A stretch of DNA of 64,000 nt from Streptomyces sp. NBC_01463 (GTDB lineage Bacteria > Actinomycetota > Actinomycetes > Streptomycetales > Streptomycetaceae): positions 744,001 through 808,000 of the forward strand of contig CP109468.1 in assembly GCA_036227345.1 (NCBI GenBank), written 5' to 3'. The translations under genes were made by a program, and so were the position numbers. Numbering within the stretch: the first letter of the stretch is position 1; every line of letters begins with the position of its first letter. This document shows, piece by piece, positions 1 through 64,000 of the stretch. The notes beneath the pieces are model-generated. The model was not told the origin of the DNA. It made no database searches and was given only the letters and a program-made list of their open reading frames with translations.

Positions 1-653
1 CCGGCGTACGCCTGGTCACCGGGGACACGAAGGTCGTGGAGCGCTCCAGCGGTGACGGCGTCTACATCAACACCTCGGGCATCGGAGTGGTCCCCTCCGG
101 CGTCGACATCCACGCACGACGGGCCCGTCCCGGCGATGCCGTGCTGGTCAGCGGCGACATCGGGGTGCACGGAGTGGCCGTGATGAGCTGCCGGGAGGGC
201 CTGGAGTTCGGGACGACGGTCGAGAGCGACACCGCTCCGCTGCACGGGCTGGTCGCCGACATGATCGCCACCGGCGCCGACGTCCATGTGCTCCGGGATC
301 CCACGCGCGGCGGTGTCGCGGCATCGCTGAACGAGATCGCCCGCGCCTCGGACGTGGGCATCGAACTGGTCGAGCGGTCGCTTCCGGTGCCGCCCACGGT
401 GCGGGACGCGTGCAGTCTGCTCGGACTCGACCCGCTCCAGGTCGCCAACGAGGGCAAACTGATCGCGATCGTTCCGGCCGAGGACGCGGACCGGGTACTG
501 GCGGCCATGCGGGCCCACCCCCTGGCCCGGGACGCATGCAGGATCGGCAGCTGCGTGCCGGATCACGCCGGGATGGTGGTCGCCAGGACGGGACTGGGCG
601 GGAGCCGGGTGATCGGGCTACCGATCGGCGAACAGCTCCCGAGGATCTGTTAG
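1..653 (+). CDS. hypE: Hydrogenase maturation protein HypE, C-terminal part (cut by window edge)
   Basis: The open frame enters from the left edge (codons from base 3) and ends in TAG at 651-653; the true start lies outside. About 216 residues are visible: the GVRLVTGDTKVVER segment, the INTSGIG motif and the C-terminal AIR-synthase-like domain with DPTRGGVAASLNEIA. It ends in PRIC. HypE dehydrates the carbamoyl group placed by HypF on this terminal cysteine to make the cyanide ligand of [NiFe]-hydrogenase; the essential Cys is the last residue here. The stop codon abuts the ATG of the next gene, so the two are translationally linked. A GTG at 36 could be mistaken for a start, but conserved HypE sequence lies upstream of it. 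Confidence 0.93.
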   Translation, partial: GVRLVTGDTKVVERSSGDGVYINTSGIGVVPSGVDIHARRARPGDAVLVSGDIGVHGVAVMSCREGLEFGTTVESDTAPLHGLVADMIATGADVHVLRDPTRGGVAASLNEIARASDVGIELVERSLPVPPTVRDACSLLGLDPLQVANEGKLIAIVPAEDADRVLAAMRAHPLARDACRIGSCVPDHAGMVVARTGLGGSRVIGLPIGEQLPRIC

Positions 654-1376
654 ATGAGCGCCGAGGGCGCACTGCTGTTCGCGCGATACGCCTACCCGCC
701 CAACGAACTCGGCTACTGCGGCCCCGCCGACGCAGCGGCCCTCCTGCGTCGTGAAGCGACCGCCGACATCGAGCTGCGGGCCAGGCAGTTCGAGGGAGCC
801 TGGTGCTATCTCGAGTACCTGGCGGAGGTGGCCGGGATCCCGGACCCGCTCGACGCGCGGGTGGTGGAGGCGTACTGGATCGGCAACGAGCTGCTGGACC
901 TGGTCGATCCCGCCGGTCTGGTGGAGCGCATGACGGACCGGTTCCGGGGCCAGCTCGGCGGCACCTGGCGCGAAGCCGCGCAGCGGGCGCTCGCGCACCA
1001 CAGTTTCCAGGTGTTCGAGGTGTACCCATGGGCGCCGATGCTGCGGACGGGCGGGAATCCCACCGCCCTGTCCGTGCTCGACCAGTGCCGCATCCGTACA
1101 GGGGTGGTCCTCCGCGCCGACCGGCATCTGGCGACGGTACGGTGCCGCCCGCTCAGCTGGAACGGCACGGAACTGGTCACCGGTGACTGGCAGGAGGAGA
1201 CCGCTCGCCACTCGGCCGGCGGGAGGACGCTGATCGACGGCCTCTCCCCGGGCGACCGGGTGGCTCTGCACTGGGACTGGGTCTGCGATGTGATCACCGA
1301 CGAACAGGCCCGACGCATCGAGGACATCGAGGAACGGCAGCGCACGGGACCGATTCTGCGCGACCCGGTGCGCTGA
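654..1376 (+). CDS. DUF6390 family protein of the hydrogenase cluster
   Basis: 240 residues starting directly after the hypE stop (TAG-ATG), so translation is probably coupled. The N-terminus (LLFARYAYPPNELGYCGP) and the WDWVCDVIT stretch near the C-terminus match, from memory, the uncharacterised DUF6390 family found beside actinobacterial hyp genes. No signal peptide or membrane segment is seen; it looks like a soluble, mostly helical protein. The biochemical role is unknown. Position at the end of a hyp operon suggests an accessory role in hydrogenase assembly, which is inference from context only. Confidence 0.75.
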   Translation: MSAEGALLFARYAYPPNELGYCGPADAAALLRREATADIELRARQFEGAWCYLEYLAEVAGIPDPLDARVVEAYWIGNELLDLVDPAGLVERMTDRFRGQLGGTWREAAQRALAHHSFQVFEVYPWAPMLRTGGNPTALSVLDQCRIRTGVVLRADRHLATVRCRPLSWNGTELVTGDWQEETARHSAGGRTLIDGLSPGDRVALHWDWVCDVITDEQARRIEDIEERQRTGPILRDPVR

Positions 1377-1562
1377 CCGTCGCCTGCCCACCCCGGCGGT
1401 CGCCCGCTCGCAGAACCGGGCGCCGTACGGAGTGAGCCGTTCGGACCCGTCCGGGCTGCGGCGGCTCAGGTTTGCGCCGAGGTTGGACGTATGCCGGCAC
1501 AGAGCGCGGATGGCGTCCCCGGCGGTCGGTCGTCCGCAGGCTTCCGCGGCATCGGAGAAGGC

Positions 1563-2561
1563 ATGAGCGGGACATCGATGCGCCTGGTCCTCGGGGTGCT
1601 GGTGCTGCAGACGGCATTCGTCCTCTCGTGCATCGGCGCGTTCCGCGATCCCGCCCCGCACCGCGTTCCCCTGGCCATCACGGCTCCCACGACCCGGATC
1701 GCCGACGACACCTTCTATCAGCTCGCGTTGCTCCCCGGTGAGCCGGTGGACCCGTTCCGGGTGGCCGACGAGGCTGCGGCCCTGGACCGGATCCACGGTC
1801 GTCAGGTGAAGGGTGCGCTCATCGTCTCCCGCTCCGGCACCGACGACCTGTTGCTGGTCGCCAGTGGTGCGGGCCCGTCGCTGGCCAGGGAACTCGCTAC
1901 GCACGTCGGTGCGGCCGAAAGACAGCAGGGCCGCGCTGTCCGCGTCCGGGACGTGGCGCCGATCGCGCCGGGTGACAGGCGTCTCCTCTCCTCCTTCTCG
2001 CTCGTTGTGGGCTGGTGTGCGGGCGGCATCCTGTGCGCCTCGGTGCAGGCACTCGTTGCCGGGCGCCGTCCGGGGGTAGTACGCGCATCCGTCAAGACGG
2101 GCGTGCTGCTCATGTACTCGGTACTCGCCGGACTGCTCGGTGTCCTGGTCGCCAGGACTCTTCTGAACGCGGTGCCGGGAGACTTCTGGGCAATGTGGGC
2201 CGTGGGGTCCTTGCTGGTTCTGGCGGCGGGAGCCCTCACACTTGCCCTGCACGAACTGGCCGGAGTGCCGGGAATCGGTCTGGCGCTCGTGCTCGTGGTC
2301 GTTCTCGGTGTGCCCGGCTCGGGTGGGGTGTATCCCACCGAGCTGCTGCCCGCGTTCTGGCGCACGGCCGGTCCGTCCCTGCCGCCCGGTGCGGGCCTGG
2401 ATGCCCTGACCTCGGTCGCCTATTTCCGGGGCGCGGGTGCCGGCGGTCCGTTGTGGACGCTTCTGGCCTGGGCCGGTGGCGGCGCGGCCGTGGTCCTGCT
2501 GGGCGGAGTCCGCGCGCCCCGGTCTCACGCTCCCGCCGGGCGGATCACGCGCTCTCCCTGA
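1563..2561 (+). CDS. Membrane protein with one N-terminal and about five C-terminal membrane segments (DUF3533/ABC-2-like)
   Basis: 332 residues from ATG 1563, preceded by GGAGAAGGC; an upstream in-frame ATG at 1491 lacks a ribosome site and would add a non-hydrophobic leader. One membrane segment (residues about 6-27) is followed by an extracytoplasmic domain of about 120 residues, then five hydrophobic segments to the C-terminus. This layout resembles YhgE/Pip, DUF3533 and ABC-2 permease-like proteins, but no diagnostic motif was recognised and there is no adjacent ATPase. It is separated from the hydrogenase genes by 186 bp and convergent with the sensor phosphatase downstream. Function unknown; transport or export of a small molecule is possible. 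Confidence 0.7.
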   Translation: MSGTSMRLVLGVLVLQTAFVLSCIGAFRDPAPHRVPLAITAPTTRIADDTFYQLALLPGEPVDPFRVADEAAALDRIHGRQVKGALIVSRSGTDDLLLVASGAGPSLARELATHVGAAERQQGRAVRVRDVAPIAPGDRRLLSSFSLVVGWCAGGILCASVQALVAGRRPGVVRASVKTGVLLMYSVLAGLLGVLVARTLLNAVPGDFWAMWAVGSLLVLAAGALTLALHELAGVPGIGLALVLVVVLGVPGSGGVYPTELLPAFWRTAGPSLPPGAGLDALTSVAYFRGAGAGGPLWTLLAWAGGGAAVVLLGGVRAPRSHAPAGRITRSP

Positions 2562-2596
2562 CGCCGAGGCACCACCACGGCGTCACGATCCCGGCG

Positions 2597-5386
2597 TCAC
2601 CAGTCCTCGTCCGCCCACTGGTCGAGCAGGGCTTCGCCGTTGAGGCTGCTGTGAGGTACCTCGGTGCCGAGGGACTGCTCGGCCCAGATGACCTTGCCGC
2701 GTGCGGTGTAGCGCGTACCCCAGCGGTGCGCGAGCCGGGCGATGATGAACAGGCCGCGCCCGCCCTCGTCGGTGGTGGCGGCCTGACGCACGTGCGGGGC
2801 GGTGCTGCTGCCGTCCGCGACCTCGCAGATCAGGGTGTCGTCGTCGTGCAGCAAGCGGAGCCTGATCGGTGGGGAGCCGTAGCGGATCGCGTTGGTGACC
2901 AGCTCACTGACGATGAGTTCCGTCGCGTACGTGGCGTCCGCCAGTCCCCACCCGTTCACCGCGCGGGACGCTTCCGCACGGATGCCGGCGACCACGGTCG
3001 GGTCGTCGGGTACGTCCCAGTCGGCGACACTGCCGGGGTCCATGAGATGGGTGCGGGCGACGAGCAGGGCCACGTCGTCCGTGGGCCGGTCGGTCAGCAG
3101 GGCGTCGATGACCGCTTGGCAGGTGGCCTCGGGGCCGAGGTCACCGGGGCGGGCCAGAGTGGCACGCAGGACCTCGAGCCCGGCGTCGATGTCGCGGCCC
3201 CGCCGCTCGACCAGCCCGTCGGTGAACAGGACCAGTCGGCTTCCTGCGGGCAGTACGAGATCGGTGGTCTCCACCGGCAGGCCCTCGTTGATGCCGAGCG
3301 GCGGCGACCCGGGGATCTCCGGGTAGGTGACGGTGCCGTCCGGGAGCACCAGGGCCGGGCCCGGGTGGCCGGCCCTGGACAGGGTGCAGTGCCCGGTGGC
3401 CGGGTCGTAGATGGCGTAGAGGCAGGTGGCACCGGAGATCTCGACGTCGCTGTCCCCCTCGGCGTCGAGCCGGCCGACGAGGGCGTCGAGGTGGGCGAGG
3501 AGTTCGTCGGGGGGCAGGTCCAGGGCCGAGAAGTTGTGCACCGCGGTGCGCAGTCGCCCCATGGTGGCGGCGGCGTGGAGGCCATGGCCGACGACATCAC
3601 CGACCACCAGCGCGACCCGTGCTCCGGGCAGCGGGATGATGTCGTACCAGTCCCCGCCCACGCCCGGCTGAGCCGGGAGGTAGCGATGGGCCACCTCAAG
3701 GGCGGAGTGCGTGGGCAGCGAGCGGGGCAGCAGGCTGCGCTGGAGTGTGACGGCCATGGTGTGCTCGCGGGTGAAACGGCGCGCGTTGTCGATGGCCACA
3801 CCCGCCCGGGCGGCCAGTTCCTCGGCAACGGACAGGTCCTCGGGCTCGAAGGGGCTCTTGTCCTTGCGCCAGAAGTCGACGCTCCCCAGCACCACACCGC
3901 GCGCCTGCAGCGGGGCGGAGATCAGGGAGTGGATGCCGTAGTCCAGGACTGCGCGCACCCGCGGCCGGTCCAGGGCGATCCAGACCTCGGAGGCCGAGAG
4001 GTCGGCGGCGAGCACGGCCCGGCCGCCGGCCACACCGAGCGCCGCGGTACTGCCGTCGGGGAAGTGCACCATCTCCCCCACCGGGTACAGGGGGTGATCG
4101 CCCCGGATTCCGGCGATCGCGGTGCGGCGCATGTCGGAGTCGGCTCCTGTGGGTTCCTCACCGCGCAGCACGGGGTCCAGCAACTCCACGGTGACGAAGT
4201 CGGCGAACCGGGGCACCGCAACGGCCGCCAGTTCCTCGGCGGTGCGCACCACGTCGAGGGTGGTGCCGATGTGCGTGCCGGCCTCGTAGAGCAGTTGCAG
4301 CCGGGACCGCGCCACTTCGGCCCGGCCGGCCAGTTCACGCAGCTCGGTGGTGTCGCGCAGAGTGACCACACTGCCCCGAGGGCCTCCTGAACCCTCGACG
4401 GTACGGAGGTTGACGGCCAGGAGCCGGTCCCCGTTGGAGTGCACCTCGTCGCTGGCAGTCCGTCCCGAGACCAGGAGTTGCGTCGTGTCCGGTGTCAGAC
4501 CGAGGTCGGCCACCTCGCGTTGCTCGGCGTTGCGCGGCAGGTCGAGCAGTCGTCGCGCCTCGTCATTGACCAGCGTGAGCACACCGCGGTCGTCGATGAT
4601 GAGCACGCCTTCCCGCACCGAGTGCAGGACGGCGTCATGGTGCTCGTACATCCGTGTCATCTCGGCGGGCCCCAGGCCGTGGGTCTGGTGGCGCAGGCGT
4701 CTGCTCACGGCCGCCGCCCCGGCCGCGGCCAGCAGGAGTGCCCCGCCCGCGACCGCGAGGATCGCCGGCAGCTGGTGCGCGACCATCTCGTTGACGCTCT
4801 TGACGTAGATCCCGACCGAGATCAGTCCGACGACCCGGCCCTCGGCATCGAAGACGGCGACGGTCGTGTCGACGGCTCGCCCCAGGGCGCTGTCGAACGT
4901 CTCCTGGAAGGGCTTCCCCGTGAGCGCGGGTCCGAAGCCGCCGGTGACATGGCCGCCAATGCGGCCGGGATCGGGGTGGGACCAGCGGATGCCCCTCGGG
5001 TCGAAGGCCACCACATAGCCGACGTCGGCGTCCCTGCGCATCTTCTCCGAACTGGGCTGGAGCACCCGGGTCGGGTTCGGCGACCGCATCGCCGCGGCGG
5101 TGCCCGGTGCGTCCCGGAACGCCACGGCCACGGCGAGCGACCTGTCCCGCGCCTCGTCCGTGGCGTTGTGCTGCGACTGGACGACGAGGACCACGAGGGT
5201 GGCGGCGATGAGCAGGACCGCGACGACCACCTGCAGCAGGAACACCTGTCCTGCGACGCTCCGCGGCATCGGGTTGGACAGCCCGCCACGACGCCGGCCT
5301 CGGAACCGCGACGGAGCCCCTTGCTCAACCATTGGCTCAGCATCACCGAGGACAGCTCCGCGGAGCGGCTGACCGGGCCGGTGCAT
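2597..5386 (-). CDS. Sensor SpoIIE-type phosphatase with Cache, PAS, GAF, PP2C and RsbW-like kinase domains
   Basis: 929 residues. Order: membrane segment (about 45-68), extracytoplasmic CitA/DcuS-like Cache domain (about 70-200), second membrane segment (about 208-228), PAS (about 250-345), GAF (about 365-530), SpoIIE PP2C phosphatase (about 560-770) and an RsbW-like HATPase_c (about 790-905). The metal-binding motifs GGDWYD, GDVVGHG, FTDG and TDDVA are all present, and the kinase has its N box (ELIVSELVTNAIRYG) and G box (GGRGLFI). It should dephosphorylate an anti-anti-sigma protein in response to an external ligand and may also bind an antagonist through its kinase domain. Start 5386 has GAGG 7 bases upstream; ATG 5332 is the alternative. 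No STAS partner lies next to it. Confidence 0.88.
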   Translation of the reverse strand: MHRPGQPLRGAVLGDAEPMVEQGAPSRFRGRRRGGLSNPMPRSVAGQVFLLQVVVAVLLIAATLVVLVVQSQHNATDEARDRSLAVAVAFRDAPGTAAAMRSPNPTRVLQPSSEKMRRDADVGYVVAFDPRGIRWSHPDPGRIGGHVTGGFGPALTGKPFQETFDSALGRAVDTTVAVFDAEGRVVGLISVGIYVKSVNEMVAHQLPAILAVAGGALLLAAAGAAAVSRRLRHQTHGLGPAEMTRMYEHHDAVLHSVREGVLIIDDRGVLTLVNDEARRLLDLPRNAEQREVADLGLTPDTTQLLVSGRTASDEVHSNGDRLLAVNLRTVEGSGGPRGSVVTLRDTTELRELAGRAEVARSRLQLLYEAGTHIGTTLDVVRTAEELAAVAVPRFADFVTVELLDPVLRGEEPTGADSDMRRTAIAGIRGDHPLYPVGEMVHFPDGSTAALGVAGGRAVLAADLSASEVWIALDRPRVRAVLDYGIHSLISAPLQARGVVLGSVDFWRKDKSPFEPEDLSVAEELAARAGVAIDNARRFTREHTMAVTLQRSLLPRSLPTHSALEVAHRYLPAQPGVGGDWYDIIPLPGARVALVVGDVVGHGLHAAATMGRLRTAVHNFSALDLPPDELLAHLDALVGRLDAEGDSDVEISGATCLYAIYDPATGHCTLSRAGHPGPALVLPDGTVTYPEIPGSPPLGINEGLPVETTDLVLPAGSRLVLFTDGLVERRGRDIDAGLEVLRATLARPGDLGPEATCQAVIDALLTDRPTDDVALLVARTHLMDPGSVADWDVPDDPTVVAGIRAEASRAVNGWGLADATYATELIVSELVTNAIRYGSPPIRLRLLHDDDTLICEVADGSSTAPHVRQAATTDEGGRGLFIIARLAHRWGTRYTARGKVIWAEQSLGTEVPHSSLNGEALLDQWADEDW

Positions 5387-5444
5387 GGCACTGCCTCACA
5401 CGACGGGGTCACATCCCAGGTACAGGTGAGAGCCGTGCTGTGCT

Positions 5445-5476
5445 CCTGCTCCCGCGGGCCATCCCGCGGGAGCAGG
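5445..5476 (-). terminator. Strong hairpin, probable terminator of the exported phosphodiesterase gene
   Basis: A perfect 14-bp stem (CCTGCTCCCGCGGG with its complement) around the 4-base loop CCAT. It lies 25 bp past the stop of the minus-strand gene ending at 5501 and before the sensor phosphatase start. There is no U-run, as usual in high-GC actinobacteria. Confidence 0.7.
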
Positions 5477-5500
5477 CCCGTACGCGTGCGGCCGGTGGCG

Positions 5501-7033
5501 TCACCTGGCGTGGAGCCGGAACCTGTCGATCACCCAGTAGAAATCGTTGTCGCCGGTGTAGTGGAAGCGAACGTGCGCCGACGTGACGCCGGGTGGGATC
5601 GGGACCTCGATGGACTGCTCCTGCGACGTGACATCCGTGGTGTAGCTCCGGACCTCGACGGGTGTGCCGGCGTTGAAGGAGACGAGGACCCTGGCCGTCT
5701 GCTGCTCCACCTGCCGGTAGTGCGTGACGAACTCGATCGTCAGCGTGCTCCTGCCCGAGAGGCCGCCGACCGTGGGCGACACGAGGGTCGAGTCGAACCG
5801 GCCGGAGAACGTCCTGTCGGACCATTCGTCCGAGTCGGCGACCGCGAAGACGCCGCGGGCCCGCACATTGAGCTCGCGCCACTGGTCGCGTTGGGTGCGC
5901 GACCAGAACTCGTTCGTGGTGAAGGTCCAGCCGCGCCATTCCGTCACGCCGCCGGTTCCCATGGCGTCGTTGATGACGGACCAGCCGCTCGGCGCTGTGT
6001 GCGTGAAGCCCAGGACGTCGGCGGGGATCCCCGTCTCGTCCACGCGGGCGGCCAGCTTCGGCCCAAGCGTGTCGAAGCCGTCGTCGGTCCGGTCCTGCAA
6101 TGGCTTGCCGTCCATCCCCCAGGAGGGGTCGACGGGCAGACCGAGCTGCTTGAACACCGTGGGCACGACGTCCACGAGCCGGGTGTCGATCGGGCGGCCT
6201 CCGGCCTCGATCCCTGGTCCCTGGGCGAGGACGAAGGTCCGCCGCTCCTCGATCGAGCTGCCGCCGTGACCGCCGGCGTCCGCATGTCCGTGGTCCGTGG
6301 CCACGATGACGGTCCAGCGTTCGGAGGCGTACGTGGGCCGCGCCCTGATCGAGGCCCACAGCTTCCCCAGATGGACGTCCTGCCCGGCGATCGCGTCGAG
6401 GTACCGGTCACCGGTTCCGCTCTCGTGGCCCACCTGGTCGGTGTAGCCGAAGTAGACGAAGAGGACGTCCGGATTCTGGTTACGGATGACGGACGCGGCC
6501 TCGTCGGCGATCTTCTGGTCGTTGGGTATGTCGTGCTGGGGCAGGACGAGTCTGGCGTCGGCGCCCTCGGTGACGGCGCCGTAGGTGTCCAGCGGGGGCC
6601 AGTCGACGGCCGCGTAGGTGGACAGTCCGGGCTTCACCCGGGCGAGGCGGGCCAGGAGACCGGGGTACTCGTCGAATCGCCTGCCGGTGAAGTCGTTGTC
6701 CTTGACGCCGTGCTTGTCGGGCCAGACCCCGGTCGAGATCGTCGACCACCCCGGTCCGGACAGGGTGGGGGCCATGGGGTTCGCGTAGAGCAGGGACCTC
6801 GCGTACGTACCGGCCGCCATCATGGCCTTGAGGTGCGGCGCGTTAGCCGCGTCGATCCGGTCGTGCCGCAGGCCGTCCATTCCGACGATGAGGACCTTGT
6901 CCTTGCTGATGCCGTTCGGCAGGGCCGGGGCGGCGTGGGCCGCGGGCGCTTGAGCGAGTGTCGTGGTGGCGGCCGCGACTGTGGCCGCCCCTGCCGCGAG
7001 CACCGCGCGCCGGGCAATTCCGTCCTGGGGCAT
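5501..7033 (-). CDS. Exported alkaline-phosphatase-superfamily phosphodiesterase
   Basis: 510 residues from ATG 7033, which has a near-perfect ribosome site (GGAGGAAAACCC); upstream in-frame codons are ignored. The N-terminus carries a twin-arginine-type signal (IARRAVLAAGAA to AHAAP). The type I phosphodiesterase/nucleotide pyrophosphatase fold is shown by GMDGLR (metal Asp), SGPGWSTISTG (Thr nucleophile region), DQVGHESG and TDHGHADAGGHGG (metal ligands). After about residue 360 comes a beta-rich domain of roughly 150 residues that may bind carbohydrate or wall material. Expected role is extracellular release of phosphate from a phosphodiester or phosphonate ester, matching the phosphonate island beside it. 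It is divergent from a LysR gene. The exact substrate is unknown. Confidence 0.85.
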   Translation of the reverse strand: MPQDGIARRAVLAAGAATVAAATTTLAQAPAAHAAPALPNGISKDKVLIVGMDGLRHDRIDAANAPHLKAMMAAGTYARSLLYANPMAPTLSGPGWSTISTGVWPDKHGVKDNDFTGRRFDEYPGLLARLARVKPGLSTYAAVDWPPLDTYGAVTEGADARLVLPQHDIPNDQKIADEAASVIRNQNPDVLFVYFGYTDQVGHESGTGDRYLDAIAGQDVHLGKLWASIRARPTYASERWTVIVATDHGHADAGGHGGSSIEERRTFVLAQGPGIEAGGRPIDTRLVDVVPTVFKQLGLPVDPSWGMDGKPLQDRTDDGFDTLGPKLAARVDETGIPADVLGFTHTAPSGWSVINDAMGTGGVTEWRGWTFTTNEFWSRTQRDQWRELNVRARGVFAVADSDEWSDRTFSGRFDSTLVSPTVGGLSGRSTLTIEFVTHYRQVEQQTARVLVSFNAGTPVEVRSYTTDVTSQEQSIEVPIPPGVTSAHVRFHYTGDNDFYWVIDRFRLHAR

Positions 7034-7097
7034 GGGTTTTCCTCCGCTGATGGATGAAGATCGATGAGTGGGTCGGCCGGTCCACAACGTGTGCGAT

Positions 7098-7118
7098 AGC
7101 CATGCGCATGCCATGGCT
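7098..7118. promoter_or_regulatory. Inverted repeat between divergent phosphodiesterase and LysR genes
   Basis: AGCCATG, 7-bp spacer, CATGGCT: perfect 7-bp arms, with an inner CATGCGCATG palindrome. It lies 23 bp before the LysR ATG and 65 bp before the phosphodiesterase start, the usual place for a LysR operator controlling both. It is not a classical T-N11-A box, so the assignment is tentative. Confidence 0.4.
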
Positions 7119-7140
7119 TGTCCGTCGGGAGATCCGCCGC

Positions 7141-8034
7141 ATGGTGACGCTCAATCAGTTGGAAGTCCTGCTGAGGGTGCTGGAGCACCAGGGGTTCTCA
7201 GGAGCCGCGAAATCGCTGTTCATGAGCCAGCCCTCGGTCTCCAACCACATCCGCAATCTGGAGAACTCCTGCGGGATCCAGCTGGTCCACCGCACGAGCG
7301 CCGGTGCGCGCCCCACGCCCGCCGGTGAGGTGGTCGCCGAGCACGCACGCCAGGTGTTCGCGGTCATGGACTCCCTGGAGCGGACGGTCGCCGGCTTCCG
7401 CGGGCTCGGGGGTGGCCGGCTGGTCCTCGCGGGGACGACCACCCTCGGCACGTACCTCCTGCCGCGTCTTGTCGCGGACTTCTCCACACGGGCTCCCAAG
7501 GTGAGGTGTGAGATCCGCGTGGGCAACGAGGACGCGGTCGAGTCGTGGCTGCTGCGCGGGGAGGTCGCCCTGGGACTGTGCGCCGGCACGCCCCGCGATG
7601 AACAGCTGGTCTCCCAGGGCATGTTCGAGGAGGCCATGGTGCTGGTGGCCGAGCCGCAGACGCCGCTCGCCGGCCGTGCGCTGACTCCCCCGGATCTCCG
7701 GAACCAGCGCTTCCTCATGCGCGAGGCGGGCTCGGCCACCCGGCACCTCCAGGAGGAGACCTTGCGCGCCTGGGGACTCGACGACGCCGAGCAGTGGGAC
7801 ATGTGGGGACCGGGCACCCTCAAGCAGGCGGTGTGCGAGGGGCTCGGGGTGGCCCTGCTCTCCGAGCACGTGGCGCGCTACGAGATCGCCGCCGGGATGC
7901 TCGCCGACCTGACGGTCAGCCCCGCACCGCCGAAGCGGACCGTGTCCCTGGTCCGCCGGAGCGACCGCGTACTCACACCGCCGGAGCAGGCGTTCGCCGA
8001 CCTGGTCCGGGCCGTAGCCGAGTGGCCTGCCTGA
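7141..8034 (+). CDS. LysR-family transcriptional regulator
   Basis: 297 residues from ATG 7141. The in-frame frame opens at 7054, but the canonical LysR N-terminus begins at VTLNQLEVLLRVLEHQGFS, with GGGAG upstream. Helix-turn-helix: residues about 5-62 (SGAAKSLFMSQPSVSNHIRNLE). The LysR substrate-binding domain covers about 90-290. It is divergent from the exported phosphodiesterase and convergent, 7 bp apart, with the aldehyde dehydrogenase that ends the phosphonate operon, so it may control either. It resembles CysB/CbbR-like LysR proteins in general; the inducer cannot be named. Confidence 0.88.
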   Translation: MVTLNQLEVLLRVLEHQGFSGAAKSLFMSQPSVSNHIRNLENSCGIQLVHRTSAGARPTPAGEVVAEHARQVFAVMDSLERTVAGFRGLGGGRLVLAGTTTLGTYLLPRLVADFSTRAPKVRCEIRVGNEDAVESWLLRGEVALGLCAGTPRDEQLVSQGMFEEAMVLVAEPQTPLAGRALTPPDLRNQRFLMREAGSATRHLQEETLRAWGLDDAEQWDMWGPGTLKQAVCEGLGVALLSEHVARYEIAAGMLADLTVSPAPPKRTVSLVRRSDRVLTPPEQAFADLVRAVAEWPA

Positions 8035-8041
8035 CATGCTG

Positions 8042-9496
8042 TCAGTACTTGATGCAGGCGGACCGCAGGTCGGTGTAGAAGTCCCACACGTCGGGCGAGC
8101 ACTCGGGGGCGCCGAGCTGTGACGCCTTCGCGCCCATGTGCGGCAGATGGGAGTACGCGCCCACTCCCGGCCGGTTCACATGGAGCATGCCCGCCTGGAA
8201 GTCCTGCAGCGCCTGGAACATGTGGCCCGGATTCTGCGTGAAGATCGTGCCGGACATCCCGTACTTCACCGAGTTCGAGATGCTCATGGCGTCCTCGTAG
8301 CCCTCGCAGTCGATGACCGACAGCACGGGCCCGAAGACCTCTTCCTGCGCGATCCTGCTCTCCCGGGCCACACCGGTCAGCACGGTCGGCTCGACGAAGT
8401 ATCCCGGACTGTCCGCCTTGGCCTCACGGCCACCGCAGACCGCGGTCGCGCCCGCGGCCGTCGCCCCCTCCACCGCCGCCAGGCAGGCCCGCAGCCGTTC
8501 CTCGTTGACCACCGGGCCGATGTCCGCCCCGTCCCGGTCGCCGCGGCCGACACGCATCGCCGCGACCCGCGGGATCAGCCGCTCCAGCAACGCCTCCCGT
8601 ACCGATCGGTCCACCACGACCCGGCTGGTGGCGCTGCACCGCTGTCCGCTCTGCCCGAAGGCACCGTGGACGATCGCGTCGACGGCCGCGTCGAGGTCGG
8701 CGTCCGCGAGCACGATGAGGGCGTTCTTCCCGCCCAGTTCGAGTTGCGTCCGCATCAGCCGGCCGGCGCCCGCCCTGTTGATCGCCCGCCCCACCGGAAG
8801 CGAACCGGTGAACGAGATGCCCGCCACCCGCTCGTCGGCCACCAGCGCCTCGCCCGGCGCGCGGTCCCCCTGGACCAGGTTGAGAACGCCCGGGGGAACA
8901 CCCGCGTCGGTGAACGCCTGCACCAGCAGCGCCGATGTCCACGGAGTCAGCGGCGACGGCTTGAGCACCGCCGTGCAGCCCGCCACCAGCGCGGGAGCGA
9001 CCTTCCACATGGGTATGGCCACCGGAAAGTTCCAGGGAGTGATCAGGCCCACGACACCGAGCGGCCGCCGGAAGGTCATCGCGATCGTGCGCGGCTCCTC
9101 CGCGGGGGTGGTCACCCCGTTGATACGGCGGGCCTCCCCGATGGTGAAGTCGAGGATCGCCAGGGCACGGGCCACCTCGCCTCCGCTCTCGGAGAGCCGC
9201 TTGCCCTGCTCACGGGTGATCGCCGCGGCGAACTCGCCGCCTCGCTCGCCGATCAGCCGTGCCGCCGCCGACAGGACCGTGGCCCGCTCGATGGGACCGA
9301 TCGCGTCCCACTCCCGCTGCGCGGTGGACGCCGCGTCGACGGCGGCGGTGACGTCCTGCGCGCCGGACTCCGCGAACTGTCCCACGACGTCGTCGGTGTC
9401 GGCCGGGTTGATGTTCGCGCGCACCGCTCCGGTCAGGGGCGGTACCCAGCGCCCGTCGATGTGGTTGAGCAGGTGGTCGGGGCTCGGCTGTGCCAT
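8042..9496 (-). CDS. Aldehyde dehydrogenase, candidate phosphonoacetaldehyde dehydrogenase (PhnY-like)
   Basis: 484 residues, full length for the NAD(P)-dependent aldehyde dehydrogenase family. Asn156 (PWNF), Glu253 (ELGGKN) and the nucleophile Cys287 (GQRCSA) are all present. Start ATG 9496 has GAGGAG at good spacing. It is the last gene of a minus-strand run containing phnDCE, phosphonoacetate hydrolase and a phosphonate-associated alcohol dehydrogenase. In that context the likely reaction is phosphonoacetaldehyde to phosphonoacetate, feeding PhnA. Family and activity type are clear; the substrate is inferred from neighbours. A generic semialdehyde dehydrogenase role is the alternative. Confidence 0.82.
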   Translation of the reverse strand: MAQPSPDHLLNHIDGRWVPPLTGAVRANINPADTDDVVGQFAESGAQDVTAAVDAASTAQREWDAIGPIERATVLSAAARLIGERGGEFAAAITREQGKRLSESGGEVARALAILDFTIGEARRINGVTTPAEEPRTIAMTFRRPLGVVGLITPWNFPVAIPMWKVAPALVAGCTAVLKPSPLTPWTSALLVQAFTDAGVPPGVLNLVQGDRAPGEALVADERVAGISFTGSLPVGRAINRAGAGRLMRTQLELGGKNALIVLADADLDAAVDAIVHGAFGQSGQRCSATSRVVVDRSVREALLERLIPRVAAMRVGRGDRDGADIGPVVNEERLRACLAAVEGATAAGATAVCGGREAKADSPGYFVEPTVLTGVARESRIAQEEVFGPVLSVIDCEGYEDAMSISNSVKYGMSGTIFTQNPGHMFQALQDFQAGMLHVNRPGVGAYSHLPHMGAKASQLGAPECSPDVWDFYTDLRSACIKY

Positions 9497-9509
9497 GGGG
9501 GACTCCTCG

Positions 9510-9568
9510 GTGGTCGCAAAGAGTGGTCGCAGAGCGTGGACGCGGAAAGTGGTCGCGGAGAGCGGTCG
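9510..9568. repeat. 13-bp tandem repeat, about 4.5 copies, in the gap between two phosphonate-operon genes
   Basis: Units GTGGTCGCAAAGA, GTGGTCGCAGAGC, GTGGACGCGGAAA and GTGGTCGCGGAGA, then a partial GCGGTCGTC. The array fills the gap from the alcohol dehydrogenase stop to 13 bp before the aldehyde dehydrogenase start codon. It may be a slippage array or an intercistronic RNA element. Confidence 0.75.
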
Positions 9569-10669
9569 TCAGTTCATGTGCACGGCGATACGGGGCGCGG
9601 CCCCCGATCGCGCGGCCGCGACGGCGGCGTCGATGTCCCGCAGGGCGTACGGCTCCGGCACCAGGTCCGCGAACAGGTTCCGGTGCGGCGTGCGTACGAG
9701 GAAGGCGACGGCCTCGGCCAGGTCCTCGACGGTGTAGTTGTGGCTGCCGACGACACGCGTGAGGTTACGCACGACGGCGTCGGGTGCGAAGGTCACATCG
9801 GGGCCGGGTGACACCGAGCCGACCAGGGCCACGCACCCGTCGAGTCCCACGACGCGCAGTGCCGACTCGACCGCGCCGCTGTTGCCGGAGAGTTCCAGGA
9901 CCACATCGGCGCCGAGGTCCTTCGCCGCCTCCTCCAGCGCGCCGGGCGGACAGGCCACCGTGGCGCCGAACCTCAGCGCGAGGTCACGGCGGGCGGGATC
10001 CACGTCGCAGGCGATGACGTGTTCGGCGCCGAGGTCTCGCGCGTACGACACGGCGGTGAGTCCGAGCATGCCGCAGCCGGTCACCACCACGGTGTCCCCC
10101 GGCGCGAGACCCGCACGCCGTGCGGCGCACGCGACCGTGGCGGTCGCGCAGTTGGCCGGCGCCGCCACCGAGGACGGGAGCGAGTCGGGGACGGTCACGA
10201 ACCCCGTGCCCGCGACGAGGTGGCAGTGGGTGGCGAGCCCGCCGTTGAGCCGCCACCGGTCCGTCATGGCCTCGTGCCCGTACTTGCGGACGCTCTCGCA
10301 CTTCTGCGGTACTCCGCGCAGGCAGCGCCGGCAGCGGCCGCACGATGTGCCGATGGTCCAGGTGATGCGCTGTCCGGGAACCACGGGCCGTCCGTCGGAT
10401 GCGACCGGGGTGCCGCCGACGGCCTCCACCACGCCGACCGCCTCATGGCCCAGCACGGTGGGCAACGGGGTGGGCCGGTCACCCGCGATGGTGTGCAGAT
10501 CGCTGCCGCAGAGCGTGGCGAGTTCCACCCGCACCAGCACTTCACCGGCCGCGAGCCTCGGCATCGGCTGGCTCTCCACGGTGAATCCGCTGCCCGGCCC
10601 CCTCCACACGGACGCTGTCGCGCCTGTGCGCTCACGGACTCCGGTCGGGCCGCTGCTGAGTTCGGTCAT
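9569..10669 (-). CDS. Zinc-dependent alcohol dehydrogenase of the phosphonate-catabolism-associated type
   Basis: 366 residues, medium-chain dehydrogenase/reductase. Catalytic zinc motif LCGSDLH and GHEAVGVVE; structural zinc site with four closely spaced cysteines in CGRCRRC...QKC; Rossmann motif GCGMLG. It matches, from memory, the TIGR family named for a putative phosphonate-catabolism-associated alcohol dehydrogenase. It starts 12 bp after the transporter stop and is followed by an aldehyde dehydrogenase. A reasonable role is oxidation of 2-hydroxyethylphosphonate, or a related phosphonate alcohol, to phosphonoacetaldehyde. Family is sure, substrate inferred. The GGCGGA ribosome site is weak, fitting coupling to the upstream gene. 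Confidence 0.82.
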   Translation of the reverse strand: MTELSSGPTGVRERTGATASVWRGPGSGFTVESQPMPRLAAGEVLVRVELATLCGSDLHTIAGDRPTPLPTVLGHEAVGVVEAVGGTPVASDGRPVVPGQRITWTIGTSCGRCRRCLRGVPQKCESVRKYGHEAMTDRWRLNGGLATHCHLVAGTGFVTVPDSLPSSVAAPANCATATVACAARRAGLAPGDTVVVTGCGMLGLTAVSYARDLGAEHVIACDVDPARRDLALRFGATVACPPGALEEAAKDLGADVVLELSGNSGAVESALRVVGLDGCVALVGSVSPGPDVTFAPDAVVRNLTRVVGSHNYTVEDLAEAVAFLVRTPHRNLFADLVPEPYALRDIDAAVAAARSGAAPRIAVHMN

Positions 10670-10681
10670 GTTTCTGTCCGC

Positions 10682-11995
10682 CTAACGTCGGATCGTGAGG
10701 GCGACCAGGGCGCTGCACCCGCAGGCCGCGGCCACGATGGGGAAGATGAGGCTGGTGTTGCCGGTGCTGTCCATCAGGGCGCCGACCATGGGTTCGGCGG
10801 CCCCCGCGAAGACGTAGGCGAAGCAATTGACCACCCCCGTCGCCGTGCCGGCCATCCGCCTGCCCGCGATGTCGGGGCACAGCGCCCAGAAGGACGACTG
10901 GGGGCCGTAGACGAAGAATCCGGTGAGGAAGAGGACGATGATCCCGGTCGTCACGTTTAGGGGCGCCACGTACATCGTGAGTGCCATCAGCGCGCCCAGA
11001 ACCATGAATAGGATGATGGGTCGGTCACGCCGGGACCCGAACAGCCGGTCCGATATCTGGCCGTTGACGAGGGCGCCCGCAGCCATGCCCACCGGAAGGG
11101 CGACCGAGATCCACAGAGGGCTGATGCTGCTGCCCCCGTCCTCCCAGTTGTCGCCGAGGAAGTAAACGGGGACCCAGATCAACAGACCGTAGCGGGCCAT
11201 GTTCTGGAAGCCGATGGCGATGCCGGTCGACCAGATCCTCGGGTTGCGCAGCACGGCCGCGTACCGCTGGAAGGACGTCTCACCGGCCGATGCGCCGGCT
11301 TCCTGCGCGGCCTCGTCCGCCTCGATGGCGTCGGCCGACCCGGCCGGCGGGGTGACACCGGCCTGCGCGGGACTGTCCCTGGCGACCAGGTAGAAGGTGA
11401 TGCCGCCCACCAGCATCAGCAGCACCGGCACCCGGAAGATCCACTGCCAGTCGAGGTCGAGCGTGTCCACGACGATCGTGGAGGTGACGAAGGCCAGGAC
11501 GGACGCCATGCCGGCGGCGAAGGTGTAGAAGCCGAAGCTCTTGCCGCGCTCGTGCGGGGCCCACCAGTTGGAGATGACCCGCCCGCCGGAGGGCCAGCCG
11601 AGCGACTGCGCGAAGCCGTTCGCGCCCCACAGGACGCCCAGGGACTTCACCCCGACGGAGAAGCTGGTGCCCCAGTTGAGGACCGTGGACAGGACCGCGC
11701 CGGCCGCCATCATGCGCCGGCCGCCCCACTTGTCGGCCAGATTGCCGTTGATCATCTGTCCGGCGGCGTAGGACCAGAGCAGGATGCCGCTGATGGCACC
11801 CAGCGTGGCCTTGCTCAGGCCGAGGTCCTCCTCGATGCCGGGGATGGCGAATCCGAAGGTCTGCCTGCCGGTGTAGAAGAAGAAGTAGCAGAACATGGCC
11901 GACAGCAGCATGCGCCACTTGAGCCGGGTGTACGCGTGCTCCTTCAGGGGTTCGGGAGTGCGGCTCCCGGCCATCACGTTCTCGGCGTTCGACAT
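10682..11995 (-). CDS. MFS transporter of the organophosphate:phosphate antiporter (OPA, GlpT/UhpT-like) type
   Basis: 437 residues from ATG 11995 (MSNAENVMAG); an in-frame extension to 12142 has no hydrophobic content. Twelve membrane segments. Typical OPA features are RQTFGFAIPGIEEDLGLSK after TM1, a GGRRMM loop between TM2 and TM3, and FGFYTFAAGMASVL. OPA carriers exchange sugar phosphates, glycerol phosphate or, in phn clusters, phosphonates for phosphate. Being in the same run as phosphonoacetate hydrolase, it probably imports a phosphonate or phosphate ester and exports phosphate. It is not redundant with the adjacent ABC system if each takes a different substrate. Confidence 0.82.
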   Translation of the reverse strand: MSNAENVMAGSRTPEPLKEHAYTRLKWRMLLSAMFCYFFFYTGRQTFGFAIPGIEEDLGLSKATLGAISGILLWSYAAGQMINGNLADKWGGRRMMAAGAVLSTVLNWGTSFSVGVKSLGVLWGANGFAQSLGWPSGGRVISNWWAPHERGKSFGFYTFAAGMASVLAFVTSTIVVDTLDLDWQWIFRVPVLLMLVGGITFYLVARDSPAQAGVTPPAGSADAIEADEAAQEAGASAGETSFQRYAAVLRNPRIWSTGIAIGFQNMARYGLLIWVPVYFLGDNWEDGGSSISPLWISVALPVGMAAGALVNGQISDRLFGSRRDRPIILFMVLGALMALTMYVAPLNVTTGIIVLFLTGFFVYGPQSSFWALCPDIAGRRMAGTATGVVNCFAYVFAGAAEPMVGALMDSTGNTSLIFPIVAAACGCSALVALTIRR

Positions 11996-12141
11996 GGTTT
12001 CCCAACCGATCCGGGGAAGGTGCCGTGTGTCCGGCCGCGGGGAAGGGGCCGGTGTGTGAGGCGGTGGTGGCCGCCGGGGCGTGGCCGGCCTCGCGGGGCA
12101 GCTCCGGAGCGGCCGGATTCCCCCGAGGCGACCACGTCTCA

Positions 12142-13494
12142 TCAGGTGGTCCGGGCGGACGCGCTCTCCTGCTCGGCGACCAGCGTGGTGGCGACCCAGA
12201 GGGCGTCGTAGTTGTGGATGCGGGCGGGAGCGCCGAACGGTTTGTCCAGCAGCTCCGGCCGCGCCGGCCGACGGTTGATCAGGAACGGGATCTGCAGCTC
12301 GCCCAGGGCTCCGTGCGAGCGCAGCGGCGCGTCGAGCCCGCTGAGGTCGTGCCAGGCGGCGAACCGGCCGAGCGCGGTGCCGGCCTCCGCGAGGACCACG
12401 ATGTCGCCGATGCGGTCGGCGGGCAGGGCGTAGCGCGCGGCGGCCTCCTCACGGCCGTGCACCTCCTGCACTCCCCCGATGGCCCGCAGCGCTTCGACGG
12501 TGGCGGCCCGGTCGGCTCCCGGCGGCAGGTACACGCTCGCGAAGGAGCCGAGTGCGCCGTGGTGCACCGTGTAGGGGTCGGTGATCGGGAGGATGACCCG
12601 CAGGCCCTCCGCCTCGGCGTCCTCGGCGATTCCGAGGATCCTGCGGACCTCCTCCTCGACGCAGATCACCCGGGCCGCGCCGGTGTCGTCCGTCTTGGCG
12701 CTCATGCCGTGATCGGCCGTCAGGACGACGGTCGCGCCGAGTCCGGCCAGCCGGCCGGCGTAGTGGTCGATCTTCTCGTACAGGTCGTTGGCCGCTTCGG
12801 TGCCGGGCGCGTGCTTGTGCTGGATGTAGTCCGTCAGCGACAGGTACATCAGGTCGGCGCCGCGGGTCTCCAGGATCCTGACGCCAGCGGCGAGGGCGAA
12901 CTCGCTGAGGTCCGCGGAGTAGACACTCGGCAATGGCCTTCCGACGAACTCCAGTACGTCGCCGATGCCGTTGTCCTCGACGGTGGCGCGGTCGGCCTTC
13001 TCCGCCGAGAAGCAGATGCCGCGCCGGGACGGTGCGACGAACTCGCCGGAACCGTCGAGCGAGGGCCCCTCCTCGACGAGTCCGGCGCCGAGCAGCCTGC
13101 GGAGCTTGTCCTTGGCGGTCACGACGACCACGTCGAGGCCGGCCTCGTTCGCCGCACCGAAGACGGTGGGGACGCGCAGGAACCGCTTGTCGTTCATCAG
13201 CACCTCCTCACCGAGCTCGGTGTCGAAGAGGTAGTTGCCGCTGATCCCGTGCACGGCCGGCGGGCGGCCGGTGGCGATGGACACGTTGTTCGGATTGGTC
13301 AGGGCCGGCATCGCGCAGTGGGCGGGCCAGGACGTGCCCTCTCCCTCCAGCACCTTGCTGAGCCAGGGCATGCGCCCGGCCGCCATCGCCTCGATGTGGT
13401 AGTCGGGCTCACTGCCGTCGATGCAGATGACCACCACCGGCCCGCGGGGCATCGAGTAGGTCCTGCCGTTGACACTGAACGTCCCTGAGGTCAC
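12142..13494 (-). CDS. phnA: Phosphonoacetate hydrolase
   Basis: 450 residues from GTG 13494, chosen because GGGAG lies 6 bases upstream and the conserved N-terminus begins just after it; the open frame extends to 13575. PhnA cleaves the C-P bond of phosphonoacetate to acetate and phosphate using two zinc ions. Alkaline-phosphatase-fold signatures are VVICIDGSEPDY, the nucleophile region ALTNPNNVSIATGRPPAVHG, SLTDYIQHKHAPG and VLTADHGM. PAVHGISGNYLFDTELGEEVLMND is very like Pseudomonas PhnA. It lacks a signal peptide, so it acts in the cytoplasm after uptake by PhnCDE or the OPA carrier. It is part of the minus-strand phosphonate run. Confidence 0.92.
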   Translation of the reverse strand: MTSGTFSVNGRTYSMPRGPVVVICIDGSEPDYHIEAMAAGRMPWLSKVLEGEGTSWPAHCAMPALTNPNNVSIATGRPPAVHGISGNYLFDTELGEEVLMNDKRFLRVPTVFGAANEAGLDVVVVTAKDKLRRLLGAGLVEEGPSLDGSGEFVAPSRRGICFSAEKADRATVEDNGIGDVLEFVGRPLPSVYSADLSEFALAAGVRILETRGADLMYLSLTDYIQHKHAPGTEAANDLYEKIDHYAGRLAGLGATVVLTADHGMSAKTDDTGAARVICVEEEVRRILGIAEDAEAEGLRVILPITDPYTVHHGALGSFASVYLPPGADRAATVEALRAIGGVQEVHGREEAAARYALPADRIGDIVVLAEAGTALGRFAAWHDLSGLDAPLRSHGALGELQIPFLINRRPARPELLDKPFGAPARIHNYDALWVATTLVAEQESASARTT

Positions 13495-13639
13495 GAGGGG
13501 CTCCCTGCTGGATGTGACGTGGCCGAAATCCTGCTGCCCCATGAGCGTGCTGGCAGGAGCGGCCACGAGGAACACGTCTTTCGGCTATCGCCCCCATAGC
13601 CCGGACCCACGGCCCGCCCGGCATCGATGCCGCACACGG

Positions 13640-14458
13640 TCAGGCCAGGCGCTGCCGGACCCATGCCGACAGCCGGTCCACGGCGACGATCAGGACGAGC
13701 ACGACCAGGATGTGCGTCAGCATCTCGTCGAACTGGAACAGCTTGATGGACTGGTTGATCAGGAAGCCGATGCCTCCCGCGCCGACGAGTCCCAGCACCA
13801 GCGAGGCACGCACGTTGACGTCCAGCCGGTACAGCAGCAGTCCGATGAGCTGGGGTGTCACGGTCGGCAGCAGGGCGTGCGCCGCGATCTGGATCCTGCC
13901 CGCCCCCGCCGAGCGCAGGGCCTGCACCGGGCCGGGGTCGGCGTCCTCCAGCGCCTCCGCCCACAGCTTCCCCATCACACCGACGTTGTGGAGGAGCAGC
14001 GCGAGCACGCCGGGGAAGGGACCGAGTCCGACAGCGGTGACGAAGATCAGGGCGAAGACGACGTCGGGTACGGCGCGCAGGAACGACAGCAGTGAGCGCG
14101 CCGCCTGGTAGACCGTCGTCGACGGGGCGGTGCCGCGTGCCGCGAGCAGTGCCAGGAGCAGCGAGAACGGCACGGACAACGTCGTGCCGAGCAACCCGAT
14201 CCACAGGGTGACCAGAGCACCGTCGAGACTGGGCCCCAGGACGGCCCAGCTCAGATCGGGCGGGATCGCGTCGCCCAGGAAGTCCACGATGCCGCCCCAG
14301 CCCTCGGCCAGTGCGCCGAAGGACATGTCGGTGGTGTTCCACGCGACGACATGGGCGGTGACGACCGCGGCGGTGACCACGGCTCCCACGGCCGCGGTCC
14401 GGGGCCGGGCCGGCTTCGGGGGGACGGGCAGCGTTCGTACCCCGTTGAGGTCGGTCAT
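13640..14458 (-). CDS. phnE: Phosphonate ABC transporter permease
   Basis: 272 residues from ATG 14458 (MTDLNGVRTL). The ATG overlaps the TGA of phnC as ATGA, so the two are coupled. About six membrane segments are seen, with the binding-protein-dependent permease EAA-like loop (KLWAEALEDADPGPVQALRSAGA) contacting the ATPase. The C-terminal part GLVGAGGIGFLINQSI matches PhnE permeases. A long in-frame extension upstream inside phnC is an artefact of high GC. PhnE forms the channel for phosphonates delivered by PhnD. Confidence 0.88.
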   Translation of the reverse strand: MTDLNGVRTLPVPPKPARPRTAAVGAVVTAAVVTAHVVAWNTTDMSFGALAEGWGGIVDFLGDAIPPDLSWAVLGPSLDGALVTLWIGLLGTTLSVPFSLLLALLAARGTAPSTTVYQAARSLLSFLRAVPDVVFALIFVTAVGLGPFPGVLALLLHNVGVMGKLWAEALEDADPGPVQALRSAGAGRIQIAAHALLPTVTPQLIGLLLYRLDVNVRASLVLGLVGAGGIGFLINQSIKLFQFDEMLTHILVVLVLIVAVDRLSAWVRQRLA

Positions 14459-15168
14459 GAAACGGCCTCCACGACCGCGGCCCGGTAGAGGGCGTCGACG
14501 TTCTGGCCGGGTGGCCCGTTGAGGATCACCCGGCCGTTTCGCAGGCCGACCATGCGGTCGGCGTGGCGGGCGGCGAGCGAGGGCTGGTGCAGGACGGCGA
14601 GTACGGCCAGGCCCGCGTCGTGGGCGAGTTCGGCCAGCAGCGCGAGTACCTGCTCGGACGCGGCCGGGTCCAGTGCGGACACCGGTTCGTCGGCCAGCAG
14701 GACGCGGGGGCGCTGGCACAGGGCACGGGCCACGGCGACGCGCTGCTGCTGGCCGCCGGAGAGGCGGCCCGCGCGGTCGTGCGCCCGGTCGGCGAGACCC
14801 ACCCGGTCCAGGCAGGCCATCGCCTCCTCCCGCAGCGCGCGCGGGAACAGCGCGGGAACGAGCGAGTGCCGCAGCGGGAGCCGGCCCAGGGCGCCGGCGC
14901 ACACGTTCTCCAGTACGGTCCGCCGGCGCACGAGGTGGATATGCTGGAAGACCACGGCGGTGTCCAGCGGCGCGGACGGCTTCCCGTCGATGCTCACGGT
15001 CCCCGCCGTCATGGGTTCCAGCCCGGCAGCGGCTCGTAGCAGGGTCGACTTGCCGGAGCCGTTGGCCCCGAGTACGGCGAGCAGCTCGCCCCGGGCGACG
15101 TCGACGTCCACCCCGTGCAGCACCTGCCGCTCCCCGTACCGCACGGTGATCCCGGACAGGGCGAGCAT
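14455..15168 (-). CDS. phnC: Phosphonate ABC transporter ATP-binding protein
   Basis: 237 residues from ATG 15168, which shares a base with the phnD stop (TGATG). Walker A LGANGSGKST, Q-loop FQH, signature LSGGQQQR, Walker B VLLADEP and switch His (LHQ) are all intact. Length and motif spacing fit PhnC. It powers uptake through PhnE. Translational overlap on both sides (phnD before, phnE after) shows one transcriptional unit. Confidence 0.9.
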   Translation of the reverse strand: MLALSGITVRYGERQVLHGVDVDVARGELLAVLGANGSGKSTLLRAAAGLEPMTAGTVSIDGKPSAPLDTAVVFQHIHLVRRRTVLENVCAGALGRLPLRHSLVPALFPRALREEAMACLDRVGLADRAHDRAGRLSGGQQQRVAVARALCQRPRVLLADEPVSALDPAASEQVLALLAELAHDAGLAVLAVLHQPSLAARHADRMVGLRNGRVILNGPPGQNVDALYRAAVVEAVS

Positions 15169-16076
15169 CAGACGTCCTTCTCGGTCAGGTTCAGGGCGGC
15201 GGCCAGGTCGAACAGCGGCTGGTACGTGGACTTGTCCACGGCGATCAGCGGCGCCGGCGGGTCGACGTCGAGGAGGGCGCCGATCCTGCCGACCTTGTCC
15301 GGCGGCAGCTTCAGCAGGGCGTCGGTGACGGCCTTCTTGAACTCGGCGTCCAGGTTGCCGCGGACGGTGATCGGGTCGTTCGGGATCGGGTCGGAGCCCC
15401 ACACCTTCCGGAACCCGGACGGCTCGAACGTGCCGGCGGCGGTGGCGCTCGCCAGCTGCTGGGAGTTGATCTCGGCGGCGTCGACCGTGCCCTTGGCGAG
15501 GGCCAGCAGCGCTTCCGGGTGGCCTCCGGCGTAGTTGACCTTGACGTCGTCCTTCTTCAGGCCCGCGTCGAGCATGGCCTGGCGCGGCAGGGCGTCACCC
15601 GACGTCGATCCGACGGAGGCCAGTGCGAGGGAGTGGCCCTTGAGATCCGCGACCGACTTGACGGCGGAGTCCTTCGGGACCCAGATGCCGGCGGTGTAGC
15701 TGGACACCTTTCCCTTGCCGTCACCGAACGAGGCGACTGCCTCCGCCTTGGCACGTCCGCTGGCGAAGACGTAGCCGAGAGGACCGAACATGGCGATGTC
15801 GAGCTTGCCGTTCTCCATGGCGAGGACCTCGGCCGAGTAGTCCTCGGTGATCGTCAGCTCCACCTCGCAGTCGAGGCTTTCACCGAGGGCGTCGGCGAGG
15901 ACCTTGGCGGCCGGGGTGAGCTTGGCGGGGTCCTCGAAGGGCTCCACACCGAAGCGGATCTTTCCGCCGGGGCAGGTGGCGGACTCGGCGGCGTCCGAAC
16001 TGCCGCCGCAGGCGGTCAGGGACAGCGCGGCGACCACGGCGAGCGAGGTGGCGAGGATGACAGGGCGGACGGACAC
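15168..16076 (-). CDS. phnD: Phosphonate ABC transporter substrate-binding lipoprotein
   Basis: 302 residues from GTG 16076, which has GGAG 6 bases upstream; the open frame runs to 16196 but that part has no signal-like sequence. The signal peptide ends in a lipobox (LSLTACGG), so it is anchored to the outer face of the membrane. The PhnD family core is clear: RFGVEPFEDPAKLTPAAKVL, DIAMFGPLGYVFASG, LASVGSTSGDALPRQAM and a C-terminal helix. It captures phosphonates or phosphate esters (substrate range unknown) and starts the phn operon; a GntR-type operator lies 120 bp upstream. Confidence 0.9.
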   Translation of the reverse strand: MSVRPVILATSLAVVAALSLTACGGSSDAAESATCPGGKIRFGVEPFEDPAKLTPAAKVLADALGESLDCEVELTITEDYSAEVLAMENGKLDIAMFGPLGYVFASGRAKAEAVASFGDGKGKVSSYTAGIWVPKDSAVKSVADLKGHSLALASVGSTSGDALPRQAMLDAGLKKDDVKVNYAGGHPEALLALAKGTVDAAEINSQQLASATAAGTFEPSGFRKVWGSDPIPNDPITVRGNLDAEFKKAVTDALLKLPPDKVGRIGALLDVDPPAPLIAVDKSTYQPLFDLAAALNLTEKDV

Positions 16077-16195
16077 GGTGAACTCCGGGTTCGAGGACAG
16101 CACGGGGGAAGGAAACGGGAGGTGCGCGGGGTGGGGGGAGTCGCTCGCCGGGGCGGCTGTGGCCAACGTTTCAGGCACAGCCACCCCGGTCAACA

Positions 16196-16209
16196 CTTGT
16201 ATCGACAGG
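16196..16209. promoter_or_regulatory. Candidate GntR/PhnF-type operator upstream of phnD
   Basis: CTTGTATCGACAGG: near-palindrome CTTGT-ATCG-ACAGG, one mismatch. It shares the 12-mer CTTGTATCGACA with the site upstream of the phoD-like gene and lies at almost the same distance from its start (120 versus 125 bp). The GTATCGAC core resembles HutC/PhnF-class operators. Confidence 0.65.
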
Positions 16210-16245
16210 TTGCCAACTGTTCATCTGTGAGTCGGCAGTGAGTCG

Positions 16246-16270
16246 CCCGGCCTCGCGGCCGAGGGCCGGG
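16246..16270 (-). terminator. Hairpin downstream of the phoD-like gene
   Basis: CCCGGCC and GGCCGGG arms around an 11-base loop, 18 bp past the minus-strand phoD-like stop and upstream of phnD. No U-run. Probably separates the two minus-strand units. Confidence 0.45.
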
Positions 16271-16287
16271 AGGGACGGGGCCTCGGC

Positions 16288-18462
16288 TCAGCGGTGGCCG
16301 TGTCCGCGTCCGTCGCCGGGGTGCTTCTCGTCCCGGCCGTGGTGGGCGTGTCCGGGACGCCTCGGGTAGGAGGTGTGACCGAGTTCGGCCGCGGTGCGGG
16401 TCACCTCGAAGAGGCGCTCGGCGTCGCGGTTGATCCAGGTGGCCGTGAGGGTCGGCATGTCGAGCGTCGTGTCGGCGACCAGCTTGAGGAAGACGTGCGG
16501 CTCGACGGCGCTGTGCACCAGGTAGGGGCTGGGCACGTTGAGGCTCGGGATGGTGCTGTCGTGCAGGGGGCTGACGATGAACTGCCACAGGTCGTAGCCG
16601 ACCCGGGGGCCGTAGCTCAGGGCGCGGGAGACGTGGATGTCGCCGCCGATCAGGAAGCAGCCCGGGATCTTCTCCGCGGCGATGAAGTCGTAGATCGCGT
16701 CCCGCTCGTAGGAGTAGGTGGCCCAGTCGTCCTTCTCGGCGTTCTGCTTGTCGTCCCAGATCATGCCGGTGGCGATGGCCTTGAAGGGGGCCGTGCTCCG
16801 GCTCAGCCGCTCGCGGAGCCAGTCCCACTGCACCGTGCCCAGACAGGTCACCTGGGTGCTGTCGGCCCAGCTCGGTGCGGTACGGCTGAACCAGCGCGGG
16901 TCCAGCAGGAAGACCTCGATCGGGCCCCGGCGGAAGGATGTATAGACACCCTCGCCGTCCGTTCGCTGCGTGAGGATCTTCCCGTCGGCCGTCTGCCCGA
17001 AGGAGGGGTTGGCGCGGTAGTTGACGAAGGCGGTGCGGTTCTGGCGCTTGCTCTTGTAGTCACCGTGGAAGTCGTTGCCGCCGAAGTCGTGGTCGTCCCA
17101 GGTGGCCCAGACCGGCATGGAGGACACCAGCCGGGAGATCTCCGGCTGCACCAGGAACGTGCGGTGCTTCCGGCGGGCCACCTCCAGGTCGGAGCTGTCG
17201 ACGTACGGGGTGTCGCCGAGCATGACGAAGCTGTCGCAGCCCTCGTCCATGATCGCCGTCCATACGTGGTCGGGGACCGACGGGCCGCACGAACCCATGC
17301 CCATGGTGACCACGGAGGGCCTGTCCGGGTCGGGCGCGGTGGTGAAGGAGCCGGTCATCGGCGTGAACCCGGCCGCTTCCCTGACCGGGGTGAGGGTGAA
17401 CTCGTACGCCGTGTCCGGTGCCAGCCCCCGCAGTTGGGCGATCAGCGTGTTGTCGTTGCCGGGGTCGACAGCGGTGGTGACGGTGCGCCAGGCCCTGTTC
17501 CCCTTCCCTCCCAGCTGCCGGTAGGCGCAGTTCCAGCGGGAGTAGAGGGAGGGGTCGAGGCCGGGGCGGGCCCAGATACGGGCGTTGCCGGGTTCGGTGT
17601 GTCCCACCATCGGCCCGACGGGCTGCTCGGGCGGCATCGGCGTCGGCACCACGGCGGGCGCCGAGCCGGTGCGCACCGACGCGACGTAGCCGGCCAGCGC
17701 GGTGAAGAACGCCTCGCTGTCCGCCACCGCGTCGGGCGGCTGCACCACCGCGCCCGCACTGTTGCGGATCTTGTCCACGGTCAGGCTGGTCACGAGGAAC
17801 CGGCCCGCCCCGAACTGGCCCTCCAGCAGGGCGGGCGGGAACCCGGAGGCGGAACAGGCCATCAGGACCCGCATCGAACTCCACCGCTGGACCGTCTCGT
17901 AGCTGACCCGGGGACTGGCGTTCCGGCCGGTGAACAGCCGGCCGTTGCTGACGCGCAGCCCCTTGACGAGCGGGTGGCCGGCGTCGACCGGGTGGATCGT
18001 GTCGTAGTCGGCGTCGGTGCGCACGGCCGACACACCACTGGGCAGATAGGCGACTGCGGCGCCGTACTGGTCGGACTGCGCCAGGTCCAGCACCACCCGG
18101 TGGCCGGCGACGAACCGGCGCAGGGAGTCGGCCTGTTCGGCGACGTAGTCGAGGTAGTCGTCGCTGTTGTTCGTGAAGGTGCCGAACGCGATCAGGTCGA
18201 CGGGCCGCGGCTGCTCGTCGGCCGGGAGCGTCAGGTCGAGCGGCACGACCTCGAAGCCCGCGGTCCGCAGGAGTTCCGCCAGTCCCAGGGCCTTGGTCCA
18301 GGGGTCTTCGTACTCCAGGACGGCGGCACGCAGCGGAGCGGGTTCGTCGGCTGCGCGCGGCGCGGCGCCCGCGGCGGATGCCGGTCCGGCGACCCCGACC
18401 GTGAGAGCCGCGGCGACACCGCCCGTCAGTATCTTCCGTCTGTCCAGACCGTTGTCCGGCAT
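16288..18462 (-). CDS. Tat-exported PhoD-like alkaline phosphatase with an extra N-terminal domain
   Basis: 724 residues from ATG 18462, ribosome site AAGGAGACACAC. Tat signal: LDRRKILTGG with cleavage near AGPASAAGA. Residues about 50-260 form a GATase/ThuA-like alpha/beta domain (RAAVLEYEDPWTKALGLAELL) not found in standard PhoD. Then come the PhoD beta-sandwich (about 295-400) and the metallophosphatase domain (about 410-690) with MGSCGPS, MLGDTPYVD, WATWDDHDFGGND and GGDIHVS. The C-terminus is His-rich. PhoD enzymes release phosphate from phosphodiesters and monoesters outside the cell, with Fe and Ca cofactors. It shares an operator with phnD, so it probably belongs to the same regulon. 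Confidence 0.86.
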   Translation of the reverse strand: MPDNGLDRRKILTGGVAAALTVGVAGPASAAGAAPRAADEPAPLRAAVLEYEDPWTKALGLAELLRTAGFEVVPLDLTLPADEQPRPVDLIAFGTFTNNSDDYLDYVAEQADSLRRFVAGHRVVLDLAQSDQYGAAVAYLPSGVSAVRTDADYDTIHPVDAGHPLVKGLRVSNGRLFTGRNASPRVSYETVQRWSSMRVLMACSASGFPPALLEGQFGAGRFLVTSLTVDKIRNSAGAVVQPPDAVADSEAFFTALAGYVASVRTGSAPAVVPTPMPPEQPVGPMVGHTEPGNARIWARPGLDPSLYSRWNCAYRQLGGKGNRAWRTVTTAVDPGNDNTLIAQLRGLAPDTAYEFTLTPVREAAGFTPMTGSFTTAPDPDRPSVVTMGMGSCGPSVPDHVWTAIMDEGCDSFVMLGDTPYVDSSDLEVARRKHRTFLVQPEISRLVSSMPVWATWDDHDFGGNDFHGDYKSKRQNRTAFVNYRANPSFGQTADGKILTQRTDGEGVYTSFRRGPIEVFLLDPRWFSRTAPSWADSTQVTCLGTVQWDWLRERLSRSTAPFKAIATGMIWDDKQNAEKDDWATYSYERDAIYDFIAAEKIPGCFLIGGDIHVSRALSYGPRVGYDLWQFIVSPLHDSTIPSLNVPSPYLVHSAVEPHVFLKLVADTTLDMPTLTATWINRDAERLFEVTRTAAELGHTSYPRRPGHAHHGRDEKHPGDGRGHGHR

Positions 18463-18868
18463 GTGTGTCTCCTTCGGAAAGCAGGCGCCCCGTATCCGCC
18501 CTGCGCGGATGCGGGACCGAGGGGTGGGCGCCCGTTTCGGCGCCTGTGCCGCAGACGCTGGCAGAGTGAGCAACAAGGGGCAATAGCTTGTATCGACAAG
18601 TCATTCGGAGTTCATGGGCCCGTCGACGCGCCGCGCCCTGTTCACCCGCGCCCGGGAGCACGCGTTCCGTGATGGGCGGGGAGCGGTGCGAGGGTGAACG
18701 GGGGGTTGGCGAGGCGGTAGTTGTGCACCCGGGCGGCCCCGAACTGCGAGGCGCCCGCCCGCCGGGCCCGTGACGGATCGACAGCGGTCACCCCGGGCGC
18801 CCGAGCGCCCGCACCACCGGCCGAGGCGGGGCCGGAGGTACAGGACCGCGACCTGTAGGGTCAAGTGC
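18463..18868. other. Divergent control region between phoD-like and GntR genes (406 bp)
   Basis: No credible coding region. It holds the palindromic operator at 18587-18600, the phoD-like leader, and at 18852-18865 a degenerate copy of the operator (CCTGTAGGGTCAAG, 10 of 14 bases) directly before the GntR start. The rest is GC-rich without a clear -10 or -35. Confidence 0.6.
18587..18600. promoter_or_regulatory. Candidate GntR/PhnF-type operator upstream of the phoD-like gene
   Basis: CTTGT-ATCG-ACAAG, a perfect palindrome in the arms, 125 bp upstream of the phoD-like ATG and 269 bp from the GntR ATG. The 12-mer CTTGTATCGACA is repeated upstream of phnD. Confidence 0.7.
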
Positions 18869-19597
18869 ATGGCCACCCCTCTGCACCGGACGATCGCAGC
18901 CGAACTCCGCCAGCGGATTCGTTCCGGGAACCTCGCGGTCGGTGGGTCGCTGCCGTCCGAGTCCCAGCTCTGCGAGGAGTTCTCGGCGTCACGAGGACCG
19001 GTCAGGCAGGCCCTCGCGGCCTTGCGCGACGAGGGGGTCATCGGCGGCGGGCAGGGCAAGCGGGCCGTGGTGCTGGACACCGTTCCCACCCAGCCGTTCG
19101 AGTCGTTCCTGTCCTTCACCCGCCGTGCGGAACTGACCGGCTACTCCCCCGGCCAGAGACTTCAGGAGATCGCGCTGCGCCGCCCCGAACCGGAGATCGC
19201 CGCGGCTCTCCAGATCAATCCGGACGACCTCGCGGTCCAGCTCGTCAGGCTGCGTCTGCTCGACGGACGCCCGGCCATGCTGGAACGCATGACGTACGTC
19301 GAGTCGGTGGGCCGCCCGTTGATCTCCGCGGACCTGGACGCCGGTTCCATCTACGCCCTGCTCACCGAGCAGGGCGTGGATCTGCACTCGGCCCGGCACA
19401 CGTTCGATGCCGTCCCCGCCAACACCCTTGACGCGGAGTTGCTGGACGTCCCCGAGGGCTTCCCGCTGCTCAGGGAGCGGCGCCTCACGACGGACTCCCA
19501 GGGCACTCCCGTCGAATGGTCCGAGGACCGCTACCGCTCGGACACCGCGACCGTGACGGTCACCAACACGCGCAGCTCCCGCACCGCCATGCTGTGA
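18869..19597 (+). CDS. GntR-family regulator with UTRA domain (HutC/PhnF subfamily)
   Basis: 242 residues from ATG 18869 (MATPLHRTIAAELRQRI); AGGG lies upstream, and the frame extending to 18770 reads as non-protein. Winged helix: residues 1-68 (LPSESQLCEEFSASRGPVRQALAALRDEGVI). UTRA effector domain: about 90-235. HutC-type regulators near phosphonate genes are usually PhnF-like repressors sensing phosphonates or phosphate. It is divergent from the phoD-like gene and next to the phn operon, and paired TTGTATCGACA palindromes lie before both. It is therefore the best candidate regulator of both units. Confidence 0.85.
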   Translation: MATPLHRTIAAELRQRIRSGNLAVGGSLPSESQLCEEFSASRGPVRQALAALRDEGVIGGGQGKRAVVLDTVPTQPFESFLSFTRRAELTGYSPGQRLQEIALRRPEPEIAAALQINPDDLAVQLVRLRLLDGRPAMLERMTYVESVGRPLISADLDAGSIYALLTEQGVDLHSARHTFDAVPANTLDAELLDVPEGFPLLRERRLTTDSQGTPVEWSEDRYRSDTATVTVTNTRSSRTAML

Positions 19598-19635
19598 ACA
19601 CGGCCTGCGCCTGAAGGAGCTCGCTCGCCGTGCTG

Positions 19636-20514
19636 TCAGAGTTCGGCGTCGCCCCACTCCTGGACGGCCACCTCGTCGCCGACCGACAGCTTCCCCGTCC
19701 GCAGCACGGCGAACTTCGCGCCGAACACCACGCCCCCGCTCGCCGCCCGGCGGTAGTCCGCGAGCGTGCGCAGGGGTTCCGGCCCCTGCCGCGCCCCGGC
19801 CTCCTGCTCGACCAGAGTGACCGCACAGCGCACCGCGAGCTTGGCATAGCCCAGCCGGGTCCCGCCGATGGTCATACGGCGTGCGCGGTCCTCGGCGTGC
19901 GGTGCGGCCGCCCAGTCTCCGCCGTCGCTGTCATGACCGTGGCCGTGGCGGGTGTCGACGACGATGTTCGGACGGAAGCGGTTCATCGACAGGGGCGGGG
20001 CGCCACGCTCGGCCATCCGCTGGTTGAGGAGGGTGAGGGAGGCGCGGGACAGCAGGTGCACGGCGTTGCTGTCGGCATAGCCGGAGGTGCCAGGGGTCAG
20101 CCCGTCGGTGACCCGGTCGTGCTCCGGCGGGACGCGGACCAGACGGCTGGGCGCGCCGAGGACCTCCGAGAGCCAGGCGGCGGCGTCGTCCCCCTGGTCG
20201 ATCCCCTGGAAGGCGGTGCCGAACAGTTCGACGTCGCGGCGCGGTGCGGACGTGGTCACGTCGAGGCGCACCGTGCCGTAACGGCCGGCTTCTTCGGCCG
20301 AGTTGAGCTCCAGCCGAGTGCCGTCGGCGCTGATGGCGGGCCGGATCAGGGCGAGGCGGGGGTGGCGGCGCTGGGTGCGGAAGATCCCGTCCTCGCTGAT
20401 GACCATGAAGCTTCGGTCGTGCGCGAGGCCCGCCGGTGTGAGGAGCGCATCGCTCATCGACGTACCGGCGCATCCCTTGATGGGGTAACAGATCAGCTCC
20501 ATGACGTCGGCCAT
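19636..20514 (-). CDS. MOSC-domain protein (YcbX/mARC-like molybdenum-cofactor-binding oxidoreductase)
   Basis: 292 residues from ATG 20514, ribosome site AAGGAGGCGGCAC. The N-terminal beta-barrel (residues about 4-110; ELICYPIKGCAG) and the MOSC domain (about 130-290) are in the usual order. The conserved cysteine that ligates molybdenum is in AVRCAVTLVEQE, and FRPNIVVD is present. YcbX-type proteins reduce N-hydroxylated compounds. No ferredoxin domain is fused, so an outside electron donor is needed. It is convergent with the GntR gene and apparently monocistronic. Confidence 0.85.
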   Translation of the reverse strand: MADVMELICYPIKGCAGTSMSDALLTPAGLAHDRSFMVISEDGIFRTQRRHPRLALIRPAISADGTRLELNSAEEAGRYGTVRLDVTTSAPRRDVELFGTAFQGIDQGDDAAAWLSEVLGAPSRLVRVPPEHDRVTDGLTPGTSGYADSNAVHLLSRASLTLLNQRMAERGAPPLSMNRFRPNIVVDTRHGHGHDSDGGDWAAAPHAEDRARRMTIGGTRLGYAKLAVRCAVTLVEQEAGARQGPEPLRTLADYRRAASGGVVFGAKFAVLRTGKLSVGDEVAVQEWGDAEL

Positions 20515-20640
20515 GTGCCGCCTCCTTCGATCGACGGCCAATGTAGAACGTCAGCCTTGATGAGGTGATGCCATCGGCCCGCGGGCCACGCAACCACCTC
20601 GTCGATCATCCCACCCGTGGTCAGCGGCCACGGGCATCCC

Positions 20641-21027
20641 TCACCGGTGCGGAATGAGGCAGAACTCGTTCCCCTCGGGGTCCGCCAGGACGCAGTGCTC
20701 CGCATGGCGGGCCAGGACCACGGCGCCGATCGCGACGAGCCTGCTGACCTCGGCCGCCATGTCGGCGGAACGCAGGTCCAGGTGCAGGCGGTTCTTCGCA
20801 CGCTTGCGTTCCGGCACCAGCTGGCACCAGACCCGGGGGCCACCGTCCTTTGGCTCGATGAGAACGGTTGGATCGTCCTCCGGACCGAAGACCCCCTGCG
20901 CGCGTAGGCGTGCGAGTTCCGCGTCGTCGTACGGGGCGATGGCGTATCCGTCCAGTGCGGCCGCCCAGAAGCGGGCGACGGCGGCAGGGTGGCCGCAGTC
21001 GATGACGATGTCGTGGAGTTGCGCCAT
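20641..21027 (-). CDS. Small VOC/glyoxalase-like protein
   Basis: 128 residues from ATG 21027 (MAQLHDIVIDCGHPAAVARFW); a GTG at 21063 would add 12 residues and neither start has a strong ribosome site. It has the glyoxalase-like pattern: N-terminal CGHPAAVARFWAAAL, central NRLHLDLRSADMAAEV, C-terminal DPEGNEFCLI. Such proteins are common in Streptomyces and are often metal-independent or unassigned. A similar protein is encoded at 62275-62706. Specific function unknown. Confidence 0.8.
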   Translation of the reverse strand: MAQLHDIVIDCGHPAAVARFWAAALDGYAIAPYDDAELARLRAQGVFGPEDDPTVLIEPKDGGPRVWCQLVPERKRAKNRLHLDLRSADMAAEVSRLVAIGAVVLARHAEHCVLADPEGNEFCLIPHR

Positions 21028-21087
21028 GCGGCCATCATGCGGACCGGAAGATGCCGCCGTCACCTCGCACGGCGGTCGCGGGCCGGT

Positions 21088-21402
21088 TCATGGCCTCACG
21101 AAGGCGTGCCGTGGGGCGCCGCGCAGTCGGAACCAGAGGCGCGCCTTGAGCCGGGAGCGGTCACTGAGCACGGAATAGGGGACGGGCGTGCCCCCGGCGT
21201 CCAGGACCGCCTGCTGAAGACAGTCGCGCAGCTGCCACACGTCGACGGGGTCGGATGCGGAGTCCACGTCGAGCGTCTGCCGCAGCCGCACGGGCGTGAA
21301 GGCCAGGTCGGCGGCGACGTCGTGGGGCGCGAGCCCGGTCAGTGCGAGGTTCCGGGCGAACTCCTCGCCCGTACGGAGCCGCTCGGCGGCGTTCAGCGTC
21401 AA
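21088..21402 (-). CDS. DUF2316 family protein
   Basis: 104 residues from a TTG start at 21402, supported by AGAGGA five bases upstream; no ATG or GTG fits, and the in-frame extension toward 21696 runs backward through the neighbouring reductase and is not real. The segment TGEEFARNLALTGLAPHDVAADLAFTPVRLRQTL looks like a small helix-turn-helix-like fold, followed by DPVDVWQLRDCLQQAV, the hallmark of DUF2316. It lies 37 bp downstream of the aldo/keto reductase on the same strand, so it is probably cotranscribed and under the same TetR. The biochemical role is unknown. Confidence 0.8.
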   Translation of the reverse strand: MTLNAAERLRTGEEFARNLALTGLAPHDVAADLAFTPVRLRQTLDVDSASDPVDVWQLRDCLQQAVLDAGGTPVPYSVLSDRSRLKARLWFRLRGAPRHAFVRP

Positions 21403-21439
21403 GGAGGTCCTCTCTGTGTGGTGGCGCGGGTGAAGGGGA

Positions 21440-22375
21440 CTACGCGACCTCGATGTCGCCTGAGCGCGTGGGGACGGCGTCGAGTGCGGCGAGAGTGGCC
21501 GCGTCGAGGGTGATCGCTCCCGCTTCGGTGTTCGCCCGCAGGTGCTCGGGGTCGGCGGTGCCGGGGATGAGGAGCGTGTTCGGGGCGTGCTGGAGCAGCC
21601 AGGCCAGGCCGATCTGGGCGGGGGCGGCGCCCAGTGCCTGCGCGGCGGTGGCGACGGCGGGCTCCTCGGTGACCTTCGGCAGGCCCGCATAGGCACCGCC
21701 GAGCGGGAAGTACGGCACCCAGGCGATCCCCTCGGCGAGGCAGAGCCGCAGCATGTCCTCGTCCTCGCGCGACACCAGGCTGTAGGCGTTCTGTACGCAG
21801 GCGATGCCCACGGCGAGGGACCGGCGCAGTACGTCGACGGAGACGCTGCTGAGACCGATGGCGCCGATCTTTCCCTCGTCCCGCAGGTCGGCCATGACGG
21901 CGAGCTGGTCGTCGAGGTCGACGATCTGGTCGCCCTCGGGCCGCAGCCCGGGACCGTGGTCGGCGCGGCGCAGGTTGACGAGCGGGATCCGGTCGAGTCC
22001 GAGGCTCTTGAGGTTGTCCTCCACTCCTGCTCGCAGCTGTTCGGGCCGCTGGGCGAGGCGCAGCGGGACGGGACCGCCCTTGGCGGGTTCGGCGCCCACC
22101 TTGCTGACGACCAGGACGTCGTCCTCGGGGCGGAACGCCGCCGCGATCACCTCGTTGACGAAGCCGTCGCCGTAGAACTGGGCGGTGTCGACGTGATCCA
22201 TGCCGAGTTCGACGGCGCGGCGCAGCAGCGCGATCGCGGCCTCGCGATCCAGCCGCCGCAGCTGCATGGCGCCGTAGCCGATGCGGGAGACGGTGCGGCC
22301 CGCGAGCGCACCGGCTCCGCCGGCCCGTGCCGCTCCGGTGGCGGTGAGCTGGGGAGATCGAGCGGTGGACGTCAT
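21440..22375 (-). CDS. Aldo/keto reductase family oxidoreductase
   Basis: 311 residues. The TIM-barrel aldo/keto reductase pattern is complete: YGAMQL, Asp63 and Tyr68 (DTAQFYGD), Lys92 (SKVG), SSVS and the NADPH site near IPGT. The usual catalytic His is replaced by Arg136 (VNLRRAD). From memory this is seen in one bacterial subgroup, so it need not mean loss of activity. It is divergent from a TetR gene, with two 17-bp operators between them, and followed by DUF2316. It probably reduces a reactive carbonyl that is also sensed by the TetR protein. Substrate unknown. Confidence 0.86.
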   Translation of the reverse strand: MTSTARSPQLTATGAARAGGAGALAGRTVSRIGYGAMQLRRLDREAAIALLRRAVELGMDHVDTAQFYGDGFVNEVIAAAFRPEDDVLVVSKVGAEPAKGGPVPLRLAQRPEQLRAGVEDNLKSLGLDRIPLVNLRRADHGPGLRPEGDQIVDLDDQLAVMADLRDEGKIGAIGLSSVSVDVLRRSLAVGIACVQNAYSLVSREDEDMLRLCLAEGIAWVPYFPLGGAYAGLPKVTEEPAVATAAQALGAAPAQIGLAWLLQHAPNTLLIPGTADPEHLRANTEAGAITLDAATLAALDAVPTRSGDIEVA

Positions 22376-22407
22376 GGCGGTCTCGCTCTCATGAGACGAT
22401 GGAGGTA

Positions 22408-22424
22408 AACGGAGAGACTCCGTT
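22408..22424. promoter_or_regulatory. TetR operator, copy 1
   Basis: AACGGAG-AGA-CTCCGTT, a perfect 17-bp inverted repeat between the divergent aldo/keto reductase and TetR genes. A second copy with the same arm lies 36 bp further on. Confidence 0.75.
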
Positions 22425-22443
22425 ACTCACGACCGTAACACTA

Positions 22444-22460
22444 AACGGAGGGCCTCCGCT
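22444..22460. promoter_or_regulatory. TetR operator, copy 2
   Basis: AACGGAG-GGC-CTCCGCT, one mismatch in the arms, ending at the base before the TTG start of the TetR gene. It includes that gene's ribosome site (GGAGG), so binding could block translation start as well as transcription. Confidence 0.7.
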
Positions 22461-23084
22461 TTGACCGCGTCAGACTCGCCAGTCCCCGACGGATCAGCGA
22501 AAGCGACCGGGCGCCCGGGCCGCGCGGATGCCCGGCGCAATCGTGAGCGGCTGCTCGAAGTCGCCCGCGACGCCTTCGCCGCGACCGGCGGCAAGGCGCC
22601 CCTCGACGCCATCGCCCGCGAGGCCGGCGTCGGGATCGGCACGCTCTACCGCCACTTCCCCACCCGCGAAGCGCTCGTCGAGGCCATCTACGCGGCCGAA
22701 CTCGACGCCGTCGTCACCAGCGCCCCCGCCCTGCTCTCCACGCTGCCGCCCGAGGCGGCGCTGCGTGCGTGGATGGACCGCTACGCGGCGTTCTTCGCGG
22801 CCAAACGCGGTATCTCCGACACCCTCCGCGCCGGCTGGGCCGCCGGCACCATCGCGACACCGGCCACCCGGGAGCGGCTCACCGCCGCAATCGCGGTGAT
22901 CCTCGACGCCGGGGCGCAGGCCGGATCGCTGCGGGCGGACGTCGAGCCGGACGAGGTCACGATGATGCTCCTCGGGGTGTTCCTGTCCACGACTGCCGTC
23001 AACAGCCCGGAGCTGGCGGGACGGCTGCTGGACCTCGTGGTGGATGCCCTGCGACCGGCAGCGGAAGGGCGGCCGCGGGCCTGA
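22461..23084 (+). CDS. TetR-family regulator of the aldo/keto reductase unit
   Basis: 207 residues from TTG 22461, with GGAGG upstream inside the second operator. Helix-turn-helix at residues about 25-70: RRNRERLLEVARDAFAATG, then AIAREAGVGIGTLYRHFPTREAL. The C-terminal ligand domain is typical of TetR repressors. Two operators in the shared promoter make autorepression and repression of the divergent reductase likely. Confidence 0.88.
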   Translation: MTASDSPVPDGSAKATGRPGRADARRNRERLLEVARDAFAATGGKAPLDAIAREAGVGIGTLYRHFPTREALVEAIYAAELDAVVTSAPALLSTLPPEAALRAWMDRYAAFFAAKRGISDTLRAGWAAGTIATPATRERLTAAIAVILDAGAQAGSLRADVEPDEVTMMLLGVFLSTTAVNSPELAGRLLDLVVDALRPAAEGRPRA

Positions 23085-23211
23085 CGTACACCGCGGCCGC
23101 CCTGTGGGCGGGGCTGGACCCGTGTCGCCGGGAAGATCAACTGTTCATCGAGTTATCGGCCTGAACCGGCAGGGTGCGAGAGGAAACGCTGCGTTTCGAA
23201 CGGGGAGCCTG

Positions 23212-24102
23212 GTGGAGCGCTACGAGATCGAGACCTTCCTCACGCTGGCGGACGAACTGCATTTCGCGCGGACCGCCGAGCGGTTGCGGGTCTCCCCCGG
23301 CCGGGTCAGCCAGACGATCAAGGCGCTTGAGCGGCAGATCGGTGGCGCGTTGTTCGAGCGCAGCAGCCGCCGTGTCGCCCTCACCGCTGTCGGCCGTCAG
23401 CTCCGTGACGATCTGCTGCCCGCGCACGAGCAGATCCAGCGAGCCGTGGCGAATGCCCGGGACGCCTGCGCGCAGGTCAGCGGCGTGCTGGGTATCGGCT
23501 TCACCGCTCCGTGGACCGGGGAGCTCCTCGTACACGCCGGGGACGTCTTCGCCTCCCGTTACCCGCGCTGCGCGGTCGAGTTGTCGAACATGACCTACAA
23601 CGACGCCGTAGCGGCGCTGCGGGAGAAACAGGTGGATCTGCTGATCGCCGAACCCCCCGTCGAGGAGCCCGACGTCGTCGTCGGTCCGGTGTTGCTTTCC
23701 GAGCGCCGGGCCCTGGTGGTGTCCACCGCCCATCGTCTGGCGAAGCGGGAGACGGCGTCGCTTGAAGATCTTGCTCTGCTGCCCCTGGTCACGGCCGCGG
23801 GGGTGTCACAGGCGTGGCGCCAGGAGTTCTACCCCTGCCGGACGCCCAGCGGCCGACGCGTCGTGCAGGGCCCGACGGCGCGCGGCTGGGAAGGCGTGCT
23901 GTCGCTCGTGGGCGCGGGCAAGGGGGCCACTGTGGCGGCGGCCAGAGCCGGGACGTACCACGCCCGGCCCGGCATCGCCTACGTGCCGTTCGTTGACGCG
24001 GGTCCCGTCGAGTACGCGTTGATGTGGCGCGACGAGACCAGATCAGCCGGGTTGCAGGCCGTCATCCGCACCATCCTCGACTGCGCCCCCGCACCGCACT
24101 GA
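23212..24102 (+). CDS. LysR-family transcriptional regulator
   Basis: 296 residues from GTG 23212, with GGGGAG five bases upstream. Upstream in-frame sequence overlaps the TetR gene end and is not protein-like. Helix-turn-helix: residues 1-60 (YEIETFLTLADELHFARTAERLRVSPGRVSQTIKALE). Effector domain: about 90-290. It is convergent, by 7 bp, with a three-gene hydrolase/NTF2/MFS operon whose promoter carries a LysR-type box at 27003-27027, so it is the likely regulator. Confidence 0.87.
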   Translation: MERYEIETFLTLADELHFARTAERLRVSPGRVSQTIKALERQIGGALFERSSRRVALTAVGRQLRDDLLPAHEQIQRAVANARDACAQVSGVLGIGFTAPWTGELLVHAGDVFASRYPRCAVELSNMTYNDAVAALREKQVDLLIAEPPVEEPDVVVGPVLLSERRALVVSTAHRLAKRETASLEDLALLPLVTAAGVSQAWRQEFYPCRTPSGRRVVQGPTARGWEGVLSLVGAGKGATVAAARAGTYHARPGIAYVPFVDAGPVEYALMWRDETRSAGLQAVIRTILDCAPAPH

Positions 24103-24109
24103 CCTGCTC

Positions 24110-25516
24110 CTACGCCGTGGCCGTCCGGCTGGTTCGCCCGGCTGCCGGGAGGGTCAGCGTCGCGCCGGCCGTCGTCAGCAGACCGGCCGCAGCGATCAGT
24201 ACGCTCCAGTGCATCCCGCTGAGGAAGGAGTCCGCGCCGGCCAGGAGCGCCCCGAAGACCGCGACGGCGAGCGCGCCGCCGACCTGACGGGCGGTATTGA
24301 GGACCGCCCCGGCGACACCCGCCCGGTCGGCGGGCACCCTGTCGAGCAGCATCGCGGTCAGTGCCGGCACCGCCAGCGCGCCACCGAGACCGACCGGCAC
24401 CATCAGCCCTGCCACCACCCAGACATTCGTGTGCGTCCCGATGGTGAGGAGTGCCAGCAGGCCTGCGGCTCCGATGAGTTGGCCTGCCACCATCGGCACC
24501 CGCGGGCCGTACCGGGTGGCGAGTCGTGCCGAGGCCAGGTTGGCCACGGCGACCAGCGCTGTCATCGGGATGAACATCATGCCTGCGTGCAGGGCCGACT
24601 GCCCCCGCTGTTGCTGGAGATACAGGCTGAAATTGAACACCCCGCCGTAGTAGGCGGCATTCAGCATGAAACCCACCACCAGGGACACCGCCACCACCCG
24701 GTTCCGGAACAGCGGCAGCGGCAGCATCGGGTGCGCACCTCTGGCCTGCACCGCGAGAAAGGAGGTCGCCGCGACCACGGCCACGATGAGCGACAGCACT
24801 GCTGCCGGACGCGAGAAGCCCTCGGCGCCACCCTCGATCACGCCGTACGTCAGCCCGCCCATCGTCAGCACCGCCGCCACCTGGCCGATCCAGTCGAGCC
24901 GGGCCGGAAGCCGCGGTGACGCCGGGACCCGGGCGAGCAGGACCAGGGCCAGCACGCCGGCCGGCAGGTTGACGAAGAAGATCCATCGCCATCCGATCGA
25001 GGCGGTGAGTGCCCCGCCGACCACCGGCCCCACGGCCACCGCGACCGCGCCGCCCACGGTCCAGATCGCGATGGCCCGCGCCCGCTCGGCCTGATCGGGG
25101 AAACCCTGTCGGACCAGGGCCAGGGACGCCGGCATCATCACCGCGGCCGCCGCGCCCTGGAGCAGCCGGGCGGCCACCAGCACCCCGAGCCCGGGCGCGA
25201 TCCCGCACGCGGCCGAAGCCAGGGCGAAGAGCACCAGACCACCGCCGAACGCCCGCTTGGCGCCGATCCGGTCGGACAGCGCGCCCGCGGAAAGCATCAG
25301 CGAGGCGAACATCAGCGTGTAGCCGTCCACCACCCACTGCAGCCCCGACATGCCGACGCCGAGGCTGCTGCCGATGTCGGGCAGCGCGACCGTGACGATC
25401 AGTGCGTCCAGCGAGATGAGGAAGAAGCCGAGCAGCGCCGCGCCGAGCACGGCGGGAGAGCCTCCCCGGACTTCGGTGGGCGGCGATGCGGAGGATGTCG
25501 TCCCCCGGTGCGGCAT
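24110..25516 (-). CDS. MFS drug-type exporter (DHA2, 14 membrane segments)
   Basis: 468 residues from ATG 25516, which shares a base with the stop of the upstream NTF2-like gene (TGATG). EmrB/QacA-type features: motif A-like LSDRIGAKRAFGGG after TM2, motif C in GPVVGGALTASIGWRWIFFVNLPAG. It should export a small hydrophobic compound using the proton gradient. The three-gene operon (hydrolase, NTF2-like protein, exporter) suggests modification and efflux of one compound. Substrate unknown. Confidence 0.86.
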   Translation of the reverse strand: MPHRGTTSSASPPTEVRGGSPAVLGAALLGFFLISLDALIVTVALPDIGSSLGVGMSGLQWVVDGYTLMFASLMLSAGALSDRIGAKRAFGGGLVLFALASAACGIAPGLGVLVAARLLQGAAAAVMMPASLALVRQGFPDQAERARAIAIWTVGGAVAVAVGPVVGGALTASIGWRWIFFVNLPAGVLALVLLARVPASPRLPARLDWIGQVAAVLTMGGLTYGVIEGGAEGFSRPAAVLSLIVAVVAATSFLAVQARGAHPMLPLPLFRNRVVAVSLVVGFMLNAAYYGGVFNFSLYLQQQRGQSALHAGMMFIPMTALVAVANLASARLATRYGPRVPMVAGQLIGAAGLLALLTIGTHTNVWVVAGLMVPVGLGGALAVPALTAMLLDRVPADRAGVAGAVLNTARQVGGALAVAVFGALLAGADSFLSGMHWSVLIAAAGLLTTAGATLTLPAAGRTSRTATA

Positions 25517-25977
25517 CAGCCGGCCACCTGCGAGGGCGGTGCCTGGTTTCCGTCGCCCCACGTCGCGGTCATCACCACCGTGTCGATCAGCCAGCGGTCA
25601 CCGGTCCTGACCAGCTGCCACCGGTAGTCGCCCCCCAGCGTCCACAACGGGTCTCCGTATGAGGTGGCCAGGCGGTGGGTGGCCTGGAAGGAGGCCGTGC
25701 ACACGGCGCGGTCGCCGTCAACGTCGACGAGATGGTTGGCGACGAGATGCTGGGTGGCGTCGTAGGCACCGAGCGTGCCGGCCCAGGCGTCGACGATCTC
25801 CTGCGGGTTGAGCCGGACCGGTTCGCCACCGGCCAGGCTGGTGTAGTCGAGCAGGACCTTGTCGGCGAAGAGCCCGCGCAGCTGCTGCCATTCGCGCCGG
25901 TCGGCGTGCACAGCCATCCGGGTACAGGTCTCGGCGACCGCGTACTTGGCCTCGATGGTGGTGACGGTTTCGGGCAT
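25516..25977 (-). CDS. SnoaL/NTF2-like small protein
   Basis: 153 residues from ATG 25977, ribosome site GGAGG at slightly long spacing. An in-frame extension to 26286 lies inside the hydrolase gene and is not real. Cone-shaped alpha+beta fold typical of NTF2-like proteins: N-terminal helix YAVAETCTRMAVHADRREW, LFADKVLLDYTSL, VDGDRAVCTASFQATH and a C-terminal strand WQLVRTGDRWLI. Such proteins may be isomerases, cyclases or dehydratases, or non-catalytic. It overlaps the exporter downstream. Confidence 0.8.
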   Translation of the reverse strand: MPETVTTIEAKYAVAETCTRMAVHADRREWQQLRGLFADKVLLDYTSLAGGEPVRLNPQEIVDAWAGTLGAYDATQHLVANHLVDVDGDRAVCTASFQATHRLATSYGDPLWTLGGDYRWQLVRTGDRWLIDTVVMTATWGDGNQAPPSQVAG

Positions 25978-26018
25978 GCCGGGGGACCTCCGGACGGTGG
26001 TGGCGGGGGTTGTGGTGT

Positions 26019-26915
26019 TCACAGCGTGCGGGCGAAGTGTTCGGCGGTCGCGTCGGCGGCGAACGCGACCTGCCGCGGCTGGTCGTAGAAGTCGAACTGT
26101 TCGCCCTCGGTCCACAGGAACTCCGAGGCTCCTGCCAGGGCGGCGTGGAAGCGGCGGGCGCCGTCGGGGATCGCGGCGCCCTCGCTGTGCACCAGCAGTG
26201 TCGGTGCCGTGAGCCGCGGGGCGAGGGCAATGGCGTCGAAGTCCAGCCACTCGGTCCAGGCCATGACGGCGTACCGTTTGGGCCACTGCTCGATCCCGCC
26301 GCGCCCGGGATTGAGATAGAAGTCGATGTCGAAGGGCATGGCCGCGTCAGGGTCACTTCCGCTGACCACCGGAACGTAGGCGACCTCCCCGGTCTCCTCG
26401 TACTGGTGCCGGGCCGCGGCCGCCGCGGCCTTCTTCGCCTCCACGCCCTCCGGGCCGCCGTAGTTCTCGTCGCAGATGCGGCGGTCGTGCAGCCACGGCG
26501 CCACCAGCGCGAGGGACCGTACCCGGGAGTCCTCGGCGGCGAATGCGCTCGCGTACATCGCCCCCGCGCACACGCCCAGTACGCCGAGTCCCGTGCCGGC
26601 GACGGCAGGATGGCCGCCCAGGAAGTCGGCCGCCCCTCGCAGGTCGCGGATCTTCAGCGCCGCGGACTCGTAGTCGCGCGGCACGCCCTCGGACTCGCCG
26701 TATCCGGTGAAGTCGAAGGACAGCGCCGCGAAGCCACGCCGGGCCAGCTCCTCGGCGTAGCGGTCGGCCATCTGCTCCTTGACCGACGTCCAGGTCCCGG
26801 CGACCAGGACAGCTGCCACGGGATCGGTCGCGTCAGAACCTGAATCGGACAGAAACAGACGCCCGGCGAGCTTGCCGTTGCCGCCGGCGAAAGCCACCTG
26901 TTCACACACGGGCAC
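26019..26915 (-). CDS. Alpha/beta hydrolase with a cysteine nucleophile
   Basis: 298 residues from GTG 26915, ribosome site AAGGAGTTCTGAC. Alpha/beta-hydrolase order is normal: oxyanion region AVLVAGTWTSVKEQ, SFDFTGYGESEG, nucleophile elbow GVCAG and a late acid/His region. The elbow has Cys116 where most esterases have Ser, as in dienelactone hydrolases. It is the first gene of a hydrolase/NTF2/MFS unit, and a LysR-type box lies about 90 bp upstream. It probably hydrolyses a lactone or ester or a reactive intermediate; substrate unknown. Confidence 0.83.
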   Translation of the reverse strand: MPVCEQVAFAGGNGKLAGRLFLSDSGSDATDPVAAVLVAGTWTSVKEQMADRYAEELARRGFAALSFDFTGYGESEGVPRDYESAALKIRDLRGAADFLGGHPAVAGTGLGVLGVCAGAMYASAFAAEDSRVRSLALVAPWLHDRRICDENYGGPEGVEAKKAAAAAARHQYEETGEVAYVPVVSGSDPDAAMPFDIDFYLNPGRGGIEQWPKRYAVMAWTEWLDFDAIALAPRLTAPTLLVHSEGAAIPDGARRFHAALAGASEFLWTEGEQFDFYDQPRQVAFAADATAEHFARTL

Positions 26916-27002
26916 GTCAGAACTCCTTCGAAGAGGACCGGAACGGTGATCCCCCCACGCTCGCAGCCGGCAGCGGCCGCCGACAACGCCCCATACCTAA
27001 GC

Positions 27003-27027
27003 CCAGGTTGAGCGGCGCTAAACCTGG
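27003..27027. promoter_or_regulatory. LysR-type operator upstream of the hydrolase operon
   Basis: CCAGGTT, 11-base spacer, AACCTGG: perfect 7-bp arms with a T-N11-A core, the LysR-box pattern. It lies 88 bp upstream of the hydrolase GTG. The likely regulator is the LysR protein at 23212-24102 at the other end of the operon. Confidence 0.6.
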
Positions 27028-27239
27028 CGATCGAACCGGCGACGGCGACGGCCGCCCCTGCACGGGACCGGCCGCGCCGTCGACGATCCGAGAGCGCGGG
27101 CACACCCGGACGATGCGTCCAGGCCGAGTCGGAGGCACCGGCTCCTGACCTGTCCGCAGTCGCGCCGGGTCAGCGCGACATCGCCTCCTCCTGGATTCCG
27201 CCCCCCATTACCGTTTTGGTTGCCCCGCAATGGGGCGCC

Positions 27240-27436
27240 CGGCCTCCGGAGTCGGCATGACTTTCTCCCCCTGTCGAACGCATGGCCTGGGGGGTGGTGT
27301 CACCGGCTCCGGAGGCATCGACAGACCGCTGATTAGGGGCATGACCACCGGCCTTTTCGCAGGTCGGGAGGCTCTTCGTAATGTGGATGTGGCGATCGGT
27401 GCCGTGGGACGGCCGGGTGGGGACGACCGGAGGACG
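27240..27436 (+). ncRNA. Candidate bridge RNA of the IS110 element
   Basis: IS110-group elements are known to encode a structured bridge RNA between the left end and the recombinase start. This stretch has the right place and size. A visible long-range stem pairs GGCC and GGTGGT at 27284-27298 with ACCACCGGCC at 27344-27353, closing an internal multi-loop. Donor and target loops were not identified, so this is inference from family knowledge. Confidence 0.3.
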
Positions 27437-27439
27437 AAC

Positions 27440-28642
27440 GTGATCGACACCAGCGAGATCGGTGCCTTCCTCGGCCTGGACGTCGGCAAGGGCGAACACC
27501 ACGCCACCGCCGTCACACCGGCCGGGAAGAAGGCTTTCGACAAACGACTGCCCAACAGCGAACCCAGGCTCCGAGAGGTCTTCGGGAAACTGCAGGCCAA
27601 GCACGGAACCGTGCTCGTCGTGGTCGATCAGCCGGCCTCCATCGGCGCTCTGCCGCTGGCGGTGGCAAGGGACATGGGCTGCCCGGTCGCCTATCTGCCC
27701 GGGCTGACGATGCGACGGATCGCCGATCTCTATCCCGGCGAGGCCAAGACCGACGCCCGCGACGCATTCGTCATCGCGGACGCGGCCCGCGTCATGCCGC
27801 ACACCCTTCGCTCGGTCGATCTCGAGGACGAGACCATCGCCGAGCTGGAGATGATCGTGGGGTTCGACGACGACCTGGCCGGCGAGGCCACCCGGATCAG
27901 CAACCGGCTTCGCGGCCTGCTGACACAAATCCACCCGCATCTGGAACGAGTCCTCGGTCCACGGATCCAGCACCCGGCCGTTCTGATGCTGCTGGAACGG
28001 TTCGGGTCCCCGGCCCAGATCCGCAAGGCCGGGCGCCGACGGCTGATCACGTTGATACGTCCCAAAGCGCCGAGGATGGCCGAGCGGCTGGTCGAAGACA
28101 TCTTCACCGCGCTGGACGAACAGGCCGTCGTTGTCCCGGGCACGGAGGCGGCCGCGCTGATCGTCCCGAGCCTGGCCGGCTCACTCACCGCCGTCCTTGG
28201 CCAGCGCAAACTCTTGGCCGCGCGGATCGAGGAAGTGTTGAAGAACCACCCTCTTTCCAAGGTCCTGACGTCCATGCCGGGGATCGGCGTCAGGACCGGA
28301 GCCAGGATCCTCATCGACGTCGGCGACGGCAGTTCGTTCCCCTCCGCCGCCCACCTCGCCGCCTACGCCGGCCTCGCTCCAGCAACCCGAAGTTCGGGCT
28401 CCTCGATCCGCGGCGAGCAACCATCCCGCCGAGGAAACAAGCAGCTCAAACGGGCCTTCTTCCTCTCCGCGTTCGCCGCCCTGGCCGACCCGGCCTCCCG
28501 CACCTACTACGACAAGAAGATCAGCCAGGGCAAGCACCACACCCAAGCCCTCCTCTGCCTCGCGAGACGACGAGCCGACGTGCTCTTCGCGATGCTCAGG
28601 GACGGGACCTTCTACGACCCTCAACCCGCCCCATCAGCTTGA
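27440..28642 (+). CDS. IS110-family transposase (serine/DEDD recombinase)
   Basis: 400 residues from GTG 27440, ribosome site GGAGGACGAAC; upstream in-frame codons belong to the element's left end. N-terminal RuvC-like DEDD domain: Asp in LGLDVGKGEHHA, D in VVVDQPAS, DARDAF. C-terminal Transposase_20 domain: MPGIGVRTGARILIDVG, AAYAGLAPATRSSGSS with the conserved serine, and RRGNKQLKRAFF. Full length and unbroken, so the element may be active. It would catalyse RNA-guided recombination if the bridge RNA is present. Confidence 0.92.
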   Translation: MIDTSEIGAFLGLDVGKGEHHATAVTPAGKKAFDKRLPNSEPRLREVFGKLQAKHGTVLVVVDQPASIGALPLAVARDMGCPVAYLPGLTMRRIADLYPGEAKTDARDAFVIADAARVMPHTLRSVDLEDETIAELEMIVGFDDDLAGEATRISNRLRGLLTQIHPHLERVLGPRIQHPAVLMLLERFGSPAQIRKAGRRRLITLIRPKAPRMAERLVEDIFTALDEQAVVVPGTEAAALIVPSLAGSLTAVLGQRKLLAARIEEVLKNHPLSKVLTSMPGIGVRTGARILIDVGDGSSFPSAAHLAAYAGLAPATRSSGSSIRGEQPSRRGNKQLKRAFFLSAFAALADPASRTYYDKKISQGKHHTQALLCLARRRADVLFAMLRDGTFYDPQPAPSA

Positions 28643-28732
28643 CCAAACCCATAGGGGCACCCCCCCCCGAGCCCAGGTCAAGTGGACCTGCACGCCACAT
28701 CCGGCTCGGGTGTGGCGCTCACACTGTCCGGG

Positions 28733-29863
28733 TCAGCGGCGGATGCCCGCGTATGCCGACGGAGAGATGCCGCCTTCCGCGCCGGCCGTACCGCCCACGG
28801 TCCACATACGGCCCGCCGCGTCGGTCGCGGCGCTGTAGAGGTATCCGGCTCCGGACGGTTCTTCGGTACGGGTGAGGACGCCGTGCGGGCCAGGGGTCAG
28901 GACGTAGTTGCCGGCCGGGTTGACGGCGGGATCTGCCGTCTCACCCACCACCACTGGGCTGCCGGAGCGGTCGAAGGCGATGTCGTAGAGCTGGCCCGTC
29001 TCGGCGGGGGTGCGGACGGTGCGCCACGCATGACCGTCGTAACGCACGATCACCGGACGCCGCCACAGGTTCTCGTCCCGAATGTGGCCGACGGCCCAGA
29101 CGTCGTTCCCCGTCCGCATCTCGAGGCCGTCGAACAACGCCTCGCCGAGTGCGGGCGGCAGGCTCTGCTTGGTCCATGACGTGCCGTCGAAGCGCGAGAC
29201 CCCGTCACCGATGGCGTAGACGATGCCGCCCGGGCCCGCCTCCAGCTGGGAGACCCAGGTGAGCCCGGTGTCCGCGGGCAGCCGCTTCCAGGCGCCGCCC
29301 CCGGCCGCGTCGCCGCGAAACAGGGCCGGTACGTACTCCCCCGCCGTATCGACGTAGCCGCCGTTCACCCACACCGATCCGCCCGCGTCCACATCGACGG
29401 CGGACAGGGACGTCCAGCTCGCACCCTCCGGGAACGGCAAGGCGGTCTCGCTCCACGCAGAGCCGTTCCAGCGCTCAAGGAAGGCACGCGCCTCCTTCGA
29501 TCCCGTTCCGCTCGCTGCGTCGTTACGGGTGCCGACGGCCCACACCTCATCGGGCGCACCGACGGCAACATCCTCCAGGCGGCCCTCGTCGGCCGGCTGC
29601 GGGGGCGTCTGCCAGCCAGTGCGGCTCCAGCGCATCGCCAGCGGTGCGCTGGACCCGGTGGTGGCGTCTCTGCTCATTCCGACCGCCCAGGTCGCACCTC
29701 CGGCGGTCTCGACGTCGAACAGGACACTCCCGTCGCTCGCCGGCGGACTGACGTCCCGCCAGTGGGAGGTGCGTGCAGCGGCAGCGGGTGAGACGGCGGT
29801 GCCGACGACCGCCGTCAGCCCGACGGCAAGGGCGATTGCCGCCCGCAGCGGGGAAAGGAGCAT
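28733..29863 (-). CDS. Secreted beta-propeller-like repeat protein
   Basis: 376 residues from ATG 29863, GAGGATG upstream. A Sec signal peptide (residues 1-29, ending AAAART) is followed by about six degenerate repeats, each with a WAVG-like strand (WAVGMSRDA, VWAVGTRND, VWAVGHIRD, MWTVGGT) and a central aromatic. This is the pattern of a small beta-propeller or BNR-like fold. No catalytic motif was seen. Exported; may bind wall or glycan. The right end of the IS110 element lies just beyond its stop. Confidence 0.75.
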   Translation of the reverse strand: MLLSPLRAAIALAVGLTAVVGTAVSPAAAARTSHWRDVSPPASDGSVLFDVETAGGATWAVGMSRDATTGSSAPLAMRWSRTGWQTPPQPADEGRLEDVAVGAPDEVWAVGTRNDAASGTGSKEARAFLERWNGSAWSETALPFPEGASWTSLSAVDVDAGGSVWVNGGYVDTAGEYVPALFRGDAAGGGAWKRLPADTGLTWVSQLEAGPGGIVYAIGDGVSRFDGTSWTKQSLPPALGEALFDGLEMRTGNDVWAVGHIRDENLWRRPVIVRYDGHAWRTVRTPAETGQLYDIAFDRSGSPVVVGETADPAVNPAGNYVLTPGPHGVLTRTEEPSGAGYLYSAATDAAGRMWTVGGTAGAEGGISPSAYAGIRR

Positions 29864-30056
29864 GAGGGGACATCCTCGGATCGAAGCGAATGGGGTGCTG
29901 TGCTTTCTGTCATTGACCTCAGTGCGCTCAACCGCCGAAAAGGTTGCGCCCCCTCCCCGAAAAGGTTGGGTGCAGCCACGTCGACGCAGGCAGGGCCCAG
30001 CGATTCCCGGCCTGCCACATGTGCCGGTCGAGCGGTGTCGGACACCTTGCTATCAC

Positions 30057-30072
30057 ATACGACCGTACGTAT
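30057..30072. promoter_or_regulatory. Palindrome just upstream of the SGNH hydrolase
   Basis: ATACG-ACCGTA-CGTAT, ending 9 bp before the ATG, so it overlaps where the promoter or ribosome site should be. The core CGACCGTACG recurs at 30865-30874 near the start of the downstream TetR gene. Likely a TetR operator. Confidence 0.45.
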
Positions 30073-30081
30073 TCTTTTCTC

Positions 30082-30759
30082 ATGTCTCTGACGCAGCTCA
30101 CCGAGGAGTCCGATCCGTACTGCCTCCAGCCCCTGGACGCGGCGGCGCTTCTGTTCGACGCCCCCTGGAGCCGATTCGCGGTGATCGGCGACAGCCTGTC
30201 GGCAGGCACGGGGGGCCCGAGCCCCGGATACACGAACGCGGGCTGGCCCGACAGATTGGCGTCGGTCCTTCGCCGGGTGCGGCCGGATCTGACGTATCTG
30301 AATACGGCCGAGGTCGGCGCCACCACGGAACAGACCCTCGACAAGCAGATCGATCGCCTGTACGAGTTCGGCCCGGACCTGGTGCACCTGCCGTGCGGGG
30401 CGAACGACCTCGTGCGCCGGCAGCCGGACTTCGACCGGATCGAGCAACTGCTGCGGCGCATGTACGCCCTGGCGTCCCGGACCGGGGCTCAGCTGACCAC
30501 TTTCACCCTGGGCAGGGCCTACGTCGTTCCGGCCTTCCCGGACTGGACGGAGCGAGTGGTCAGGGTCAACGACATCACCCGCGCACTGGCCGCCGAGTAC
30601 CGGGCCGTTGTCGTCGACATGTGGGACCACCCGGTCAACGCACGGGAAGACCTGCTCAGCGAGGATCGCATCCACTTCTCGGCCTCAGGGCAGGCCGTAT
30701 TGGCGACCGAGATGGTCAAGGAGCTGGCTCACGTGCTGAGCCGTACGCAACGGGACTGA
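30082..30759 (+). CDS. SGNH/GDSL-family hydrolase
   Basis: 225 residues from ATG 30082; no ribosome site is visible, so it may be leaderless. Block I is FAVIGDSLSAG (Ser38), block III CGANDL, and block V DRIHFSASG has the catalytic Asp and His. No signal peptide. SGNH hydrolases cleave esters of lipids or carbohydrates. A TetR gene lies 70 bp downstream on the same strand; the palindrome at 30057 may be its site. Confidence 0.86.
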   Translation: MSLTQLTEESDPYCLQPLDAAALLFDAPWSRFAVIGDSLSAGTGGPSPGYTNAGWPDRLASVLRRVRPDLTYLNTAEVGATTEQTLDKQIDRLYEFGPDLVHLPCGANDLVRRQPDFDRIEQLLRRMYALASRTGAQLTTFTLGRAYVVPAFPDWTERVVRVNDITRALAAEYRAVVVDMWDHPVNAREDLLSEDRIHFSASGQAVLATEMVKELAHVLSRTQRD

Positions 30760-30829
30760 CCGACGAGCTGTCCGTCAAGTTCGTCCCGCTCGACGCGACA
30801 TCACTTCAGCGCTTCCGGGGCCGGCCTGC

Positions 30830-31558
30830 ATGGGCCCGATGACCCGGGTCGAACAGGCTACGATCGACCGTACGGGCAGTGCTGAGGAGCCGACGAGCTC
30901 CCGAGCCGGCGAAGCCGCATCGCGTCTGTCCCACCTGGCCTCGGAGGGGATTCAGTCGGAAGTCACGGACAAGCGTCTCCTGCGCGGAGCCCGGACACGC
31001 GGGACGGTGCTTCGCCGGGCGGTCGACATCGCTTCGCTGGAGGGTCTCGGCGGAGTCAGCTTCGGCCGGCTCGCCGCCGATACAGGTCACAGCAAGGCGG
31101 GGATCCAGACCCTCTTCAAGACCAAGGAGAGCCTGCAGCTCGCGACCGTGGAGTTCGCGCGCGAGATGTTCATCGACGCCGTGATCCGCCCTGCGAGGAC
31201 AGCCCCCGCAGGCATCCCCCGCCTGCGCGCACTGCTGGACCACTGGGTCGTCTACGCAGAGACCCCCCTGTTCGAAGGCGGGTGCTTCCGAGTGGCGAAT
31301 CTCGCCGAGTTCGACAGCCGGGAGGGTCCGGTCCACGACGCGCTGTTCCATGATCAGCGGGAGTGGCGCGAAGTCATCGCGACCGAACTGCGCAAGGCCG
31401 TGGAGTCCGGCGAGGTCGCCGAACTCGACGTCGAGCTCACCGTCTTCCAGATCGACGCCCTGCTCTGCGCCGCCAACACGGCCCTGCAGTCGGGCGACGC
31501 GGAAGCAGTGGGCAAGGCGCGCCACATCATCGACGGGCTCCTGGAGGCTCCGCGCTGA
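30830..31558 (+). CDS. TetR-family regulator
   Basis: 242 residues. Two ATGs (30830 and 30839) are possible; the first 45 residues are not part of the fold. Helix-turn-helix at about 52-98: GTVLRRAVDIASLEGLGGVSFGRLAADTGHSKAGIQTLFKTKESL. The C-terminal domain resembles TetR proteins with a Cys-rich entry (FEGGCFRVANLAEFDSREGPV). It is probably cotranscribed with or adjacent to the SGNH hydrolase. Its target may be the palindrome at 30057. Confidence 0.82.
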   Translation: MGPMTRVEQATIDRTGSAEEPTSSRAGEAASRLSHLASEGIQSEVTDKRLLRGARTRGTVLRRAVDIASLEGLGGVSFGRLAADTGHSKAGIQTLFKTKESLQLATVEFAREMFIDAVIRPARTAPAGIPRLRALLDHWVVYAETPLFEGGCFRVANLAEFDSREGPVHDALFHDQREWREVIATELRKAVESGEVAELDVELTVFQIDALLCAANTALQSGDAEAVGKARHIIDGLLEAPR

Positions 31559-31724
31559 CACCACCGGGTACACGGAGGGAGTGCCTGAGCGGCCGCGGGG
31601 GTCAGCCTCGTCGCGGCTCCCATCCAAAGGCGGTACCGGCCGACTCGCGAAAGTGTTGCCCCTGCCGTACAACGATGTCTGATTCCCGCGAGCAGGACGC
31701 GTCGTCGCTGATCATGCTGGCGGC

Positions 31725-32174
31725 ATGACGATGTCATCCACAACAGACTCAGTGACAGTGCTCACCGGCATGTACGCAGCTGAGGCGCAGTACCTGGCGG
31801 CCGGAGGCCCTGGCGAGGCTTCGTTCGACTTGCTCGCCCCCTTCTTCGCGCCGGACGTCGAGCTGCATCAAGCGGATGCTCTGCCGTACGGAGGTACTTG
31901 GCGTGGGCACCACGGAATGACGCGGTTCTTCCTTGCGATGGGACGGGCCTGGGAAACGTTCCACATGGTGGAGCAGGAGTTTCTCGCCACCGGCGAGACT
32001 GCGGTCGTGCTCACTCAGGTCCGTGCTCGCGCCCGTGCGACCGGCCGTGAACTCAGCTTCCCGATCCTGCAAACGATCACGGTCAAGGGAGGGCGGATCA
32101 CCGAGGTCCGTCCGTTCTACTGGGACACGCAAGCCATCGCCGACGCCTGCGCCGCGTCCGCGCCGACAGACTGA
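31725..32174 (+). CDS. SnoaL/NTF2-like protein
   Basis: 149 residues. SnoaL-like fold: FDLLAPFFAPDVELHQADALPYGGTWRGHHGM, FFLAMGRAWETF, VLTQVRARARATGRELSFPILQTITVKGGRITEVRPFYWD. Such proteins act as small-molecule isomerases or cyclases, or have unknown roles. It is convergent with the TetR gene downstream. The 169-bp gap after it holds no clear gene. Confidence 0.82.
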   Translation: MTMSSTTDSVTVLTGMYAAEAQYLAAGGPGEASFDLLAPFFAPDVELHQADALPYGGTWRGHHGMTRFFLAMGRAWETFHMVEQEFLATGETAVVLTQVRARARATGRELSFPILQTITVKGGRITEVRPFYWDTQAIADACAASAPTD

Positions 32175-32343
32175 GAGCGCCTGCAAACCCAGTGGTCACG
32201 ACCGCTCGTTACGACGCGGCTTCGAACCCACGTCGGTGTGCGTGAACATGCCGAGCCGGCGCGACAGCGCGCACCGGCCCGCGCCTCCTGTTGGTTCTTG
32301 CGCGGAAGGAACGGGCGCTCACCGCACGGCCTGCGTCAGCGAC

Positions 32344-33003
32344 TCAGGAGCGGGCAGTCCGGTCGCGGTCGGGAGTGACGAGGTAGGCCATCGCCATGTC
32401 GCCGAGTTCGTCCGCGTACCGACGCAGAGCGACCTCGCCGGTGATGGGGTCGGGGCGCACCGAGTTGTGGAAGCAGGCGCCGAGGAGGGCGCGAGCAGCG
32501 GCGTCCAGGGCCGCTTGCGGGTCGGAGCGCCTGACCTGGCCGGCATAGGGGGTTGCGGCTTCGATCAGGAGGCGGTGGATCTCGGCGATGGCATGGGCCC
32601 CGCGGTCCAGCGCCTTGGCTCCCCGTGCGCGCAGCAGCTCGGGGAAGAGCTTGTTGCCTTCGGCGAAGGACTGCAGCAGGGCGTGCGCGTAGGTGTCCAT
32701 GACGCCGGAGAGCGACGGCTCGGCTGTGCGCAGCCGCTCGGCGACGTACGCCTCGCGGCGTTCCAGCATCCGCTCGGCCAGGGCGGTGACCAGCTGCTCC
32801 TTGTCGTCGAAGCGGCGGTAGATCGTGCCGACCGAGACACCGGCGCGTTCCGCGACACCGGAGATCGTCATTTCCTCCAGGCCGGATGAGGAGGCGATCT
32901 CCTCGGCCGCCTGCAGTACGCGGGCCAAGGTCGCCGCGCTGCGCGCCTGCCGGGGCTCTCGGTAGAGCGGTGGACGATCTGGCTCCTCGGTCATGTCACG
33001 CAT
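32344..33003 (-). CDS. TetR-family regulator divergent from an orphan gene
   Basis: 219 residues from ATG 33003; ATG 32994 and GTG 33048 are alternatives and none has a good ribosome site. Helix-turn-helix: PRQARSAATLARVLQAAEEIASSSGLEEMTISGVAERAGVSVGTIYRRFDDKEQL. A 28-bp palindrome lies between it and the divergent gene at 33108, so it probably represses that gene and itself. Confidence 0.84.
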   Translation of the reverse strand: MRDMTEEPDRPPLYREPRQARSAATLARVLQAAEEIASSSGLEEMTISGVAERAGVSVGTIYRRFDDKEQLVTALAERMLERREAYVAERLRTAEPSLSGVMDTYAHALLQSFAEGNKLFPELLRARGAKALDRGAHAIAEIHRLLIEAATPYAGQVRRSDPQAALDAAARALLGACFHNSVRPDPITGEVALRRYADELGDMAMAYLVTPDRDRTARS

Positions 33004-33063
33004 CGTATCGGCGGCGGTCTCAGCGGATCCCCTTGACAAGTCGCTCACTCCTGCGCGTACCTT

Positions 33064-33091
33064 AATGCGAACATGAATTCACATTCGCATT
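33064..33091. promoter_or_regulatory. 28-bp imperfect palindrome, TetR operator candidate
   Basis: Arms AATGCGAA and TTCGCATT (perfect) flank a perfect TGAATTCA core, with two mismatched bases on each side of the core. It is AT-rich against a GC-rich background. It lies 17 bp before the GTG of the downstream gene and about 60 bp from the TetR start. Confidence 0.75.
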
Positions 33092-33107
33092 CTATGGAGG
33101 TTCGAGA

Positions 33108-33800
33108 GTGACCGACAACCAGACGCCATCGCCCGTGACCGTGACGCTCGAGTCAGGGCCCACCGGCGGGAGCATCGACGACTTCGAGCTGTTCTACGCC
33201 CGCCGCGCCCTTGACCGCTTCAGGACGCGGCTGGGACGCCAGGGCCTGCTCGACCTCCTGGCCGAGGACATCGAGGAAGGCAACGCCTTCCTGCGCGAGA
33301 GCGCCCGCACGTCCGAAGGGAAGTTCAAGCCCGGCACGACGGTGCTCACCACACAGGGACTCACCTCGGGCGTGTTCCTGGACTGGATGGACAAGGCGTT
33401 CAACGGCGACGAGCGCCCCCTTCTCGCGGCCCACCCCGAGCACTACGTGATGGGCACCGATTCCATCGGAGCGCGCGTGGTGGAGAACATCGGCCCCCAC
33501 GTCGCCGACTTCTACATGGGTGGCTGGGGAACGGCAGCCCTGGCCTGGGCCACGGACGCGGAGGAGCTCCTCCCGGAGGCCGAGTTCCCGCGCAAGATGT
33601 CCTCGAATCTCTTCCTGGCCGACGGCACGGTCGTCGGGCGGGCACTGATCCAGTTCGGTGACACCGCCGAAGGCTTCACGGCGAACCTGACGGTGTACTT
33701 CCCCATCACGTGCCCGGACGAGGTCCTGGAGCACCACCTTCGGCACTACGCCGTCGAGTTCAGGAACTGGATCGTCGCCGCAGCGGCTGCCGCCGCCTGA
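33108..33800 (+). CDS. Uncharacterised protein under a TetR-type operator
   Basis: 230 residues from GTG 33108, ribosome site GGAGG at 7 bases. No family was recognised. It is soluble, acidic, with no signal peptide; conserved-looking stretches are DDFELFYARRALDRFRTRLGR, MGTDSIGARVVENIGPHVADFYMGGWG and a C-terminal CPDEVLEHHLRHYAVEFRNW, then an alanine tail. The arrangement (divergent TetR, palindrome, single gene, strong terminator) suggests a stand-alone inducible protein, perhaps a detoxifying or ligand-binding one. Function unknown. Confidence 0.8.
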   Translation: MTDNQTPSPVTVTLESGPTGGSIDDFELFYARRALDRFRTRLGRQGLLDLLAEDIEEGNAFLRESARTSEGKFKPGTTVLTTQGLTSGVFLDWMDKAFNGDERPLLAAHPEHYVMGTDSIGARVVENIGPHVADFYMGGWGTAALAWATDAEELLPEAEFPRKMSSNLFLADGTVVGRALIQFGDTAEGFTANLTVYFPITCPDEVLEHHLRHYAVEFRNWIVAAAAAAA

Positions 33801-33842
33801 GGAAGCGCGTCCCAGGCGGAGCCGGGGCGGCCCGGCACACCG

Positions 33843-33876
33843 GCGAAGGGATCTCCACGCGAGGAGATCCCTTCGC
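33843..33876. terminator. Strong hairpin, bidirectional terminator
   Basis: A perfect 14-bp stem (GCGAAGGGATCTCC with its complement) around a 6-base loop, 42 bp past the stop at 33800 and 44 bp past the minus-strand stop at 33921. It serves the two convergent genes. Confidence 0.8.
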
Positions 33877-33920
33877 GTACCGCCTCTCGGTCCTCTCGGA
33901 CACGGACCCGGACCGCGACC

Positions 33921-34262
33921 TCAGCTGCCGGCGACGCCCGGGGAAGTCCCCGTCGCAAGCGGGTCACGCGCGCCTCGGGTGAGGCCGCCCAGGGGATCCA
34001 GCCGGTACGAGCCGGCCATGACGAGCCAGACGACGACCAGACTGCCGGGAGGCCCGAGCAGGGCGATCGGCAGGTGGGCGCCGAAGAAGCTGAAGAGGGC
34101 CAGCCAGACACCGGTGAGGATTCCGGGGTTCCTGAACAGAACGGGCCCGGAGAGCAAGGAGACGGTGATCAGCCACGTGGCCGCAATGACGTGGTCACCG
34201 AGACGCATCGGCATGTAGATGTCGTCGGGCACGAGGTTGAGCGTCATGATCCCGACCATCAC
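33921..34262 (-). CDS. Small integral membrane protein
   Basis: 113 residues from GTG 34262 (ATG 34259 is adjacent). Three hydrophobic segments: the N-terminus (VGIMTLNLV), HVIAATWLITVSLLSGPVLF, and LTGVWLALFSFFGAHLPIALLG with SLVVVWLVMAG after it. The open frame continues some 20 codons upstream (hydrophobic AAAFGWIAIDV) without a start before a stop, so the true start is unclear. It is divergent from a TetR gene 42 bp away and probably controlled by it. Function unknown. Confidence 0.6.
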   Translation of the reverse strand: MMVGIMTLNLVPDDIYMPMRLGDHVIAATWLITVSLLSGPVLFRNPGILTGVWLALFSFFGAHLPIALLGPPGSLVVVWLVMAGSYRLDPLGGLTRGARDPLATGTSPGVAGS

Positions 34263-34304
34263 GTCGATGGCGATCCAGCCGAACGCAGCGGCTCGGATGG
34301 TGGC

Positions 34305-35003
34305 GTGACATCGACCGAGGGCTCACAGGGGCAGGACGACGAGCCGTCCGGCGTCACGTCCGCCGGACGCGCGCCGCGACGCGACGCCGCGCGCAACCGA
34401 GGGCGGATCATCGATGCCGCGCGCGAGGTGTTCGCCGCCCAGGGCGTCGGAGCCGGCCTGAACGAGATCGCTCACCACGCAGGTGTCGGCATCGGCACGA
34501 TCTACCGCCACTTCCCCGACAAACAGGTCCTCGTCGACGCCGCACTCGGTGACCGCTTCACGGAGTTGACGGCGCTGGTGGACCACGGCCTGGCCGCGGC
34601 CACGGCCTGGGAGGGGCTGACTCACGTCATGCGGCAGGCGGTGGCCATGAACGTCGCCGACCGCGGGCTGCGCGACATCGTTTTCAGCTCCGGGCACGGT
34701 CGGCGGCGCGCCGACGCGCTGCGTGATGGCCTGGCGCCGCGGCTGGTGCAGCTTCTCCAGCGCGCCCAGCGGGAGGGCGCGGTGCGTCCCGATCTGACGG
34801 TCGCCGACCTGGTCATGATCATGCTGATGCTCACGGAGTTCGCACACCGGATCTCTCCGGTTCGCCCGGATGCCTACAGCCGCTACCTGGAGCTGATCAT
34901 CAGCTCACTGCGCCCGCAGTCGGCCGCCGATGACCTCGGTGTCGTACTGAGTGAAGCCGAGGTCCAGCAGATCGCCCGCCGATGGGCGGGCCCCACCCGC
35001 TGA
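34305..35003 (+). CDS. TetR-family regulator
   Basis: 232 residues from GTG 34305; earlier in-frame codons overlap the divergent gene. Helix-turn-helix at about 25-75: RRDAARNRGRIIDAAREVFAAQGVG, EIAHHAGVGIGTIYRHFPDKQVL. The C-terminal domain is of the common TetR_C type (LVMIMLMLTEFAHRISPVRPDAYSRYLELI). It is the nearest regulator to the membrane protein at 33921. Confidence 0.82.
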   Translation: MTSTEGSQGQDDEPSGVTSAGRAPRRDAARNRGRIIDAAREVFAAQGVGAGLNEIAHHAGVGIGTIYRHFPDKQVLVDAALGDRFTELTALVDHGLAAATAWEGLTHVMRQAVAMNVADRGLRDIVFSSGHGRRRADALRDGLAPRLVQLLQRAQREGAVRPDLTVADLVMIMLMLTEFAHRISPVRPDAYSRYLELIISSLRPQSAADDLGVVLSEAEVQQIARRWAGPTR

Positions 35004-35380
35004 GGCACGTCGCCCCTCCCCCAGCCGCCACTGCAAGCGAGACCAGCCATCACCGTCGCCCGAGGCCCCGGGCTCGGCAGTCAACACCCCTGCCCGGCCA
35101 GGCGGATCCGCGCTCCCCGAACAACGGACCGACCGACCTCGAAACGCCCGGCGCGCCCGACCAGGCCCCCAGGGGCTCTGCACTCCCCGGAGAACCACCT
35201 CCCGGATCTGCGCGCCCCCGGCTGCTCGCGCCGGCCGCTCTCCCGGCATGGCCGCCGACCGTAACCGAAAAAAGCCAAGGAGCGAGATTATCGCTAATCT
35301 ATTGCATTCGTGAGAAGCCCTGTGAACACTGGGTTCCAGATGCAGAGCGCGCGACAGCGCACGAAACAGCGGGAGTACCC
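35004..35380. other. Upstream region of the catabolic operon (377 bp)
   Basis: The first 270 bp are GC-rich with no recognisable gene or repeat. The last 100 bp are AT-richer and hold the operator at 35285-35300 and probably the promoter of the downstream operon; an open frame running through to the hydrolase is only an in-frame extension. Confidence 0.6.
35285..35300. promoter_or_regulatory. GntR operator in front of the fumarylacetoacetase-family operon
   Basis: AGATTA-TCGC-TAATCT, a perfect inverted repeat 81 bp before the ATG. Its core ATTATCGCTAAT matches ATTATCGTTAAT in front of the GntR gene at 50230, 15 kb away, with one base different in the spacer. Confidence 0.7.
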
Positions 35381-36244
35381 ATGCGTGTGGCGAACATCGA
35401 CGGACGGCTGACCCTGAGCCGCCCCGGTGGCCTTCTCGACGTCGCCGAGGCGAGCGGCGGTCGGTTCGGCCCGGACCCGCAGCAGGCGTTCGACGACTGG
35501 GAGGCCTTCTCCCGGTGGGCGCACGAACTCGTGCGCGACGGGCAGGCGGATTCCGGGCTGCGTCCCGCACCGGGTGACGGCGTGGTGTGGGGGCCTCCGG
35601 TCCCGCGCCCGGCCCAGGTCTTCGCCGTCGGGCTGAACTACCGCGACCACGTGATCGAGTCCGGGCTGTCCATCCCCGACGAGCCCGCCGTCTTCACCAA
35701 GTTCGCCACCTCGCTCACCGGGCACGACCGGCCGGTCACCCTGCCCGAAGGGCTGGTCGACTGGGAGGTCGAGCTCGTCGTGGTCATCGGACGCCGCTGC
35801 CACCTGGCCAGCCGCGAGACCGCCTGGTCCCATGTCGCCGGAGTCACCGTGGGCCAGGACCTGTCCGAGCGGCGGCTCCAGCTCACCGGGCCCGCGCCCC
35901 AGTTCTCCCTGGGCAAGTCGTACCCCGGCTTCGCTCCCACCGGCCCCGAACTGGTGACCGTGGACGAGCTCGCCGACCCGGACGACCTGGAGATCGGGTG
36001 CACGCTGGAGGGCGGGGAGGTGCTGCAGAAGAGCCGCACCTCCACCATGATCTTCGACGTCCCGGAGCTGATCGTCCGCCTGTCCGCCGTGTGTCCGCTG
36101 CTGCCCGGTGACCTCATCTTCACCGGCACTCCCGCCGGCGTTGGCGGAGCCCGTACCCCGCAGAAGTTCCTCGCGCCCGGTGACGTCCTCGTCAGCTGGA
36201 TCGAGGGGCTCGGCGAGCTCCGCAACCCGATGCTGTCCTCCTGA
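35381..36244 (+). CDS. Fumarylacetoacetate hydrolase family protein
   Basis: 287 residues from ATG 35381, ribosome site GGGAG. FAH fold: AVGLNYRDHVIESG, FTKFATSLTGH, metal ligands in DWEVELVVVIGR (E-x-E) and GVTVGQDLSERR (Asp), and FTGTPAGVG near the C-terminus. Family members cleave C-C bonds of beta-diketones, hydrate or isomerise ring-cleavage products. It is the first gene of a four-gene operon with an extradiol dioxygenase, flavin hydroxylase and acetoacetyl-CoA synthetase. The likely job is to break a ring-cleavage product, perhaps releasing acetoacetate. Confidence 0.87.
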   Translation: MRVANIDGRLTLSRPGGLLDVAEASGGRFGPDPQQAFDDWEAFSRWAHELVRDGQADSGLRPAPGDGVVWGPPVPRPAQVFAVGLNYRDHVIESGLSIPDEPAVFTKFATSLTGHDRPVTLPEGLVDWEVELVVVIGRRCHLASRETAWSHVAGVTVGQDLSERRLQLTGPAPQFSLGKSYPGFAPTGPELVTVDELADPDDLEIGCTLEGGEVLQKSRTSTMIFDVPELIVRLSAVCPLLPGDLIFTGTPAGVGGARTPQKFLAPGDVLVSWIEGLGELRNPMLSS

Positions 36245-36297
36245 ACCACCGCGCCTGTCCCCGAGAGAAACAGTCCGTCTGAAGAAAGCCGGCCACC

Positions 36298-37260
36298 ATG
36301 CCACTGCACCGCTTGACCCAGATCGTGATGGGCGTACCGAACGTCGAACAGACCGCCGCCTACTACGAGGAATTCGGCCTGACCCCCAGCACCGGCCCGC
36401 TGAACACCGTCGCCGCACCCGTGGGCGGAGTCGGCTTCTCCACCGTGGACGGCGGTGAGCAGCTGCGCATCGTGCACTCGCCCCGTCGGCGCCTGGTCGA
36501 GCTGGGCGTCGGCGCGGACGACCCGGACGACCTCGACCGGGTCGCGGCCTCCCTGTCGAAACTCGGCGTCCCCGTCGACCGAACCCCGGCCACCGTCTCC
36601 GCCGTCGACCCCGGCACCGAGCTGCTGGTCCGCGTCGAGCTCGCGCCCCGCTACGAGCAGGCGGCCACACCGCCGCCGCCGTACAACACCCCGGGGGTCA
36701 GCGCACGCCTGCACGAGCGCGCCCCGGGCATCCTGCGGGAGACCCCCGTCAGGCCGCGCAAGCTGGGACATGTCGTGCTCGGTTCCACCGCACAGGAGTT
36801 CTCGCAGCGGTTCTTCCAGGAAGGGATCGGCTTCAAGGTCAGCGACACCGTCCGTGGCCTGGCCGCCTTCATGCGCTGCTCCAGCGACCACCACAACGTG
36901 CTGGTCCAGCAGGCGCCGGTGGCCTTTCTGCACCACACGTCCTGGCAGGTCGACGACGTCGACGAGGTGGGCCGGGGTGCGACGGCCATGCTGGAGGCCG
37001 ATCCCGGCCGGCACACCTGGGGCCTCGGACGGCATTTCATCGGCTCCAACTTCTTCTGGTACCTCAAGGACCCGGCCGGCACCTTCTCCGAGTACTACTC
37101 CGATCTGGACTGCATCGTCGACGACGCGCTGTGGAAGCCGAGCGAGTGGGAGGGCGCGAAGGCCCTGTGGGCCTGGGGGCCGCCCCCGCCGCCGTCCTTC
37201 CTCGCGCCCGAGGACCTCGCGGAACTCATGACGGGCGCCCACGCCGCCCCCGCCAAGTAG
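36298..37260 (+). CDS. Extradiol (type I, VOC) ring-cleavage dioxygenase
   Basis: 320 residues. Two-module glyoxalase/dioxygenase fold. The C-terminal module has the 2-His-1-Glu iron site: GHVVLGS, FLHHTSWQVDDVDEV and FSEYYSD. The SNFFWYLKDPAGTF pattern is typical of extradiol dioxygenases cleaving catechol-like rings meta to the hydroxyls. It lies 53 bp after the FAH-family gene. Substrate is probably a dihydroxylated aromatic acid or polyketide-like compound; not determinable from sequence alone. Confidence 0.85.
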   Translation: MPLHRLTQIVMGVPNVEQTAAYYEEFGLTPSTGPLNTVAAPVGGVGFSTVDGGEQLRIVHSPRRRLVELGVGADDPDDLDRVAASLSKLGVPVDRTPATVSAVDPGTELLVRVELAPRYEQAATPPPPYNTPGVSARLHERAPGILRETPVRPRKLGHVVLGSTAQEFSQRFFQEGIGFKVSDTVRGLAAFMRCSSDHHNVLVQQAPVAFLHHTSWQVDDVDEVGRGATAMLEADPGRHTWGLGRHFIGSNFFWYLKDPAGTFSEYYSDLDCIVDDALWKPSEWEGAKALWAWGPPPPPSFLAPEDLAELMTGAHAAPAK

Positions 37261-37271
37261 GAGCCCCCGAC

Positions 37272-38909
37272 ATGACCCCTCAATCGGACCGCACCACGGA
37301 CAGCGACGTCCTGGTGGTCGGAGCCGGCCCGGTCGGCCTGGCGTGTGCCCTCCTCCTGGCGCGCGACGGGTGGACGGTGACCGTTCTCGAACGGTGGCCC
37401 TCCCCCTACCCCCGCCCTCGTGCCGTGCACTTCGACGACGAGGTCGCACGCCTGCTGGCCGGCGCCGGACTCGGCGACCGGCTCAGGGACCTCACCGAGC
37501 CCGCCGACACCTACGAGTGGCGCAACGCCGCCGGCGAGACACTGCTGCGATTCGACTGGTCCATGCTCGGCCCGTCCGGCTGGCCCACCGCGTCGATGAT
37601 GTACCAGCCTGACCTGGAGAGGGCCCTCGTCGAAACCGCCGAAGCGGACCGGGCGATCACCATCCTGCGTGGCCACGAAGCCGTCGGCCTCGTCGAGAGG
37701 GCCGAGGGCGTACACATCACCACCCGCGACACCCACGGGGACGAGAACCACTTCACCGCACCGTGGGTCGTCGGCAGCGACGGAGCCAACAGCTTCGTGC
37801 GCACCCACATGCCGACCGGAATGCTCGACCTCGGCTTCTTCTACGACTGGCTGATCGTCGACGTCCATCCGCACGAGGAACGTGTCTGGAACCCCGTCAA
37901 CCTCCAGATCTGCGACCCGGCCAGGCCCACCACCGTCGTCTCCGGAGGACCCGGGCGCAGGCGGTGGGAGTTCATGCGCATGCCGGGAGAGACGGTGGAG
38001 CAGCTCAACACCGAAGCCACCGCCTGGAGTCTCCTGGAGCCCTGGGACCTCACTCCGGACAACTGCACCCTGGAACGGCACGCCGTCTACACCTTCCAGG
38101 CGCAGTGGGCGGACATCTGGCGCTCGGGCCGGCTGCTCCTCGCGGGCGACGCAGCCCACCTGATGCCGCCCTTCGCCGGGCAGGGCATGTGCTCGGGCAT
38201 CCGCGACGCGGCCAACCTCGCCTGGAAGCTCGGTCTCGTTCTCAAGGGCGAGGCCGATCCGGCGGTGCTGGACACCTACGGCGGCGAACGCGGCGCCCAC
38301 GTCCAGCACGCCATCGCCAAGTCCGTCGAACTCGGCAAGGTCATCTGCGTCACCGACGCCGACGCCGCAGCCGGGCGGGACGCCGGCATGATCGGGCTCG
38401 GAGCGGACCCGGAGCGCATCCTGCCTCCGCTGCCCCCGTCCACGCTCCCCCACGGCATCATCTCAGGGGGCGCGCAGGGGCCGGATCCGTCGGCCGGGGT
38501 GCTCAGCATGCAGGCACGCGTCCGTCACCGCGGCCGTACCGGCCTGCTGGACGAGGTGGTCGGGCACGGCTTCGTGGTGGCCTCCACCGCCGACCCCCGC
38601 ACCGTCCTCACGGCTGAGCAGCTCGCCTTCCTCGACCGCATCGGTGCCCGACTGCTGCAACTGGCCCCCGAAGGTGCCGAAGCCGCCGCGGAGGTCGCCG
38701 CCTTCGACGTCGACGACGTCTATCTGCCGCACCTGGCGGCAGCGGGACACATGGGCGTGGTGATCCGCCCCGACCACTACGTCTACGGCACGGCAGGCAC
38801 CCCGCAGGAGTTGGCGGCCCTGGTCACCGGTCTCCGGCACCAGCTCTCCTCCCCCTCCGTCCCGACAGAGGCGGTACCCGGCTCCTCGGCCCTGGCAGGC
38901 GGCGTATGA
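37272..38909 (+). CDS. FAD-dependent aromatic hydroxylase (MhpA-like)
   Basis: 545 residues from ATG 37272, 11 bp after the dioxygenase stop; the frame extending to 37131 is a shadow. FAD-binding motif VVGAGPVGLACALLLARDG at the N-terminus, central VGSDGANSFVR, and RLLLAGDAAHLMPPFAGQGMCSGIRDAANLAWKL. The length and C-terminal thioredoxin-like segment fit 3-(3-hydroxyphenyl)propionate hydroxylases and related polyketide hydroxylases. It would add the second hydroxyl before ring cleavage by the gene upstream. It overlaps the next gene by 4 bp. Confidence 0.88.
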   Translation: MTPQSDRTTDSDVLVVGAGPVGLACALLLARDGWTVTVLERWPSPYPRPRAVHFDDEVARLLAGAGLGDRLRDLTEPADTYEWRNAAGETLLRFDWSMLGPSGWPTASMMYQPDLERALVETAEADRAITILRGHEAVGLVERAEGVHITTRDTHGDENHFTAPWVVGSDGANSFVRTHMPTGMLDLGFFYDWLIVDVHPHEERVWNPVNLQICDPARPTTVVSGGPGRRRWEFMRMPGETVEQLNTEATAWSLLEPWDLTPDNCTLERHAVYTFQAQWADIWRSGRLLLAGDAAHLMPPFAGQGMCSGIRDAANLAWKLGLVLKGEADPAVLDTYGGERGAHVQHAIAKSVELGKVICVTDADAAAGRDAGMIGLGADPERILPPLPPSTLPHGIISGGAQGPDPSAGVLSMQARVRHRGRTGLLDEVVGHGFVVASTADPRTVLTAEQLAFLDRIGARLLQLAPEGAEAAAEVAAFDVDDVYLPHLAAAGHMGVVIRPDHYVYGTAGTPQELAALVTGLRHQLSSPSVPTEAVPGSSALAGGV

Positions 38910-40873
38910 ACACGACAGACGGGAACCCTTCTCCCCCGGCACCGGTCTGGACCCCCGACCCGGCCACCGCCGCCCACTCGCGTATCGCCCGCTTCACCGA
39001 GTTCGTCGCGATCCGTACCGGTACGGCGCACGCCGACTACCGGTCGCTGTGGGAATGGTCGGTGGACGATCTCGCCGGGTTCTGGTCGGCGGTGTGGGAA
39101 TTCTTCGACCTGCGCTCGAGCACCCCGTACGACGAAGTCCTCGACGAGGCGCCCATGCCGGCCACCCGCTGGTTCTCCGGCGCGCGGCTCAACTACGCCG
39201 AACACGCCCTGCGCGACGAGGGACCGCATCCGGCGATCCTCTCGGTCGGCGAGGACGGCACCACCACCCGCACCGGGCGGGACGAACTCCGGCGTCAGGT
39301 CGGCTCCTTGGCGGCCTGGATGCGCCGCAACGGCGTGACGGTCGGCGACCGGGTGGTCGGATACCTGCCCAACACCACGCACACCGTCGTCGCGTTCCTC
39401 GCCGCGGCCAGCATCGGAGCCGTATGGTCAGCCTGCGGGCAGGACTACGGGGCTCCCGGCGCCGCGACACGCTTCGCGCAGCTGGAACCCGTCATCCTGT
39501 TCGCCGCCGACGGCTACCGTTGGAACGGCAAGGAACACGATCGCCGTGCCGAATCGGACGCGCTGCGCGCCGCCCTGCCCACCGTGCGGCACACCGTCCG
39601 CGTGCCGTGCCTCGGACTTCCCGTGGACGATGACGCTCAGGTGTCCGACTGGGCCGAGGTGACCGGGGGTTCGGAGCAGCCCGTCTTCGAGCAGCTACCG
39701 TTCGACGCACCCCTGTGGGTGCTCTTCTCCTCCGGGACGACGGGCACGCCGAAGGGAATCGTGCACGGGCACGGCGGAGTGCTGCTGGACCATCACCGGC
39801 TGCTCGGTCTGCATCTCGACCTGAGTCCCGGCGACCGGTTCTTCTGGTACACCACCACGAACTGGATGATGTGGAACCTGGTGGTCTCCGGCCTGCTGAT
39901 CGGCGCCACCGTCGTGCTGTACGACGGCAGCCCCACGTATCCGGAGCCCGGTCGGCTGTGGGACCTCGCGGCGGAACACCGCGCGGCCGTGCTCGGCGTG
40001 AGTCCCGGATATCTCCTCGCCTCCGCGAAGGCGGGCCTAGAACCAGGTCGTGACCTCGACCTTTCCGCTCTGCGGGGCCTCGGCTGCACCGGAGCCCCAC
40101 TCCCTGCACAGCCCTACTACTGGGTCCGTGACCACGTCGGCGCACATGTCCAGGTCTCTTCCACGAGCGGGGGAACCGACATCGTCAGCGGATTCGCCGG
40201 GAGCGCGCCCACCACCCCGGTCTGGGCGGGTGAGATCTCCGCCCCGGTGCTCGGTGTCGCGTTGGAGGCCTGGGACGAGGACGGCCGTCCCGTGACCGAC
40301 GAGGTGGGCGAACTCGTGGTCACCCGGCCGCTGCCGTCGATGCCCCTGTACTTCTGGAACGACCCCGACGGCTCCCGCTACCGTGACGCCTACTTCGCCT
40401 CCTATCCGGGTGCCTGGCGCCACGGTGACTGGATGACCCGTACGTCGCACGGCAGCGTCGTCGTCTCCGGCCGCTCCGACTCCACCCTCAACCGGCAGGG
40501 CGTACGGCTCGGCAGCGCCGACATCTACGCGGTCGTCGACGAGTTGCCCGGCATCCAGGAGAGCCTGGTCATCGGGGCGGAACTCGCCGACGGCACCTAC
40601 TGGATGCCGCTGTTCGTCGTCATGGAAGTCGGCCACGAACTCACCGACGCGCTGCGCGACCGAATCGGCACCGCCATCCGAACGCGGGCATCGCCCCGGC
40701 ACGTCCCCGACGACATCCTGGCCGTGCCGGCCGTGCCTCACACCCGGACAGGCAAGAAGCTGGAGGTGCCCGTCAAGCGTCTTCTCCAGGGTGCGCCGAT
40801 CGGCAAGGTGGCCGGTCGCGAGGCCGTCGACGACATCGACGCCCTCGCGTACTTCAGCCGCTTCGCCCGATAG
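38906..40873 (+). CDS. Acetoacetate-CoA ligase (acetoacetyl-CoA synthetase)
   Basis: 655 residues; ATG overlaps the hydroxylase stop (ATGA). ANL superfamily: phosphate loop FSSGTTGTPKGIVHGHGG, WTTTNWMMW-like segment YTTTNWMMWN, STSGGTDI, SGRSDSTLNRQGVRLGSADIY and the C-terminal lysine in RTGKKLEVPVK. Length and motif order match AacS rather than acetyl-CoA synthetase. In this operon it would activate acetoacetate released by the FAH-family hydrolase, feeding thiolase. The pathway link is inference; family assignment is strong. Confidence 0.9.
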   Translation: MNTTDGNPSPPAPVWTPDPATAAHSRIARFTEFVAIRTGTAHADYRSLWEWSVDDLAGFWSAVWEFFDLRSSTPYDEVLDEAPMPATRWFSGARLNYAEHALRDEGPHPAILSVGEDGTTTRTGRDELRRQVGSLAAWMRRNGVTVGDRVVGYLPNTTHTVVAFLAAASIGAVWSACGQDYGAPGAATRFAQLEPVILFAADGYRWNGKEHDRRAESDALRAALPTVRHTVRVPCLGLPVDDDAQVSDWAEVTGGSEQPVFEQLPFDAPLWVLFSSGTTGTPKGIVHGHGGVLLDHHRLLGLHLDLSPGDRFFWYTTTNWMMWNLVVSGLLIGATVVLYDGSPTYPEPGRLWDLAAEHRAAVLGVSPGYLLASAKAGLEPGRDLDLSALRGLGCTGAPLPAQPYYWVRDHVGAHVQVSSTSGGTDIVSGFAGSAPTTPVWAGEISAPVLGVALEAWDEDGRPVTDEVGELVVTRPLPSMPLYFWNDPDGSRYRDAYFASYPGAWRHGDWMTRTSHGSVVVSGRSDSTLNRQGVRLGSADIYAVVDELPGIQESLVIGAELADGTYWMPLFVVMEVGHELTDALRDRIGTAIRTRASPRHVPDDILAVPAVPHTRTGKKLEVPVKRLLQGAPIGKVAGREAVDDIDALAYFSRFAR

Positions 40874-40981
40874 CACCGCTCACCGGACGGTCTCGGTGCT
40901 CTGCAACTGCCGCGAGATCGCCCGTGCGGTGGCACGCACGGCCGGTACGAACGCAGCCACGCCGATCGCACCCGACACACC

Positions 40982-41011
40982 CATTGACTATTTGCTATAG
41001 CGGAGTCAATG
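40982..41011. promoter_or_regulatory. Operator upstream of the first GntR gene
   Basis: CATTGACT, 14-bp spacer, AGTCAATG: perfect 8-bp arms, 9 bp before the GntR ATG. The spacer contains TTGCTATAGC (40992-41001), also found before the transporter gene at 41829. Confidence 0.65.
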
Positions 41012-41019
41012 TTGCGTGC

Positions 41020-41736
41020 ATGAGTTCCGATGCCCTCAGCCCCATGGAGACGACGTCGTTGGCCGACCAGGCCTACCGGCGGCTTCGCGCCGCCGTCCGT
41101 GAGGGATCGTTGCAACCGGGCGAGAAGATCACCGAACGCGATCTCGCCGCCCGCCTGGGGGTCAGCCCCACGCCCGTGCGTGAGGCACTGCGTCAGCTGG
41201 TGCACGAGAAGGTGGTGGAGCGCGTCGGGACCCGGGCGCTGCGGATCGCCGACCACTCGGCTTCCGCGCGTTCGGAGATCGTGGAGGCCGAGGTGCGGCT
41301 GTCGGCGCTCATGGCCCGCCTTGCCGCACGGAACGCCACCGATGCCCAGCTCGCGGATCTGGCCGGCGTGCTGGAGCGGGCCGACGCCCTGGTCGGACAG
41401 ATCGAGCAGGACGTGGCCGAACACGGGGCGCACGCCGACACCACCGACAAGCTGGTGGCCATCCATCGCCTCATGCGCCGCTTCCACCACCAGGTGGAAG
41501 CGGCGGTCGGCAACCCGGTCCTCGAAGGACTGTTGCAACAGGCCCGCGCGTTCAGTGACGAGGAGCGCCTCGATCTGACGATCAAGCTCGCTCCGGAGCG
41601 CGCCGAGGCCTTCCGCCGGCGGTTCCGCGAGCATCGCAGCCTGCTCGACGCCCTGGTCGACCGGGACGAGGAGCGGGCCGAACTGCTGGCCGCACTTCAC
41701 CATCGCGAGGCGCTGCATCAGCTCTCCAGCAGCTGA
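41020..41736 (+). CDS. GntR-family regulator (FCD type)
   Basis: 238 residues from ATG 41020 (ATG 41044 is possible). Winged helix: LADQAYRRLRAAVREGSLQPGEKITERDLAARLGVSPTPVREALRQLVHEKVV. FCD effector domain: about 85-225, helical. It lies between the aromatic operon and the transporter/AtuA operon. Matching TTGCTATAGC elements in its own promoter and in that of the next operon suggest it controls both. Confidence 0.87.
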   Translation: MSSDALSPMETTSLADQAYRRLRAAVREGSLQPGEKITERDLAARLGVSPTPVREALRQLVHEKVVERVGTRALRIADHSASARSEIVEAEVRLSALMARLAARNATDAQLADLAGVLERADALVGQIEQDVAEHGAHADTTDKLVAIHRLMRRFHHQVEAAVGNPVLEGLLQQARAFSDEERLDLTIKLAPERAEAFRRRFREHRSLLDALVDRDEERAELLAALHHREALHQLSSS

Positions 41737-41795
41737 CCGAACACCTCCGAGTGCCTGCCCATCGAACGACGACGATGGTCGGCGCACTCGTATCC

Positions 41796-41821
41796 CCTTG
41801 TTGCTATAGCATATGGCAAGG
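41796..41821. promoter_or_regulatory. Operator upstream of the MFS/AtuA operon
   Basis: CCTTG, 16-bp spacer, CAAGG, containing TTGCTATAGCA (41801-41811) with a perfect TGCTATAGCA palindrome. It overlaps the AAGGAG ribosome site of the transporter gene. Same 10-mer as in the GntR operator. Confidence 0.6.
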
Positions 41822-41828
41822 AGCCGCC

Positions 41829-43136
41829 ATGCTGCATCACCACCCGGACGCGACCGCCACGGACGGCACACCCACCCTCGCGCCGCCCGCGCCCGCCCCC
41901 GGGAAACGGATGAGCGCGAGCGCGGTGCTGTGGGTCACCCTGGCGGTCTTCGCCCAGGAATCGGTCTGGAACTTCTACGACGCACAGGTCCCCGAGCAAC
42001 TGCGCCACTACGTCGCGTCGGCCGGCGTCATCGGTCTGATCATGGGTCTCGACCACTCCTTGGGGATCTTCACCCAGCCGTCCGTGGGGTTCCTCTCCGA
42101 CCGGCTCGTACGCCGCAGGGCGGGGCGGTGGCCGATCGTGCTCATCGGCGCCGTGATCGCCACGGTCCCGTTCGTCCTCATCCCCTGGGCGGGCAGTCTT
42201 CCCGTACTGATGGTGTGCGTCGTCGGGTTCGCCCTGGTCGCCAACGCCTTCAAGGGCGTCACCGAGACGCTGATATCCGACTACGTCCCCGCCGGCAGCC
42301 GCAGCAGGGCCCAGGGGTTCATCAAGGCCGGTGTCAGCCTGACCATCATCATCTCGTCCTTGATCAGCCTGCTGGTCGTGGACCGCAGCCTTCACCTGGC
42401 GTTCGCGATCCCCCCGGTCCTGATGCTCGTCATGCTCGGGCTGTCATGGATGTTCCTCGGCCGCCGGCACGAGCGGTCCGTCCTGCCCGAGCAACCCACC
42501 GACGGCGGCCAGGAAACACCGGAGTTCGCCTCTCCCTGGGCGGTCCTGAGGGACGCGGTGCGCAGCCCTTCGAGCCCGACGGTGCTGCTGATGATCGGAA
42601 TCTTCTGCTTCTCGGGCATGTGGACCGCGCTGCGCTCGCTGAACACGCCGTACGGCACCGAGGTGCTCGGGCTGACCCGCGGCGAGGCCGGTGGGCTCGC
42701 CCTTCCCGGCGCCATCGCCTTCCTGGTGTGCGTGCTGCCGCTCGCCTACGGCTCCGACCGGCTCGGGCAACTGCGCGCCATGCGCTACGGCGTCGGGCTC
42801 TTCATCGTCGGCCTCCTGGTCGGCTTCGCCGTCCCGACGGTCCCCGGGACGGTCGTCTCGACGGTCCTCTCGTCCATCGGCTACGCCTCGTTCGCGGTCA
42901 ACGCGCTGGTCGCGCTCTGGGACCTGGCCCCGACCCAGAAGGTGCTCGGCACCTACACCGCCCTCTACACCATCGCCTCCTCCGCCGGCATGGCCCTGGG
43001 CCCGGCGATCCTCGGCATCACCGTGGACCTCACCAGCTGGCGCTTCATGATGCTGAACGCCGCCGCCTTCGCCGCTGTCACCTTCGCCGTCTTCACCCTG
43101 CTGGCCCGCCGGACTCCCGACCGGAGTACGGCGTGA
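41829..43136 (+). CDS. MFS transporter
   Basis: 435 residues from ATG 41829, ribosome site AAGGAG. Twelve membrane segments, with TQPSVGFLSDRLVRRRAGRWP (motif A-like) and FALVANAFKGVTETLISDYVP. It looks like the sugar/organic-acid GPH-like or general MFS group, not a drug exporter. It is the first gene of an operon with AtuA, DUF4387 and an esterase, so it probably takes up the substrate of that pathway. Confidence 0.82.
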   Translation: MLHHHPDATATDGTPTLAPPAPAPGKRMSASAVLWVTLAVFAQESVWNFYDAQVPEQLRHYVASAGVIGLIMGLDHSLGIFTQPSVGFLSDRLVRRRAGRWPIVLIGAVIATVPFVLIPWAGSLPVLMVCVVGFALVANAFKGVTETLISDYVPAGSRSRAQGFIKAGVSLTIIISSLISLLVVDRSLHLAFAIPPVLMLVMLGLSWMFLGRRHERSVLPEQPTDGGQETPEFASPWAVLRDAVRSPSSPTVLLMIGIFCFSGMWTALRSLNTPYGTEVLGLTRGEAGGLALPGAIAFLVCVLPLAYGSDRLGQLRAMRYGVGLFIVGLLVGFAVPTVPGTVVSTVLSSIGYASFAVNALVALWDLAPTQKVLGTYTALYTIASSAGMALGPAILGITVDLTSWRFMMLNAAAFAAVTFAVFTLLARRTPDRSTA

Positions 43137-43174
43137 GGAACCGCTCCACCAGTACAACGAAAGGTCCTGACCCC

Positions 43175-44536
43175 ATGGAATTCCGCATCCTCGCCCCGAC
43201 CGGGGCACTGGGCGCCGGCTTCGACGCGGACGCGTTCCGTCGCGGCGTCGCAGCCCGTCCCCATGTGATCGCCTGCGACGCGGGGTCCACCGACTCCGGC
43301 CCCGCGGCCCTCGGCTCCGGTACGCCGAAGCTCTCGGCCCAGGCCGTCGCGCGCGACCTGCGGCTCCTGCTGAAGGCCCGCGACGAGCTGGGAGTGCCGC
43401 TCGTCATCGGTTCGTGCGGCACCTCCGGACGCGATGTCGGCGTCGACGAAGTAGCAGCCCTCACCCGCCGTATCGCCGGCGAGGAGAACCTGCACTTCAC
43501 ACTCGGACTGATCTACTCCGACCAGCCCGCCGACCGGCTCCGGGACCTCTACGACGCCGGCCGCATCCGGCCGCTCGCCAACGCACCCGAGATCGACCGG
43601 GAGTTGTTCGGGCGCAGCCACACGGTGGCGATGATGGGCGTCGAACCCATCCAGGAAGCGCTCGTCCAGGGCTGCGACGTCATCCTGGCCGGCCGTGCAT
43701 CCGACACCGCCCTGTTCGCCGCCCTCCCCCACCTGCGAGGCGCCGATCCGGGTCTCGCCTGGCACCTGGCCAAGACCATCGAGTGCGGCGCCGCCTGCGC
43801 CGTCCCGCCGTCCGCCAACGGCCTGCTCGCCACGCTGCGCGACGACCACTTCGATGTCACCACCCTCGCCGACGGCACCCGGCTCACACCCCGCTCGGTC
43901 GCCGCCCACACCCTGTACGAGAACGCCGACCCGTTCCACATAGCCGAACCCTCAGGCGTACTGGACACCACCGACGCCACCTACGAAGCGGTGGACGAAC
44001 AGACCGTCCGCGTCAGGGGCGCCCGCTACCTCCCCGCCGACGGCTACACCAACAAGCTCGAAGGTGCCGAACTCGTCGGCTATCAGACCGTCATCATCGG
44101 CGGGGTACGCGACCGCGTCGTCATCGACGCCCTGCCCAAGCTCCTGCCCTTCGCCCAGCAGTACTTCGACGCGAAGATCCTCGACGTCTTCGAAGGCTCG
44201 GTGGATCCGGCCTCCGTCGACATCGACTACCGCCTCTACGGCGGCGGGGCCGTCCTCACCGGTACGGAGCCCGAGCCGCTCCGGCCCCGCGAACTCGGTG
44301 TACTGATCACGGTGACCGCCCCCGACCAGGCCACCGCCCACGCCGTCGCCACCTTCGTCGCCCACGCCAGCAGCCACCTGCCCATCGCCGAGTACGACGG
44401 ACTGGTCTCCACCCTCGCCTACCCCTATTCGCCCCCCGAGACGGACCGCGGACCGCTCTACCGTTTCACGCTCAACCACGTCGCCACCGGCATCACGCCC
44501 ACCGAGCTGTTCCGCACCACCACCGAGGAGCTGTAG
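43175..44536 (+). CDS. AtuA / DUF1446 family protein
   Basis: 453 residues from ATG 43175, AAAGG upstream. Family features: VIACDAGSTDSGPAALGSG, VIGSCGTSGRDVGVDEV, GRASDTALFAALP, KTIECGAACA and GYQTVIIGGVRD. AtuA was first found in acyclic terpene use in Pseudomonas, and its exact reaction is unsettled; a role in hydroxy-acid or lyase chemistry is possible. It is followed 6 bp later by DUF4387, its usual partner, making a two-subunit unit likely. Confidence 0.85.
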   Translation: MEFRILAPTGALGAGFDADAFRRGVAARPHVIACDAGSTDSGPAALGSGTPKLSAQAVARDLRLLLKARDELGVPLVIGSCGTSGRDVGVDEVAALTRRIAGEENLHFTLGLIYSDQPADRLRDLYDAGRIRPLANAPEIDRELFGRSHTVAMMGVEPIQEALVQGCDVILAGRASDTALFAALPHLRGADPGLAWHLAKTIECGAACAVPPSANGLLATLRDDHFDVTTLADGTRLTPRSVAAHTLYENADPFHIAEPSGVLDTTDATYEAVDEQTVRVRGARYLPADGYTNKLEGAELVGYQTVIIGGVRDRVVIDALPKLLPFAQQYFDAKILDVFEGSVDPASVDIDYRLYGGGAVLTGTEPEPLRPRELGVLITVTAPDQATAHAVATFVAHASSHLPIAEYDGLVSTLAYPYSPPETDRGPLYRFTLNHVATGITPTELFRTTTEEL

Positions 44537-44542
44537 AACCCC

Positions 44543-44860
44543 ATGGCCACCCTGCTCGACTACTGCTCCCTGGTCCGCTCCAAGAACGCCGGACCCTTCA
44601 CCCTCACCTTCGACTTCATGTGCCACGACCGGGCCGCCTACGACGCACTGGTGGCCACCGGCTTCCTCGGCAGGAACCTCTTCGCGTCCCTCTACGGCAC
44701 CGATCCCGATCGGATCCTCGTCGTCAACCACCCCGGCGCACTAGCCGTCAAGGTCTCCCTGCCCCGCCCCACCGTTCAGGGCGACCTCCACGACACCGAC
44801 TGCTACGCCGGCCAGCAGTACGCCCCGCTCATGGACATGGAGCTGCCCGCGGCCCCCTGA
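44543..44860 (+). CDS. DUF4387 family protein (AtuA-associated)
   Basis: 105 residues, 6 bp after AtuA. The segment VRSKNAGPFTLTFDFMC, then ATGFLGRNLFASLYGTDPDRILVV, is typical of DUF4387, which nearly always follows an AtuA gene. It is probably a small subunit of the same enzyme. No signal or membrane segment. Confidence 0.85.
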   Translation: MATLLDYCSLVRSKNAGPFTLTFDFMCHDRAAYDALVATGFLGRNLFASLYGTDPDRILVVNHPGALAVKVSLPRPTVQGDLHDTDCYAGQQYAPLMDMELPAAP

Positions 44861-44901
44861 CGTTGCCCGCCCTCCTCCTCACGCACTCCGGAGCCGCACC
44901 C

Positions 44902-45744
44902 ATGCCCACCGAACGTCCCCTTTCCCCTTGGCACCTGCCTCCCGACCACCCCGCACAGCTCTTCCTCACCGGGTCCACGCCCCTGTTCGCGCTCGCCGGC
45001 GACCCGCGCGTCTCCTACTGCCTGTACGTTCCCCGTGGCCACAGCAACACCGGTGAACCCTGCCCCCTCGTCGTGGCCGTCCACGGCACCCGCCGAAACG
45101 TCGGTCGGGTCCGCGACCACTTCGCCGACTTCGCCGAGGAACACAACTGCGTCGTCCTCGCCCCGCTGTTCCCTGCCGGACTCACCGGCCCCAACGACCT
45201 CGACAGCTACAAATTCTTCACCGAGCCGGGCATCCGGCCCGACCTTCTCCTGCTCGACATGATCAGGGAGGCGGCCGGCCGGTGGCACATCCGAACCGAC
45301 CGCTTCCACCTCCACGGCTTCTCCGGCGGCGGCCAGTTCGCGCACCGCTTCTTCTACCTCCACCCCCACAGCCTGGCCTCGCTCTCCGTGGGCGCTCCGG
45401 GCCGCACCACCCTCCTCGACGAACAAACCCGCTGGTGGCGGGGCACCGCCGACAGCACGGAGCTCTTCGGTGTCGCTCCGGACCCCACGGCCATGGCTGA
45501 CGTACCCGTACAGCTCGTCATCGGGGAACACGACACCCACATCGAGGTCTGGGAGGGTGCGGAACAACCGGGCAGCCGCATGGACCGCCTGCGCGAACTG
45601 CGCGAGAACTGGGACCGGCACGGCATCGCCACACGACTGGACGTCGTCAGCGACGCCGGACACAGCGATGTCGCCGTCATCCCGGCCGTGCTCTCCTTCC
45701 TGTCCGGCCAGATCGCGGCGCCGGCGAGCTCACGGCACACGTGA
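44902..45744 (+). CDS. Alpha/beta hydrolase, PHB-depolymerase/feruloyl-esterase-like
   Basis: 280 residues from ATG 44902, CCGGAG upstream. Nucleophile elbow HGFSGGGQFAHRF, oxyanion region VVAVHGTRRNV, acid VIGEHDTH and a late His (SDAGHSDVA). No signal peptide, so intracellular. It is the last gene of the MFS/AtuA operon. It probably opens an ester or lactone of the imported compound. Confidence 0.83.
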   Translation: MPTERPLSPWHLPPDHPAQLFLTGSTPLFALAGDPRVSYCLYVPRGHSNTGEPCPLVVAVHGTRRNVGRVRDHFADFAEEHNCVVLAPLFPAGLTGPNDLDSYKFFTEPGIRPDLLLLDMIREAAGRWHIRTDRFHLHGFSGGGQFAHRFFYLHPHSLASLSVGAPGRTTLLDEQTRWWRGTADSTELFGVAPDPTAMADVPVQLVIGEHDTHIEVWEGAEQPGSRMDRLRELRENWDRHGIATRLDVVSDAGHSDVAVIPAVLSFLSGQIAAPASSRHT

Positions 45745-45791
45745 GCAGCAGGGCCTCAGCGCTGTCCGCGGTCATCGGCACCGGGACCGTG

Positions 45792-47237
45792 TCAGTGGGC
45801 GCCGGGCTCGGCGGCGATGCGCTCCAGTACGGCGTCGAGGTCGGCGCGGGACCACCAGGAACCATCCCTCATCACTCCCGCGATCGCGCGGAGGGCGGTG
45901 TGGCTCTCCAGCGGATCCTCGTCCAGGAGCACCAGGTCAGCGGGCATGCCGGGCGCGATCCGGCCGAACCGGCCTTCCTCGCCGAGGAATCGGGCCGGCT
46001 CGGTCGTCGTCATCCGCAGGATGGTCAGAGGGTCGAGCCCGGCTTCGGCCAGGTGGCCGAACTCGTCGTGAAGGGCGAAGCCCGGGATGATTCCCGCGGC
46101 CCCGCACGCGTCGGTTCCCGCGATCATCGGCACTCCGGCATCGGCGAAGGTCTTGGTCATCCGCAGTTGCGCGTCCCAGTGGTTGCGCAGGGCGTTGCGG
46201 GTGACGTCGGGGAGCCTGGAGAACTTCTTCGCCGACTTGTCCCAGGTGCGCAGCTCCTCGGGAGCCATGTACCGGCGCCTCGGGTCCTCGGTGTGTTCCG
46301 GCGAGTCACCGAACTGCTGGGTGTGGACCCGGATCAGGGTCGGGCACTGCCAGGTGGTGTGTTCGACGAACAGGGCCGCCAGTTCCTCGGCCTTCCGCTG
46401 GTCGTAGGAGCCGTCGGCCAGGTCGTAGGCGTGCGCTTCGACCTCGGACGTGCTGGTCGCGGGGTTCGTGACCATGCCCTTGATCAGCTTCATCGCCAGC
46501 TTCTCGGCGCCGGGGATCTTGATCCTGGGGATCGGCGGGAGCTTGCGGGTGGGGTTGCCGGCGCGGACCTCGCTCTCCTTGGAGGAGGCCGCGGCGAACA
46601 CGGTGACACCGGGGCCGAGGTGTTCGACCGACCACACCCCGGCGCGCGCGGCCTCGCGGGGGTCGAGGTCGGCGGGCAGGTGGCCGCCGAGGCGGATCCC
46701 GAGGCGGTTCGCCTCCTGGAGGGCCGCGAGGAAGGTGTCCCGGGTCGTCATGCCCGCCTTGACGAAGTCGGCGCCGTCCCGGTGCTGTTCGCGCACGGCC
46801 TGCACCGCGCCGTCGGCGGTGCTCGCGTTCAGGGGGGTCAGCAGGTCACCGGCCGTCGCCTTGAGCGCGGGGGCGCCGGCCGACTGCGGAAGGGTGCCCT
46901 GGTTCCTGGCTTTCAGCAGCGCCCTGTTCCCCGACATCTGGCGGAAGCCGACCACCCCGTTGGCGAGCATCAGCGCATACGTGCCGTCGACGTCCTTCGG
47001 AGTGTTCAGGGCGTGCATGTGCATGTCCATGAATCCCGGAACGACGAACCGGCCCCGCCCCTCCAACACGTGTGCGTCCGTGGCGGGTGCGCCGGTCGCC
47101 GTCACCGACGTGATCCGGCCCCCTTCCACCACCACGTCCTGACCGGGGGTGCGGCGCCCGTCCAGTGGGTCGACCACGGTGACATCCCTGACCACCACGC
47201 GCCCGTTGACCGAGGACGGCTCGACGTACCTGCTCAT
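45792..47237 (-). CDS. Metal-dependent amidohydrolase (imidazolonepropionase/prolidase-like)
   Basis: 481 residues from ATG 47237, ribosome site AAGGAGAAGC. Amidohydrolase barrel: HxH in GFMDMHMHA, Lys in DFVKAGMTT, His in GGHLPADLD and SVEHLGP, Asp in AGTDACGAAG. C-terminal beta domain APGMPADLVLLDEDPL. Substrate unknown. It is 71 bp upstream, in transcription terms downstream, of another amidohydrolase on the same strand, forming a probable two-gene unit opposite the IclR gene. Confidence 0.85.
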   Translation of the reverse strand: MSRYVEPSSVNGRVVVRDVTVVDPLDGRRTPGQDVVVEGGRITSVTATGAPATDAHVLEGRGRFVVPGFMDMHMHALNTPKDVDGTYALMLANGVVGFRQMSGNRALLKARNQGTLPQSAGAPALKATAGDLLTPLNASTADGAVQAVREQHRDGADFVKAGMTTRDTFLAALQEANRLGIRLGGHLPADLDPREAARAGVWSVEHLGPGVTVFAAASSKESEVRAGNPTRKLPPIPRIKIPGAEKLAMKLIKGMVTNPATSTSEVEAHAYDLADGSYDQRKAEELAALFVEHTTWQCPTLIRVHTQQFGDSPEHTEDPRRRYMAPEELRTWDKSAKKFSRLPDVTRNALRNHWDAQLRMTKTFADAGVPMIAGTDACGAAGIIPGFALHDEFGHLAEAGLDPLTILRMTTTEPARFLGEEGRFGRIAPGMPADLVLLDEDPLESHTALRAIAGVMRDGSWWSRADLDAVLERIAAEPGAH

Positions 47238-47308
47238 GCTTCTCCTTGGTGTCATCACGACGGTGTCCTCACGATTCAGTGCTTGCGGCTACGGCCTTCG
47301 GGCGGCCG

Positions 47309-48259
47309 TCACCCGGTGAACAGCCGGCGCGCGTTGCGGGTGGTGAGGTCCCGCCAGGTGTCGGTGGCGGACGGCTGCGCCGCCGCGTCGACGGACGCGA
47401 CCTGGGCGAGCGCACCTTCGGCAGGTGTCCAGCAGTAGTCGCTGCCGTACAGCAGGCGCTCGGTGCCGAACGCGGCGTCCAGGGCCGGAATCTGACGCGG
47501 GAAGGGCGTCCCGGCCATGTCGTACCAGACGCGGCCGAGCTCCTTCAGGGCGCTGGGCGCGTCCGTGGAGCCGTCGCGGAACACGGCGCCGAACATGTCG
47601 ATGCGGTCGGCGAGCAGCGGCAGCGCTCCCCCGCCGTGGGTCAGCACCCAGCGAATCCGCGGAAAGCGGGTGAACACTCCGCGCAGGAGCAGGTCGCTCG
47701 CGGCGCGGGCGGTGTCGAGGAGGAACTCCAGCATCGGCCGGGGCCGGCCCAGGGCGACATCGTCGGCGTGGGGCGGTGAGGTGGGGTGGACGAAGACGAG
47801 GGCTCCGCGGCGGTCGAGGTCCTCCCACAGCGGTTCGAAGCGCGGGTCGCCGAGGTAGACGCCGTGGTGGTTGGTCTCCACGGCCACCCCGTCCGCACCG
47901 AGCACGTCGAGTGAGTGGGCGGCTTCGGCGAGCGAGCCCTCGACGTCGGGCAGCGGCAGGGAGGCGAAGTGACCGAACCGCTGCGGACGCTCGCTGCGGA
48001 CCCCGGCGCCGAACTCGTTGACCTCACGCGCGAGAGCGCGGGCGGCGTCGTCGTTCCCGAAGTGCACGCCGGGTGAGGAGATCGAGAGGTAGGACTTCTC
48101 GGTGCCCGAGCGGTCCATCAGGTCGAGGTGCCGCTCGACGCTCCACGTGGGCCAGCCGGGCATTCCGTCGGGGTGTTCGATCCCGGCGGACCGGGCGGCG
48201 GCGACATAGCCGTCGGTGACGAAGTGGGCGTGGACGTCGACGAGACCGGTCGGGGTCAT
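47309..48259 (-). CDS. Amidohydrolase_2 family protein (ACMSD/resorcylate-decarboxylase-like)
   Basis: 316 residues from ATG 48259, ribosome site AGGGAG. HxH in GLVDVHAHFVTDGY, His in VFVHPTSPPHADD, and Asp in LLYGSDYCWTP. This family includes decarboxylases of aromatic or muconate-like acids. It is divergent from an IclR gene 66 bp away and next to the aromatic operon, so a decarboxylation step in an aromatic pathway is plausible. Substrate not determinable. Confidence 0.84.
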   Translation of the reverse strand: MTPTGLVDVHAHFVTDGYVAAARSAGIEHPDGMPGWPTWSVERHLDLMDRSGTEKSYLSISSPGVHFGNDDAARALAREVNEFGAGVRSERPQRFGHFASLPLPDVEGSLAEAAHSLDVLGADGVAVETNHHGVYLGDPRFEPLWEDLDRRGALVFVHPTSPPHADDVALGRPRPMLEFLLDTARAASDLLLRGVFTRFPRIRWVLTHGGGALPLLADRIDMFGAVFRDGSTDAPSALKELGRVWYDMAGTPFPRQIPALDAAFGTERLLYGSDYCWTPAEGALAQVASVDAAAQPSATDTWRDLTTRNARRLFTG

Positions 48260-48271
48260 GGGGGCTCCCTG

Positions 48272-48294
48272 GGTTGCGGGTCCGTACCCGAACC
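48272..48294. promoter_or_regulatory. Imperfect inverted repeat between amidohydrolase and IclR genes
   Basis: GGTTGCGGGT, CCGT, ACCCGAACC: complementary except for one extra base in the left arm. Centrally placed in the 66-bp divergent gap. A candidate IclR operator. Confidence 0.35.
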
Positions 48295-48325
48295 AGCGTA
48301 GGAACGTGACCGTAGGATGGAATGA

Positions 48326-49171
48326 GTGATGCCAATCAATGAAACGCCGGGTTCCGACAGCGGCACCCGGCCACGGCGCGGAAAGAAGCCGGCCGAGGGC
48401 CAACCGGTCGTCGACCGGGCGTTCGCCCTGCTCAACGCGTTCGACAGCGACCACCGGGCGCTGTCTCTCGCCGGCCTGGCGCAGCGGGCCGGCATGCCTC
48501 GCAGCAGTGCGCTGCGACTCGCCCGCGCTCTCGTCCGTCTGGGTGCGCTGGAACGTCTCGACGACGGGCGCTACGTCGTGGGGCTGCGGTTGCTGGAGAC
48601 GGCGTCCCTGGCACCGCGTGGCCACGGGCTGCGGTCCGTGGCCATGCCCTTCATGGAAGACCTCTTCCACGTCACACGACAGCACGTGCTGCTCGCCGTG
48701 CGCGAGCAGCAGGAGGCCCTGCTCGTCGAACGGCTTTCGGCGCTCGACGCCAGCCCGGTGCAGTACCGCGTGGGAGGCCGGCTTCCGCTCGCGGCCACCG
48801 GCGCCGGCCTGGTGCTGCTCGCCTTCGCTCCGGCGGCCGTCCAGGACCACGCCATCGACACGTACGAGCCCGGGAACGGCCATGACGGCATCTCCACCTC
48901 CGCCGACCTGCGCCGCATGCTCGCCGAGGTACGGCGCGGTGATCACGCTTTCGGCCGGCAGAGTCGTCCCTGGCCCGTGAGTACCGTGGCCGCGCCGGTG
49001 CGGGACGGCGGCGAGGTGGTGGCGGCGTTGTCGGTCGTCGCGCCCAGTACCGGCTTCGCGGAGGCGGGTTACAGCCCGGCGGTGCGGGCCACCGCCCGCG
49101 CGATCTCCCGTCGGCTGGAGGAGGAAGGACACCGGGCTGCTCGTGCCGGCGGCTCCCCTGCCTCGCCGTGA
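48326..49171 (+). CDS. IclR-family regulator
   Basis: 281 residues from GTG 48326 (ATG 48329 is the next codon), AGGA upstream. Winged helix: VVDRAFALLNAFDSDHRALSLAGLAQRAGMPRSSALRLARALVRLGAL. IclR effector domain: about 100-265. It is divergent from the amidohydrolase pair and probably controls it; IclR proteins often regulate aromatic-acid breakdown. Confidence 0.87.
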   Translation: MMPINETPGSDSGTRPRRGKKPAEGQPVVDRAFALLNAFDSDHRALSLAGLAQRAGMPRSSALRLARALVRLGALERLDDGRYVVGLRLLETASLAPRGHGLRSVAMPFMEDLFHVTRQHVLLAVREQQEALLVERLSALDASPVQYRVGGRLPLAATGAGLVLLAFAPAAVQDHAIDTYEPGNGHDGISTSADLRRMLAEVRRGDHAFGRQSRPWPVSTVAAPVRDGGEVVAALSVVAPSTGFAEAGYSPAVRATARAISRRLEEEGHRAARAGGSPASP

Positions 49172-49273
49172 CGAAAGCACGCAGGAGGGCTGGAGCCTGT
49201 GCCGCCGCTCCGGTACCGGGCAAAGGGTCCGCCCACCCGGTTCGTCCTCATGTGCCGTCCTCCGGGCCGGAGC

Positions 49274-49354
49274 TCAGAGATCCCACCAGCCGAACGCGTG
49301 GGGGGCGAGCCGGCGGATCCAGCCGGAGGGGGCGGGATCGTGGTGAACCGTCAT
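49274..49354 (-). CDS. Candidate 26-residue small peptide
   Basis: MTVHHDPAPSGWIRRLAPHA, then FGWWDL. ATG 49354 has AAGGA at 7 bases, a good ribosome site. Three tryptophans and no similarity I recognise. It lies in the 378-bp gap between IclR and the second GntR gene, which holds nothing else clear. Expression is unproven. Confidence 0.3.
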   Translation of the reverse strand: MTVHHDPAPSGWIRRLAPHAFGWWDL

Positions 49355-49549
49355 GACGCCGTCCTTGCCGTCGTGAGAGCAGCGTGCGCTGCGTTGCCGC
49401 GCGGGGTGCCTCCGGACCACTGCCCTACGGCTGCCGTCGGAAGCCGTGCCCTGCCCTCGGAACCCACCACGCTTCGGGGCGCGCCGATGCACCTGGGCGA
49501 GGAACTCGGGCGGTACCACCGGGACTACGTACGGCCTGGTTCGGTACGG

Positions 49550-50230
49550 CTACGCGACCGCGTCGGGCTCTTCCTCGATCACGGTGCGCAGGGCCTCGGA
49601 GGTGCGGTCGATGTGCCGGGCGAGGAGTTCGACCGCCGCGTCGGCGTCCTTGGCCAGCACGGCATCGACGAGCGCCTGGTGTTCGCCTGCGACGTCGCGT
49701 TCGGTGTCGTGGCCGACGGGCCACGACCAGCGCCGGTAGAGCGTGGCCGCGTCCCGCAGGCTGAGGGCGGCGGCCAGCAGCCGGGCGTTGCCACACCCTT
49801 CCAGCAGGGTCTGGTGGAAGCGCTCGTGCACGGGGAACCAGTCGCTGTTCAGGGTTCCGTCGTCCCGTACCCCGGCGGTGCCGGCCAGGTGGTGGTGGGC
49901 CGCGACGACGGACGACTCCCACTTGATGCCACCGCGCTCCATCGACCGGCGCAGGACCAGGGTCTCGATCTCGACCCTGGCCTCCGTCAGTTCGTTCAGA
50001 TCCGCCAGCGACACCGTGACCACGCTGAAGCCCTGCTGCGGTGCGGCGTGGACGAGCCCCTGCTCGGACAGGCGGGTGAGAGCTTCTCGCACGACCGACT
50101 GACTGACCGAGAAGCGCTGGGACAGCTCCACCAGGCGCAGCCGCTGCCCCGGCTCGAACACCCCTTGGAAGATGTCCTCGCGGATCTGCGCGTAGACGAC
50201 GCCGCCCCTTGTTGCCTTTTCACCAGCCAT
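49550..50230 (-). CDS. GntR-family regulator (FCD type)
   Basis: 226 residues from ATG 50230 (GTG 50236 is two codons earlier); no strong ribosome site. Winged helix: VVYAQIREDIFQGVFEPGQRLRLVELSQRFSVSQSVVREALTRLSEQGLV. FCD domain: about 80-215. The operator 36 bp upstream of its start shares its core with the one before the fumarylacetoacetase-family operon at 35381, so it probably regulates itself and that operon. Confidence 0.86.
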   Translation of the reverse strand: MAGEKATRGGVVYAQIREDIFQGVFEPGQRLRLVELSQRFSVSQSVVREALTRLSEQGLVHAAPQQGFSVVTVSLADLNELTEARVEIETLVLRRSMERGGIKWESSVVAAHHHLAGTAGVRDDGTLNSDWFPVHERFHQTLLEGCGNARLLAAALSLRDAATLYRRWSWPVGHDTERDVAGEHQALVDAVLAKDADAAVELLARHIDRTSEALRTVIEEEPDAVA

Positions 50231-50265
50231 GACCACACACCGTAGCAGATGAACGACACTCCTTG

Positions 50266-50281
50266 AAATTATCGTTAATTT
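50266..50281. promoter_or_regulatory. Operator upstream of the second GntR gene
   Basis: AAATTA-TCGT-TAATTT, a perfect inverted repeat in the arms. The core ATTATCGTTAAT differs by one spacer base from the site at 35285-35300. Confidence 0.7.
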
Positions 50282-50356
50282 TCCCCCGCCGACTCATCGC
50301 GCTTGCCGGCACGTAGAGCCTTCTGGGGACCGCTGGCCGGGGCAACGTAGACACAG

Positions 50357-50436
50357 TGTTTCCTTTTCACGGGCAGAGATGCAGATGACAGGGCAGGATC
50401 ACCGTCCACGAAGAGATACAGAATGTTTCCTTTCAC
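50357..50436. repeat. Direct repeat upstream of a TetR gene
   Basis: TGTTTCCTTTTCAC at 50357-50370 and TGTTTCCTTTCAC at 50424-50436, 67 bp apart. They lie in the 294-bp gap before the TetR gene at 50531, in locally AT-richer DNA. May be activator or repressor sites, or duplicated promoter elements. Confidence 0.45.
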
Positions 50437-50530
50437 TCGTTGACGTGCTGCATAGGTCTCCGTAGGTTGTGCTCATCGAGGGCGTCCCCATCCCGCGCCC
50501 GAACCGTCAGGCGTTCGGAGCCCGCACACC

Positions 50531-51115
50531 ATGACCAAGAGTCCCCGCGCCGAGTTGGTGCACCGGAAGGTGCTCGACGCCGCAGCGACCCTGCTGGCCG
50601 AGCTCGGTTATCTGGAACTGACGATGGACAAGGTCGCGGTTCTGGCGGGTGTGACCCGCAAGACCGTCTACCACCGGTGGCCCCACAAGGCGGCACTGGT
50701 GGGTGAGTTGCTGATCTCGCAGGCACGGGTCGAAGCCGTGCCTGATCACGGCGACACCCGCCTTGAGCTGAGGTCCCTGCTCGACATGGTGCTGAGGGAC
50801 GTCCGCGGTGAAGGGGGTGCGATCCTCCCCGCGCTCTGGGCGAACATGGGTGACCCCTCGGTCATGGAGCGCTTTCGGCACGAGGTGCTGCTGCCGCGCC
50901 GGCAGAACGCCCGAACCGTGATCCAGCGCGGAATCGCACGCGGCGACATCCCGGCCGACGTGGATGCGGACCTTCTGATCGACACCTGGTCGGGCGTCGC
51001 CATGTTCCGTACCGAGGTCCGTTCCGACGCTTTCCTGCCTGAGCAGGTCGACGAACTCGTCGACCTCGTGATGACGGGCCGAGTGCCCAGGATCCGTCCC
51101 CGCACCGCACGCTGA
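50531..51115 (+). CDS. TetR-family regulator
   Basis: 194 residues from ATG 50531. Helix-turn-helix at about 8-58: AELVHRKVLDAAATLLAELGYLELTMDKVAVLAGVTRKTVYHRWPHKAALV. C-terminal domain of the TetR_C_16-like type (LPALWANMGDPSVMERFRHEVLLPRRQNA). It lies 68 bp before an MFS gene and a hydrolase gene on the same strand, probably its targets. Confidence 0.86.
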   Translation: MTKSPRAELVHRKVLDAAATLLAELGYLELTMDKVAVLAGVTRKTVYHRWPHKAALVGELLISQARVEAVPDHGDTRLELRSLLDMVLRDVRGEGGAILPALWANMGDPSVMERFRHEVLLPRRQNARTVIQRGIARGDIPADVDADLLIDTWSGVAMFRTEVRSDAFLPEQVDELVDLVMTGRVPRIRPRTAR

Positions 51116-51183
51116 CGGACCACCCACCGCCGTGCCGACGGCACCCCCTTGCCCGTACGCCTGCCCCGGAGGTATCCCCAGCC

Positions 51184-52626
51184 ATGCCCGGATCCGCATC
51201 GAGTCGACTTGTCGACCCCGTACGCACGCTGCTCGTTTCCATGGTGCTGGTGGAGGTCACCAGCGGTTTCACTCAGCAGTACCTCTCGCCGCTGCTTCCG
51301 GGGATCGGTGTGCGCAGCGGCATCACCTCCGCCCAGATCAGCTGGATCTACGTCGTCCAGACGGTCAGCATGGCCGTTCTCACCCCGGTGCTCTCCCGCC
51401 TCGGTGACAGCCACGGCTACCGGCGCATCCTGCGGCTGTCCGTCGGCATGGTCACCGTCGGCTCACTGCTGATGGCCCTGTGGCCCACCCTGCCGTTGCT
51501 CCTCCTCGGCGCCGTCCTGCAGGGCGGCGTGGTCGGCTTCATGCCGCTCATGATCGGAATCCTGCGCAACCGGGCCGGTGACGAGGCTTCGCGCCGTGGC
51601 ATCGGCATCCTCGTCGGCGCGCTGCTCCTGGCGACCGGGTTCGGCGGGATCGTGGCCGGTGTCTTCGGTGCGAGTGATGCCAGGCACGGCCTGTGGGTGG
51701 GCGTCGCCGCCGGTGTCCTCGGCCTCGTCGCCTGCGTGGTGATGCCGGATGCCGACACCCGGCCCTCCGCCGAGCGCTTCAGCATGACGGCCTTCGGCCT
51801 GCTCACCGTCGGCCTGGCCGGAGTCGTCCTCGCTCTCTCCCAGGGCTCCGCCTGGGGTTGGACCTCGGCCGCCACCCTGCTCAGCGGTGCCGTCGGGCTG
51901 GCCGCCCTCGCCTTGTGGCCGTATGCCGAGCTCCGCACGGACCGTCCGATGGTGGACGTCCGGGTCTTCCGCAACCGGCGGATCGCGGTGCTCAGCGTGG
52001 TGACCTTCTTCCTCGCCTTCTCCACACTCGGCTCGATCGTCGTCAACGCGACCTTCCTCGCAGCGGATCCGGCTTCCGGCGGGTACGGGTTCGGGCTCGA
52101 TTCCGACGCCATCGGCTGGGCTCTGCTGGCCTTCATCGCGGCGGGGATCACCGCGTCGTCCCTGACGCCCTTCGCGCTGCGCCGCATCGGGGACCGCGCC
52201 ACGCTTCTCGCCGGTGGTGTCGCCACCGCCATCGGCTTCGCCGGGCTGGCGCTCGCCCACGACGACCTCACCGTGTTCCTGATCCTCACCGCCTTCAACG
52301 GCATCGGCCTGGGCGTCTTCGAATCGGCGACCCGGGCCCTGTCCGTCGAGGCGGTTCCGCAGGACGACACCGCGATCGCCGCCGGCATCAACGAACTCGT
52401 ACTGTCCCTGGGCGCGGCCGTCGGTGCCGCCGCGCTCAGTGCCGCCCTGGCAGCTCACTCCGACGTCACCGGTCACGTGGCGACAGGCGGCTACACCACC
52501 GGCTGGTGGATGTGCTGTGCGGGCGGCGTACTCGCCGGAATCTCCGCCCTGCTCCTGCGGAGGCAGTCCCCCCTCCCGGGCACCGAGGTGCCCGCCCCCC
52601 TACCCCAGCCGACCTCCTCGTACTGA
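51184..52626 (+). CDS. MFS transporter (DHA2-like)
   Basis: 480 residues. About fourteen membrane segments, with LSRLGDSHGYRRILRLSVGM (motif A-like) and ATGFGGIVAGVFGASDARHGLW. DHA2-type exporters have this size. It is followed 20 bp later by an M20 amidohydrolase, so substrate export or import tied to hydrolysis of an N-acyl compound is plausible. Substrate unknown. Confidence 0.84.
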   Translation: MPGSASSRLVDPVRTLLVSMVLVEVTSGFTQQYLSPLLPGIGVRSGITSAQISWIYVVQTVSMAVLTPVLSRLGDSHGYRRILRLSVGMVTVGSLLMALWPTLPLLLLGAVLQGGVVGFMPLMIGILRNRAGDEASRRGIGILVGALLLATGFGGIVAGVFGASDARHGLWVGVAAGVLGLVACVVMPDADTRPSAERFSMTAFGLLTVGLAGVVLALSQGSAWGWTSAATLLSGAVGLAALALWPYAELRTDRPMVDVRVFRNRRIAVLSVVTFFLAFSTLGSIVVNATFLAADPASGGYGFGLDSDAIGWALLAFIAAGITASSLTPFALRRIGDRATLLAGGVATAIGFAGLALAHDDLTVFLILTAFNGIGLGVFESATRALSVEAVPQDDTAIAAGINELVLSLGAAVGAAALSAALAAHSDVTGHVATGGYTTGWWMCCAGGVLAGISALLLRRQSPLPGTEVPAPLPQPTSSY

Positions 52627-52646
52627 CCTCCACCCAAGGAGCCCCC

Positions 52647-53861
52647 GTGAGCACCCCCGCTCAGCAGGACACCGCCCGGCACCACACGGCTCAGCACCGC
52701 ATTGCCCTGCGCGACACCGTTCGCGACCGGGCGCACGCCTGGCGCGCGCGCCTGGTGGAGCTCAGCCACCGCTTGCACGCCGACCCCGAAACAGCCTTCG
52801 AGGAGCACCGGTCGGCCGAAGCAGTGGCCGCTCTCGCCGAGTCCGCCGGATTCTCCGTCGAGCGCCGAGCGGGCTCCCTGCCCACCGCCTTCACCGCGAC
52901 ACTGGGCACCGGCGAGCTGGTCATCGCGCTCTGCGCCGAGTACGACGCGCTCCCGGGACTCGGCCACGCCTGCGGCCACAACGTCAACGGCACGGCCGCC
53001 CTCGGCGCGGCGATCGCACTCGGCGCCGTCGCCGATGAGCTCGGCATCACGGTGAAGCTGATCGGCACTCCCGCGGAGGAGGACGCCGGGGGCAAGGTGC
53101 TCCTCATCGAGGCCGGAGTCTTCGACGACGTGGCTGCCGCGATGATGGTGCACGCAGCCCCCTCCGACAGCGTCGGAGGATCCTCCCTCGCCATCAGCGG
53201 CTGGGACGTCGTCTACACCGGCCGGGCAGCACACGCCGCCGCCGCGCCCTGGGAAGGCGTCAACGCCCTCGACGCACTCACCGTGGCGCAGACGGCCATT
53301 GGTCTGCTCCGCCAGCAACTCCCCGGCAGCACCGTGGTGAGCGGCATCATCACCGACGGCGGTTCGGCGGCCAACGTCATTCCCGACCGGGCTGCCGCCC
53401 ACTTCGAGATGCGTGCCCCCACCCTGGAACGGCTTCGGGCGGTCCAGGCCCGGGTCCGCGCCTGCTTCGAGGCGGGCGCCCTCGCCACCGGCGCGTCCGT
53501 GACCATCGAACCCCGGGGCAACGAGTTCGCGGACCTGCGCCAGGACCCGGCGATGAGCGAGATCTACGCGAGTGCGGTCACCGCCCTCGGCCGCACCCTC
53601 GACGAGGAGCCCGGCCTCGGCGGCTCCACGGACATGGGCAACGTCTCTCACGTCGTCCCGGCCATCCATCCGATGATCGGCTACGACACGGGCGGCGCCC
53701 ATCAGCACACCGTCGAGTTCGCGGCGGCCGGCACCACCCCGGCCGCCGACCTGGCGATCCTCGACGGCGCCGTCGCCATGGCCTGGACCGCGGTCGAGCT
53801 CGCCAGCGACCCGCAGCAGCGTCGGCGGCTCCTGGCCAGGAGCCGCCCGGCGGCCACCTGA
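52647..53861 (+). CDS. M20-family amidohydrolase (AbgB-like)
   Basis: 404 residues from GTG 52647, ribosome site AAGGAGCCCCC; an in-frame stretch upstream inside the MFS gene is not real. Metal site: GLGHACGHNVNG (Cys and His), catalytic Glu in GTPAEEDAGGK, His in MMVHAAPSD, and the dimerisation domain with TGRAAHAAAAPWEGVNALDA. This is the p-aminobenzoyl-glutamate hydrolase/aminoacylase group. It is paired with the MFS gene upstream and lies under the TetR regulator. Confidence 0.86.
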   Translation: MSTPAQQDTARHHTAQHRIALRDTVRDRAHAWRARLVELSHRLHADPETAFEEHRSAEAVAALAESAGFSVERRAGSLPTAFTATLGTGELVIALCAEYDALPGLGHACGHNVNGTAALGAAIALGAVADELGITVKLIGTPAEEDAGGKVLLIEAGVFDDVAAAMMVHAAPSDSVGGSSLAISGWDVVYTGRAAHAAAAPWEGVNALDALTVAQTAIGLLRQQLPGSTVVSGIITDGGSAANVIPDRAAAHFEMRAPTLERLRAVQARVRACFEAGALATGASVTIEPRGNEFADLRQDPAMSEIYASAVTALGRTLDEEPGLGGSTDMGNVSHVVPAIHPMIGYDTGGAHQHTVEFAAAGTTPAADLAILDGAVAMAWTAVELASDPQQRRRLLARSRPAAT

Positions 53862-53984
53862 CGGGGACCGACCGGACGCGGACCGGACGCAGCCCCGCAT
53901 CGATACACCCGGTGCGCGAGCTCGCGGGGCGAAGGTACCCGTGACGCCGTTTCTCGACCGACTCACCCGGCCCGACGCCGGAAC

Positions 53985-54015
53985 GGTGGGCCCCCGGTGG
54001 CGAGGGGCGCCCACC
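53985..54015. terminator. Hairpin between convergent genes
   Basis: GGTGGGC and GCCCACC arms, with further CCCC/GGGG pairing inside. It lies between the M20 stop (53861) and the phospholipase stop (54055). Probable bidirectional terminator. Confidence 0.55.
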
Positions 54016-54042
54016 GCCCGGACCAACCGCCCGGACCAACCG
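54013..54042. repeat. 13-bp tandem repeat, 2.3 copies
   Basis: ACCGCCCGGACCA twice and ACCG, directly after the hairpin in the convergent gap. It overlaps the right arm of the hairpin. Simple slippage repeat; no function evident. Confidence 0.65.
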
Positions 54043-54054
54043 TCGGGATCCGGG

Positions 54055-56175
54055 TCAGCCCGAGACGCTCGCCCGACCGTTCTCGATGTGCCCCATCAGC
54101 CGGCGCCGGAAGGTGTCGTCCCCCTCGACGGTGACCTCCAGGTCGTACCAGCCGTGTGCGTCGGCCGCCGAATGCACAACGGTGCGGCTGCGCCCCGGCT
54201 TGACCTTCACGGTCCTTGTCCAGTCACGCAGGTCCGCCTCCTCGACGTATCCGCGCGGCCGCACGTTGAACGTGAGCGTCGTCCGCCCCGTGTTGCGCAG
54301 CGCGATATGCAGATCGAGCTCACGGGCGTCGACCCGCGACGCAACCCCGGCCGGGGCACCGTCCTTCGTGAACCCGGCGAACTCGCGGCGGAACACGTTC
54401 GGTCCCGTCACCGTGAACCGGTACGACGCACCCGTGACGGGCACCGTCAGCCGCGTCGTGCCCTTCACGTCCCGGTGCTGCGGCACCGGGAACTCACCCG
54501 CGTACGGATACAGCGCGAAGTGCGCCGACGAACGCCCGGTGTTGCTGAGGGTCACCCGCACCGCGCCATCCACCACCTCCGCCTGAGCGTCCGGCTGGTA
54601 CGGCAGCGCACGCGCCGGCCGTACACCCGGCTCCTGCACGGGCATGTGCTGCACGAGCGGCGGCCTGGGCGACCAGCGGCCGCTGAACGGCGGAATGGCG
54701 CCCGGCTGCTGCACCTCGGGCCGGCGACGCCCTCGCGAGAAGTCGAAAGCGGAGGTCAGATCGCCGGTGACGGTCCGCCGCCAGCCGCCGATGTTCGGTT
54801 CCCGCACTCCGGTCCAGCGCTCCAGGAAGCGGATCACGGAGGTGTGGTCGAAGACCTCGGAGCAGACGTAGCCACCGACGGTCCATGGCGACACGACGAG
54901 CATGGGCACTCGCATGCCGAGACCGGTGGGCTTGCCCTCCCACTGCTCCTCGGTCACCTCGGGCGAGGCGACCGGCGGCGGCACGTGGTCGAAGAAGCCG
55001 TCGTTCTCGTCGTAGTTGATGATGACGGCGGTGTGCCGCCACACGTCGGGGTGCTTGCCCAGCGCGTCCAGGACCTTGTAGACGATCGTCGCGCTGTGGA
55101 TCGGCGAGGAGACGCTCGGGTGCTCCGAGTCCATGGCGGAGGGCACCAGATAGGAGACCTCCGGAAGCGTGCCCGCCGCCACGTCCTTGGCGAACTCGTC
55201 GGCCAGCGTTCCCGTCTCCACCCGGCGCAACGCCCGCTCGAAGAGGGAGCGTTCGGCCTTGTCCAGGGTGGCGACGCCCTCCTCCAACAGGCCGAACAGC
55301 CGCTCCCGCCCTGCCGCGTCCGCGTCCCGCACGGCGGCGTAGAACGACTCCATGTACGTGTGCCCGCCGGTCCTCGCCAGCGCCTTGCGGGCGATCGCCT
55401 TGAAGGTGGCGAAGAACTCGATCTGGTTGTCGGTGAAGTTCTCCCACTCCGTGTACGTACGCCAGCTGCGCCCGGCCTTCTCCAGCCGCTCCGCATAGGT
55501 GCCCCAGTCGTATCCGGGATGCGTGCCCTCGTCGTACGCGTCGTTGCCGACGGCCCGCTTGCCGTTCGGCTCGTTGCCCGTCTTCCCGCTCCACAGGTGG
55601 TTGCGGTTGGGACTGGTCGAGGAGTGGATGGAGGAGTGGTAGGCGTCGCACACCGTGAAGGTGTCGGCCAGCTCGTAGTGCAGCGGGATGTCACGGCGGT
55701 CGTAGTACGCCATGGTGGCGGCCGTCTTCGCGGACACCCAGCCGTTCATCCACCCGCCGGCCCACGCCTTGCCGCCGCCGCTCCAGGAGTGGTCGAGCGC
55801 GCCGATGTACTGGAGGTCCTTCTTCTGCGTCTCGGCGGCGCCCCGCACCGGGAACGGCAGAACGGAGGTGCCCAGCGGTACGGGCTGCTCGAAGACCGGC
55901 TTGCCCGAGGGCAGCTCGACGGCATTGCGGTCACCGAAGCCGCGTACGCCCCTGAGTGTCCCGAAGTAGTGGTCGAAGGAACGGTTCTCCTGCATCAGGA
56001 TCACCACGTGCTTGATCGCTCCGAGCCCGTCGCGGCCTCCGGACCCCGCCGAATGCGCCGGCTGCGCGGCTATCGCGGCCTGCAGCGAAGGCGGCAGCAG
56101 CGACCCCACCGCCGCAGCGCCGAGCGCACCACCGCCGACCGCGAAGAGCCGTCGCCGTGACATGTTTGTGGTCAA
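54055..56175 (-). CDS. Tat-exported phospholipase C, phosphocholine-specific type
   Basis: 706 residues from TTG 56175, ribosome site GGGAGG at 6 bases; ATG 56161-56163 (MSRRRLF) is the alternative. Tat motif SRRRLFAVGGG, cleavage near AAIAAQPA. Phosphoesterase domain: residues about 50-440 with HVVILMQENRSFDHYFGTLRG, DAYHSSIHSSTSPNRNH, INYDENDGFFDHV and DHTSVIRFLERW. Two beta-sandwich domains (about 90 residues each, DUF756 type) follow. It cleaves phosphatidylcholine or sphingomyelin outside the cell and releases phosphocholine, a phosphorus source. Stands alone. Confidence 0.9.
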   Translation of the reverse strand: MTTNMSRRRLFAVGGGALGAAAVGSLLPPSLQAAIAAQPAHSAGSGGRDGLGAIKHVVILMQENRSFDHYFGTLRGVRGFGDRNAVELPSGKPVFEQPVPLGTSVLPFPVRGAAETQKKDLQYIGALDHSWSGGGKAWAGGWMNGWVSAKTAATMAYYDRRDIPLHYELADTFTVCDAYHSSIHSSTSPNRNHLWSGKTGNEPNGKRAVGNDAYDEGTHPGYDWGTYAERLEKAGRSWRTYTEWENFTDNQIEFFATFKAIARKALARTGGHTYMESFYAAVRDADAAGRERLFGLLEEGVATLDKAERSLFERALRRVETGTLADEFAKDVAAGTLPEVSYLVPSAMDSEHPSVSSPIHSATIVYKVLDALGKHPDVWRHTAVIINYDENDGFFDHVPPPVASPEVTEEQWEGKPTGLGMRVPMLVVSPWTVGGYVCSEVFDHTSVIRFLERWTGVREPNIGGWRRTVTGDLTSAFDFSRGRRRPEVQQPGAIPPFSGRWSPRPPLVQHMPVQEPGVRPARALPYQPDAQAEVVDGAVRVTLSNTGRSSAHFALYPYAGEFPVPQHRDVKGTTRLTVPVTGASYRFTVTGPNVFRREFAGFTKDGAPAGVASRVDARELDLHIALRNTGRTTLTFNVRPRGYVEEADLRDWTRTVKVKPGRSRTVVHSAADAHGWYDLEVTVEGDDTFRRRLMGHIENGRASVSG

Positions 56176-56375
56176 GTTGAACCTCCCGAGTTCCGTCGTA
56201 CAGCCGGGAAACTAATCACGCCGGGTAGCGCGCGGAAGGATTTCGTACTGCATCGCGGTGAACCTCCAACAGGTCGCACAGGAAATTCCAACACCGCACC
56301 TCGAACCCCGAACCGGCTCACCTCCGCTCGGCGCGACGAGGCGGCACGCGAGCTTCCGGCTTGCGCCGTGCGTCG

Positions 56376-56744
56376 TTATCGCCGGGGGCCGTCGCTGGTC
56401 TCGTTGCTGCGAGGTGCGGGTGAAAAGAGCCGCTGGATTCCCGTGGTGTTCAGGATGCGTTCCAGGAACGGGGGCGGATGGTCCAGGTACAGCCGCACAC
56501 TTCGCTCGGCGGCTTTGCGGTGGATCATCAGCAGGGCCGAGATGCCCATGGAGTCGCAGAACCGGAGTGCTGCGCAGTCCAGGCGCAGTTCCTCGATGCC
56601 GGGGTGGGCGTTGAGGCATCGGTCGGCCTGCTGGGTGAGTTCGTCGCTGGTGTCGTAGTCGAGGTCGCCGGTGAGATGAAGATGCGTTGTGCCCGGGCCG
56701 GCTTCAACGGTGATGGTGAAGGGGGTATGGGGCGGGGGGATCAT
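56376..56744 (-). CDS. STAS-domain anti-anti-sigma factor
   Basis: 122 residues; ATG overlaps the upstream gene stop (ATGA). STAS fold: FTITVEAGPGTTHLHLTGDLDY, ELRLDCAALRFCDSMGISALL with phosphorylation site Ser65 in the D-S-x-G motif, and a C-terminal helix. When unphosphorylated, such proteins bind an RsbW-type kinase and free a sigma factor. It is cotranscribed with a cobalamin-binding protein and a SpoIIE phosphatase, which should dephosphorylate it. Confidence 0.9.
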   Translation of the reverse strand: MIPPPHTPFTITVEAGPGTTHLHLTGDLDYDTSDELTQQADRCLNAHPGIEELRLDCAALRFCDSMGISALLMIHRKAAERSVRLYLDHPPPFLERILNTTGIQRLFSPAPRSNETSDGPRR

Positions 56745-57844
56745 GCGGGGACTCCGGGGTGTGTGCCGGCTGCCAGGGGTGCGTCGTCCAGGGCGAAGCG
56801 CGCCCGGTTGAGCAGCCGGGTGGATCGGGGAAAGTCGTTGAGCCGGCCCGCCAGGATGTCCAGGGCAGGGTGCAGGGAGTCCGCTGGCACGTGGCGGGCG
56901 GTGAGGATGCCGGCGGTCCAGATGATGAAGTCGGTGAACAGGTCGTCGTCATCGGTGTAGAGAGCCACCCCGAGGAATTCGACGATGTGCGCGATGTCTT
57001 CGGCGGTGCGCTCGCGCTGCTGAGTGCTGTAGGCGGCCATCGCCGGGAAGCGGTCTTCCAGCTGTGCGAGCACTTCCTTGACGAGCTGCGGCTGGGAGCG
57101 GGCGACCAGTGTGTACTCCTGGTCGGCGAGGTGGGGCAGATCGTCGATCTGCTGCCGCCCCGCGGCGGGACTGTGCCGGGGAAGGCCGTCCGCGAGCAGC
57201 TGGGCGGCGGTACGGGCGTCGGGCGCCCAGGCATTGGCGCCCAGGAGGCGGGCGTGACGGCCGTCTGTCCCGAAGGCCGCTCCGCCGGCGAGGACGGGCA
57301 CTCCGATGGCCTGGCAGGCGGTGATCGCGGCGTGGGCGGTGGGCAGCCGGGTGGGGATCGAACTGGACAGGGCAATCGCGTCGGCACCGTTGTTGTGCAG
57401 GTGTGCGATGAGGTGGGGAGTGGGGACCTGGGCGCCCAGGAAGTCGACCTGCCAGCCTCGCAGGGTGAGGACTTCCGCCAGAAGGCGGGCGGGCAGGACG
57501 TGCCATTCCTGGTCCACGCAGGCGACGGTGATCCGTCCGAGCGTCGGTGGGGTACGGGTGGAGGGATGGTGGGCGAGGGCGGCTATGACGCGTTCGGTGA
57601 TGGCGCTGGCGGCGTGTTCCTGGGCAACGCTCAGGCGGTTGGCCGCCCATTCGCTCCCGACCTTCGACTGCACCGGCGCGATGAGGTCGAGCAGGATCGT
57701 CTCGGCGCCCATGCCGTTCTCCAGGGCGGCGATGAGGATGTCCGCGGCGCGGTGTTCGTCGCGGCTGGTGACCGCTGTCCAGAGCCGGCCGCGCACTGCC
57801 TGGATGCTTTCGCTGCCGGAGCCGGCGTCATCGGTTGAACTCAT
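56741..57844 (-). CDS. Cobalamin-binding protein with CarH/LitR photosensor signature and no DNA-binding domain
   Basis: 367 residues from ATG 57844, overlapping the phosphatase stop by 4 bp; the frame extending to 58105 is a shadow. Residues about 15-95 form a helical cap domain (B12-binding_2) with W66, nine residues, then E76-H77: the W-x9-EH motif of light-sensing CarH/LitR proteins. Residues about 100-225 form the B12-binding domain with E113-x-H115 (EWHVLP), so His115 should ligate cobalt; DFLGAQVPTPHLI follows. Residues about 235-360 are a separate helical domain of unknown role. There is no MerR helix-turn-helix. It lies between STAS and SpoIIE genes, so it probably regulates the partner switch by light or cobalamin. 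Confidence 0.85.
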   Translation of the reverse strand: MSSTDDAGSGSESIQAVRGRLWTAVTSRDEHRAADILIAALENGMGAETILLDLIAPVQSKVGSEWAANRLSVAQEHAASAITERVIAALAHHPSTRTPPTLGRITVACVDQEWHVLPARLLAEVLTLRGWQVDFLGAQVPTPHLIAHLHNNGADAIALSSSIPTRLPTAHAAITACQAIGVPVLAGGAAFGTDGRHARLLGANAWAPDARTAAQLLADGLPRHSPAAGRQQIDDLPHLADQEYTLVARSQPQLVKEVLAQLEDRFPAMAAYSTQQRERTAEDIAHIVEFLGVALYTDDDDLFTDFIIWTAGILTARHVPADSLHPALDILAGRLNDFPRSTRLLNRARFALDDAPLAAGTHPGVPA

Positions 57845-59523
57845 GCCGTGTACCTGCCCCGGGTGTGGCCGTTCACCGCGCTCAGGTGGTTCGTGGGAGG
57901 TGCGCTGATCGCGATGACGGCCATGTCGTCGTGGCTGCCGTTGCGGAGCCATTGCGCGGCGAGCATCTGGATGTGCTCGACGACAGCTTCCCCGGGCATG
58001 CCGACGCACTCCGCCATGGCACGCTTCAGGCGTTGCTCGCCGAACAGTTCGTCGCCGAGCGGTCCGCCGCGGGCCTCGGTGAAGCCATCGGTGTAGAGCA
58101 GGCATGTCTCGCCCGGCTGCAGTACGGCTTCGACCGAGCTGATGTCGATCGTCGGCAGTACACCGATCAGGGTGCCCTGTGTGGGGATCTCCTCGACGCT
58201 GCCGTCCACTCTGACGACCAGGGGCGGAGGGTGACCGGCGGAGGTGAGACGGAGCCGCACCTGGTGCTCGGCACGCTGCACCGAGGCCATCACGAGCGTC
58301 GCGAAGCGGGTGTGGTGGGAGCTCAGGAGAGCGCCGTTGAGCAGGTTCAGCATCCGCCCGTGGTCGTCGGCCATCGGCATCAGGGCTTGCAGGGTGTTGC
58401 GGATCTTGCCGGTCAGGACTGCCGCCTCCAGGCCCTTCCCGCAGACATCGCCGAGGACCACCAGTGCGGACTCCGCCGCGGTGCTGCCGGGGTGCACGTC
58501 GTAGAAGTCGCCGCCGATACGTTCGCCGGCCTCGGCGGGCCGGTAGCCTCCGGCGATCTCCACCCCGTTGAGCCGCTCCAGCCGGGGAGGCAGCAGATCT
58601 CGCATCAGGGTCTGGGTTATGGCGCTCTGCTCGCCGTAGAGACGGGCCGCGGACAGTGCGGCCCCGGATCGTGCCGCGAACAGCCGGGCGAAGATCTCCT
58701 CGTTCTCACTGAACTGCGCACGGTCCGAACTGCGCAGCAGGATCAGGGCTCCGGCGGGCACACCATGGCCGGGGAGAGGGGTCACGACGACGGATCCGAT
58801 GGACCCCCTGAAGTCCTGCGGGACGATCCAGTCGGGCAGGGTCGCAGGGTCGATCCAGCGGGAGGGCACGGGCGGGAATCCCTGCAGTGCCTCGCTGAGA
58901 CCGGGCAGTTGCGAGGGGGTAGCGCTCACCGCGGCCCGGGTGGCGGTTTGTCCCGCGATGGCGCGTGCGAGGAGCATTCGGCTGCCGGACGGCGGGGTGA
59001 CGACGACCGCGACATCTGCGAGATGCTGAGCGGCCAGCTCCGCGGTGGCCGCCATGCACTTCTCGGTGTTCAAGGAGGAGAGCAGGACATTGGACGCCTC
59101 CGCGAGGAAAGTCGTGCGTTCGCGCTCGGTGACGAGTGCCTCTTCGGCAAGTCGCCGGTCGGTGTCGTCGACCAGCCACCACACCACGTCCCCGCTCTGG
59201 CTCCAGGTCGGATGCGCCTCGAAACTCTGCGACGAGATCCGCCCCGATACCGAAGGCAGCCCACCGGCCTTCTGATGCCTCCGGGCGGGCGACCGGCCCT
59301 GCACGACCGTTTCCAGGTGGGCCTGTGCCAGCCAGTCGGGGACCGTGTCCCGCATGCTCGCCCCAGGCACCGCACCCTCCAGAAGAAGTGCGGCGGCGGG
59401 GTTCGCCTCCAGGACGGTGCCCCTCTCGTCAGCCATGATCATGGGGTAGGGGGCCAGGGCCCATAGGTCGGGCGCGGAACGCTGCTCGGTTCGCGTAACG
59501 GAGACTCCCTCGGTAGTAGCCAT
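57841..59523 (-). CDS. SpoIIE-type phosphatase with PAS and GAF domains
   Basis: 560 residues from ATG 59523; the frame extends to 59664 without a better start. PAS (residues about 15-125; APYPMIMADERGTVLEANPAAALLL), GAF (about 150-310), PP2C-SpoIIE (about 335-545). Metal-binding motifs are complete: GGDFYD, GDVCGKG, YTDGFTEARG and HDDMA. It should dephosphorylate the STAS protein encoded two genes downstream. No membrane segments. It overlaps the cobalamin protein by 4 bp, so all three are one unit. Confidence 0.9.
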   Translation of the reverse strand: MATTEGVSVTRTEQRSAPDLWALAPYPMIMADERGTVLEANPAAALLLEGAVPGASMRDTVPDWLAQAHLETVVQGRSPARRHQKAGGLPSVSGRISSQSFEAHPTWSQSGDVVWWLVDDTDRRLAEEALVTERERTTFLAEASNVLLSSLNTEKCMAATAELAAQHLADVAVVVTPPSGSRMLLARAIAGQTATRAAVSATPSQLPGLSEALQGFPPVPSRWIDPATLPDWIVPQDFRGSIGSVVVTPLPGHGVPAGALILLRSSDRAQFSENEEIFARLFAARSGAALSAARLYGEQSAITQTLMRDLLPPRLERLNGVEIAGGYRPAEAGERIGGDFYDVHPGSTAAESALVVLGDVCGKGLEAAVLTGKIRNTLQALMPMADDHGRMLNLLNGALLSSHHTRFATLVMASVQRAEHQVRLRLTSAGHPPPLVVRVDGSVEEIPTQGTLIGVLPTIDISSVEAVLQPGETCLLYTDGFTEARGGPLGDELFGEQRLKRAMAECVGMPGEAVVEHIQMLAAQWLRNGSHDDMAVIAISAPPTNHLSAVNGHTRGRYTA

Positions 59524-59722
59524 GAAGAGGCCCGCCCGGGGCGAACCGCACCACCTTCCCGCTGACAGAGAATAGTTAACGTGCGGCAAGCATTGCGTGT
59601 GGGCGTCCGCGATAGCAACCCACCCCCGCGCGCCGTTTGCTGCAGACGTGTGCTGAGCGGGCATTTCACGACGAAGGCCGCAAGGTCTTCACGCAAGGAC
59701 CACATTTCGAGCACCTGGAGCG

Positions 59723-60940
59723 TCAGCGGCCATGGCTCGCGGAACGGCCGTGCCAGTCCAGGCACATCACCAGGGAGTCGTCCGCCGCCGGGCCGGAACC
59801 GCGGTGCCCCAGCAGCTCCTGGAGCATCACTCTGGGCACCTGCGGGGCGGGCAGCAGACGGGTGTTGTTGATCGACGCGGCCAGTGCGCGGAGGCTGTAC
59901 TTCTCACCGCCCGGCGACAGGGCGTCGTAGACGCCGTCACTGATGAAGAGCAGCCGGTCTCCGGGCTCGACCCGGAACTGCTGCGGAACGTACGCGGTGT
60001 CCTCGAACATGCCCAAGGGCATCTGCGCCTCCAGCTCGATCGGTTCGACCACTCCCCTGCGCACCCGCCACACCCGTGGTGAACCGGCGTCGATGATCTC
60101 CACGTCCCCGGTCGGGAGGTGGAAGCGGAACAGCAGAGTCGACAGGTACTGGCTTCCCCTGTGCTGCCCGTACACCGCCTGATCGGCCAGATACGCCTGG
60201 TCGCTCAGACTCAGGCCGGCGCGGCGGGCATTGCGCAGCGCGTTGATGGCGAGGTTCGTCAGCAGCGCGGCGTCGATCCCCTCGCCCATGCCGTTGCTGA
60301 CGGTCACGTACAGGTCATCGGCAGAGGCGGACCAGTCGAAGCTGTCACCGAAGATGGCATAGGCGGGCTCCAACTGGGCACCCAGGCTGTACTCCGGCCG
60401 GGCACAGGAACGCCCCGGCAACAACTGCCACTGCATCTCGGCGGCCAGGGTCAGCCGTTCCGCGCGCCGCGCCTGCAGGAAGACGTCGGTGTCGCGTTCG
60501 GCGACGACCACCTCGTGCGCCAGAGCGTCGGCGCACTCCTGCAGGTCCTGCAGTACGGCCGCAGACAGCTCGCCGTCCTCGGCCGCCCGCACTGTGACGC
60601 TCAGGACGCCCAGGCGGTCGCCTCGGACGCTGACCGGCAGGTACACGGTCACCGTGGACGCCTGGTGGTCGTGCACACAGTGAGGTTCCTGGGCGCCGAA
60701 CGCACGACCCGGAGCGCTGTCGTGCACCGGCACCGGAGGCCGGGTGTGCGGCAGGACCCCGACGGGCTGCAGCCGCGTCATCGCGTAGTCGACCAACAGC
60801 AGGTCCACCGACCGGGCACCATGCCGGCGCTCGATCAGGGAACGGACGACGTCAAAAATCTCGTGGGGCGCGGCCTCGCGCAGAGAGCGCTCGACCGCAC
60901 TGGGTCTGTCCACCGGTACCGGACCTACTTTCTTTCGCAT
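59723..60940 (-). CDS. GAF/SpoIIE-type phosphatase with an altered metal site
   Basis: 405 residues from ATG 60940 (MRKKVGPVPV), weak ribosome site. GAF-like region (about 30-180), PP2C-SpoIIE domain (about 190-400). GDSFDW, ISDG and ADDSLVM are present, but the usual DAMGHG/DVSGHG motif reads SNGMGEG, so a metal-binding Asp is Asn and the His is Glu. Activity may be weak or lost. It is upstream of the cobalamin unit on the same strand with a 199-bp gap, and divergent from a MarR gene. It may be a second input to, or a decoy in, the same switch. Confidence 0.83.
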   Translation of the reverse strand: MRKKVGPVPVDRPSAVERSLREAAPHEIFDVVRSLIERRHGARSVDLLLVDYAMTRLQPVGVLPHTRPPVPVHDSAPGRAFGAQEPHCVHDHQASTVTVYLPVSVRGDRLGVLSVTVRAAEDGELSAAVLQDLQECADALAHEVVVAERDTDVFLQARRAERLTLAAEMQWQLLPGRSCARPEYSLGAQLEPAYAIFGDSFDWSASADDLYVTVSNGMGEGIDAALLTNLAINALRNARRAGLSLSDQAYLADQAVYGQHRGSQYLSTLLFRFHLPTGDVEIIDAGSPRVWRVRRGVVEPIELEAQMPLGMFEDTAYVPQQFRVEPGDRLLFISDGVYDALSPGGEKYSLRALAASINNTRLLPAPQVPRVMLQELLGHRGSGPAADDSLVMCLDWHGRSASHGR

Positions 60941-61009
60941 ATCTTCATCAAAGCGACTGCCAACATCGACCGGCCGGAACGGGCACCAAGGTCCAAACGG
61001 GAGTGTCAC

Positions 61010-61498
61010 ATGCGCGAGGCCCTCACCTCCCTCCACCAGCACACTTCCCCTGCCGTGCCCGAAATCGGCCAGGTGCTCGAGCTGCTCGAAATCGCCTGGG
61101 AGCATCGCCGCGACACGCTCAGCACCGCGCCGCTCTCCCCCGCCCAGACTCGTGTGATGTACATCATCGAGCGGGAGCCCGGCGTCAACCTGAGCACGCT
61201 GGGCCGCCGTCTCTCCGCCGCCGCTCCGTCGATCACTCGCCTCTGCGACCGTCTACAAGCTGCCGGCTTCGTGCGCCGAACCCCGCGCCCCGAGGACCGC
61301 CGTGAGATGCAACTGGAACTCACCGACGTCGGCATCGCGCACCTGCACGCCATCAGGAACCGCCGCGAGGAAGTCCTCCACCAGGCCATGAGCCGCATGA
61401 CTCCCGAGGCCCAGAACGCCCTCGCCACCGGACTCATCGCCCTGTGCGACGCGGTCAGCACATCCGGACAGGACATCGGCCACCGAGCATCGGCCTGA
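61010..61498 (+). CDS. MarR-family regulator
   Basis: 162 residues from ATG 61010, ribosome site GGGAG; a longer in-frame opening runs upstream through the divergent gene and is not real. Winged helix: APLSPAQTRVMYIIEREPGVNLSTLGRRLSAAAPSITRLCDRLQAAGFVRRTPRPEDRREMQLELTDVG. It is divergent from the SpoIIE-type gene by 69 bp and may control it. Confidence 0.86.
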   Translation: MREALTSLHQHTSPAVPEIGQVLELLEIAWEHRRDTLSTAPLSPAQTRVMYIIEREPGVNLSTLGRRLSAAAPSITRLCDRLQAAGFVRRTPRPEDRREMQLELTDVGIAHLHAIRNRREEVLHQAMSRMTPEAQNALATGLIALCDAVSTSGQDIGHRASA

Positions 61499-62016
61499 GC
61501 CACACGCGCCACCCGTCACCTCAGCCACCAGCGGACGCGCCGCTCCGCAGCCTTGATGAGCCGCGTGTACGCAGGGGGCGGCGCGGTCCGGCCGTCCACC
61601 ACGGTCTGTCACCGCATCCGGCGAACGACCGGCGTCCGACCGCTGACGGAAACCACGGCCTCAACGGCGGCAGGTACAGCAGCTGCGTCTGCAGGACGTG
61701 CCGTCCCTGACGGCGGGTCGGCAGGCCCCGTTGTCGGGCATCCTGCGAGCCGACGACGCAAAGGCAGGTTCGATGGCTCCTCGACGGGTTCTCACCGCGA
61801 GCGTCCGGCGGTTATCTCAGCCGGCACCTACGACCCCGCTCCGATGGGCGCTCCCCCACCCGGCATGGCACATTCCCGCACACGTCGAGGCCGAGCAGGG
61901 CTACTTCCACGCCCAGTACGTCCAGGGCCGCTGATCCCCCACCGCACGCACGGGCAGGGCCCGCCACGGTGTACGGGCCCCGACTCGTTCCCCGGCAGCT
62001 CAGCACCGGCCCTCTC
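61499..62016. other. Region without a recognised gene (518 bp)
   Basis: Several open frames exist but none looks like a known protein. It probably contains degraded mobile-element sequence, since a transposase fragment starts at its right end. Confidence 0.5.
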
Positions 62017-62240
62017 ATGCCTCACCGCCGCACGCCGGGCGAAGAGCTGGCGGGCTGGAAGCGCGAGCACAATCGCTCGCATGAAGAGGCCCGGGCTCCG
62101 GGCCCACGTCGAGCACGTCTTCGCCCGCGTAAAGACCTGGAAGATCCTCAGCGACTGCCGCCTCAAGGGCGACGGCGTCCGACACGCCATGCTCGGCATC
62201 GCCCGACTGCGTAACCTCGCTCTCACGCCCCCCGGGAGGG
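62017..62240 (+). pseudogene. IS5-family transposase fragment with a frameshift
   Basis: Only the C-terminal end of a DDE transposase is left. Frame one gives TPGEELAGWKREHNRSHEEA; the match then moves to another frame, HVEHVFARVKTWKILSDCRL, KGDGVRHAMLGIARLRNLAL. The shift is at about 62085-62110. The 5' part is missing and the 3' end runs into the VOC gene, so it is dead. Confidence 0.75.
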
Positions 62241-62274
62241 AGCTCAAGCTCCCCCTCGCAATCCCGGAGGAGAA

Positions 62275-62706
62275 TCAGGCAAGGCAGAACTCATTGCCCT
62301 CGATGTCCTGCATCGTGATGCAGGACTCGTTGACGCCATCGGCGCGCTGCGTCAGCACGTGTTTTGCGCCGAGCGCCATCAGCCGTGCGCATTCAGTCTC
62401 GAGTGTGGCCAGGCGCTCGTCACCCACGAGCCCTGTGCCGACCCGCACATCAAGATGCACCCGGTTCTTGACGACCTTGCCTTCGGGAACCCGCTGGAAA
62501 AGCACGCGCGGGCCCACACCTGAGGGATCAGCGCACGCGAAGTAGACCTCGTCCTCAGGCGGCAGCGAGTGGTGGTACTCCTCCCACGTGGCAAATCCGT
62601 CCGGGACTGTCGGTACGACGTATCCCAGCACCTCGCACCAGAAAGCGGCGAGGCGCGCAGGTTCCGCGCAGTCGAAGGTCACTTGGAGCTGCTTGATCGT
62701 GGACAT
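62275..62706 (-). CDS. VOC/glyoxalase-like protein
   Basis: 143 residues from ATG 62706 (MSTIKQLQVTFDCAEPARLAAFW); weak ribosome site. Pattern as in the protein at 20641: N-terminal AEPARLAAFWCEVLGY, NRVHLDVRVGTG, and C-terminal DIEGNEFCLA. Related to small Streptomyces VOC proteins, probably without the dioxygenase metal site. It is divergent from a TetR gene; the operator array lies 200 bp or more upstream. Confidence 0.82.
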   Translation of the reverse strand: MSTIKQLQVTFDCAEPARLAAFWCEVLGYVVPTVPDGFATWEEYHHSLPPEDEVYFACADPSGVGPRVLFQRVPEGKVVKNRVHLDVRVGTGLVGDERLATLETECARLMALGAKHVLTQRADGVNESCITMQDIEGNEFCLA

Positions 62707-62904
62707 CGGCGCACGATAACAGGGGTCCTGGTCATCTCCCCGGGCGGGTGAATCCACACGTTGCCAGGTGGACGGCCTCTGCCGCCCGCTAAGGACGCCC
62801 ACGGCCTCTCGCCCAAAGGACCCGACCCCTGGCAGGCGATGGTGCGGGGCCGCATCTGATGATGCCCCCTCGTCAGCAGGGGTGATAGACGCACCGTCCT
62901 CGAT

Positions 62905-62921
62905 TTGGTGCAACGCGCCAA
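62905..62921. promoter_or_regulatory. TetR operator repeat 1 of 3
   Basis: TTGGTGCAACGCGCCAA: TTGG-N9-CCAA. Consensus of the three copies is TTGGTRCRNCGCNCCAA. Confidence 0.6.
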
Positions 62922-62939
62922 TGCGCGGCACTACGTCAT

Positions 62940-62956
62940 TTGGTACGTCGCTCCAA
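62940..62956. promoter_or_regulatory. TetR operator repeat 2 of 3
   Basis: TTGGTACGTCGCTCCAA: TTGG-N9-CCAA. It starts 35 bp after copy 1 and 18 bp before copy 3. Confidence 0.7.
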
Positions 62957-62957
62957 C

Positions 62958-62974
62958 TTGGTACGCCGCACCAA
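62958..62974. promoter_or_regulatory. TetR operator repeat 3 of 3
   Basis: TTGGTACGCCGCACCAA: palindromic TTGGT-N7-ACCAA. It ends 18 bp before the TetR ATG. Confidence 0.75.
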
Positions 62975-62992
62975 ATGTGGCAGCATGGAGAC

Positions 62993-63691
62993 ATGACAAC
63001 GCGAGCACGCCGCACCGAGCGGCGTAATCAGGTGCTCACCAGGGAGCAGATCATCGAGGCCGCGATCGCGCTGCTCGATGCGGGCGGGGAGCGCGCGCTG
63101 ACCGTCCGGGCTCTCAGCGAGCGGCTGTCCACCGGCTCCGGGGCGATCGCCTATCACGTGGGCAAACGGGACGAGTTGCTGGACGCGGCGATGGAATCGC
63201 TCGTCATGGCCGCTCTGACCGCCACGCCCGCCGGGACGGGCACTTCCCCGCAGGAGGAGATTCGCGGTGTGGCGCTGGCTCTGTTCGACGCGATCGCCGC
63301 GCACGAGTGGCTCGCCACGCGGCTGACACTGCAGATCGTGCGCAACCCGACGGGCCCGGTCACCTTGGGGATCTTCGAGCGGATCGGCGGTCAGGTGAGC
63401 GCGCTCGGCGTGCCAGAGGATCGTTGGTTCGTCGCGGCCTCCACGCTCGTGCACTACATCCTCGGCGCGATCAGCCAGAACGCGCACATCGAGGGCGACA
63501 CGTCGGACCTCGACGCCGACGTGGACCGCGCGGACTTCTTCGGCGCGACGTCGTCGGCCTGGCAGGAACTCCCGGCCGCTCACTACCCGTTCCTGAACGC
63601 CGTCGCCGGCCAGATACGAGAACACGACGACCGCGAGCAGTTCCTCACCGGTATCGCCGTCGTCCTCGATGGCCTGACCCGGCTGCGCTGA
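62993..63691 (+). CDS. TetR-family regulator of a flavin monooxygenase
   Basis: 232 residues from ATG 62993, with no ideal ribosome site. Helix-turn-helix: TREQIIEAAIALLDAGGERALTVRALSERLSTGSGAIAYHVGKRDELL. The C-terminal domain is TetR_C_1-like (VHYILGAISQNAHIEGD). Three operators lie directly upstream. The next gene on the same strand is a flavin monooxygenase, the usual target in antibiotic-modifying pairs. Confidence 0.87.
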   Translation: MTTRARRTERRNQVLTREQIIEAAIALLDAGGERALTVRALSERLSTGSGAIAYHVGKRDELLDAAMESLVMAALTATPAGTGTSPQEEIRGVALALFDAIAAHEWLATRLTLQIVRNPTGPVTLGIFERIGGQVSALGVPEDRWFVAASTLVHYILGAISQNAHIEGDTSDLDADVDRADFFGATSSAWQELPAAHYPFLNAVAGQIREHDDREQFLTGIAVVLDGLTRLR

Positions 63692-63752
63692 CCGGCCGCA
63701 CGGCGCCCGCCGATCTCCTCTTCACCACTTTTTACCGGTAAGGAGCTTTTCC

Positions 63753-64000
63753 ATGCATGACGTCATCGTTGCGGGCGCCGGCCCGGTCGGCCTGTTCGTG
63801 GCAGGGGAGCTGGCCTTGGCCGGCTGCTCCGTTCTGGTCCTCGAACAGGACCCGGACGCCCGTCCGTCGCTGAAGGCGCTTCCGCTCGGACTGCGCGGAC
63901 TCAATGCCGGATCGGTCGAGACGTTCTACCGACGCGGGCTGCTGGACGCGATGGCGAAGGCTTCCGGCGTCCCGGTGGAACGGGTCGGCGCGAGCTCCGA
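63753..64000 (+). CDS. FAD-dependent monooxygenase, N-terminal part (cut by window edge)
   Basis: ATG 63753, ribosome site AAGGAG; runs off the right edge. The first 82 residues show the FAD-binding motif VIVAGAGPVGLFVAGELALAG, then LVLEQDPDARPSL and LPLGLRGLNAGSVETFYRRGLLDAM. The pattern is like antibiotic- or polyketide-hydroxylating monooxygenases. It is probably under the TetR gene before it. Confidence 0.85.
   Translation, partial: MHDVIVAGAGPVGLFVAGELALAGCSVLVLEQDPDARPSLKALPLGLRGLNAGSVETFYRRGLLDAMAKASGVPVERVGASS

What the first reader, a model, noticed from the sequence alone, without database searches (positions are those of the whole stretch)
56376..59523. Cobalamin photosensor-like protein built into a STAS/SpoIIE partner switch
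The three genes overlap by ATGA: phosphatase, cobalamin protein, STAS antagonist. The middle protein has W66-x9-E76-H77, the signature of CarH/LitR adenosylcobalamin light sensors, and E113-x-H115 for cobalt ligation, but no MerR DNA-binding domain. Instead it ends in a helical domain of about 130 residues. A direct link from B12-based light (or cobalamin) sensing to an anti-anti-sigma switch would be a different output from the known DNA-binding CarH/LitR systems.
Basis: partly seen in the sequence, partly recalled or inferred. Interest (0 to 1): 0.82.

Follow-up and report, generated by a model that had tools for sequence, protein, structure and literature searches.

The report
Photocobilin light sensor beside sigma-factor switch
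This gene trio encodes a recently described kind of light sensor that uses vitamin B12 and a bile pigment, made together with a phosphatase and a switch protein of the kind that control which genes are turned on, so light probably sets that switch, although nobody has tested it here.

Summary
Three minus-strand genes overlap by ATGA: PAS-GAF-SpoIIE phosphatase, B12 protein, STAS protein; the W-x9-EH and E-x-H residues are present.

The B12 protein is not an orphan CarH variant. It is a photocobilin, a family described in 2024: full-length match to crystallised SasPcob (E 6e-82; model TM-score 0.93; 44% identity). The "helical domain" is the biliverdin-binding globin domain; all six functional residues named for SasPcob are kept. 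The same paper already proposed STAS and SpoIIE as SasPcob partners (from STRING), so the link itself is not new.

Added here: (1) a SpoIIE phosphatase lies directly upstream in 80 of 80 nearest loci (seven genera) and 30 of 30 loci of a more distant family; STAS follows in 75 of 80 and 16 of 30; (2) linked phosphatases form one lineage apart from 30 other phosphatases of this genome; (3) they carry a conserved, predicted-disordered C-terminal motif (HLxAV type) absent from those 30; (4) 14 of 18 more distant photocobilins show no SpoIIE nearby.

Most likely mechanism: light-driven loss of adenosyl from B12 changes the sensor's contact with the phosphatase and so STAS phosphorylation. Sign, kinase and sigma factor are unknown.

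The parts
57841..59523 (-). SpoIIE/RsbU-type PPM phosphatase, 560 aa: PAS (about 28-119), helix 121-149, GAF (about 153-265), helix linker 273-309, PPM 321-540, disordered C-terminal tail HLSAVNGHTRGRYTA (546-560)
   Evidence: Pfam SpoIIE 8.4e-42; PAS_8 and GAF only below their cut-offs; AF2 model pLDDT 84, pTM 0.50; catalytic D339, D359, D479 in 76 of 79 and D532, D533 in 77 of 79 linked phosphatases, the rest being partial frames
56741..57844 (-). Photocobilin, 367 aa: cobalamin-binding four-helix and Rossmann domains (20-204) plus C-terminal globin-like bilin domain (242-354); W66, E76, H77, H115 (AdoCbl), D283, W309 (bilin)
   Evidence: Full-length match to 8j2w/8j2x E 6e-82; AF2 model pLDDT 86 whose five best PDB matches are photocobilin chains; residues compared with those named in PMC10979010 through the alignment
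56376..56744 (-). STAS anti-sigma antagonist, 122 aa, candidate phosphorylation site S65 in DSMG
   Evidence: STAS_2 4.7e-17, TIGR00377 over its cut-off; S65 kept in 71 of 75 linked STAS proteins, D64 and G67 in 75 of 75
59723..61105 (-). Second SpoIIE-domain phosphatase (460 aa), 199 bases upstream of the trio; optional neighbour, not a core part
   Evidence: Pfam SpoIIE 4.4e-36; a homologue in the same place and strand in 13 of 80 loci, L002, L003, L004, L008, L010, L011, L012, L014, L015, L016, L021, L042, L044

Best explanation
The middle gene encodes a standalone photocobilin. In the dark it holds adenosylcobalamin (H115 below the cobalt, W66 and E76-H77 around the adenosyl group) and a bilin in the globin domain (D283, W309). 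Green light on the corrin, or red light on the bilin, breaks the Co-C bond (inferred from SasPcob). The shape change alters the sensor's contact with its co-translated partner, the PAS-GAF-PPM phosphatase, probably through the helical linker before the PPM domain and possibly through the phosphatase's conserved C-terminal peptide (inferred). The phosphatase dephosphorylates S65 of the STAS protein made from the same operon, which then binds an RsbW-like anti-sigma kinase and frees a sigma factor (inferred from the SpoIIE/RsbU paradigm). Shown here: family, residues, fold, operon conservation, dedicated phosphatase lineage, tail motif. Not shown: chromophore binding, light effect and its sign, the contact, the kinase, the sigma factor.
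For: Family and fold. Residues: W66, E76, H77, E113, H115, D283, W309 invariant in 80 of 80 near loci and in the 30 loci of family f6 (31 rows, one place twice). Operon: SpoIIE directly upstream in 79 of 80 by rule and in the 80th (L055, whose frame runs on) by the table; STAS downstream in 75 of 80; f6 loci 30 of 30 SpoIIE and 16 of 30 STAS. Different surroundings: DivIVA, YGGT and FtsZ genes in Mycobacterium loci. Single phosphatase lineage: support 93/92, and 100/99 without L090, L092, L096. Tail motif: 68 of 79 and 21 of 30 distinct f6 loci, against 0 of 29 other own-genome phosphatases and not in the neighbour 59723-61105. Published: photocobilin state changes a diguanylate cyclase's activity, also in trans; phosphatases and diguanylate cyclases share coiled-coil linker control; STRING link of SasPcob to STAS and SpoIIE.
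Against: No contact or light effect is shown. Kinase and sigma factor unassigned: 74 HATPase_c_2 matches at E up to 0.001 in the genome, none adjoining the trio. STAS is missing in L048, L049, L055 and L076 and undetected in 14 of 30 f6 loci. The phosphatase frame is split or partial in L018, L073 and L078. The phosphatase has its own PAS and GAF domains and may sense something else. Canonical heme oxygenase does not track the sensor: Streptomyces-type genus 45 of 47 with and 94 of 103 without the sensor (Fisher p 0.50); G074's genus 10 of 28 and 30 of 90 (p 0.82). The loci share descent, so counts are not independent events.
Confidence: 0.6

Rival explanations
1. The photocobilin acts on the STAS protein rather than on the phosphatase: in one light state it covers or presents the DSxG loop, like an RsbR split into two chains (globin sensor and STAS).
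For: The STAS gene overlaps the sensor gene (exact 4-base overlap possible in 68 of 80). The literature relates the globin of RsbR to photoglobins, using it as outgroup (PMC10151467, passages).
Against: The phosphatase is the more constant neighbour: present where STAS is not found (L048, L049, L076, L090, L092, L096 and 14 of 30 f6 loci). No case of STAS without phosphatase was seen among the 80 near loci or the 30 f6 loci.
Confidence: 0.15
2. The protein senses adenosylcobalamin or bilin supply, or redox state, rather than light; the operon reports cofactor status to a sigma factor.
For: The same residues that make AdoCbl photolabile also simply bind it. The organisms are not phototrophs. 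Heme oxygenase does not track the sensor.
Against: W, EH and the lower His are the light-response signature (PMC11796333, passages), and SasPcob, 44% identical over the full length, is photoactive. D283 and W309 are invariant.
Confidence: 0.14
3. The three genes are only co-inherited and co-expressed; the sensor has another target, such as a diguanylate cyclase elsewhere.
For: SasPcob can act in trans on a foreign diguanylate cyclase. The loci are related by descent, so counts are not independent.
Against: The trio stays together while its surroundings change, and the linked phosphatases are a separate lineage with their own tail.
Confidence: 0.08

Closest known systems
SasPcob, standalone photocobilin of Saccharothrix syringae (PDB 8J2W, 8J2X; PMC10979010)
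   Same: Full-length homology and fold, all six named chromophore residues, standalone; STAS and SpoIIE named in print as potential partners
   Different: 44% identity; its own locus was not in the genomes I could read; the paper's partner claim is from STRING, not from an operon I could check
AbDPcob / AbPcob, photocobilin-diguanylate cyclase (PDB 8J2Y)
   Same: Same sensor fold (30% identity); light raises the enzyme's activity
   Different: Output fused in one chain and of another kind; His in place of the bilin-binding Asp
CarH/LitR B12 photoreceptors
   Same: Cobalamin core with W-x9-EH and lower-axial His
   Different: CarH has a MerR DNA-binding domain and no globin domain; here no MerR and a bilin domain
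RsbU/RsbT and SpoIIE/SpoIIAA phosphatase switches of Bacillus
   Same: PPM phosphatase acting on a STAS antagonist; helical linker before the PPM domain
   Different: Input here would be a photocobilin; kinase and sigma factor not identified
RsbR stressosome globin-STAS proteins and light-sensing stressosome members (RsbL seen in a search listing; YtvA recalled)
   Same: Sensor coupled to a STAS switch; globin-type or light input
   Different: Sensor and STAS are one chain there and no B12; here separate chains with a phosphatase

Membership tests
Photocobilin | Cobalamin-binding core with W-x9-EH and E/D-x-H | tested here: met
   the paper writes W-(10)x-EH but its numbering (W61, E71) equals W-x9-E
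Photocobilin | C-terminal globin-like domain with the bilin-contacting Asp and Trp | tested here: met
   D283 and W309 align with D270 and W296 of SasPcob; invariant in 80 of 80 near loci
Photocobilin | Overall fold as in 8J2W/8J2X/8J2Y | tested here: met
   Five best PDB matches, TM by target length 0.93-0.86
Photocobilin | Binds AdoCbl and biliverdin with optical coupling | not testable with these tools
   Needs purified protein. A canonical heme oxygenase is encoded in this genome
CarH/LitR | N-terminal MerR DNA-binding domain | tested here: not met
   No MerR match; NF052513 45.9 bits against a cut-off of 400, matching positions 96-262 of 274 only
RsbR-type stressosome protein | Globin-like domain and STAS domain in one chain | tested here: not met
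   STAS is a separate gene; no STAS match in the B12 protein
Partner-switching module | PPM phosphatase with catalytic aspartates | tested here: met
Partner-switching module | STAS protein with phosphorylatable Ser/Thr | tested here: met
   S65 here; Ser in 71 of 75 relatives and Thr in 1; Ala in 2 and Pro in 1
Partner-switching module | Cognate anti-sigma kinase | tested here: inconclusive
   None adjoining the trio; 74 HATPase_c_2 matches genome-wide. In 11 of 80 near loci a kinase-like ORF lies 1.2-2.0 kb from the sensor's midpoint on the opposite strand; the one in L012 was scanned and is HATPase_c_2
Partner-switching module | Cognate sigma factor | not tested
   Sigma factors were not searched for

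The most novel reading that the evidence does not exclude
Standalone photocobilins of Actinomycetes are dedicated light-operated subunits of one lineage of PAS-GAF-PPM phosphatases, docked through the phosphatase's conserved disordered C-terminal peptide (HLxAV type), giving a B12/bilin light-to-sigma-factor switch that covers green and red; in mycobacteria without canonical heme oxygenase the bilin slot may hold another heme-breakdown product.
Probability: 0.3. Interest if true: 0.72.

Novelty: new member of a known kind. Interest (0 to 1): 0.5.

Why it matters
The 2024 photocobilin paper says the function of standalone photocobilins is less clear and offers STAS and SpoIIE as candidates from a network. 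The directly read operon, the single phosphatase lineage and the tail motif turn that into a defined, testable pair: which protein is touched, by which peptide, and whether light changes dephosphorylation of one named serine. If true, common non-photosynthetic actinomycetes couple green and red light to sigma-factor control through B12, and the pair would be a ready-made light-controlled phosphatase.

Tried and rejected
Considered and rejected: membership in CarH/LitR (no MerR) and in RsbR (no STAS in the chain). Not usable as support: heme oxygenase co-occurrence, flat in both genera tested. A CarH model search of the own genome gave 12 matches, none over cut-off; as none of the 14 control genomes passed either, this says little about a separate CarH.

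Errors found and corrected: the first overlap script gave a false 'no SpoIIE' for 76 loci, corrected. The phosphatase tree lacked many own-genome paralogues and that used antisense translations for minus-strand loci; both are set aside. Minus-strand tails printed are antisense too; replace them. The first SpoIIE profile was narrow, so the distant loci were scanned again with a broader one, with the same result. My simple gene caller missed the B12 gene in the window and served only to spot recurring neighbours.

Led nowhere: the photoglobin paper (PMC8717448) is not held, so what I know of it is recalled from its abstract and from citing papers. SasPcob's own locus was not among the sampled genomes (best matches 59-60% identity). 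No tool predicts complexes. Searches for print on this link; among the papers listed only PMC10979010 was seen to join photocobilins with STAS and SpoIIE.
Full report
What is there. The three reading frames, their strand and both ATGA overlaps are as reported. The outer genes are a SpoIIE/RsbU-type PPM phosphatase and a STAS anti-sigma antagonist. The middle protein has PF02607 and PF02310 and no DNA-binding domain.

What the middle protein is. A sequence search of solved structures gave full-length matches to two entries of SasPcob (E 6e-82) and one of AbPcob (1e-42), far better than CarH (2e-8). An AlphaFold2 model (40 sequences, pLDDT 86) has photocobilin chains as its five best PDB matches, TM by target length 0.93 to 0.86, with 44% identity to SasPcob. 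The photocobilin paper (PMC10979010; abstract, sections 6, 8 and 9 and part 1 of 2 of section 7 read) names W61, E71, H72 and H108 for AdoCbl and D270 and W296 for biliverdin; through the alignment these are W66, E76, H77, H115, D283 and W309 here. So the helical domain of the finding is the globin-like bilin domain of a known sensor family.

Conservation of the sensor. Of 1799 homologues (only 7997 candidates were scored, a cap), 120 are listed; with the query, 121 of 121 keep W66, E76, H77, E113 and H115. In the 80 loci kept of 407 relatives in reference genomes all seven residues, D283 and W309 included, are invariant. In L090, L092 and L096 (about 35% identity) D283 is replaced (A in one, T in two), so those may not use a bilin; among 14 distant photocobilins without SpoIIE it is D in 12, H in 1, E in 1.

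Conservation of the operon. The 80 near loci are by title 43 Streptomyces (one of them titled [Kitasatospora] papulosa), 26 Mycobacterium or Mycolicibacterium, 4 Actinacidiphila, 3 Amycolatopsis, 2 Saccharothrix, 1 Streptantibioticus and 1 Nocardia: seven genera if the two mycobacterial names count as one. A SpoIIE phosphatase lies directly upstream on the same strand in 79 of 80 by rule; in the 80th, L055, its frame runs on past the usual stop (table). In L018, L073 and L078 the frame is split or partial. STAS follows in 75 of 80 by domain position and 76 of 80 by a looser test; L048, L049, L055 and L076 lack it in both. An exact 4-base overlap is possible in 73 of 80 (phosphatase-sensor) and 68 of 80 (sensor-STAS), choosing the best of the possible start codons, which is a permissive count. 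In family f6 the phosphatase is upstream in 30 of 30 distinct loci and STAS downstream in 16 of 30. Of 18 loci from a phylum-wide sample of 396 genomes, L082 (the f6 member), L090, L092 and L096 have an upstream phosphatase and 14 have none, also with a broader profile; two of the 14 (L085, L097) have under 1.2 kb of upstream sequence, so they cannot speak. The method thus does not find SpoIIE everywhere. Loci share descent, so these are not independent events, but the surroundings differ: DivIVA, YGGT and FtsZ genes beside it in Mycobacterium loci, other genes in Streptomyces.

A dedicated phosphatase lineage. The genome has 41 SpoIIE matches, of which 30 were returned as loci. I compared 52 linked PPM domains (a subset of those available; two rows are the window twice) with 30 unlinked ones: 29 returned loci, the linked one removed, plus the neighbour 59723-61105. 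The linked ones are one side of a branch with 93/92 support (ultrafast bootstrap/SH-aLRT), in 92% of 200 bootstrap trees; without L090, L092 and L096 the branch has 100/99. The 93 is just under the tool's starring level of 95. About ten own-genome phosphatases were not in the tree. The phosphatase model shows PAS, helix, GAF, a 37-residue helix linker, PPM and a disordered tail (pTM 0.50, so the arrangement of domains is unsure).

A conserved tail. The last 15 residues, HLSAVNGHTRGRYTA, are predicted disordered (pLDDT under 50) yet conserved. A motif of the form [HRY]LxAV (third-last place A, S or T) occurs in the last 34 residues of 68 of 79 linked phosphatases, HLSAV exactly in 58, and in the last 50 residues of 22 of 31 f6 rows, 21 of 30 distinct loci. 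It is in none of 29 other own-genome phosphatases nor in the neighbour 59723-61105 by the same test. L090, L092 and L096 lack it. Third codon positions vary in HLSAVxGHT, so the protein is constrained there; the R of GRY is AGG in 57 of 62, which fits a ribosome-binding site for the sensor gene. Whether the tail binds the sensor, the STAS protein or something else is open; in f6 seven loci keep the tail with no STAS detected and two have STAS without the tail, which leans weakly towards the sensor.

How it probably works. SasPcob loses adenosyl under green light, and under red light when biliverdin is bound; photocobilin state changes the activity of a diguanylate cyclase, also when added in trans. 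RsbU is activated by a partner acting on a linker that forms a coiled coil, an architecture shared with diguanylate cyclases (PMC12143880: abstract and two sections read), and PPM phosphatases recognise STAS substrates by surface loops (PMC11418112: abstract and opening text). A photocobilin driving a PAS-GAF-PPM phosphatase on a co-encoded STAS protein is the simplest reading. The sign of the light effect cannot be inferred: in trans, SasPcob without biliverdin acted the opposite way to SasPcob with it.

What does not fit or is missing. No kinase gene adjoins the operon here, and 74 HATPase_c_2 matches leave the target open. In 11 of 80 near loci, all close Streptomyces (L005, L006, L007, L009-L013, L016, L017, L020), a kinase-like ORF lies on the opposite strand downstream; the one in L012 is HATPase_c_2 by Pfam, and a further STAS gene was confirmed in L010. 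Heme oxygenase does not track the sensor: 45 of 47 sensor-bearing and 94 of 103 other genomes of the window's genus have PF01126, and 10 of 28 against 30 of 90 in G074's genus. The bilin residues are nevertheless kept in all 26 named mycobacterial loci, so where mycobacteria get the bilin, or which one, is open.

Novelty. The sensor family and the suggestion of STAS and SpoIIE partners are in print. Added here are the directly read operon with its counts, the phosphatase lineage and the tail. I file it as a new member of a known kind that gives a testable answer to an open question about standalone photocobilins.

Noticed in passing
window 59723-61105 (-): A second SpoIIE phosphatase of another lineage sits just upstream; a homologue holds the same place and strand in 13 of 80 near loci.
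   Followed up: partly
genomes of G074's genus: 18 of 28 photocobilin-bearing genomes have no canonical heme oxygenase (PF01126), though named mycobacterial photocobilins keep the bilin-binding Asp and Trp; another heme-degrading enzyme or another bilin may serve.
   Followed up: partly
L012:10011-10496 (-), L010:9509-9991 (-): An anti-sigma-kinase-like HATPase gene (L012) and a further STAS gene (L010) on the opposite strand just downstream of the trio; a kinase-like ORF in that place in 11 of 80 near loci.
   Followed up: partly
L024, L026, L028 and other Mycobacterium loci: The trio lies beside cell-division genes (DivIVA, YGGT, FtsZ by Pfam, one example each scanned).
   Followed up: no
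L003, L053, L080, L081: The STAS phosphorylation Ser is replaced (Ala in 2, Thr in 1, Pro in 1, which locus has which not recorded).
   Followed up: no
L090, L092, L096: Distant photocobilins (about 35% identity) with an upstream phosphatase of the linked lineage but no STAS, no tail motif and no bilin-binding Asp: perhaps a B12-only version.
   Followed up: partly
window 2597-5386 (-): A 929-aa reading frame joins sCache, PAS, GAF, SpoIIE and HATPase_c_2 domains in one chain.
   Followed up: no
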